Assembly: GCA_015039365.1 (NCBI GenBank)
Contig: WION01000538.1
Location: 1-36,024, forward strand
Direction of reading: 5' to 3'
Length of the DNA: 36,024 nucleotides
Source of the DNA: Amanita rubescens
Lineage: Eukaryota > Basidiomycota > Agaricomycetes > Agaricales > Amanitaceae
In this document: in pieces, positions 1 to 36,024 of the stretch
Numbering within the stretch: the first letter of the stretch is position 1
Layout: every line of letters starts with the position of its first letter
Made by a program: the position numbers and the translations under genes
The notes under the pieces: generated by a model
Seen by the model: the letters and a program-made list of their open reading frames with translations, nothing else
What the model was told of the DNA's origin: nothing
The model's database searches: none

Positions 1-1096
1 CTGCGGCAACTGCCTGGTTCCAAGAGGTACCAGTTGTCTTTGGAAAATGAAAGGTGTCCGGTCCATAAACCGTCCGTGACCACCTTTATAAGCACTCCCA
101 GTAACAATATGAAAGTATACGTGGATGCCTTTTGAGCAGAGCCAACGGCTAATCTAAGGCGCTCTCTAGGAGTGGACGCCTAATAGTCTGCGTGTATGGT
201 CCACAATGGGACCCCAGCACGACCTTTATACTTTATGAATGCTACTATGGGGCCATATGTTCTACATATGGTAACTAAAGGCTCTAAGGGCCTTATGATG
301 GAATATCGTGCATGAATACCCCAGTCACATCACGGAGGGCAAGTATAACTCCGTGGGGGTCAAGGTTGCCATGCCAGCCTTGAGAAACATAGGTGGTACC
401 CTTATCCCTGGGTGCAAGGAGATCCCCCTAAAGCCCTAGGGTCCGGGCGCATGTCATAAGCTCGTATGTCAGGTACAAGAACTCAGTTAAATTGACGGAT
501 GCCACTCAGGTCTCCGACCCGCACAATACTATACCTGTTCACACATCTTGCATGGTAACATGCCTGGAGGCGATGGTGATGCAAGCAATACCATGTCGGG
601 GCCCATAACCTGACGAAGATACGCCCAGCAGCGCAGCGTCTAAGTATTAAAGTGAATACTTACTTAGAGTGGAGTGTAGAGTGGCGGTGACGACCTCAAA
701 CGATAACTCACTATCCTATGGATATAGGATGTGGTGGTAAGAGGAGAAGGAAGGTTCTTTTTTGTACCTACGTACAGGTAGTCTTATATACTACTAGTAT
801 CCTAATAAGTACAATGTATAGTAAATAGAGGAAGAGCTGTGTATGACGTATGATATGACGTCTAGCGCAGCTATGACGCGTCTACCGCAGTAATGGGATG
901 ACGCAAGCGACTATAGGATATTCCAGTATCCTATGTATGTATATGTACGTGTATATATGTATGTGAATACATATATGCATGTATGTACATCTAATCTGTA
1001 TATCCTAATCTATAGGATAAGATATGATGTATTATCTTATATGAGATAAGATAAGATATACGTTATCTTATATGATTAGATAAGATAACTTTAACA
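1..1096 (-). repeat. 3' LTR of the Copia element (cut by window edge)
   Basis: This segment is homologous over most of its length to the right LTR, including the block around 305-450 that matches 6797-6955. Read on the minus strand it appears to begin TGTTA at 1096, a usual Copia LTR start, directly after the truncated RT. Its inner part (920-1090) is AT-rich and holds an inverted repeat with arms 1062-1071 and 1080-1089 (GTTATCTTAT / ATAAGATAAC). The outer end lies before base 1. Confidence 0.7.
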
Positions 1097-4000
1097 ATAT
1101 GATGCCTGTTTCAATCCATATATGGCTTTCCTCAGCCTATATACTTTAGATTCTTGTCCTTTTACAACGAAACCTTCTGGCTGGGCCATGTAAATATCTT
1201 CATCAAGATCGCCATATAAGAAGGCAGTTTTTACATCTAGGGCTTGTATATCCCAGTTTTCAAGCACTGATGTGGCCAGAAGTATTCGGATTGTTTCATA
1301 TCTCGCTACAGGCGAGAATGTTTCGTCGTAATCTAATCCGGGACGTTGACTAAAACCTTTAGCTACGACGCGTGCTTTTTTGCGTCCATCGGTTTTTAAG
1401 TCGAAAACCCAACGACATCTGATTAGGTTTCGTCCTTTTGGAAGATCAACTAACTCCCAAATGTCTCTAGATTGAAGAGATTTAAATTCGTCATCCATTG
1501 CAATCTTCCATTGTTTATACAATTGAGGATTACTGGAGCGCATTTTAGATATATCTCTATAGTCATATGGAATATTATCCACAAGGGGGACAGCCGCTTT
1601 TAGAAGAAAATGAAGGAATTCATTTCCAGATTCATTAATCATTCGGGTTAAATGATCATGTTCTGCAGATTTTAATTCAGATTTTAAAGCGAAGATTTCT
1701 TTAAGTAGAGAGGCAGATTCATTCATTCTATCAGGGTTCCTGTCTGCTGACGGTGGATCCTGAGTTGAAGAACTCGGAGTTTTATCTTTTAACTGCTCTC
1801 GTAAAGCATCTCGCTTTTGCTGAATTTCCGCTTCTATCTGTGCAGGAGTTTTATCTCCATATGCGTTGTCTCTTTGTACCCTTGGAACTGGAAAACGACC
1901 GGAACGGCGAGGACCTATTTGTACAGAGGGTGGACCAGGATCAGATATGATCGGTGGAGGAGGTCTAGGTCTCTGAGCAAATTCTCTAAAACGATCTCTT
2001 TGACGTTGTTCAAATTGATCAAATTCTCGATCCGTCATAAATGGGTTTTCTATTTCATCACGATCTCTTTGATTCAAAGAGAAGGGATTATCTTCATCCA
2101 TAGGACTACGAGGCGAAGGTGGCCTAGATACATATGGTATCGGTGTTATAGGCCTAGAAGGAACAGGAGTCTCCTCTTTAATTTGTGGAGAGGGAGTACG
2201 TCTAAAGGGTTCAGGAGTTTTACGTTTCTTAAACATATCACTCATTTGACGTTTGAATTGATCTCGTAAACGAGACTGTTTATCAATTCCTTGACCCTTT
2301 TTCCAATCATCGCGTTGTCTACGATAATTGTCACGTCTTTCTTGTTCTCTATCTTCCCTTTGCCTTCGGATATTATCATCCAAAAAATCTCTTCGTCGAT
2401 CGGCAAATTCATCACCGTCATCATCATCGTTTGAATCATCAGAAGGGTCTGATTGCTGTCTATCAGGAGATGCACCCCTTCGATCCAAACCGGGTGAGCG
2501 TCTTCTGCTCGGAGAACGTCTACGGTTCTCTGGGAGTAAGTCATCTAAATCCAAATTTTGTGGAGGGCGGTTAGGTTCCTCTTGAGGAATCGCCTCCCAG
2601 ATCGGACCAAGATCTTCAGTAATTATATCTGCAGTCTTTCCTTTGCGCGGAAACCTGTTTTCAAAGAATGTAGCCTGGGAGGATATGACCAGTGTGTTTG
2701 TCGACGTCATGAACCTATAGCCTTTGGTTCCTGATTCATATCCTACAAAAGTACATAAAACGGATTTTTCGGACAGCTTATCCGGTCTCCGTTGGTCAGG
2801 GATAAATACCCAGGCTTCACATCCAAATACTCGAAAGTATGATACGTCTGGTTTTTTATTAAGAAGATTTTCCAGAGGGGTCTTCCATTTAGTCCTTTTT
2901 AGGGGAGTGCGGTTGTACACATGCACAGCCGTTCTGAATGAGAACTCCCACCAAGATTTCGGACATCCTGCGTCTAATCGCATAGCCTCAGCTTTGTCTG
3001 ACAAAGTCTGATTCATGCGTTCAACGCGACCATTTTGTTGTGGGGTGTAAGGAGCTGTCTGTTGATGTTTAATTCCTTTGGATTTAAGGAATTCTTCAAA
3101 GGCTTTATTTACAAATTCCCCCCCTCGATCAGAACGGAGGTGAGAAATAGGTTGTTTAGGATCTACAAACTCATTATACCATCCGGTAAAATATTCTAGA
3201 GTTTGATCTTTGGTTTTTAATAAACCAATCCACGTATACGAGGTGAAATCGTCAACGATAACACCAATATATTTGTATTTGTGGTAAGATATGGCCGGTA
3301 CGGTCATAAGATCCATATGGAGTAACTCGAAGGGACGAGTAGCTCTCTTCGAAGACAGTTTATAAGGTTTTGCCTTCATTTTGCCTTTTAGACAACCTTC
3401 ACAACGTAGTTTTCCTTCTGGAAGTACAACTTCTTTCCATCCATTGACATTTAACGGTATCTTCGAAAAGACTTCGTTAGATGGATGACCAAAACGTTTA
3501 TGCCAGGTCTCGTAGTCTAATAATTTTTCTATAGACTCTGCGTTTGGTTTCTTTGTCGGTCTTCCAAGAATTAATTTAGAATTCCTGTTGGCTAAGCCAG
3601 GACCGGAAACCAGTGTAGGATTCATTATAATAATCCTACCTCGAGCGTAAACTAATGTATCATCGGGCATAAGATAATGTCCTTCGATACACGTTCTACC
3701 CGAGTCTGTAAAGGAAAAGACTACCATCTTTTCATCTTGTTTACAAGTCAATCCTTGTCGGATTAATCTGCCGTTTGAAATCAAGCGTGCAGTTGCCCGT
3801 GGCATATAGAGTACAGGGAAGAGCTTTACGAGTGTTACTTCTCCTGTGGATAACTTGTGTTCAAGAATAACTGTGCCAAGTCCCTCAAGACGATCTAAAC
3901 CATTAGCAGTTTTAACACTGTGGTTTTCATTTGCAGGAAATTCTCTGTATTCAGAGAAGTCTTTCCTACTAAAGGTAAAGTGATCGGATGCACCGGAGTC

Positions 4001-5653
4001 ACACATCCATAGTGTATCTCCAGTACGTTTCTCTACACATTCCGGACAGGGACATGTCGGATGTACTTTATCCTTAAATTTTCTTTTATTGACCGCTAAA
4101 CATGTAAAAGGTTTCTTAAACATGTTACCAATATTATATGATCGTTCAATCATATTTGCATTATAAATGGCAGTGTCACACGACTTATCTCTTACGAGGC
4201 AGTTTTCGTCTAAATTTTCTTTATAATTTATACTATCATATAGTACAGATTGTTCAAAGAAGGAATTTATAGTACGACGATGATGTCCCAATTTAGGGAA
4301 CACCATTTTCATTGCTGCCTCTATAAAGAGAAAGTTAGCCATTTCCAGCTTCTTAATGGTTTCATACCATTGTTCGCCGTTATCCTCATAGTAATAATCG
4401 TCATAATATAGTTCAGCTTCCTGATCTATATCCATGTTCTTGTAGTCGATATCGTCTGACGATATCCCCATTCCTCGGTTTGATTTATAGGACTCAAAGT
4501 CCAGTTCATCCTTTTCTCTTTGTTTGCCTTTGCTGGAGCCGGCAACTGGCTCAGTGATGTCATAAGGTCCAATACGGGCAACGGTATGTGCAGAACTCAT
4601 AGTATGTTCTGCTGCTTTGGCAGCCTTCTTCTCGGCTGCATCTGCCTTTCGGCGTTCTCGGTTCCTCTCCCAGTTAGGACCACGTGTTTGGCCCTCAACT
4701 TTACCCGGCCAATTTTGATTTGCCGGAGGAGCAGTAGGAGCCGGTGTCTGAGCGCCTTGTGGAGGCCTAGAATAAGGCCTCCCCCCACGTCCACGACCTG
4801 CTCCGCGGCCACGTCCGCGAGCACGTCCTCGTCCTCGACCACGTACTTGTTGCCATGGTTGCTGCTGTTGTTGCGACGTATTAGCTGTCGCGGCAGATTC
4901 AGGGTGCCTTCGGCGCCACTCATTCTGAATTAAGGGAAGTATCCCTTGGATCGTAAGATCCGATGGTTCTGTTGTGGCTAGAACCACAGCAGCAAAGTTG
5001 TCCCAATGACGAGGGACGGCTGAAAGTACAATCATTGCCTGTACGTTTTCAGGCAATACGATTCCGCTAGATGATAAGCGGTTTATTATGGCAAGGAGGT
5101 CGTTTAAGGATTGTGTGGGATCCTTTCTATCTTGAAACTTCCAAGTAACGGCTAATTGGAAGTCATTATAGATACCGGCAGACGTTGTCACACCGTATTG
5201 ATTTGCTAAATTCCGCCATAAGACTCTGGCGGCATTTACTTCTGAATTGATCTGCTGGATAGTAGCAGAACATTTCATATTTATGGATCCGAGGATGCGG
5301 TCATCCTCGACAACCCAATCTTCAAAAGCCTTTTTTACGGCCTTTGCATCATCAACCATTTGTTGGGTGATAGCCGGTTGACCCTCAACGGCTGGGATTG
5401 CAGGTATTGCTGCATGTGTACCATGCGCGGCAACTGCTGCTACCGCAGGTTGTGCAGTTACGGCTGCACGAACACCTGTCTCGATGAAGAATTGTTGTAG
5501 CGGAGTAATCCGCGGAGGATGAACATAATCATCCTTAAGGTACTGAAACAGTCCCTTTGTTTGTAATAGGAAACGCATCATGCGTTCCCATTCTTTATAG
5601 TTAGTTCCATTCAAAACGGGAATGGAACTAGGAATCGTCAAGTCGTTAGACAT
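1091..5653 (-). CDS. Copia Gag-Pol polyprotein, C-terminally truncated
   Basis: The 1520-residue frame starts with a Gag region of the DUF4219/UBN2 type (start MSNDLTIPSSIPVLNG) followed by an RG-rich RNA-binding stretch near residues 270-295. No classic CCHC knuckle is obvious; a CPCPEC cluster precedes the protease. The aspartic protease motif DSGAS follows, then the GAG-pre-integrase zinc site (H..H...C..C), and an rve integrase core with DDFTSYTW, SDRGGEF and a catalytic E in QNGRVERMNQ. A long RS/D-rich spacer links integrase to RT. RT begins normally (WELVDLPKGRNLIRCRWVF, LDVKTAFL) but ends at GLKQAS followed by Y, C and a stop, before the YVDD box. RNase H is absent. The protein could still give Gag, protease and integrase but not cDNA synthesis. 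Confidence 0.9.
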   Translation of the reverse strand: MSNDLTIPSSIPVLNGTNYKEWERMMRFLLQTKGLFQYLKDDYVHPPRITPLQQFFIETGVRAAVTAQPAVAAVAAHGTHAAIPAIPAVEGQPAITQQMVDDAKAVKKAFEDWVVEDDRILGSINMKCSATIQQINSEVNAARVLWRNLANQYGVTTSAGIYNDFQLAVTWKFQDRKDPTQSLNDLLAIINRLSSSGIVLPENVQAMIVLSAVPRHWDNFAAVVLATTEPSDLTIQGILPLIQNEWRRRHPESAATANTSQQQQQPWQQVRGRGRGRARGRGRGAGRGRGGRPYSRPPQGAQTPAPTAPPANQNWPGKVEGQTRGPNWERNRERRKADAAEKKAAKAAEHTMSSAHTVARIGPYDITEPVAGSSKGKQREKDELDFESYKSNRGMGISSDDIDYKNMDIDQEAELYYDDYYYEDNGEQWYETIKKLEMANFLFIEAAMKMVFPKLGHHRRTINSFFEQSVLYDSINYKENLDENCLVRDKSCDTAIYNANMIERSYNIGNMFKKPFTCLAVNKRKFKDKVHPTCPCPECVEKRTGDTLWMCDSGASDHFTFSRKDFSEYREFPANENHSVKTANGLDRLEGLGTVILEHKLSTGEVTLVKLFPVLYMPRATARLISNGRLIRQGLTCKQDEKMVVFSFTDSGRTCIEGHYLMPDDTLVYARGRIIIMNPTLVSGPGLANRNSKLILGRPTKKPNAESIEKLLDYETWHKRFGHPSNEVFSKIPLNVNGWKEVVLPEGKLRCEGCLKGKMKAKPYKLSSKRATRPFELLHMDLMTVPAISYHKYKYIGVIVDDFTSYTWIGLLKTKDQTLEYFTGWYNEFVDPKQPISHLRSDRGGEFVNKAFEEFLKSKGIKHQQTAPYTPQQNGRVERMNQTLSDKAEAMRLDAGCPKSWWEFSFRTAVHVYNRTPLKRTKWKTPLENLLNKKPDVSYFRVFGCEAWVFIPDQRRPDKLSEKSVLCTFVGYESGTKGYRFMTSTNTLVISSQATFFENRFPRKGKTADIITEDLGPIWEAIPQEEPNRPPQNLDLDDLLPENRRRSPSRRRSPGLDRRGASPDRQQSDPSDDSNDDDDGDEFADRRRDFLDDNIRRQREDREQERRDNYRRQRDDWKKGQGIDKQSRLRDQFKRQMSDMFKKRKTPEPFRRTPSPQIKEETPVPSRPITPIPYVSRPPSPRSPMDEDNPFSLNQRDRDEIENPFMTDREFDQFEQRQRDRFREFAQRPRPPPPIISDPGPPSVQIGPRRSGRFPVPRVQRDNAYGDKTPAQIEAEIQQKRDALREQLKDKTPSSSTQDPPSADRNPDRMNESASLLKEIFALKSELKSAEHDHLTRMINESGNEFLHFLLKAAVPLVDNIPYDYRDISKMRSSNPQLYKQWKIAMDDEFKSLQSRDIWELVDLPKGRNLIRCRWVFDLKTDGRKKARVVAKGFSQRPGLDYDETFSPVARYETIRILLATSVLENWDIQALDVKTAFLYGDLDEDIYMAQPEGFVVKGQESKVYRLRKAIYGLKQASYC

Positions 5654-6249
5654 GTTAGACGAGGAAGGCGGAGGTGATGATTATGATATAGGCGGTTAGA
5701 AGACGCCAAAAGAAATGGAAATTTCTTTGATTTTCGAGGTTTTCGACCTCTTGGTTATCTCTTTCGAGATTACGGCGTGTACGCCTATTTGCTATGTGTT
5801 GGGCTACTGAAGTGCCCCTGGGTGGAATCCAAAGATCTAAGGTGGGCGGAACACCTTCTTCGATAGCTTCTTGCCGACGACGATGTATTATTTCGTCTTG
5901 CAAGGTACGACCGTTTTTAAGTCGTGCGGCTAAGAAGTGATCTCTTCGATCGTGAACTGTGACAGGTCCACGAGTTGTGACACCGAATCTAGTGTCAGAG
6001 TTGACAACACGAACTATCGTCCTAGAATGGGACGAAGATGGAATTGGTGCCGGTGTATCAATAAAAGTCCGGTTCCCTAAGGTTAAGGGAAACGGTGGGA
6101 TTGGAGCGTCGTAAGAAGGAGGTAATCTCCGGGTAGGAGGAAATGATTCTCCTTCGGCTTCGTAAACTGGTAACGGGGTACTAGTTTCGGAATCCAGTTT
6201 TCTTTCCTAAAAGAGAATTTAATGAGCTTAAAGCTTAATTAAAGCTAAA
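5654..6249 (-). other. Copia 5' internal leader
   Basis: This stretch lies between the polyprotein start and the 5' LTR. It holds an 82-codon open frame at 5655-5903 that ends in a hydrophobic run; I see no known domain in it and do not call it a gene. A primer-binding site could not be fixed: the best candidate is TGGTAACTT on the minus strand near 6280, and the inner LTR border is uncertain by some tens of bases. Confidence 0.4.
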
Positions 6250-7454
6250 AGTCTAATTCGTCTTTATTAAGTTACCAGGGTGCCATAGACTAGAATGTCA
6301 GACTATATAGAGTTCCTCGGTTACGAGTACAGTCCATATTCGGTTAAACCAACCGACCCTGAGTAACTTAGTTACAAGCCAAGCTTAGATAAAGCTCAGG
6401 TCCACAGGTCCACTCGGTCTTGAAAGCTCGGATTATCCCTGAATGCTGTAAATGACATGCAAAATCAATCGCTGGCTCAAGCGCTCTTGGGCGAACCACG
6501 GTTTTACCCGTTGCGATTGTAGATAGAAATAATGTCTGGTCCATAAACCCCCCAGACCATTATATAAGCACGACCGGTAACCAATATGAAACTTCTAAAT
6601 GGGATTATGGGATCACCATAGAGCCCAAACTTAGAATGATCCTAACGATCATTCCGACTAAAGGAGTCCCTAAGGGCGCATCCTTAATAGACTGCGTGTA
6701 CCACCCACAATGAGGTGTCAGCACGTCCTTTATACTAGAAGTTTCTATATACGAGCCATATTGTATTATAAAGCCTCTAGGGGCTTATGATGTTATATCG
6801 TGCATGAATACCCCAGTCACATCACAGAGGGCAAGTATAACTCTGTGGGGGCCGACGTTGCCATGCCAGCGTCGAGAAACATAGGTTGTACCCTTATCCC
6901 TGGGTGTCTAGGAGATCCCCCTAAAGCCCTAGGGTCCGGGCGCATGTCATTAGCGCATATGCCATATCAAGGATCAGTTATATCAAGATGATAAGACCAT
7001 ATCAGGCTCGCTGCGATACTATACCAGTGGGACATCATGTCGTATGACGAGCAAGCGAGCGGCGATGTGGGTCCTGGCAATATCGACGGCGGGGCCCATA
7101 ACCTGACGAAGAAGACAGGTCTACGCGAGAGCGTGTCCACAGCATGAGCAGGTGCAATAGCTTACCTATTGCGATATAGTCTTAGCACTACCCTTCGGCG
7201 TAGTAGTGATAGTAAGAGGAAGAGAATGGATTGTCCTATTCTACGATATAGGACAGGTTTATATACTAAGAGAGAACAAATATGTGTCTACATATGTGTA
7301 AGCGTATAGTATAGATGGGAAGATATGGCGTGCTAAGCACACCATAAGGTGTGATCATGAGTCTATCATGATGTCACCATGATATCATAATGAAGTCATT
7401 ATGATGTCATCTCTATGTCATACATAAAGGATGACGCGAGCGATATGAGTAACA
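6250..7454 (-). repeat. 5' LTR of the Copia element
   Basis: It is the partner of the LTR at 1-1096. Read on the minus strand it begins TGTTACTC at 7454, which gives the outer end; homology with the left copy is still visible at GGATGACGCGAGCG (7427-7440), matching GGATGACGCAAGCG near 897. The part at 7330-7420 is rich in short inverted repeats built from ATCATGA and TCATGAT. The inner border at about 6250 is approximate. Confidence 0.7.
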
Positions 7455-7522
7455 TTGATCATAGTCTATCAGTAGTTAATCATTCTATAAATATAATTCT
7501 ATATTTAACAATCACTTTTCAG

Positions 7523-7773
7523 ACTACTTATCTTCCTAAAGTCATGAATGTTCAATATCCACCAAAAGCCTATGTGAGATTGGAAGGTAAGAATGAAGCT
7601 CTTCCTGCTTTAACAGATACATATCATATTTTGTTAGATATGGATATGCCAGAAAATGACTGTCCTGAATTGAGTGAGAAGACAGCCTTTGCAATTGATG
7701 ATGCCAGTCTACAAGAACTGTTTGTCTCAACACAAATGAACAATCTTGACCTTTGTGTTAAATCTGGACTTCA
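7523..7773 (+). CDS. Micro-exon gene, first recognisable exon
   Basis: The exon follows an acceptor ACTTTTCAG (ending 7522), has an in-frame ATG at 7544 (MNVQYPPKAYVRLEG) and ends at a GTGAGT donor at 7774 in phase 2. Composition is acidic and soluble, with no signal peptide. The Copia LTR ends at 7454, so an upstream exon or the promoter may have been displaced; a possible donor GTAACA at 7449 straddles the LTR end. Confidence 0.6.
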
Positions 7774-10700
7774 GTGAGTATCAAACTAACTTGTTTTGCT
7801 TTTAATGAAATGTTGAGTGTCCAGACATGTCTTGAAACGAGAGGAAACCTCATTGGAGGATGCCTTTCTCATTGTACTCAGCAAATTTCCACATTACTGG
7901 GTACTTACAAAACAAGACTCATATGGGTATAAGAAAACTAAGTGAAAATCAGGTTGCCAGAGAAGTAAGTATGTTTTACAAAGATGTGAAATGCCAGTGA
8001 TTGTGCAAACTCACTGAGGTCAATGTAAGTATCACAATTTACCTTCTTTCATGATTGCCCCAACCAACAAATAAGGATGATGTATGTTGACATAAATTCA
8101 CCCATCCAAATATTTAATCATTTCTGAAACAACCTTATATTAAGAAACACAATGACATTGATGTGAGTATCACACAAATGTTCTTGCCATAAATCTGATG
8201 CCTTTGACAACAGTGGGCAAGTGATTTCAAATGATAAAGATCTTTGATCAGTATTGATCTCATGATAAATAGTTTGTGAGTGATGCTACTCATACATATG
8301 TATATCAAGGAAATATTAAATGGACAATAGCAAGTAAGTGATAATGGACATTTTTGTGATAATTTCATTATATGCAATCTGATAAACAGGAAGTAATTTA
8401 AACTTGTCTCTGAGGCAATTAAATTGTATCTCATCCCATAATCAGGCAGTGAGTGATAATTCTATTTGGTCAGGAAGTCACATGTCATGCATCTCCTGTG
8501 ATACAGATTGTAAGTGATGGAATATTCCTCAATTGCAAGAAGTGTCACCATGTTTTTGACTAATAGAAAGTAAGTGATATTGTGGTTTTGCATCTCAAAT
8601 CATCAGATGGCTTACAGGCTGTGAGCAACATCACTGAGCTAAGGAGTTTTATTTGGTCTCAACCTGTGACCAACAGGCTGTAAGTTGCACTGTATCATTT
8701 TTGTGGAGTAGCATCTCTCAAGATACACAGGGAGTGAGTGAAATTGCATAGAAACCTGCAATAACTGTCTCAGTATTATACTGGGAGATTGTGAGTGCAA
8801 GTGCAAGTGCCTCAATTACAGTCCATCAATGATGAACAGGAAGTAAGTGATATTGCACCTCTGTTTTCAGAATAATATCCCAATATATACAAAACTACAA
8901 AGAGTGAGCAATTTCATTATGTATTGGACTATATCAAATTTCATCGTCTTAACAGGAAGTTTGTGTTGCTGCCTTTTAGCTAATCAACCTGATTAATGCA
9001 TTTCTGGTCAAATAGTGAGTGCATGGTGAAACACTTGGTGCAGCTCAACATGCAGCTTACATCTCATACAGGTAGTGAGCCCACTGCATTGTTTTCATTG
9101 TGTTGTTGCATTTTATCCCATGACCAACAGTATGTGAGTGATACTGCATTTCTTTCTTTACCATACAGTCTCATTGCATTTCATCCCATAACCAACAGTA
9201 TGTGAGTGGCACTGTATTTCTTTCTTTACCATGCAGTCTCATTGCATTTCATCCCATGACCAACAGGAAGTGAGTGACACTGCATTTTCTTTTTTACCAT
9301 GCAGTCTCATTGCATTTCATCCTACTATGGCCAACAGGGAGTGAGCACACAGCATATGGTCATGTGACAGTCTCATTACATTTCCTGTGACCAACAGAGA
9401 GTGAGTGACCATGAATTGTTTCTTCATCTCATTGCATTTTATCCCACAACAAACAGGAAGCAAGTCACATTGCATTTTTTTCTTAACCATGCAGTCTCAT
9501 TGCATTTCATCCCATGGACAACAGGGAGTGAGCTCTTTCTTTGCCATGTAGTCTTATTGGACTTCCTTTGACCAACAGAGAGTGAGTGATACTGCATTGT
9601 TTTCTTTGTGTCATTGCATTTCATCCCATGACAAACAGGAAGCAAGTGACACTGCCTTTTTTTCTTAACCATGCAGTCTCATTGCATTTCATCCCATGGC
9701 CAACAGGGAGTGAGCACAATGCATTTCTTCCTTTATCATGCAGTCTCATTGCATTTCATCTCATGACCAACAGATTGTGAGTGACACTGCATTTTTTCTA
9801 TACCATGCAGTTTCATTACATTTCATTCCACTGTGGTCAACAGGGAGTGAGTGACACTGAATTTTTTCTCTGTCATGCAGCCTCATTGTATTTCATCCCA
9901 TGATCAACAGGCAGTGAGCACACTGCATTGTTTTCTTTACCATGCAGTCTCATTGGTTTTATCTGATGACTAACAGATAGTGAGTGACTGCATTTTTTCC
10001 TCTTACAATGGAGTCTCACTTTGCATTTCATCCTGTGGCCAACAGGGAGTGAGTGATACTGCACTTTTCTTTATCATCATTCAAGAACTTGTTGCATTTT
10101 ATGACCAATAGGCAGTGAGTGACATTGCATTTTGTCTCATTCCATTTCATCCCATGATCAAAGTATGTGAGTGACAGACACTGCATTTCTTTCTTCACCA
10201 TGCAATTCTCATTGCATTTAATCCCATGACCAACAGGAAGTGAGTGACACTGCAATTTTTTTACCATGCAGTCTCATTGCATTTCATCCCATGGCCAATA
10301 GGGAGTGAGCATGTGACTGCATCTCTTTCTTTACTATGCAGTCTCATCACAATTCATCCCATAACTAACAGATTGTGAGTCACATTGCATTTTTTTCTTT
10401 ACTATGCATTTCATCCCATGGCCAACAGGGAGTGAGTGCCACTGCATTTTCTTCTGCCACATTCTCAGTCAGAATCTCATTGCATTTCATCCCATGACCA
10501 ACAGCTGGTGAGTGATACTTTCTTTTTCCCTTTATCATGCTGTCTCATTTCATTTTATTTTATGGCTAACAGAAAGTGAGCAATGTTATTCCTTTCTCCA
10601 CTTGAACATCTAAGCAAGCCCAATTCTCAATCAACAGGAAGTAAGACTTGTGTCCAAAACCAAACTATCATAATTAAAACTTCCCTTAAACAACAGAGAG

Positions 10701-11447
10701 TGACCCTTTACATTCTCTTTGTGAACACTTGACAAGTTATATCTGACATCATGTGTCACAGGATGTAAGTGATTTAGCAATTTATTACAATAGATGGTTG
10801 CAACAAATGTTATCTTATATGTATAACAAATAGAAAGTGAGCAGAATCTTATATTCAATTAACCAATCATATTTATAACTAACAGAGAGTGAGTGTCACC
10901 ATTGCATTGGGTGGCCTTATCTTAACACATCCCACAACCAATAGCAAGTGAGTTTACCACTGCTGTGGCACTGCCTTTATGGTCAGGAACTTTATCTCAT
11001 CACATTTCATGAGCAACAGCAAGTGAGTAACACAATCATTTAAGTCACATGTCTCATGCTGCCTCTTATGGTCAATAGTTTGTAAGTTTGGACAATGCTT
11101 CTTCCTGTTCTATCTCATTATTATAATTAGGTTGTGTGTGACACCAGGCCTTGCTGCCACCTATATCACTTGACAATAGCATTTGTTTTGTTTTTTTATC
11201 AACAACAGAAAGTGAGGGCAGTACTCTTTTCCTTTTGCATGGCCTTTCACTCATGAATGTAGAGAGTAAGTGAAATTGAAATTCCATCCAGAATGTTGCA
11301 TTTGATATATTTTGATAGAAAGTAAATGAAAATCTATTCCTCTGCTCCATACATTGACAATCATCCTTGTATTTATAGATTGTAATATTATATACCTTCA
11401 ATTGTTCCAAGTACCTTTCTCTAATGGTTCCTTCTTGGAGCACTTAG
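7523..11447 (+). CDS. Micro-exon gene with 49 single-codon exons
   Basis: The predicted gene has 56 exons: 7523-7773, 7825-7900, 7953-7964 (12 nt), 8019-8024 (6), 8076-8081 (6), 8145-8162 (18), 49 exons of exactly 3 nt from 8214 to 11321, and a terminal exon 11379-11447. Every 3-nt exon has AG directly before it and GT or GC directly after it, usually CAACAG and GTGAGT. Introns are 48-75 nt, normal for these fungi; two are 113 nt because a unit has decayed. Exon 1 ends in phase 2 and exon 2 brings the frame to phase 0, so each 3-nt exon is a whole codon; none of the 49 is a stop. The product is about 187 residues from the ATG at 7544, or 194 from the acceptor at 7522. I recognise no domain. 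The 5' end may be lost to the adjoining LTR. The alternative is a tandem repeat that carries splice-like motifs; against it, introns at both flanks of the array differ in sequence while the AG-NNN-GT rule holds. Confidence 0.65.
7825..7900 (+). CDS. Micro-exon gene, exon 2 (sets phase 0)
   Basis: The intron 7774-7824 runs GTGAGT to CCAG and contains CTAAC. The 76-nt exon plus the two bases left from exon 1 makes exactly 26 codons (HVLKREETSLEDAFLIV within it) and ends TAC TGG before the donor GTACTT at 7901. From here on every proposed exon is in phase 0, which is the key to reading the single-codon exons. Confidence 0.6.
7953..8162 (+). CDS. Micro-exon gene, exons 3-6 (12, 6, 6 and 18 nt)
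   Basis: The exons are 7953-7964 (V-A-R-E), 8019-8024 (V-N), 8076-8081 (D-D) and 8145-8162 (K-H-N-D-I-D). Donors are GTAAGT, GTAAGT, GTATGT and GTGAGT; acceptors are TCAG, TGAG, TAAG and TAAG; introns are 52-63 nt. All four lengths are multiples of three. Exon size thus falls from 76 nt towards the 3-nt array that follows. Confidence 0.55.
8214..8842 (+). CDS. Single-codon exons, block 1 (12 exons)
   Basis: Exon starts and codons: 8214 tgg W, 8273 ttt F, 8331 caa Q, 8390 gaa E, 8446 gca A, 8507 att I, 8567 aaa K, 8618 gct A, 8677 gct A, 8731 gga G, 8788 att I, 8840 gaa E. The first has a GC donor (GCAAGT at 8217); the fourth has GTAATT; the others are GTRAGY. The introns here are not clearly alike beyond their ends, so this block is not a simple satellite. 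The twelve residues in order would form a plausible helix. Confidence 0.6.
8899..9020 (+). pseudogene. Two decayed single-codon units
   Basis: At 8901-8903 (aga) and 9012-9014 (ata) the spacing, the 3-nt core and the GTGAGY donor are those of the array, but the acceptor reads AA in place of AG. Both fall on the expected 55-61 nt rhythm. If they are skipped, the introns become 113 nt and the frame is unaffected. An alternative for the first is an exon 8871-8903 of 11 codons behind TTTTCAG at 8870, which would replace exon 8840. Confidence 0.5.
8956..9269 (+). CDS. Single-codon exons, block 2 (5 exons)
   Basis: Exon starts and codons: 8956 gaa E, 9072 gta V, 9131 tat Y, 9199 tat Y, 9267 gaa E. 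Donors are GTTTGT for the first and GTGAGY for the rest. From 9131 on the introns become alike (GTGAGTG, ACTGCATTT, pyrimidine run, CATGCAGTCTCATTGCATTTC, CAACAG), marking the start of the tandemly duplicated section. Confidence 0.6.
9338..10507 (+). CDS. Single-codon exons, block 3 (19 exons, duplicated)
   Basis: Exon starts and codons: 9338 gga G, 9398 aga R, 9457 gaa E, 9525 gga G, 9579 aga R, 9639 gaa E, 9707 gga G, 9774 att I, 9844 gga G, 9911 gca A, 9977 ata I, 10046 gga G, 10112 gca A, 10164 tat Y, 10237 gaa E, 10302 gga G, 10372 att I, 10429 gga G, 10505 ctg L. The exons at 9457 and 9639 have GC donors (GCAAGT). Introns here are clearly related in sequence, and a three-exon period of about 190 nt (E-G-R) is visible from 9267 to about 9707. 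Duplication of intron-plus-codon modules therefore produced a low-complexity G/E/I/A peptide. Confidence 0.6.
10573..11321 (+). CDS. Single-codon exons, block 4 (13 exons)
   Basis: Exon starts and codons: 10573 aaa K, 10638 gaa E, 10697 aga R, 10762 gat D, 10834 aaa K, 10886 aga R, 10945 caa Q, 11020 caa Q, 11079 ttt F, 11131 gtt V, 11209 aaa K, 11263 aga R, 11319 aaa K. Donors depart more often from consensus (GTAAGA 10641, GTGACC 10700, GTGTGT 11134, GTAAAT 11322). Introns are again unlike one another. The encoded stretch is strongly charged, mostly basic. Confidence 0.55.
11379..11447 (+). CDS. Micro-exon gene, terminal exon
   Basis: After the acceptor TTTATAG (ending 11378) the phase-0 frame runs 22 codons (IVILYTFNC at its start) to TAG at 11445-11447. 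The alternative is one more 3-nt exon (att, donor GTAATA) and an intron ending CACTTAG at 11447, giving the last codon CAC and stop TGA at 11451-11453. Both readings end the protein here, just before the hAT element. Confidence 0.4.
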   Translation: MVILYTFNCSKYLSLMVPSWST

Positions 11448-11659
11448 CACTGAGCCACCTAAGAATAGAGATCAGTAAGGGTACAGGAAACCCTAGGGTT
11501 TTTCCAAGGGTTTTGCAGAGGGTGAGGGTGAGGGTTGGCCCTTGCCAACCCTTCATAACCCCTCCCTATAGGTGGTCACCCTTCTTACCCCTGGGAGAAA
11601 TATATAGTGTACTTCCATAACAATAAAATACACGAAAATTTTACACATATTCATCTGCC

Positions 11660-14600
11660 ATGGACACAACCAAGGAGGGCCGCAAGCGCAAGGCCACCTC
11701 AAGGTTCGAACAGAGCACTGAAGCCTTCACCAAGAGGTTGAAGGATGCCCAGACCGAGCGTCAACAAGCGCAGTCAACATCCGAGACATTAACTTCTGAG
11801 ATGTCTACACCTGTGACGCGGCCTGGGACCCCAACCGATGCCAACGATAACAGTGATGAAGATGATAACTACGATTTAGAGGTTCTGGATGGCCCTCCCA
11901 ACACCTCTAATCCAGATCAAGCAACCGATAACGGGGGTAACAGCAAGAAAGTACTCGTAGACTCTCAGGAAACTCTCGGTGAGCCTACCATCACTCCCTG
12001 CAAATGGAAATTGATCAGTAACTCCAAAGACGAGCTGTATAAAACATATAGATCACCTGTCTACGTATTCTACCTGCCCCCCGTGTTCAAAGTTGAAGAC
12101 GACAAGCGGCTCCAAGTCTTCCGATGCGCAGCCAAGGAGTGCATCACTACAGGAGGCCACATCGTCAAAAGAAACATGCGCACTTCCGATAAATCATCAA
12201 CTTCCAATCTCATTGCTCATGCGAGCAAATGCTTTGGTGAAGACGCTATCTCTTCTGCAATGAAGGTGAAGGACTTGAGGGTGGCACGCAGCGTGATGAA
12301 GGACAAGCTTAACCTGCGACGTAGCGGTTCAATTACGGCCGCATTTGAACGTGTAGCTCAAGGAAAGGTTACGTACTCCACGAGGCAAGCAAGTAATCAT
12401 GAAGTGCGCGCCAATCACGTCCGCTGGATGTGCGAGAGTAAACGGCCCTTCGAGTTAGTCAAGGATCCTGGGTACCACCTGAATATGAAAACCGGGCGGC
12501 CGCAGCAGTACATACCGGCACCGACGACGGTTGCCCAGGATGTACGACAGGTGTTCTTGGCTGGCCGGAAACTGATAGCTGCAAACCTACAGGTGCATTG
12601 TGTTCAGAATCACGTTCAGACATCATATTTAACCCTCATAAAAAAAATGCACCCATTAGACACACGAAGGGAAGTTGCACTTCGGAACGGATTGTTGGAC
12701 ATCTCCCAATCGGCGAGCATACATGGCGGTGACCGTCCAATATACAAGCAAAGGGGTCATGAACTCATGGCTGCTGGATATTGTCGAGGTCGCCCGGAGG
12801 CATACTGGTGCAGAGCTCGCGGCCCAGTTTGCAAAGGTTCTAGATACATTCGGGATTAGCGATAAGGTAAGCGGCTCAGAGTGCAGACGATTGGAACTGT
12901 AACTCACTGTTTTTTCGTGTCAGATATTGTCTCTGACATGCGACAATGCTAGTAATAATGATGTACTGGTGGACGATTTGGCTGATAAAGTGGCATCATT
13001 TGGTGGTGATGCCACACGGGTCCGTTGCTTCGCACATGTGATCAATCTGGTCGTAAAGAGTGTTCTTGCGCAGTTTGATGTTCCCGTCAAAGAACTTGAA
13101 GGTATGGGAGCAGCTGGATCCGAAGCCACGTCAGCAGATGGGAATGATAATGATTCCGATGCGCGCGCACAGCTTACCCAGCTTCGTCGACTCGCCGAGG
13201 GGCTTGCTGAAGAGATGCAAATCGAAATCGAGGAGGAGCCACTTGAAGACCGTCAGCAAGATGACAATGACGGCTGGATTGATGAGCGGAGGGGTATGAC
13301 TGAGAGAGATCTGCATTTGTTGGCGCAGGATGTCATGCCTGCGAGACGTATGTTAGTAAAGGTGTGTAGGTGTTTGTGTGTCCACGTGGGTCCACCGTGG
13401 CGCGCACAGCCTTATCTTGGGCTAAGGGTATCTAATCCAGGCTTACGCTACTTCCTGCAGCTCCGTAAGACAGCCTATGCGCTCAAGAACTCACCGACCG
13501 TATCTATGCCTCGATGGCGAGAACTTTGCAAGGTGCATCAACTGAAAGAGAAAAATATGCCCACGGACGTTCGCACACGCTGGAACTCGACTTACCATAT
13601 GCTCGAGTTCGCTATTACTTATCGGGTTGTCATTGACAGTCTCACAGGCGAACGTGGATTGGGACTACGGGATTACGAGCTGGACCTAGGGGAATGGATG
13701 CTAGCCAAGCAACTGCGCGACATCCTCGAAGTAAGTGTAACAACCAACCCCGTTCCTCTTTGACCACCCTCGCCACACAGATATTCAACGACGCCACCGA
13801 ATTTTTTTCAAGATCTAAGGTGGCGAACCTCACTACGGTCATCCCAGCCATGGATCGTCTAGACCAACATCTTGCGACATCAATGGTCTCACAACAATAC
13901 TCGCTGGCTATCCGTGCTGCTATGCGCATCGGAAAGAAAACACTTAACCGATACTACTCCAAGACCGATCACTCGGAAATGTATCGCATCGCGATGGGTA
14001 TGTATATGAATCATATAGTCATAACTCGTACTGACCAAAATCTCGACCAGTTTTGGATCCACGGCTGAAACTCTCGTACTTTCAGTCGCTCCAGTGGGAG
14101 ACGGAATGGATTGACGAGGCGCGCAGGCTAGTGACAGCAGGATTGTCAAAGTACTTGGATCCGCTGGCGTCGGTCATCTCCGACGAAAACGAGTTTATGG
14201 TATGTACAGCATGACTGTTTTAGTAATCTGCTGTTCGCTTAACTACAACATCTATTCTAGATCGACAATCCACAGCTTCGCATGGAGGAAACACGTAAGA
14301 CAACCAACATGTTCGACGATTTACTCAGTGGGCCCAGTCCGGTATCTGGCTCGTCCAGGACTAGATTGCCTGCCGACGAGCTGGCCTTGTATCTTAGCAG
14401 TGGTGTCGAGTACCTCAAGAATGATGCAGGGAAGCCCGGCGATCCTCTGAAATGGTGGAGAGAGCACCGTGACACATATCCGAGGCTCGCGGCCATGGCA
14501 TCTGATTATCTATCCGTACCATGTATGTCTTTCTTCAATTCCTTGCTGTTTCTTGCTTATCTGATGCATCTTAAGCCACAACAGTTGATGTAGAGCGCGT

Positions 14601-14787
14601 CTTTTCATGTGGCCGTGTCATTCTGTCATATTTGCGGAACCGTCTGAGTGTCCAGACGGTTCGTGCTCTCATTTGTGTTGATGAGTGGATCAAGGCCGGG
14701 ATTATCAAAGAAAAACAAATACATGATGCTATAAAGGGCTTAAAACAAGTAGAGGAAGAGGAAGAAGCCCTTTTCTTGTGTGCATAG
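11660..14787 (+). CDS. hAT family transposase, 8 exons, 895 residues
   Basis: The exon model is 11660-12592, 12660-12866, 12924-13361, 13461-13730, 13781-13997, 14051-14199, 14261-14522, 14576-14787; phases agree at every junction and no frame is broken. Exon 1 has a basic start and a BED-like zinc finger near residues 153-193 (C....C, then H...C). The RNase H-like core shows FGTDCWTSPN (D about 322) and LTCDNASNND (D about 387), followed by the RCFAHVINL helix. Later come DVRTRWNSTYHML and VLDPRLKLSYF. The C-terminal dimerisation region has YPRLAAMASDYLSVP and TTVDVERVFSCGR (E about 832). All hallmarks of a working cut-and-paste transposase are present. The 99-nt intron at 13362-13460 is in frame and could be retained, but hAT conservation joins K directly to LRKTAYALKNS. 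Confidence 0.88.
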
Positions 14788-14814
14788 TGACGGTCCCATA
14801 TGGGACCGTCACTA
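14785..14814. repeat. Perfect 30-nt palindrome over the transposase stop
   Basis: The left half is TAGTGACGGTCCCAT and the right half is its exact reverse complement, with no loop bases. The transposase stop TAG is the first three bases. It could act as a transcript-end hairpin or as a subterminal transposase site. Confidence 0.8.
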
Positions 14815-15789
14815 TGGCTGAGTTTAAAAGGAGCATTTCCTGTAGAGTATCACCACTGAGGCCTCACCACTGCTAGTACTGCCACCTAGTTGCTCATAGG
14901 GCTAGGGGGATGACAGGGATATACCCCCAGATGTTTCCTACCACCTACTACTACTTGTTGAAGGACCACGCAAGCATCAAGTATATATATATGTGAGCTG
15001 GAGAGGCAAATGATATATGCAACTGACCCATACCTGCCAATACATACTTGCTGATGGACTTGGCAGGTCCTGCTCATTTTGTGACACTGACTAGTGACAT
15101 AATATGGTCAATTATATAGAATGTATCATACTGCAAGCCATTCTTGCACCCAACCAACACCTCCATATGTATGATGATGTTTCAATACCGCCACCACCAC
15201 TGCTCCAATACTCAGCACAATGACTGCTCCTCAAGTGCTCACAGGGTGGCACTAACCACCTACTATCATATCACCATTGCTGCTACCACCACGGCTACTC
15301 TAGTAGACTGTAGTAACAGCAACAACAAAGGTTGTACCTACCACTGGCCTAGGGAGCAATGGCCTAGGGATGGCCCACCATTATCACCACCATCATTGGA
15401 TTTGGTACCATTCCCATGCACAAGTGGCTACTGTGTTACTACTATCAGCACTAGTGCAACCACTACAAACTGCCACCACCTGCCACCACTACTGAATTGA
15501 AGGGCCTCTATGATTGAGGATTTATTGTTCCAAGGCTGAAGTGTAATGGACAGTTAATAATACTATGACTACACTAACTACAAATGCAAGTATTTGATGC
15601 TGACTTCACTTGAATGTACATATACATGTTTACCTCTGGAATTCCTCATGAGGAAACCCCTTACAATCACCCTCACCACCACCCACCACCAGCCCTACTA
15701 CCATCACTACTGGCATTACCACTGCTACTTGGTATTACTAGTACTACTACTCACACCATTAGCATGACCAACACCTACTATCAACTGCC
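14815..15789. repeat. CAC/GTA-rich dispersed repeat, no gene
   Basis: The stretch is made of CACCAC, TACTAC and AGTACT-like triplet motifs with no supported gene. The open frames here translate to T/H/P-rich low-complexity strings and lack splice logic or start context. It belongs to the same class of sequence as 18400-19110 and 24700-24940. Confidence 0.5.
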
Positions 15790-16920
15790 AGTACTCTCAC
15801 CACCACCACCACCACCACCACTGCTCACTAGTACTCACTTGTAACAGTTTAAGTTCCCCACTGATGGCCAAGCCCTGTTGAAACAATGAAACCCTGATTG
15901 GCTTCCTGCCCCTTCCTCTTTTGGCTCACCCTTCCTATTTCTGCCATCACTGCATGCCCACCCTGCAATACCCTCTCCTGCACACTCTGTCTCTCATGCA
16001 TACCCTGTCCCTGTCCCTATCCCTGTCCCTGGCTCCATTCCACCCCATCTTCCTCACCTGCATACTCTTCCCCTGTCCCTCCACACTTGCCTTGGTCAAT
16101 GAAGAGGTTCCACTGGTTATGGATGTGGAGGGAGCATGTGATGTGGTAGTCCTGGATCACTAGTACAGCTTGATGTTGGATGTTCAATCCCGCCGAGTAT
16201 GGGCGTGGATGTGATGCGCGTGATGCCTGATGCCGAGGACGTGATGGACGATCAGCGCTTGATGCGCTATATTTAGTACGTTTCTATTCTCGTCTGCAGC
16301 GACGCCTAAACGTCGTTTGCCTTTATATTTTGCCGTTCCCGTTTCCCATACGCTGCGCATATTTTCCCTTATAGTCTAGACGTTGCCAGGTCGCACCTCA
16401 GTCGCTTATTGCCACGACTGAGGTGAGATCCACGCTATTTGCCTTATTCCTTTCATGTTGCTTATATTACCTGTAGCTATTGTATTGTCTCACAGGTACT
16501 ATTGATTATAGAGTCGCTTATTGCCACGACTGAGCTATTGTATTGTCTCACACTTGATTCTCACCCAGCCCCAGCCACCCTAAGTCCTGTTTGCCCTTTC
16601 ATTCTTGCACCCAGCACCCAGCACTCACCCTATGTGTCTACTCTTGCACATGCACTGCATCCCCAGCACCTGGCTCTGGCCATTCTCAGCCTGAATGAAG
16701 AAGTGGTGGCCTACATCACCAAGTAGTTCTACCATAACTATCACCACTGCCACCACCAGTACTTATCACCATGACCATTGCTGTGTCATGAGTCGCAGCA
16801 CTACCACTTCCACTCACACAGCCACCACCACTGCTCACAAGTTACCACCACCACTTGTAACTACCACTCACACAATACTTACTAATACCAGCACTGCCAA
16901 CACTACTTGGCTAATGTGGG
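15790..16920 (+). repeat. Dispersed repeat, copy A (interrupted by solo LTR)
   Basis: This segment aligns with the reverse complement of 20505-21265. Shared marks are the CACCAC run after GCCAGTACTC, the stretch CTTGGTCAATGAAGAGGTTC (16089 region), GGCCATTCTCAGCCTGAATG (16678 region), the CCATGACCAT block and AATACCAGCACTG near the end. A solo LTR sits inside it, and a hAT element is inserted at its right end. Nothing in it looks like a complete gene. Confidence 0.75.
16174..16552. mobile_element. Solo LTR, 379 bp, TSD CTTGA
   Basis: The element begins TGTTGGATGTTC and ends GTCTCACA, the TG...CA form of an LTR, and is flanked by the 5-bp duplication CTTGA at 16169-16173 and 16553-16557. The related repeat copy B carries the unoccupied site, reading CTTGATTCTCACCCAGCC with one CTTGA. 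Inside there is a duplicated pair of motifs (CGCTTATTGCCACGACTGAG and GCTATTGTATTGTCTCACA). No internal coding part remains, so it arose by recombination between LTRs; the superfamily is not clear. Confidence 0.9.
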
Positions 16921-18067
16921 TAGGGATTGGCACGGGTCGGCTCAACCCGCGCGGGTCATGTACCCGCACCCGTAGAGGGTACGGGTGGGGGTCTACACTC
17001 TGTAGACCCGTGGTCGAACCCGAACCTGCATCGCGGGTTCGGGTAGGGCACACATACCCGTGCCTATACCCACTCCCGTGTTATTTGCGTGATGCGCCGA
17101 TAGAGTCTGCATGGCGCGGCGGAGTTTGCTTGGTGTGGTGGAGTTTGCGTGGTGTGGTGGGGTTTGCATTGGGGCGCGACGTGTTTAAGGCAGCGTTGGT
17201 GGGGTGCGGCACGGTGGGTCACCGGTTGGTGCAGCACAATTGTGGGGGATCCGTGAAGGGTGCAGCATGTTTGCAGGTGGTGGTGGAGGGGTGTGGCAAC
17301 TTGCAAGGTGGGAAAAGACGGGTGGAGGGCTGGTGTGGTGCCAGAGGGGCACGACATGTTTAAGGCAGCGTTGGTGGGGTGCGGCACGGTGTGTGGTTGG
17401 TGCAGCACGTTTGCGGGTGGTGGTGGTGGAGGGGTGTGGCAACTTGCAAGGTGGGCAAAGACGGGTGGAGGGCCGTTAGTTCATGAAATGTGGTAGGGCA
17501 GATCGTCTCACTGTGTAACTGTTTCATGGGGGTGCGGCAGGTGTGGTGGATATGTTGGAGGTGCAACAAGGTCATCAAGGGCGGCGGCGAGGTGTAGATT
17601 TGTTAGCAAACAAAAATAAATATGTATCAGAGGGGGCTTACCCGTGAATGTCCAATCCAACCGCCAGAACCACGGATCTTTCTACCACTTCCTCGTCATC
17701 ACCATCTTCAGACATTTTTGGCCGTGGCTGAACTGGGCGGGTGGGTGGCTGAACTTGGTGAGCGGCTGTATTGCTCATTGCAGACGACAGTGGCCGTGAC
17801 ATGTCGCGGTCTCGTTATGTGCTTTATACCTGTTTGGCAATGGGCCTGAATCCTCGGCCTCATCATCCACACACTCGATGGTATGCCGCCCCGTTGCATA
17901 CAACCCGTGTGGGTACGGGTACAGGTAAGAGGTCGGGTCTGGGTCCGGGTCAAGTTATCCTCTACCCGCATCCAAACCCATACCCCGGCTACGGGTCTGG
18001 GTATATCACGGGGTCCGGGTCCGGGTATGCACCTGGTCACCCAGGGGTATACCCAGGCCAATCCCTA
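16921..18067. mobile_element. Non-autonomous hAT-like element, TSD AATGTGGG
   Basis: The 1147-bp element has inverted ends TAGGGATTGGC (16921) and GCCAATCCCTA (ending 18067) and is flanked by the perfect 8-bp duplication AATGTGGG (16913-16920 and 18068-18075), typical of hAT transposons. Both subterminal parts are full of CGGGTA/TACCCG motifs, likely transposase binding sites. No transposase remains. The interior holds a direct repeat (the TGTTTAAGGCAGCGTTGGTG blocks at about 17181 and 17357). A related unoccupied site lies near 24940. Confidence 0.92.
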
Positions 18068-18115
18068 AATGTGGGCCACTGCTGCGCACGGCATCATGTC
18101 CGAGGCCCTTTATTA
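18068..18115 (-). pseudogene. Fragment matching pogo-like transposase exon
   Basis: Directly right of the hAT element the sequence GTGGGCCACTGCTGCGCACG, followed by a CATCATGTCCGAGGCC stretch, resembles 24165-24200 and 24945-24985, which on the minus strand encode MASDMPREAMAHIT or a close variant. It is a decayed copy of that piece, split by the hAT insertion from its left half at 16898-16920. Confidence 0.5.
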
Positions 18116-19311
18116 CCGTTGCATCATGCTGTCCACAGCATCCCTCACATCCTTCCTCCCTTCACAACAAGTTGCTGTATCTGAAGTTATGAATAGTTTT
18201 TTTTTACACTCTCCTTACTTTAGTATTTCATAATCGAGGATGAGATGTGTTGCGGGTTTTGTGGCACTCGTCGCTACAAGCTGTATTTGTACATGTTGAG
18301 CACCGGAAAATGCTGGTATCTTAATGGAGCATTATTACAAAAACTTGCGCAGCTCGCCAATTATAAAACCGAGCCTCATTACATTCGGCCTCGGAATAAC
18401 CACCACCACCACCTTTGTCCACTGATCAGGAAAAATCCTTCTCTATTGTGGAGGTACAGCTACCTCCCAATATACAACCATCTGCTACCACCACCACACT
18501 TCACCACCATCACTATTTTATGGAGCAGAATAGATCAAGGCAGTAGTACAGGTCTGGCTACCTCTGGGCCATATCAAAGCTACTGGTGTTCAATTACCTT
18601 TCATATAATTAGTGGTACCTGGACCAGTCAACCCATCACACAGGTCACTACAGGTAAGGGTGTGACAGGTATCCACTAAACCACTGAACCTGCAGTATTC
18701 CATAGTATAAGTTACCACTGCTGCCAGTACTGAACATGACCATCACTGTTGACAGACTACTAGTAGTACTAGTACTACCACTATCTTACTATACTATTCA
18801 CTACCTACATCACCATCACCACTCACCACCACCAACACTCAACCACCACCAATACTCAACTGCCACCATCACCAACACTCCATCACCACCAATACTCAAC
18901 TGCCACCATCACCATCACCATCACCATCACTACTATCACCAACCACCAGTACCAGTACTACTGCTGCCACTGCTCTGGTTTGGCCCCCCAGCCCAACCCA
19001 GACATAGGCTGACACCACCAACCACCACATTCCACGGACCACCAGTAGTATTCATTACCCAGTCACTACCACTCATAGGTCACTGGTCACCAGACAGTTG
19101 ATCCTAGTAGTACTACTTGAGAACTGTGGTTCCAAGGCCAAAGCTTAACAAAGGCTTCGGCCTTATCCTTTCACCATCACTGTTCATTTTTGTAATGGAC
19201 AGTTAAGAGCCAGTAATTACCAAGATGTGGCTTGCCATGCAGGAGCAAACACAGCCTTACCTTGGCCTTGGCCACATGCTGCATGAAGTGGCGGCCCATA
19301 CAGGCCAAGTA
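18116..19311. repeat. CAC-rich repeat region, no gene
   Basis: It contains a copy of a dispersed end motif (AAACCGAGCC... TCGGCCTCGGAATAAC, 18367-18400) that recurs at 24660-24690 and, inverted and diverged, at 26920-26960. From 18401 to 19110 it is CACCAC/CATCAC low-complexity sequence. The histidine- and threonine-rich open frames are not credible genes. Confidence 0.5.
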
Positions 19312-19768
19312 AGTGCTGGTGCTGGTGAATTGTGATGGTGAATTGTGATGGTGAATTGTGATGGTGAATTGTGATGGTGAGTGCTGTGATGGTGAGTGCT
19401 GGTGCTGGTGAGTGCTGTGATGGTGAGTGCTGTGATGGTGAGTGCTGGTGCTGGTGAGTGCTGTGATGGTGAGTGCTGTGATGGTGAGTGCTGGTGCTGG
19501 TGAGTGCTGTGATGGTGAGTGCTGGTGCTGGTGAGTGCTGTGATGGTGAGTGCTGGTGCTGGTGAGTGCTGTGATGGTGAGTGCTGGTGCTGGTGAGTGC
19601 TGGTGCTGGTGAGAGCTGTGATGGTGAGTGCTGGTGCTGGTGAGAGCTGTGATGGTGAGGGCTGGTGCTGGTGAGTGCTGGTGCTGGTGAGCGCTGTGAT
19701 GGTGAGTGCTGGTGCTGGTGAGTGCTGTGATGGTGAGTGCGGGTGTTGGTGAGTGCGGGTGCTGGTTG
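19312..19768. repeat. Minisatellite of GTGAGTGCTG units
   Basis: Two alternating units, GTGAGTGCTGGTGCTG and GTGAGTGCTGTGATG, fill the interval, preceded by four GTGAATTGTGATG units. The unit lengths of 15-16 nt keep long frames open on the minus strand, which gives spurious T/S/H/Q proteins. Confidence 0.85.
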
Positions 19769-20504
19769 TCATATCCCATTCCAGACTCCACCCAAACTCC
19801 ATAACCTCGGACTCCAATGGACACCCTACTATACCCCACATCCATTCCACACTCATATCACATCAGAACATGGCCATAGAACCCCTTGTCGGACTAAGTA
19901 TATAAGGCTTCACTTGTACACATACAGTAGTCTGAATATCAACTTGGATTATGCCCCAACTTGTTCTAACACTCCCTGTCTTTCATCATCTACGACCCCA
20001 TCCAGACCATTCACCTCCAGACTCCAGCCCCAGACTCCAGCTCCAGACTCCAGAGTGAAGTTCTCCAGAAGTTTAGGCAAGACACACATTAGCATGGCAC
20101 AGCTTGCACACTAGCCTTTCCCCACTCAGTCCCAGACCCCATTATACTCTGTCCCAATTAGAATCACTGTCCTTGTGCTGGAAGTTGACTTCTCAGCTAT
20201 GTCTCAGCTATTGGCTAATCAGTACCCAGGATATAATAGTCACATAACTGACCCCATAGCTCAGTCAAAAATGGCATATAAAGCCAAACAGATATAAAAC
20301 CAAAGCCCTCACTTTTTTCGGCCGGGAATGAGACCCATGAGCAGTGGTGGTGGTAGTGAGTTGGCAGTTGTATGAATAGTGGTGATAGTTGATTGTGAAG
20401 AGTGCTGGTGGTGGGATGAGTAGTAATGGTAGTCGTACTGATGGTATGCAGGGTATGTACACCCCCAATGTACCCTGATGGACTTTCTTGATCTGTGGAC
20501 CATG
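19769..20504. other. Interval without a recognisable gene
   Basis: It contains a short run of CCAGACTCCAG repeats (19998-20055) and moderately GTGGT-rich sequence. I see no coding exon with splice support and no element ends. Confidence 0.4.
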
Positions 20505-21265
20505 GTGGTGTTAGTAGTGTTAGCAGTGCTGGTATTATTAGGTAGAGTGTCATGGGAGTGATAGTCACTAGTGGTAGTGGTTGTCAAAGTGGTAGTGGTG
20601 TGACTCATGACACTGGACCATGGTCATGGGTGGTGGTGAGTCTGGTGGTGGCAGTGGTGATGATGGTAGTCTGTAGAATTGCTTGGTGATGATGGTAGTC
20701 TGTAGAATTGCTTGGTGATGTAGTAGGCCACCATTTCATTCAGGCTGAGAATGGCCAGAGCTGAGTGCTGGGGATGTGGCAGTGCATGTGCAAGAGTAGA
20801 TAGGGTGAGTCCTAAGTGCTGGGGGTGCAAGCCTGAGACAGTGGACAGGGGTGGTGGGGGAGGGGGGGCTGGGGGCTGGGACCTAGGATGGTTGAGGCTA
20901 GGACCTAGGGTGGCTAAGGCTGGGACTGAGAGCACAAGTATGGCTGGGCTGGGTGAGAATCAAGCTGCAGTGCCGCACTACCATATCACATGCTCCCTCC
21001 ACATCCACACCCAGTGGAACCTCTTCATTGACCAAGGCGAGTTGGAGGGACAGGGGAAGAGTATGCAAGTGAAGACAAGATGGGGTGAATGGAGCTGGGG
21101 ACAGGGACAGAGCATTGCATGAGAGACAGAACATGCAGGAGAGGGTATGGCAGGATGGAACAAAGCCAGAGCTGAGAGGGTTGAAACAGCATGCAGTGTG
21201 CAACTTAAAGTGTTACAAGTGAGTACTAGTGACTGGTGGTGGTGGTGGTGGTGAGAGTACTGGCA
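20505..21265 (-). repeat. Dispersed repeat, copy B (inverted to copy A)
   Basis: Read on the minus strand it repeats copy A and lacks the solo LTR, so it shows the unoccupied CTTGA site. A short string, HSALAILSLNE, is readable in the same frame in both copies. That may be a fossil coding remnant or chance retention. A 42-nt direct duplication is visible at 20660-20720 (GGTAGTCTGTAGAATTGCTT twice). Confidence 0.7.
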
Positions 21266-21523
21266 GTAGGCCCAGATAGACTATAGTAGGACTAGGTCAC
21301 AGTTGTGGTCATGATATAGTAGTACTAGTGTCAAGTAGTGGTATGCCAATAGTGATGGTAGCCATCTGTTGGCAAAATCAGAGCAGTCACGGTGGTGGTA
21401 GGTGATACATCGTAGTTGTGGTGGAGTCACTGGTGATGGTGAGTACTGTGAGTAGTGGTGGTGGCAGTAAATCATGAGTGAAATGCGGTGGCAGTTATGG
21501 TAGTGATACTGTCAGTAGATGGC

Positions 21524-21773
21524 TGATTGCATCTGACACTGCTGGAACACTGGCTGTCTGATTGTCTGATTGTCTAACCAGCACTGGAACACTAATTGTC
21601 TGACAGCTTGATTGTCTGACATCATCTGACAATGTCTGACAAGTGCCAGATGAGGTGTCAGATGTTGTCAGACAATGTCAGACAATCAGGCTGTCAGACA
21701 ATTAGTGTTCCAGTGCTGGTTAGACAATCAGACAATCAGACAGCCAGTGTTCCAGCAGTGTCAGATGCAATCA
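21524..21773. mobile_element. Long-hairpin (foldback) element, 250 bp
   Basis: The left arm 21524-21620 and the right arm 21677-21773 are nearly perfect reverse complements; the outermost pair is TGATTGCATCTGACACT with AGTGTCAGATGCAATCA. The arms and loop are built from repeated TGTCTGA/TCAGACA motifs. There is no coding capacity. It fits a MITE or foldback element, or a source of double-stranded RNA; a target duplication is not evident. Confidence 0.8.
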
Positions 21774-22239
21774 GATGAAATCAGATTTTTCCCCAATTTC
21801 CTGATGTCAAGAGGACAATAAAAACTCCAAAACCTTAGAAGTCCTTCTCAGTATAGTGGTGGCAGGTGGTGGCAGTTGTAGTGGTAATGGTGGTTGCACT
21901 GATAATGGTGGTGGTGGTCACTCATAGTACTATCATTGATCAGGAATTTGAACAATTTTCAAATATTGTCCATAGCTCCGTGTTCTCATGTCCGACTTAC
22001 CTCAGTCTTTCTCAGACGGGAAAAGGATGTCATAACTACTGTCCTGCAATACCATCACACTTTTTGCATTTGTAGTTCCTAGATGCTGAATGATTCTATG
22101 TTCTGACCCGGAATTTGAACAAAACTGTCACGCTTTGTCACGCTTTGTCATCCCGGGAAATCAAACTCCGCAACGCACGTCACGGTCGAATTCACGTCGA
22201 AAACAACGTTGGGTATTCTATTCGAGAAAATCAAGGTAT
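21774..22239. other. Interval without a recognisable gene
   Basis: It holds a GTGGTGG stretch at 21855-21925 and a duplicated TGTCACGCTT motif at 22125-22145. No gene is supported. Confidence 0.4.
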
Positions 22240-23211
22240 CTACATGTTTTGCGGAACGGTATAGTAAAATGTATTATAAGGACTATTTGAATATATCGGG
22301 TTATGAAAATAGCCTTGGAAATTACCATTTAGTTGAGGAACCTGTGATGAATAGTAAGGATTCGGAGTCGTAGCTACAGCATTTCTGGGAGCATGTAGCA
22401 TATGATTACTGGATGAGCTTGATGCTTCAGAAGTTGTAGTAGGGCCTTGAACAGATCGGTTCGAACGGCGGAAGAGGCCAGAAAATTGAGGATCTTCTTT
22501 TAGCTCGGGATGTGCTTCAAAGTGATCCTGGATGGCTTTCCGGATGTCCGCTTTCAAAGTCTTGTCTGTAAATGGAACACCGAGAGCGAGAGCAATGTCT
22601 TCCAAGTCGTTTTTATTTTTACTGGACAGAGAACCCAAGAACAGTTCATTGCGAAGGCACTGAGCTTGTCGCTCTGCTTTCTTTGCATTGCGCCGCTTTG
22701 CCCTCTCTTCTTCAATACATTTGTTTTCAGCCTTCTTTGCATCCTGGGCTGCGCGACGGGCAAGCGCTTCTGAGCTTGTGAGGATTTCTCTGTGGTCTAC
22801 ATGAACTGAGCGGTTTCGGCGTTGTAACTGTGCCTCTCTAGCATATTTTTGCCGAGTGGTATGTGCCAGCTGGTTGGCCATGATAATACTCCGAGCCTTG
22901 TATCGCGTCCTATCTCCGAGTAAGATCTCAACAAGATCTAAGGCATCTTTAATTGCAGCTGGATGATCGGCTTCCTGGTCGTGTATTGCTGCTGCGATAC
23001 AGCCCATCCTTCGACGGACTTCCTTGGCTGGCACATGGTCAGCAGAATTAGATCCAGAGTGGCCTATACTGGACAATGCGAGGCTAGATGATGACGAAGC
23101 CGATAAGGAGCCTGTATTCAGGCCTCTTATGCTTGATGTAGTAAGCGACGGTTGTGCGCTACAGTCCAATAAATCATCTAAAATCCAAAAAGAAAAGTTT
23201 ACTAGGCTCAC
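22240..23211 (-). pseudogene. C-terminal part of pogo-like protein with SAP-like region
   Basis: The 323-codon minus frame has a serine-rich start, a conserved-looking helix (LVEILLGDRTRYKARSI), a long basic coiled coil (about residues 140-190, rich in A/K/E/R) and a SAP-like helix-turn-helix (NDLEDIALALGVPFTDKTLK). SAP-like modules bind AT-rich DNA. The first codon of this frame is a GTG that looks like a splice donor (GTGAGC after AACAG at 23211), and TTTTAG follows 34 nt later, so the real exon probably starts near 23178 and continues an upstream exon. It lies downstream, on the same strand, of a pogo-type DDE fragment, so I infer it is the tail of that transposase gene. It could be a separate gene. 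Confidence 0.5.
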
Positions 23212-23597
23212 CTGTTAGGCCGCTGTAACGGATGGAATCCTGTTACAGTGTGCAGCATGCTCTGAAGCCTTCCGAAGATGTCCTCCGCCATCCACCTTCG
23301 ATCCGCTTTCCGTCCGCTTCCGTCCGCTTTCGATCCGCTTCGATCTGCTCCGCTCCGACGCGCGGGAATTCGTCGGAGTATGTCGGATGCACGGGAATAT
23401 GTCGGATTATGTCGGACCACAAGCGCATGGTAAGCGCATGGTAGTTACTATAAGTACATGTCACATGTAGTCGTATACAATAGCTACGAACGAGAATTGG
23501 AGTTCCCTTCCCCTCAGATCAGCCTTAGCTTAAGTCTGTGCACTATTGTGCATGGCACCTGCAGTGCTGGGTACAACCCAGAGCACATTGCAGTGTT

Positions 23598-23951
23598 TCA
23601 CCGCGTAATCTCATCTCCTGCGATATTCTGGCTCTGAGCATTGAACGCGGGTGGTGCGGTGGTCACATTTGATTCAGCTGAGTTGACTGCGGATGTTTCC
23701 GGGAGTGGTGTCGGTCCAGTCATCACGTTGACAGGACCTGGGGTGTAATCTCCAGGTGCGCAATTACTAGTAGTGGGAGATGCATGTGTAGAATGCATGG
23801 CCGAAGTAGAAGGGACTTGTGTGCGGGTTCCCATGTCACCAGTGATTAGATAATGGGTACCGTCACCAGCATCCTGACCATCACCGTCATCATCGCCAGT
23901 GTTGCCTTCAAGGTCTATGTCATCATCGGACGAATTCCCGATTTTTTCCAA
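23598..23951 (-). pseudogene. Acidic linker frame between pogo fragments
   Basis: A 117-codon frame that begins with an acidic run (SSDDDIDLEGNTGDDDGDG) and continues T/S/P-rich. It overlaps the end of the DDE fragment in another frame, so a frameshift or an unrecognised intron separates them. It is probably linker sequence of the same dead transposase gene. Confidence 0.35.
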
Positions 23952-24199
23952 GCCTTCAAGATTATTCCAGCAGTGAATGCTTGTTCCCGTGCTTTCATGT
24001 AGACACTAACGACGTCAGCACGTGGAAGCCCAAGACCCGTCACTGCAACATATTTCTCAAGCTCCTTCTGCCACACGCGTTGTAACAGTGGCCCAAAGAC
24101 GCCACTGATGTCTAAAGGCTGCAGCTTATGTGTCGTCTTTGGTGGTAAGCAATACTTGGTGATGTGGGCCATCGCTTCGCGTGGCATGTCCGAGGCCAC
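23915..24199 (-). pseudogene. Pogo-like DDE_1 transposase fragment
   Basis: The frame contains YCLPPKTTHKLQPLD followed by GVFGPLLQRVW and KAWKKSGIRP. These are the motifs at the end of the DDE_1 catalytic domain in pogo/Fot1-like transposases; H in TTH and the LQPLD string are highly characteristic. The N-terminal DNA-binding part and the first catalytic aspartates are not found upstream, and the frame stops right after SGIRP, where the family continues with NP. It is a non-functional remnant. Confidence 0.7.
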
Positions 24200-25298
24200 C
24201 TTATTATGTAATAATATGAATGACCTTGTTTAACTAATCTAGTACATGTATTGGTATTTAGTACCAAGTAAGCATGGTACCCAGTTCCCAGCATGCAGAT
24301 GCAGTGGCTGGATCATTGAAATAGGTCAAGTTCATGGGGGTGGTGATTGAGCGGGTGATGGGTCGAAAGCTGCCAAAAGAAGCTGAGCCAATCAGAGCCA
24401 GCTCCAAATTTAGGCGACTCGGCTATGACCGATATCTGCACTGAAGTCTGGAGGGATCATGGCGGTTCACCTGAATCACGGCAGCCCACCCTGGACATGA
24501 CAGGCAGTGGATCATAGTCTGATAATAAATTTTATGTTCATTTTGTTTGATGCAGACCATGATACTTGTACATTCTACTATAGTTTGTTTGTTTCAGAAG
24601 GTCTCAGCCATCATCGGCAGCTTAAAGTGTTACAAAACTCGTCACTAAAAAAACCGATTCCTCCTTTCAGTCGGCCTCGGAATAACTCGATGTTCCTTTC
24701 TTTGGCTAATAGAATCACAGTAGTACTTACCACCATCATGACAAATGCTTCCACCCACTACTCCTTAGTACTGCCAGTCCTCATCACCACCATCACCACC
24801 ATCACCACCACCACCACCACCCAGTGACTACCACTCACAAGTAACTACCAGCTGGCAGTAGTGAGGCTGCTACTGCCCCCAATGACTTCCATCACAACCG
24901 TTGCACCACCACTAGTACTCTTCACCATCCACTATCACTTGGCGATGTGGGCCACCGCTTTGCGTGGCATGTCTGAGGCCATCCTTTTTTTTGGCTATAA
25001 TCTATAATGTTAGCGGACAACGGTGTGAGAAGCTCGTAATACTATACTGGAGGGCACAGGAACATAGTGTGGGGTCTGGGGCATTATGGATCAGCTGTGG
25101 TCACTGGTGAAGGTGGGGCAAGATACCTGATCAGCTCATTACACCAACCAGCGCTTTGTCAGCGTATCCGCTTAGTTGCTGGGAGGCAGGTAGCAACGCC
25201 TAGCGGTAACCGCCTACCACTAAAAAATGGGTACAGCCGGCGGTACCCATATCATGTGACCATTACACTATGTTTAAGTAATAGTGGTGCCTTATAGT
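24200..25298. repeat. Dispersed repeat copy with pogo-derived end, no gene
   Basis: It holds the end motif GTCGGCCTCGGAATAAC (24673), a CATCACCAC run (24783-24823) and, at 24942-24985, a second copy of the pogo exon piece (CTTGGCGATGTGGGCCACCG). That second copy matches the sequence flanking the hAT insertion at 16921 and shows what the site looked like before insertion. No intact gene is seen. Confidence 0.5.
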
Positions 25299-26010
25299 AT
25301 GGTGTGATGTACACCTTCTGAGGGGAGATTTGGGTATGGTGTGCTGTACACGATTTGAGGAGAGATTTGAATATGGTGTGTTGTACACCATCTTTGGGTA
25401 TGGTGTGCTGTACACCATTTGAGGAGAGATTTGAAAATGGTGTGTTTGTACACCATCTGTGGGGAGATATAGTGTGTTGTACACCATCTGTGGCGAGGTA
25501 TGGTGTGTTGTACACTGTCTGAGGGGTATGGTGAGCTGTACACCATCTAGATATGGTGATTTCCACACCAAATTCAGGATTCCATTACCATATTTAGTAA
25601 CCTATTACCATATTTGGCAGAAAGAGCTGTATTATAGAAGGATTCATTGCCATATTTGGTAACCTATTACCATATTTGGCAATGCAGAATGGTGATTTGT
25701 ACACCATTTTTGTATGATGTTGGAAACACCATAATACACCTATTACCATATTTGGAAATACACTTGCATTTTCAGAATGGTGATTTGTACACCATATTTT
25801 CAATGTATGGTGTTGCTAACACCATTTCTGACCAATTGGCAACATGGTGAAATATATACCATATTGAACAATAAGGTGATTCTGACACCATCTTTGGAAA
25901 GTGAATTGTACACCATACTGTAGGGTGTTTTCAACACCATTTTTAATCAATCAGATATGGTGAATTATCCACCATATTAAATGTTATGCATTATGGTGGG
26001 TCCAACACCG
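25299..26010. repeat. Array of about 19 short palindromes, ATGGTG-N7-CACCAT
   Basis: Units of about 19 nt with arms ATGGTG and CACCAT occur at roughly 25299, 25335, 25373, 25400, 25437, 25470, 25500, 25528, 25553, 25689, 25714, 25777, 25807, 25844, 25873, 25900, 25922, 25957 and 25993. In the left half the core is nearly fixed (GTGYTGTAC) and the spacers carry GAGGGGAGATTTG; in the right half cores differ but arms are kept, sometimes with matched changes (GGTGTT/AACACC). Some spacers on the right are repeats of TTACCATATTTGG. Minus-strand open frames here are by-products of the repeat. Confidence 0.85.
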
Positions 26011-26887
26011 TAAGGCTCCAACCGTATTATCTATCTACCGTGTATATACAGTAGATACGGTATACGTATACGTATATGTATAGGGTCTGTGGAGGAAAGG
26101 CCAAAACATACAGTATATGGTTTATTTATACGGTTGTCTCCGGAACAAATACGCCCAAAGAAAGCTGGCCTGCATCGCGTTTCACGGCTGCACGATTCGT
26201 GCCTCAGACAGTGCTGAAGGCTATGGCAATCGACCAGATCAAAACTCTCATGCAACATAGACCGTGATTGATGTGTAGTTGGGCAGAATCAGCCCGGCAT
26301 CGACTGGCATCATCAGGAGGAGGGCCAACCGGGGAAGGATAATCTATGCCAGCCATTGCCAGACAGCAACGGCCAACGGTCAGTCCACACACTCCGAAAT
26401 TTCAAATATGGTGGGCGAGGTGGACTGGACGATAATCTATTGGTCAACTTATGGAAGGTAAGTGTTATCAGAATTGCATTACTAACTAGTAAACTGACCA
26501 TTTATGCTTCTGTCGTTATGTAGAACCTTTCAGGAGTGTTCCCGACCATTGCTTTACTTGCACGCGACATCCTTGCCATACCAGCCACGAGCGTCGCAGT
26601 AGAACGGGTGTTTTCCAAATCCAGGCATATCTGCACTGATCTTCGTAGCTCTCTCAGGGCTGAAACAGTTCGCGAGGCCCTTTTGACGAAGGTATGGATC
26701 CGGAGTGGGCTTCTAGAAGTCGTCCAGAAGCCAGCAAAAGTGCCTAAAGCACAGCTCAGTGGGGACTGCCACAATAACCATATATAGATACTGTATAACT
26801 GTATTTATATGGTAATAGAGTATAATTTACCGTATCCGTATATTTACACCCTCAGGCCTATACATATACTATATGGTTGGAGCCTTA
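26011..26887 (+). mobile_element. Internally deleted hAT element, TSD CAACACCG
   Basis: The 877-bp element starts TAAGGCTCCAACC and ends GGTTGGAGCCTTA, perfect 13-nt inverted ends, and is flanked by the 8-bp duplication CAACACCG (26003-26010 and 26888-26895). Subterminal TACGGTATA/CGTATA motifs repeat at both sides. It landed within the last palindrome of the neighbouring array. The middle keeps only the end of a hAT transposase gene, so it needs a helper transposase. Confidence 0.92.
26524..26787 (+). pseudogene. hAT transposase C-terminal exon remnant
   Basis: The frame reads FPTIALLARDILAIPATS then VAVERVFSKSRH, the hAT C-terminal dimerisation region, with a stop at 26785-26787. A donor GTAAGT at 26458 and an acceptor TATGTAG ending 26523 suggest a preceding exon (EVDWTIIYWSTYG), but the phase does not join cleanly. 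The BED finger and the first two catalytic aspartates are missing. It is much diverged from the transposase at 11660. Confidence 0.75.
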
Positions 26888-27447
26888 CAACACCGTTGTG
26901 GAAAGCATTAAATGTTTTTCCGAGGCCGAGTGAAACGAAGGCTCGGTCTTATAGCGAGCATTTTTCATCAGTAAGGCTGAGACACGCCGGTATCTTCCGT
27001 GAACGGTGACCCTATCAAGTTTTAGGGGTAGCATTCCTTCAACGAAGTTAGGCCTCGACATGCCGTGCATCGCAGCGGCCCCGTAACAGACACGTACTGC
27101 CACCAAAAAAGAGGAACGGATGGTCGAAATTCCCTCAGCACGTGACATATCTGATGTGATAGTTTTTCCAAAAACCATCGATCGTACATATCTGGATTCT
27201 GCCCTGGTACGTGAGCGCGTGAGCGCTGTATGCTCGTCTGCTCACCGTCTCATCTATCTAGGGTCTATCTTATCAACGCCAAGGCTTGATTTCCCCACCG
27301 TACTCTTTACGAACCGCCGTCTAACGTTTCCTCTACACCAGTGGTCATGCCGGCGCCTAGCAACCTGGTGATTTAGCCCCCACCACTCCCCGCATTGCCC
27401 TGCCGTCCTTGGTACCTCAGTACCACCACTGCTCTATTGCTGTTGTC
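26888..27447. other. Interval with repeat end motif, no gene
   Basis: At 26920-27000 there is an inverted, diverged copy of the CTCGGCCTCGG end motif seen at 18367 and 24660, and at 27050-27085 a GGCCTCGACATGCCGTGCAT block similar to the pogo-derived piece. No gene is supported. Confidence 0.4.
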
Positions 27448-28045
27448 CATGGTTTTCTCAGCAGCATTGCTGCCCCGTGGCCTGTGGTTCTCCAACACCG
27501 TTCCTCCGCCTCTCGCCCACAGTTTTTCGTACACCAGCATGCCCATCATTCTTGAGAACTATCCCCCATGCCCTCGTCTGCGGTTTTGTTATACTGGCAC
27601 CCCCCATGGTTCTTTGGAACCATTCGCCATGCCCCCGCCCGCGGTTTTCTGACACTAGCAATGCCATGGTTCTTGCGAACCGTTCGCCCACCCTTGCCCG
27701 TGGTTTTCTTACACCAAGCACCCCCATGGTTCTGTAGAACCAATCATCACGCCCCCACCCACAGTTTTCTTACACCAGCACGCCGTGGTTCTTGAGAACC
27801 GTTCGCCATGCCCCCCGGGCCGCCCGTGGTATTCTTACACTGGCGCCCATGGTTTTCCAGAACCATTCTCCACGCCTTCGCCTGTGGTTTTCTTACACCA
27901 GTACGTACCCCCGTGGTTTTCTTACACCAACACCTCCATGGTTTTTTAGAACTGTTCCCACGACCCGCGGTTTTTCTACACCAGTACCCCAATGGTTTTT
28001 AGAGCCATTTTCCACCCCCTCGCCCGTGGTTTTCTTACACCGACA
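27448..28045. repeat. Minisatellite of about 60-bp units with hairpin core
   Basis: About ten units follow one another, each with a CCATGGTTCTTGAGAACC-like hairpin core, a C-rich part (CGCCATGCCCCCGCCCG) and TGGTTTTCTTACACCA. Unit length varies between 50 and 65 nt and the hairpin arms vary more than the GTTTTCTTACACC part. The proline-rich frames on the plus strand and glycine-rich ones on the minus strand are repeat artefacts. Confidence 0.8.
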
Positions 28046-29638
28046 TCGGCCATTTGGCGTTGCATGGGTACACCCGCGATTGTACCCCATCATCATCGGC
28101 ATTTTTCTCCTCTTCCCATTTTGACCATACGTCCCCAACTCTCCGGCACTGCTAGCCGTGCGATCAGGGCGAAGCAGCTATTAAGATGCATCATCCACAG
28201 CAGCCTCCAGCATGTTTCGCTGGTGTTCGTTGCGACAGTGACTATGATATAGTATGACCATTCGGTCAGACACGACCGGGGGCGTCGTATGAACACCTGC
28301 TATGCATCCACATCAACTCTCCCACCTCATTCTCCACCACGAACATAGCCACCACCCTCTACTCAACCCCCGTCTTTCTCCTCTAGCTGTAGCTGCCGTA
28401 TTCACTTTCAGCATAGCCAACAGGAAATTTGGCACATCGAGCCCCCCATCAGCTCATTCTCCCCCTGCAGCACCTCCACCAGACGAATCGCTACGCAGTG
28501 TCCAAGCTGCGGAAGTCACCGTATATCACGTGGACTAGTTGGACCGTCAAACCTCAACCACGGACAGCGTTCAAATTAAGCTTTACGCCCGCCTGCGCGG
28601 CACAACCCGCAACATCCTTGGCCAATATGAAAAATGAGGGGGGCCTCGGAATTCCAGTTACAATTAGCCCCGGGCAAGTGATATTTGCAAGTTATCTGGC
28701 ATACGCATACACGACTCGGGACAAATGCATAATTACTTCTAGTAAACCGTCAATACCAGCGGCAACTTGTCATCATTGGTGTCAACCACTACATTGGCCT
28801 CAAATTTCAAATAAAGTACATCCCCTATATGCATCCTCCATATAGATGTGATCTCTGTCGACTCCATATGGGATTTGCGTGTTTTGGTTGAGTAATAAAA
28901 TAATGCGTGCGTGTCCGTTACTTTCACCACTTTCGTCCATCTAACGTCGGGGTGCAGGGCAATGGTCTAGTAATCCATGTGTCAACTGCCATAGATGAAC
29001 CCACCACGCCTATATTGGTGAGAGCGGTATGGTCTTTAACAGGAACCGGGACGGCTCGTGCGGACTTCAGACCGTTGTAGATAAGTATACCCATTCGATA
29101 AGGGCGCTATTACTAAGCCAGCAGTCAGCTAAACGTCACAACATTGGTTTCCGCTGCGGTAACGGACTGGAAGATTACTGGTAGTTTGGCTGTAGGTGGC
29201 CATAAGGTTGTCGCGTACGTGAGCAACATGGTCGTAGGCTGTTATCCGAGTTGCGTGGAGGAATGGCATGTTCCAAAACAAGAACGAAAGAGAACGCCTG
29301 AGCACGTTTCTTATTTATGGATTGGTGATAACCCCTCTCTCTCTTTTTGAACAACCGGAGTTTGTGCGGATGGACGTCCTCCTGCCACCGAAGGGGTGAT
29401 CTAGAGAAAGAGAAGACCTCACGAGGCTGATTATATCATTGTTTTATGTATCAGTTCAGCCAAGGCAGTAATATGCAATGAGTCGTAACGTAGAAAGTAT
29501 TGAAGCCTATTTCCTCCTTTTATCCAATTTTTATTTATTTAGGGCATATCGAGAAAAGAAACAAACGATGATGATTCACCTCAATTGATATTCATAGTAT
29601 CCATTTCACGTTTTTTCCCACTTTTCCTCGCCGAGGTC
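28046..29638. other. Interval without a supported gene
   Basis: There are a few modest open frames (minus 28739-28930 with GDVLYLKFEANVVVDTNDD, plus 29144-29350 with VTDWKITGSLAVGGHK), but I could not join any into a gene with consistent splice phases. A decayed gene around 28600-29250 is possible. The end of the interval is the 3' flank of the minus-strand gene at 29639. Confidence 0.35.
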
Positions 29639-31241
29639 TTAGCCTGTTTCACGGTGGTGGAGATGGCGCGCTAAGAGAGGAAGAGGCCATGGATGACTGG
29701 GAGAATATGTGAGCATAAACAGATTAATTAGACAAGAAGATATCGTTACCCCAGCATTCCTTTCCCCGGAGCTAGGGGTGAAACGCTGTCAATGACTTTT
29801 AAGTGATTAGCTGAGGACGACTGTGAAAGAAAACATGAGCATAAATAGGTCGACTAGACAGTCAGAACTCGGTACCTGAGCGGTCCTATCGCTATCCCGG
29901 GCGGGCGAGACGGTGTCAAAACCTCTTAAGCAATTGTTGTTGCTGTCGGATTGAATGCCCTCCTCGTTGGTGGTGTAGTCGTCGATAGAGAGACGTATAG
30001 AGCGCTCGTCAATTGGTTCCAGCGAGGGCATGAGTACTTTCACTCTGTCCGCGTAAATTTGATAAAACTGAGAGGGATCAATGGTCATTAGGTGAACAGA
30101 AACGAAGTATGAACCTTTTTCTGCGAGTAATTTTGATATCCTCGTGAGAACGACTGTTCCGTTGCGCAGTTTATCGTACTCGAGCCAAGGAGGCGTCAGT
30201 ATCCCATCTTCGTCGACAGTGTTTCTTTGGACTAGTTTGGCCAGGCTATGGTTGAACAAAGCGCCACCATAATCGGATAGAAGACGGGGATCGTAGTGAG
30301 CGCCAAGTTTAATTTCCGAGACTGGAAGTACACGTCAGCATTATGCAAGCGCTGCATGTCGGATCACGTACCCGAAGGAGTAACAACGGGCACAGGCTCC
30401 ATGTGCGTTGAGTCGTCCACCGGAGTAGGTGCTGATACCATGATTCTCGGTTGTTTTCCGTTGCGCCCTCGTCTTTTGGTGCCAGACGATGTAGAGGTTG
30501 AAGAAGATGGTACGACGTATTTGGGGCCCATGTAGACACACATCAAGTCGGCAGCTCTATCCGGATTTGATGGACTTAACCATTCGACCGCTTCGACATT
30601 CTGCAGAGGATGGGTTAGCATCAGATAAAATAGATTTGAATGCTCGAAGAACCTGATCATTTTCCTGTTCCAGTTGTTCGTCTTCGTGTAAGTGCTAGCG
30701 GAAAGTTACTCGGCGGCGGGGTATAGCGTGCTTGGCGAAGGCGCGGGAATGGCATCGAGTCGGTGATACCGTCGGCTTGTATTCCAACACATCGAGTTTA
30801 GGACAGTTAATTGGTAGTCAAATAGGTACATCAGTTCCCGCGGAGCGCTGGTGGGAACCTTTATCATAAAAGCATCCTTCACTCACGTGTCATCATTAAT
30901 GAGATTATAGTTCTATAAGTACAAACAAGCATGTTTAGTGAAACACCGCAGACAGAAAAGAAATAAAGACACACGGGAGGGCGTCCAATGTAGTGGTTCC
31001 CGGAAGCCTGGTGAGGTGTTCCGACGGCACGTGGCGCGATTTCTCCGAAGATCCAAGCGGTGAAAGGAACAATTTTTTCATCGTTTGACTTGAGTTTAAA
31101 TCCATTCCGCGTGTCCCGTTCAAAATCCCGCTTGTATTCGAGATTAATCAGGGCACGGCTCCCCATCTTTCGTACGTTATCGATGAGTCGGTTGTAGTCG
31201 CCAGAGGTGACACGATCTAAGTAGAAGGCAGAGTCGGACAT
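29639..31241 (-). CDS. Hypothetical protein, 7 exons, 422 residues
   Basis: Exons on the minus strand are 30975-31241, 30887-30912, 30770-30847, 30372-30694, 29876-30321, 29750-29820 and 29639-29696; all junctions are GT-AG, introns are 39-75 nt and the phases agree, giving one frame from the ATG (MSDSAFYLDRVTSGDYNRL) to TAA. I recognise no domain. It looks soluble, with aromatic-rich helices in the middle (RKMIRFFEHSNLFYLMLTHP), a basic S/T-rich linker (about residues 185-220) and a second folded part (KLGAHYDPRLLSDYGGALF, YFVSVHLMTIDPSQFYQIY). Such two-part proteins of unknown role occur in mushroom genomes, but I cannot name a family. The last short exon is the least certain; reading through the last donor would stop at once with TAA. 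Confidence 0.75.
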
Positions 31242-31279
31242 ATTCGAGAAAGCGGATGGAGTGAGAGGTGTCGCTAGCC

Positions 31280-31287
31280 TATATATA
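31280..31287 (-). promoter_or_regulatory. Candidate TATA box of the gene at 31241
   Basis: Read on the minus strand, TGTATATATAGG lies about 40 nt before the ATG at 31241. The position suits a TATA element with a short 5' leader. It is the only such motif close to this start. Confidence 0.45.
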
Positions 31288-31289
31288 CA

Positions 31290-32552
31290 GAAGGGCGACA
31301 GCAGGAGGACTTCAAAGGAGAATTAAGACAGACGGGAAGAGCGGCGGGAATACTGTAGAGAGACATGGTGAAGCGTTCGCCGAGAAACCCTATCTGTCGT
31401 CGTCGCTAAGATTCCCCTGCACAGGGGCATCGGCGAAGAAGAGATGAGTGAAAAGCGCAAGACTGTGTGTGCCGCAGCGGGCGGAGAGATTGTGTTTGCG
31501 GAATACTGGCTTGCGGTGGCTCCTGTCTTACACTTGGGCCAATGCAAAGGATCGAAGCGGTAGAGCATGAAAAAAAAGATGTGATCGGCCACGGAGGACC
31601 GGGAGTCGAAGCGCTAGGGAAAGAGCTTAGAGCTCAAACGTATGGGTAGTAGGTTACAGGTACGCAGGTCACATGACCGGCACGTGCTCCGTGCTCAAGC
31701 TTTGGCGGACAGGCTATCCTTAGTCCTAAAACCCTTCACCTTTCAGGTTGCGGGAATTCAAACGGTTCATGCCCATCTCCAGCGTCTCGCGATTCTTCGT
31801 CGTAATCCGGACCCGTCCTCAACTCGACCGCCCACAAGTTTTTCAAGTCGTGTGTCGCAACGAGCGCGAGTAGTTTATCATCGGAAGCCAGGACTCTGCT
31901 TCCACTAGTTTACCCAGTCCTTCGTCCGTACGAACGATCCGAGAATCGAGGCTATCTTGATCTCATCACGCGTGCGAGGGAATTTATAGTATGGACAACA
32001 GGCCGGAACAGCTCATTCTGATATGCCTCAAGTTGGATGTAGAGCATCGTGAAACGTTTGTGTGGAATTTAAATGGTATGTTCCGTAATCGATCATCTCC
32101 CAAATGTTTAACATGTCTTTATAGATCCCATCGCTACCCCTGAGCATTTCGCATAGATGCTTGTCGAAGATTACAACCTGTCTACTGGTTCAAATAATGT
32201 TCCGCACACCTCCCCATCGATGGTGTGATACAATGGACAAAAGAATCAGAGACGAAAACAAATGTATACTACGTGGAATTGCAATCACGGGGACATTGCA
32301 TTTGAGTGCAGTCATAACAGAGTTTGTGATGTATGTGATATATCTTATGTAAAGAAAATAGTCGTCAAGCAATCTCCTTTTCCACATCGGAAACGACAGA
32401 AAAAAATGTCGTCCTTCTTCATCTTTGGTTTTTTCGCACTGGCAAACAGTGGTCATATGAAATCTTTTACTTTGAAATAGTATCACATCATAGTACGTGG
32501 TAATTGATTACATTTTACCGTCGGAGCGCAGCGCAGGCGGGTCTTGTAGGAC
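31290..32552. other. Interval without a supported gene
   Basis: Open frames on both strands are short and unlike known proteins, and no chain of exons could be built. A CACATGACCGGCACGTG stretch (31669-31685) holds E-box-like sites. The interval separates the minus-strand gene from a transposon remnant. Confidence 0.4.
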
Positions 32553-33000
32553 TCAATAATTTGATGGTAGAGTCGGTTGAGTCAAGCGAATGTCTTGTGA
32601 ATATTGCAGAATCTCCATCAGTTTCTTGTTCCACGCCGTTTCGTGTAAGTCCGAATACAAGGATTTCAAGTATGTGCAGTACAGTACTGCATGTTCCAGC
32701 TCGAGTAACTTATATTCTGAGACAGACACATCATGCTGTAAACATCCAACCAAGAACTTGTTTTCTTTAATTTATCTCATACACCCATGGTTACTAGAGT
32801 AGGGAATCACCTTTGGGGTTCATGGCGTACGGGTACTCGTAGTGTTCTGATTCATCAAATACAACAGGCCCAAAACCTAATCCTTCAGGAACATTAGCAA
32901 GCCTTATTTCTGGAGAGGAATTGTGAGTACTCCTCTAGTTCAGCATGTAAACGGTCAATATGTGCTTCCAAGCCTGCGATGTAGATATTGCGCCTGTGTG
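32553..33000 (-). pseudogene. KDZ-like transposase C-terminal remnant
   Basis: Minus-strand pieces read IYIAGLEAHIDRLHAEL (32933-32990), NVPEGLGFGPVVFDE (about 32845-32892) and MVGCLQHDVSVSEYKLLELE (32695-32753). From memory, the first and third resemble the coiled-coil and GLQHDAS...LLELE segments near the C terminus of fungal Kyakuja-Dileera-Zisupton transposases. The pieces are not in one frame and the apparent introns are too short, so this is a decayed fragment. Another helix-rich protein remains possible. Confidence 0.4.
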
Positions 33001-33596
33001 GCTCTCTCAAGGTTGATCCAACCAAGGCTTAGCGCTTAGGTACTCGACTCGAACGGAGACAACCTACAGTTCGTTGGAAGAGAAGAGTGCATATGAACCG
33101 AGTATAACGCGGCACGAGAAGAGCGGCGGTCATAAGACAGATCTGGGCTGCCCGAACACTCGTCCCTCGGCCGCCGCACGGCCCACCCCATTTTTCCTGA
33201 TTTTGCCTTTTATAAGTCTGTTCTCACTCACAATCCTTCTCTGCGTGATTCTCAATTTGAATATTAGGAAGTGCCGTTATACTAAGCAGAATCGGGGCTC
33301 GCAGACCCACTGTTGTCCGTAACTGTAGTTTGTGGCAGTCAGTAAAAAAGAATAAAATGTAACAAACGTACTTCCCAATTTGTTTATTTTCTACATCAAC
33401 TGACTTCTGTTTGATGATAAGTTCCCGAGGCAGCCTAGATGTACTGATCCTTGAAAATCGCAGTTCTACAGACCATTGCTTGAATGAATTTGCAGACCTG
33501 AAGTCGTGTAGAGCTGACCCTGGCGCTTCCTTTTCACGACTGTCACGGTCACCTGCTACTAGCTAGTGTTACCACGCGTTCAAAACCCTCCGCATT
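33001..33596. other. Upstream region of the XPG-type gene
   Basis: No gene is seen. An 82-codon frame (33074-33322) with a hydrophobic middle has no supporting context. The promoter of the gene at 33597 should lie here, but no clear TATA box is present close to the ATG. Confidence 0.35.
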
Positions 33597-36024
33597 ATGG
33601 GTGTAGCAGGGCTTTGGGAGGTACGTAGGAAGCACAGTCCAGGACGCTCTGTTGAAAACATCCAGGTACTTAAACCGGCCGTAGAAGTACGCTCCATGAC
33701 AGAGCTGGCGATCACGGAGGGTTTTATCGCCAATCCACAGGGACTTCGCGGGTTTCGGATTGGAATAGACGCGAGTATATGGTTCTTTCATGCCGAATAC
33801 GGGAAGAAGGGCGAAAATCCGGTGCTCCGCACGCTTTTTTTTCGTTGCGCTACTCTGATGCGGACGACATTCTTGCCATTGTTCGTTTTCGATGGTCCGA
33901 AAAGGCCCAACTTCAAACGCGGCAAAAAGATTAACAAGACCCGTCACCAACTTATTCCCGGTATGAAGGCTATCATTGAGGCTTTTGGATTCGAATGGAG
34001 AATGGTGGGTTTCCGTTTCTTTCGATTTTCCCCCTTTTTGAGTAGCTTGTAGGCTCCAGCTGAGGCTGAGGCCGAGCTAGCGTATCTCAATAGAGCTGGC
34101 ATCATTGATGCTGTACTCTCAGATGACGTTGATAACTTCCTCTTCGGCGCCACTACCGTAATCCGCAAGTGCGCCTTCCAGCCGCGACGTGATAGTCTGA
34201 CTCATACCCCTTTCCAGTTTAAGCAACAATCTTTCTGGTAACAGAGCAAACCCCATCTTGAATAGCGAAGGCAGGGACGACAAGAACCATACAGGGTTGT
34301 ATCGAGCGTTGACAATTCGCAGCCATTCGTCCATTTCACTTACCAGGGGTGGCTTTGTACTTATAGGCCTCTTGTCGGGTGGTGATTACGCTCAAGCCGG
34401 TTTACCTGGGTGCGGTATTACCACTGCCCACGCGCTCGCACGCTGCGGCTTCGGTGACTCTTTATACGAAGCAGCTACTACCCTACCTGCTGATGCTCTC
34501 CCCAATTTTCTGGCCCATTGGCGCCAAGACTTGCAAGAAGAACTTCGAACGAATTCTCGAGGAATCATAGGTCGTAAGCTGAAGAAACTAGCCAAAGAAG
34601 TCCCCAACTCTTTTCCCAACATCGACATCCTCCTATCCTACACAAACCCCATAACTTCCGAGAGCCTCGGATGCGCGGCCGAGAAAAATATGAAGCTGAC
34701 TTGGGGGAAGGAGCCAGATGTTGGTAAACTGGCAGCTACATGTGAATTCTACTTTGAGTGGGGATACAAAGAAGCGATTATCAAGCGATCTAGGACGCTG
34801 CTGTGGCACTCGATCGTACTACGAATATTGAGGCGGGCCGTGATCAACGCGGAAACATCTGACTATAGCTCGTCCTCAACTACCATGCCCTCTACACCGC
34901 GTAAAGGCAAGGACCGGGCACATCCTCGCATTATTAATACGCCATCTAAAATGGTTGCGAGGCATTTTGCTTCGATGGGTCTCAACTCGCCAGAGTCTGG
35001 TGATGAAGGGCCTCTTATTGTGAAGATCCACTCTTCGCGAAATCATGCGAGCACGGATGGGCTTTTAGAATATCGTCTCGAAGTGGCACCCGCTCAGCTG
35101 GTGCGATTGGCAGAATCAGGCATCAAGAGAATGAGGGAGCCTTCGCACACGGACGAGTGGACATCCGAGGAGGATGTTGGAGGGGACAATGCCGATTCCG
35201 ACGCTGGGAAAAAGACCAAGGGACTGAAGCCACCTCCGGATCCGACAAGTCATCTGCGGCTGTGGATGCCAGCATGTATGGTGGAAATGGCAGAACCAGA
35301 GATCGTCGAAGAGTATAATGAGCGAAGGTCTAAGAAGGCTTCGAAGGAGAACGGGAAAGCTAGAGAAGAATCAGGCGCTACAAAGCAGTCAAAGAATAAG
35401 GTATCAAAGTCCCAGAAACCGTTATACGACTCGGACACAGATCAGCAGCTACCCCTTGAAGACATGCTTGCGAAGAGAAAGGCGACGATACAGTCGACTC
35501 CTAGCCGTAGAGCCGATGGACGGATGGTGCTACCAGCTTTGTTTGAAGAAAGCCAGGAAAGCGGATCCAACGCGTTATTTTCAATGCCCATTTTTATGAC
35601 ACAGTCACGCGCCGAATTCTCCAAGACAGCCGCCAAATGTGAGAAACGGAGAAAGCCCGGGTTCGGCTATCTATCGTCATCAGATGAAGATGAGCAACCA
35701 CCATTTCCGATTTCGTTCAACAAGGAGGACGTGCTCTCGTCGAGCGATACTCATGGCCGGCTAAACACGATGAGACCCACGAAGACGAGTCTGGAGGGTA
35801 GTTCATCGCAGACGTCGGATTCCCAACGACACCAGTCGCCACGGAAATCTCTGAAACGCACTTTGGTAGAAAGCCAAGCACGGTCAACCTCTCCGCGTAA
35901 ACGAGCTGCTAACGCGAAGGCGGTCAATACGTCCGTCATCGAGATATCTTCGGACGACTCGGATGATTCCGGCGCTCGTCCGGCTTCTGTCTCTGTGCAA
36001 CGATCCAGTGTTCCGCCATTGATG
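33597..36024 (+). CDS. XPG/Rad2 family nuclease, GEN1/Yen1-like (partial)
   Basis: Exons are 33597-33620, 33666-34004, 34053-34168 and 34218 to the window end; junction phases agree and the last exon stays open for 602 codons. The product cuts flap, bubble or Holliday-junction DNA in this family. The N domain starts MGVAGLWE and shows the metal-binding aspartates in GIDASIWF and VFDGPKRP. The I domain shows APAEAEAELAYL (the catalytic glutamates) and LSDDVDNFLFG. GLLSGGDY supplies the last acidic residue and starts the helix-hairpin-helix part (AGLPGCGITTAHALARCGFG). A chromodomain-like region as in GEN1 could follow (CEFYFEWGYKEAIIK to about 35110). The tail is long, basic and disordered and ends with VIEISSDDSDD, similar to a SUMO-interacting motif. 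The unusually small first exon (8 codons) is supported by the family start. The C terminus is beyond the window. Confidence 0.9.
35935..35967 (+). other. SUMO-interacting-motif-like segment of the XPG protein
   Basis: The segment encodes VIEISSDDSDD, a short hydrophobic core followed by acidic and serine residues, the usual form of a SUMO-interacting motif. In Holliday-junction resolvases of yeast such motifs link the enzyme to SUMO control; that this applies here is inference. Confidence 0.45.

Follow-up and report, generated by a model that had tools for sequence, protein, structure and literature searches.

A truncated gene with a ladder of one-codon exons

The window, i.e. the whole stretch of DNA analysed, spans positions 1 to 36,024 of contig WION01000538.1 of Amanita rubescens (GCA_015039365.1), read on the forward strand. 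It holds a fragment of a GTPase-like gene in which ordinary exons give way to a ladder of about 50 AG-NNN-GT units, between 8214 and 11381. The features are the following.

7511..11437, plus strand: GTPase-like gene fragment (blastn, 98.96% identity to sister copies L009 and L011)
7511..7586, plus strand: partial exon ...TFQTTYLPKVMNVQYPPKAYVRLE, with its 5' end cut off; protein relatives are known
7587..7637, plus strand: ordinary 51-nt intron, previously counted as exon
7638..7773, plus strand: 136-nt exon DMDMPENDCPEL...DLCVKSGL (from the sequence, P0014 and sister models)
7825..7900, plus strand: 76-nt exon ending FPHYW, the final ordinary exon before the ladder, ending in phase 0
7953..7964, plus strand: VARE exon, in frame, read from the sequence
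8019..8024, plus strand: VN exon, in frame, read from the sequence
8076..8081, plus strand: DD exon, in frame, read from the sequence
8145..8162, plus strand: KHNDID exon, in frame, read from the sequence
8214..11381, plus strand: ladder of about 50 one-codon exons in a phase-0 reading, the introns between them measuring about 45-75 nt
8840..9074, plus strand: two decayed units, one near 8904 and one at 9016 (TGA, weak donor)
9106..10555, plus strand: tandem-repeat part of the ladder (Tandem Repeats Finder, about 68 nt, i.e. intron plus codon)

The ladder encodes the residues W F Q E A I K A A G I E ... E R D K R Q Q F V K R K I. A permissive listing, with overlapping decoys left out, gives 51 serial AG-NNN-GT/GC units between 8214 and 11379, the first of which (TGG at 8214) has a GC donor, and a scored chain through the ladder gives 49, the number of units that had been read from the sequence alone. 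Units in the permissive listing are 48 to 78 nt apart, with a single gap of 116 nt (8840 to 8956). Dropping the doubtful unit at 9016 opens a second such gap (8956 to 9072), and the listing then matches the two 116-nt gaps previously attributed to decayed units. Skipping both of these units leaves the frame intact. The strict pattern [CT]AG-N3-GTRAG[TC] occurs 37 times between 8200 and 11400, where every other spacing between AG and GT, from 0 to 30, is found at most twice; 300 dinucleotide shuffles averaged 0.07 occurrences and never gave more than 1.

Tandem Repeats Finder reports periods of 68, 135, 182 and 204 in the array, the longer ones corresponding to about two or three units. The pattern is equally present at 8214-9072 and 10573-11379, where no tandem repeat is reported. 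This, together with the shuffles, the lack of stops in strict units and a parse blind to the reading frame (both below), led us to reject a simple repeat artefact. No Rfam RNA matched the window at the gathering score.

The sequence-only reading described a whole gene whose upstream exons shrink in order, from 251 nt to 76, 12, 6, 6 and 18 nt. The exons from 76 nt onwards can be read in the sequence as claimed, and the end of the FPHYW exon is identical in sister loci. P0014 contains a peptide, IAKVNKHNNIEW, that resembles the one encoded by the short exons at 7953-8162. The exon of 251 nt dissolves on inspection: it holds the intron at 7587-7637, which leaves the 136-nt exon at 7638-7773. P0014 is continuous across this intron (YVRLE-DMDIPEN), and the models of L014 and L027 share the split (58 + 136 nt). 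Nor is the gene whole, since its 5' half (P-loop and G4 motif) and its last exon are missing. Both gene ends are present in L009 and L011, and the edges of the window copy are sharp on both sides. Searches by tblastn (E <= 1) of the 36,024-base contig matched neither the P-loop exon (G1), nor residues 1-38 of the G4 query, nor the last exon of the family. A plain Copia insertion splitting off the 5' half was rejected, because the rest of the sister gene is unmatched to the left of 7511; the absence of a P-loop exon from the contig also contradicts it. We found no Pfam match in the joined window exons and no transcript of the window copy.

A large family of ladder genes

The GTPase-like family has at least 150 matches in the same genome. 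Chains of at least 12 single-codon units are present in 19 of 20 family loci, three of the 20 being near-copies of the window gene, and family genes carry runs of about 30 to 85 consecutive, mostly one-codon exons. A parse ignoring the reading frame made 646 of 729 internal exons exactly 3 nt long, with a median ladder intron of 61 nt (5-95% range 48-112, the parse allowing only 42-139 nt). Stop codons are absent from 416 strict units, against 25-33 expected; the loose parse includes three TGA among its 646 exons of 3 nt. Because 3-nt units served to train the splice-site profiles, the parses are biased toward 3-nt exons; the spacing histogram and the genome pattern counts are independent of these profiles. 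Genome-wide, consecutive 3-nt units form 2859 pairs, against one pair for 4-nt units and two for a reversed control pattern. By rough extrapolation, the A. rubescens assembly contains about 12,000 single-codon exons. One locus, L021, includes a stretch with 1-, 2- and 4-nt steps.

Complete sister copies have conserved exons to either side of the ladder. They begin with the P-loop (G1) exon and the G4 exon with TKFD, followed by one whose end reads FPHYW or FPHFW and by a handful of short exons; then come the phase-0 ladder of 3-nt exons, a PELxSLFG-type exon and a last exon IIAKLSFW...YVxKLKxxIT. P-loop GTPases are defined by motifs such as G1 (GxxxxGK[ST]) and G4 ([NT]KxD). By TRAFAC/MMR_HSR1-like criteria, GRANAGKT in the complete copies fits G1 and TKFD fits G4; neither was found for the window copy. 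Pfam MMR_HSR1 scores 16.1-19.3 bits in four of six proteins, against a cut-off of 21.9, and is absent from the two lacking G1; PF01926 is precomputed on some NCBI models. The match to immunity-related GTPases (IRG) is a weak one of fold, from which we claim no kinship.

All named relatives among the matches listed are from Amanita, and among the NCBI proteins listed, those with names cover no more than 52% of the first query. P0062 and P0014 continue into the intron directly after W. Public annotation of the family thus appears to break off where the one-codon exons begin. Our own automatic gene models at first overran gene ends or lost frame, and a later round gave none for L009. The models of L014, L015, L016, L018, L022, L027 and L028 have partial frame loss or doubtful exons; in L028 an 8-nt exon put the first ten ladder codons out of frame, one K was given 7 nt and one H was missed.

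Proteins threaded through sister genes

The single-codon exons are very likely spliced, because proteins can be threaded codon by codon through sister genes, shuffled ladders fail to do so, and no scored contiguous match crosses the ladder. P0050, from a JGI contig of 992 nt, agrees with L029 in 156 of 158 residues, which are spread over 57 exons; 52 of these exons are 3 nt long. When its 57 ladder residues were shuffled in 40 trials, the best one matched 68 of the 100 tested residues (43 of which were unshuffled), against 98 for the real order. P0052 (285 aa, 1099-nt JGI contig) matches L031 at 125 of 127 threaded residues over 51 exons, 40 of them of 3 nt, and the best of 60 shuffles recovered 27 of 68 ladder residues against 66 for the real protein. 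P0060 (117 residues, likewise from a JGI contig of about 1 kb) matches L022 at 106 of 107 threaded residues, with 18 single-codon exons. Profile bias is equal in the real and shuffled arms of these threadings. P0050 was found with the L018 model as query, and the ladder of L028 was modelled before P0050 was known. No contiguous genomic match covers the P0050 ladder among 150 scored matches (of 216 candidates), every scored one starting at residue 78 or later, and none covers residues 148-217 of P0052 among 63 matches (E <= 1e-20). These three proteins, with their shuffled controls, support the earlier claim that dozens of one-codon exons are spliced in order. Two outcomes that had been named as refuting it, read-through and skipping of the whole array, are contradicted in the three sister genes: P0050/L029, P0052/L031 and P0060/L022 keep their ladder codons, and whole-block skipping is rejected there. 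Retained introns do occur. The N-terminus of P0060 (MTNGSENEQA) was not found as a single stretch in L018 or L022. Genomic matches to P0054 and P0056 are not close: the best-scoring ones reach 72% and 70%, except for a 78-residue stretch of P0056 at 90%.

One might argue that such proteins are minor products, and that the ladder is spliced but mostly block-skipped or misread, so that the array mainly feeds nonsense-mediated decay. At the ladder or beyond it, P0061, P0063, P0064, P0068 and P0096 do look unspliced or frame-shifted, and P0065 ends in such sequence within or after the ladder. But ten JGI proteins (P0050-P0058 and P0060, three of them threaded to genomic DNA) reach the conserved C-terminus by way of a ladder-type segment, and none of the 23 proteins read struck us as block-skipped, which makes this scenario unlikely. 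Still less probable is an origin of the proteins in intron-free gene copies, be they retrogenes or intron-poor orthologues, with the ladders of the assembly as unspliced relics. The JGI contigs have no displayed sample names, the assembly can miss copies and the scored matches are a part of the candidates. Yet the proteins are nearly identical to particular ladder copies, the scored matches include no contiguous copy, and P0050 and P0065 hold intron pieces of ladder copies, which an intron-free gene would lack. LFDGQQ at the start of P0050 corresponds to the 3' end of the L029 intron directly upstream, as expected for partly spliced RNA. We infer that the source contigs are most likely RNA. 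Least credible of all is a non-coding tandem repeat derived from one intron, with AG-NNN-GT as a by-product that is never spliced: the window copy is a fragment and has about 15 copies of the 68-nt repeat, but the pattern persists beyond the reported repeat, strict units lack stops and contiguous proteins match spliced ladders in three sister genes. Such a description could apply to the present state of the window copy alone.

The window thus very probably holds a truncated copy from a large GTPase-like family with about 30-85 mostly single-codon exons that are spliced in frame, as matched in three sister genes.

How a ladder may be spliced

Splicing of such a ladder might proceed as follows. 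Each intron, about 60 nt long, would begin with GTGAGTG, a strong 5' splice site, and finish in a compact 3' end (ATGACCAACAG) that includes a TGAC resembling a branch site, with its A 8 nt upstream of the cut. Since these two elements favour recognition across the intron, every ladder intron may be recognised as a unit. With 3 nt between them, the two sites that flank an exon can probably not be occupied simultaneously, so neighbouring introns are likely removed successively, and the codon left after one removal would join the exon used in the next splicing event. The order of removal seems not to be strictly 5' to 3', since P0050 has lost more than 50 introns downstream of one that it partly retains. 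Because every unit is one phase-0 codon, units could be gained, lost or skipped without breaking the frame, and the array could grow and shrink. In the predicted GTPase-like product, the ladder would encode the first part of a C-terminal helix and a segment that is variable and probably disordered.

Recursive splicing likewise proceeds by sequential removal, its ratchet sites acting as zero-length exons of which nothing is kept in the product. Ladders share with ratchet sites the adjacent 3' and 5' splice sites and, probably, the sequential removal, but the 3 nt between their sites are retained in the product and their introns are short.

If this reading is true, the spliceosome can join dozens of successive 3-nt exons, and exons can shrink to about one codon without meeting a size limit, as long as each intron is a self-sufficient unit. 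The Amanita ladders make models of minimum exon size, intron definition and splicing order directly testable.

Comparison with known microexon systems

We found no literature match for Amanita and microexons, and no array of 3-nt or single-codon exons recognisable by title or abstract start in the mainly open-access literature. Schistosome MEGs resemble the ladders in their runs of very short exons, mostly of lengths multiple of three, and in their poor automatic annotation (PMC10526429). Their exons measure 6-81 bp (the abstract gives 3-81), most of them 15 bp, with 10-20 per gene, and their long introns reach about 5 kb at the centre of the gene (PMC10526429). Amanita ladders differ in having mostly 3-nt exons (646/729), 30-85 in series, introns of about 60 nt and a GTPase-like family as carrier. 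The aphid bicycle genes, candidate gall effectors, also have many small internal exons of one phase and form a large, fast-evolving family; they average about 17 exons, and a megacycle gene has more than 100 microexons (PMC9168663). Their internal exons are almost all in phase 2 (PMC9168663), whereas ladder exons are in phase 0 in the threaded models, and where bicycle genes are candidate effectors of aphids, the ladder relatives listed are all from Amanita, with a GTPase-like product.

Tiny exons with short introns are also found in other fungi. The Phanerochaete P450 genes have introns of 45-55 bp, microexons of 2-10 codons and a shortest exon of 6 bp (PMC1184071), and Trichoderma Xlr2 has a single switch-like microexon (PMC11121469); in the portions available, neither is described as an array of one-codon exons. 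That an exon of 3 nt can be spliced is shown by mouse Ncam (cited in PMC8042270), which has one such exon where the ladders have dozens in a row.

Evolution of codons and introns

Near-identical introns occur at many positions, as examined within ladders, and codons often differ between units with identical flanks. Fungal introner-like elements likewise place near-identical introns at many positions (PMC4457414), but the Amanita copies, compared within ladders, lie in tandem with 3-nt spacing. Between diverged paralogs (five pairs) codon conservation is 0.55-0.73 against 0.52-0.76 for introns. Codons are not clearly ahead, hence there is no simple signal of purifying selection on codon identity. 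One might speculate, tentatively, that ladders are diversity generators, changing a protein by single amino acids, in which introns are copied and homogenised and codons replaced or kept independently, giving a large set of Amanita GTPases a rewritable recognition segment; we regard this as possible but rather doubtful. The mismatch between intron and codon evolution in ladders bears on the origin of intron arrays.

The ladder and its gene fragment

About 49 units of the form AG-NNN-GT, each a 3-nt exon with its splice sites, had been claimed at 8214-11381 in the sequence-only reading, and the pattern is borne out: a permissive listing holds 51 units in series and a scored chain 49. The strict form [CT]AG-N3-GTRAG[TC] occurs 37 times within 8200-11400, every other spacing from 0 to 30 nt occurring at most twice, and 300 dinucleotide-preserving shuffles gave a mean of 0.07 strict units with a maximum of 1. 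A degenerate tandem repeat with a unit of ~68 nt makes up the middle of the array (9106-10555), and the array ends outside this repeat show the same AG-NNN-GT pattern. Two units are decayed, and the frame is intact when both are skipped. The upstream exon that had been drawn as 251 nt is not a single exon, as it contains a 51-nt intron (7587-7637).

In complete copies of this GTPase-like gene, the ladder is preceded, in this order, by a P-loop exon (GRANAGKT), a G4 exon (TKFD), an exon ending in FPHYW or FPHFW and a few short exons; after it come a PELxSLFG-type exon and the last exon, IIAKLSFW...YVxKLKxxIT. The window holds a fragment of such a gene: its 98.96% identity to L009 and L011, two loci with both gene ends, ends at 7511 and 11437, and a tblastn search of the contig (E ≤ 1) detected neither the P-loop exon nor the last exon. 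Another locus, L010, is 98.7% identical to the window over 9.7 kb and has much of the structure in common. The other elements in the window are:

276-489 and 6769-6980, LTR-like direct repeat pair (88.8% identity) bracketing the Copia-type frame
1091-5680, minus strand, reading frame of a Copia-type polyprotein with the Pfam domains RVT_2, rve and gag, lying upstream of the fragment
11627-14068, plus strand, reading frames beginning ~190 bases past the 3' edge of the fragment
19312-19766, minisatellite, 31-nt unit, ~15 copies, 91%
33567-34052, plus strand, reading frame encoding an XPG N-terminal domain that scores barely over the Pfam cut-off

We take the frames at 11627-14068 to resemble a hAT-type transposase; the two that were searched had no Pfam match.

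Evidence for splicing of ladders in sister genes

Splicing of the ladder is seen in sister genes. We searched ~5.8 billion proteins with the ladder and C-terminus (residues 125-268) of a hand-joined model of locus L018 and found, among 44 candidates, four relatives that cover 89-99% of this part; each lies on a JGI contig 926-1099 nt long. The protein P0050 includes FADAKKQADKEREYFESPEMKRHQIYGAWNREEYDEELRNQHEELAAEVHEAAEETICPELFSLFG, whose exons had been placed in a model of L028 made before P0050 was retrieved, bar one K (given 7 nt) and one H; the first ten ladder exons of that model were out of frame owing to an upstream 8-nt exon. Threaded codon by codon through the exons of L029, P0050 is identical at 156 of 158 residues over 57 exons, 52 of them of 3 nt. 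In a control on 100 tested residues (57 ladder residues shuffled, the other 43 left in place), no more than 68 matched in any of 40 trials, against 98 for the true order. P0052 was threaded through L031 over 127 of its 285 residues, of which 125 match in 51 exons, 40 of them of 3 nt. Here 66 of 68 ladder residues match, against at most 27 in 60 shuffles, 17-25 in six non-cognate family members (L026, without an anchor, was left out) and 60 in the close copy L030. Leaving out its first ten residues, P0060 gave 106 matches over 107 of 117 residues in L022, with 18 single-codon exons. Both ladder ends are in phase 0 in the threaded copies.

Contiguous copies of these proteins were not found in the assembly: all 150 scored matches to P0050 (of 216 candidates) start at residue 78 or later, and none of the 63 matches to P0052 at E ≤ 1e-20 covers residues 148-217 whole. 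Moreover, the first residues of P0050, LFDGQQ, correspond to the 3' end of the intron in L029 that adjoins its first ladder codon, and P0065 stops within the L022 intron that follows a D codon. Such intron remnants are as expected of RNA, not of an intron-free gene, and we infer that the JGI contigs behind the matched proteins are RNA. The earlier proposal, a gene in which 49 one-codon exons follow one another, is supported as regards in-order splicing, which is matched in the sister genes, but the window itself holds only a fragment.

A profile search (120 of 147 matches listed) included full-length products on contigs of ~1.5 kb, such as P0054 (461 aa), P0055 (445) and P0056 (478). Since P0054 and P0056 found no close genomic match in this assembly, their source may be another strain or species. 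In P0061, P0063, P0064, P0068 and P0096 the reading frame seems to be lost, or introns retained, at the ladder or beyond it, possibly a view of splicing errors.

In the widest sense the ladder is a micro-exon gene at its extreme. Published accounts describe MEG exons as mostly of 15 bp with long introns (PMC10526429), bicycle genes as having ~17 small exons in phase 2, with over 100 microexons in one aphid gene (PMC9168663), and fungal P450 microexons as encoding 2-10 residues, with 6 bp as the shortest exon length (PMC1184071). Among the papers that our searches listed, we recognised none as describing an array of one-codon exons. The Amanita ladder genes fall outside the definitions of both micro-exon gene families tested, MEG and bicycle, and we therefore rate one-codon-exon arrays as categorically new.

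A large family of arrays

The exon preceding the ladder has at least 150 matches in the 75.7 Mb assembly that includes the window (contig C482); scoring covered 150 of 302 first-look candidates, and some of the matches seem to lie on allelic or duplicated contigs. We fetched 20 loci around such matches, including three near-copies of the window gene; chaining joined 12 or more single-codon units in 19 of them, with a maximum of 49, and L017 has a single unit. A parse ignoring reading frame, made on the window and 14 of these loci (leaving out five near-duplicates and L017 and keeping the close pairs window/L009 and L018/L022), gave 646 of 729 internal exons of exactly 3 nt, three of them TGA. 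The 416 strict units of 13 loci comprise 40 different codons, none of them a stop, against an expectation of 25 to 33 stops. A genome-wide count gave 2859 occurrences of ACAG-N3-GTGAGT followed after 45-70 nt by AG-N3-GTGAGT, compared with one for the 4-nt version and two for the 3-nt pattern reversed as a control. In 17 loci, three of which (L032-L034) were chosen for dense matches, 818 units correspond to 198 such pairs, hence a rough extrapolation, with duplicates counted, to ~12,000 single-codon exons for the whole assembly. The arrays of L032, L033 and L034 have 72, 85 and 78 units, and the shortest of the 17 loci 26 to 31.

Codons and introns within arrays

Ladder introns have a median length of 61 nt, the donor GTGAGTGAC and the 3' end ATGACCAACAG, in which TGAC is a plausible putative branch site, its A lying 8 nt upstream of the cut. 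GC donors recur in ladders (window 8214; L030 706-708; L031 786-788), and their use includes a codon present in a matched protein. Of the 416 strict one-codon exons, 392 have A or T as their third base and 2 have C, a stronger bias than in the long exons of the same genes, where C and G make up 27% of third bases; this suggests a constraint at donor position -1. Each ladder intron would be recognised across itself, and the introns would be taken out stepwise.

Where two units agree in all 60 flanking bases (63 pairs in 11 loci; pairs not independent, gap-free comparison), 22% of the pairs have the same codon, against 100% if codons evolved like flanks and ~5-10% by chance within a locus. In L032 (C8:75500-82600), adjacent 56-nt units at 2187-4424 have near-identical introns and the codons GAA, CGA, CAA, TAT, CTT and AAA. 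Either the introns are homogenised while selection holds the codons apart, or the codons are diversified. Units and blocks are also duplicated together with their codons, counter to complete decoupling: the proportion of nearest neighbours by flank (identity ≥0.9) that share a codon is 21/50 in L032, 5/8 in L033, 3/9 in L027 and 0/2 in the window, and the block of three units CTT CAA AAA recurs together with its introns. Between diverged paralogs, splice-site dinucleotides are kept at 92-99%; in five pairs the conservation of codon positions (0.55-0.73) does not clearly exceed that of introns (0.52-0.76). In L021 (C749:1-9073), one stretch of the array has steps of 1, 2 and 4 nt between strong splice sites, and is perhaps a decaying array.
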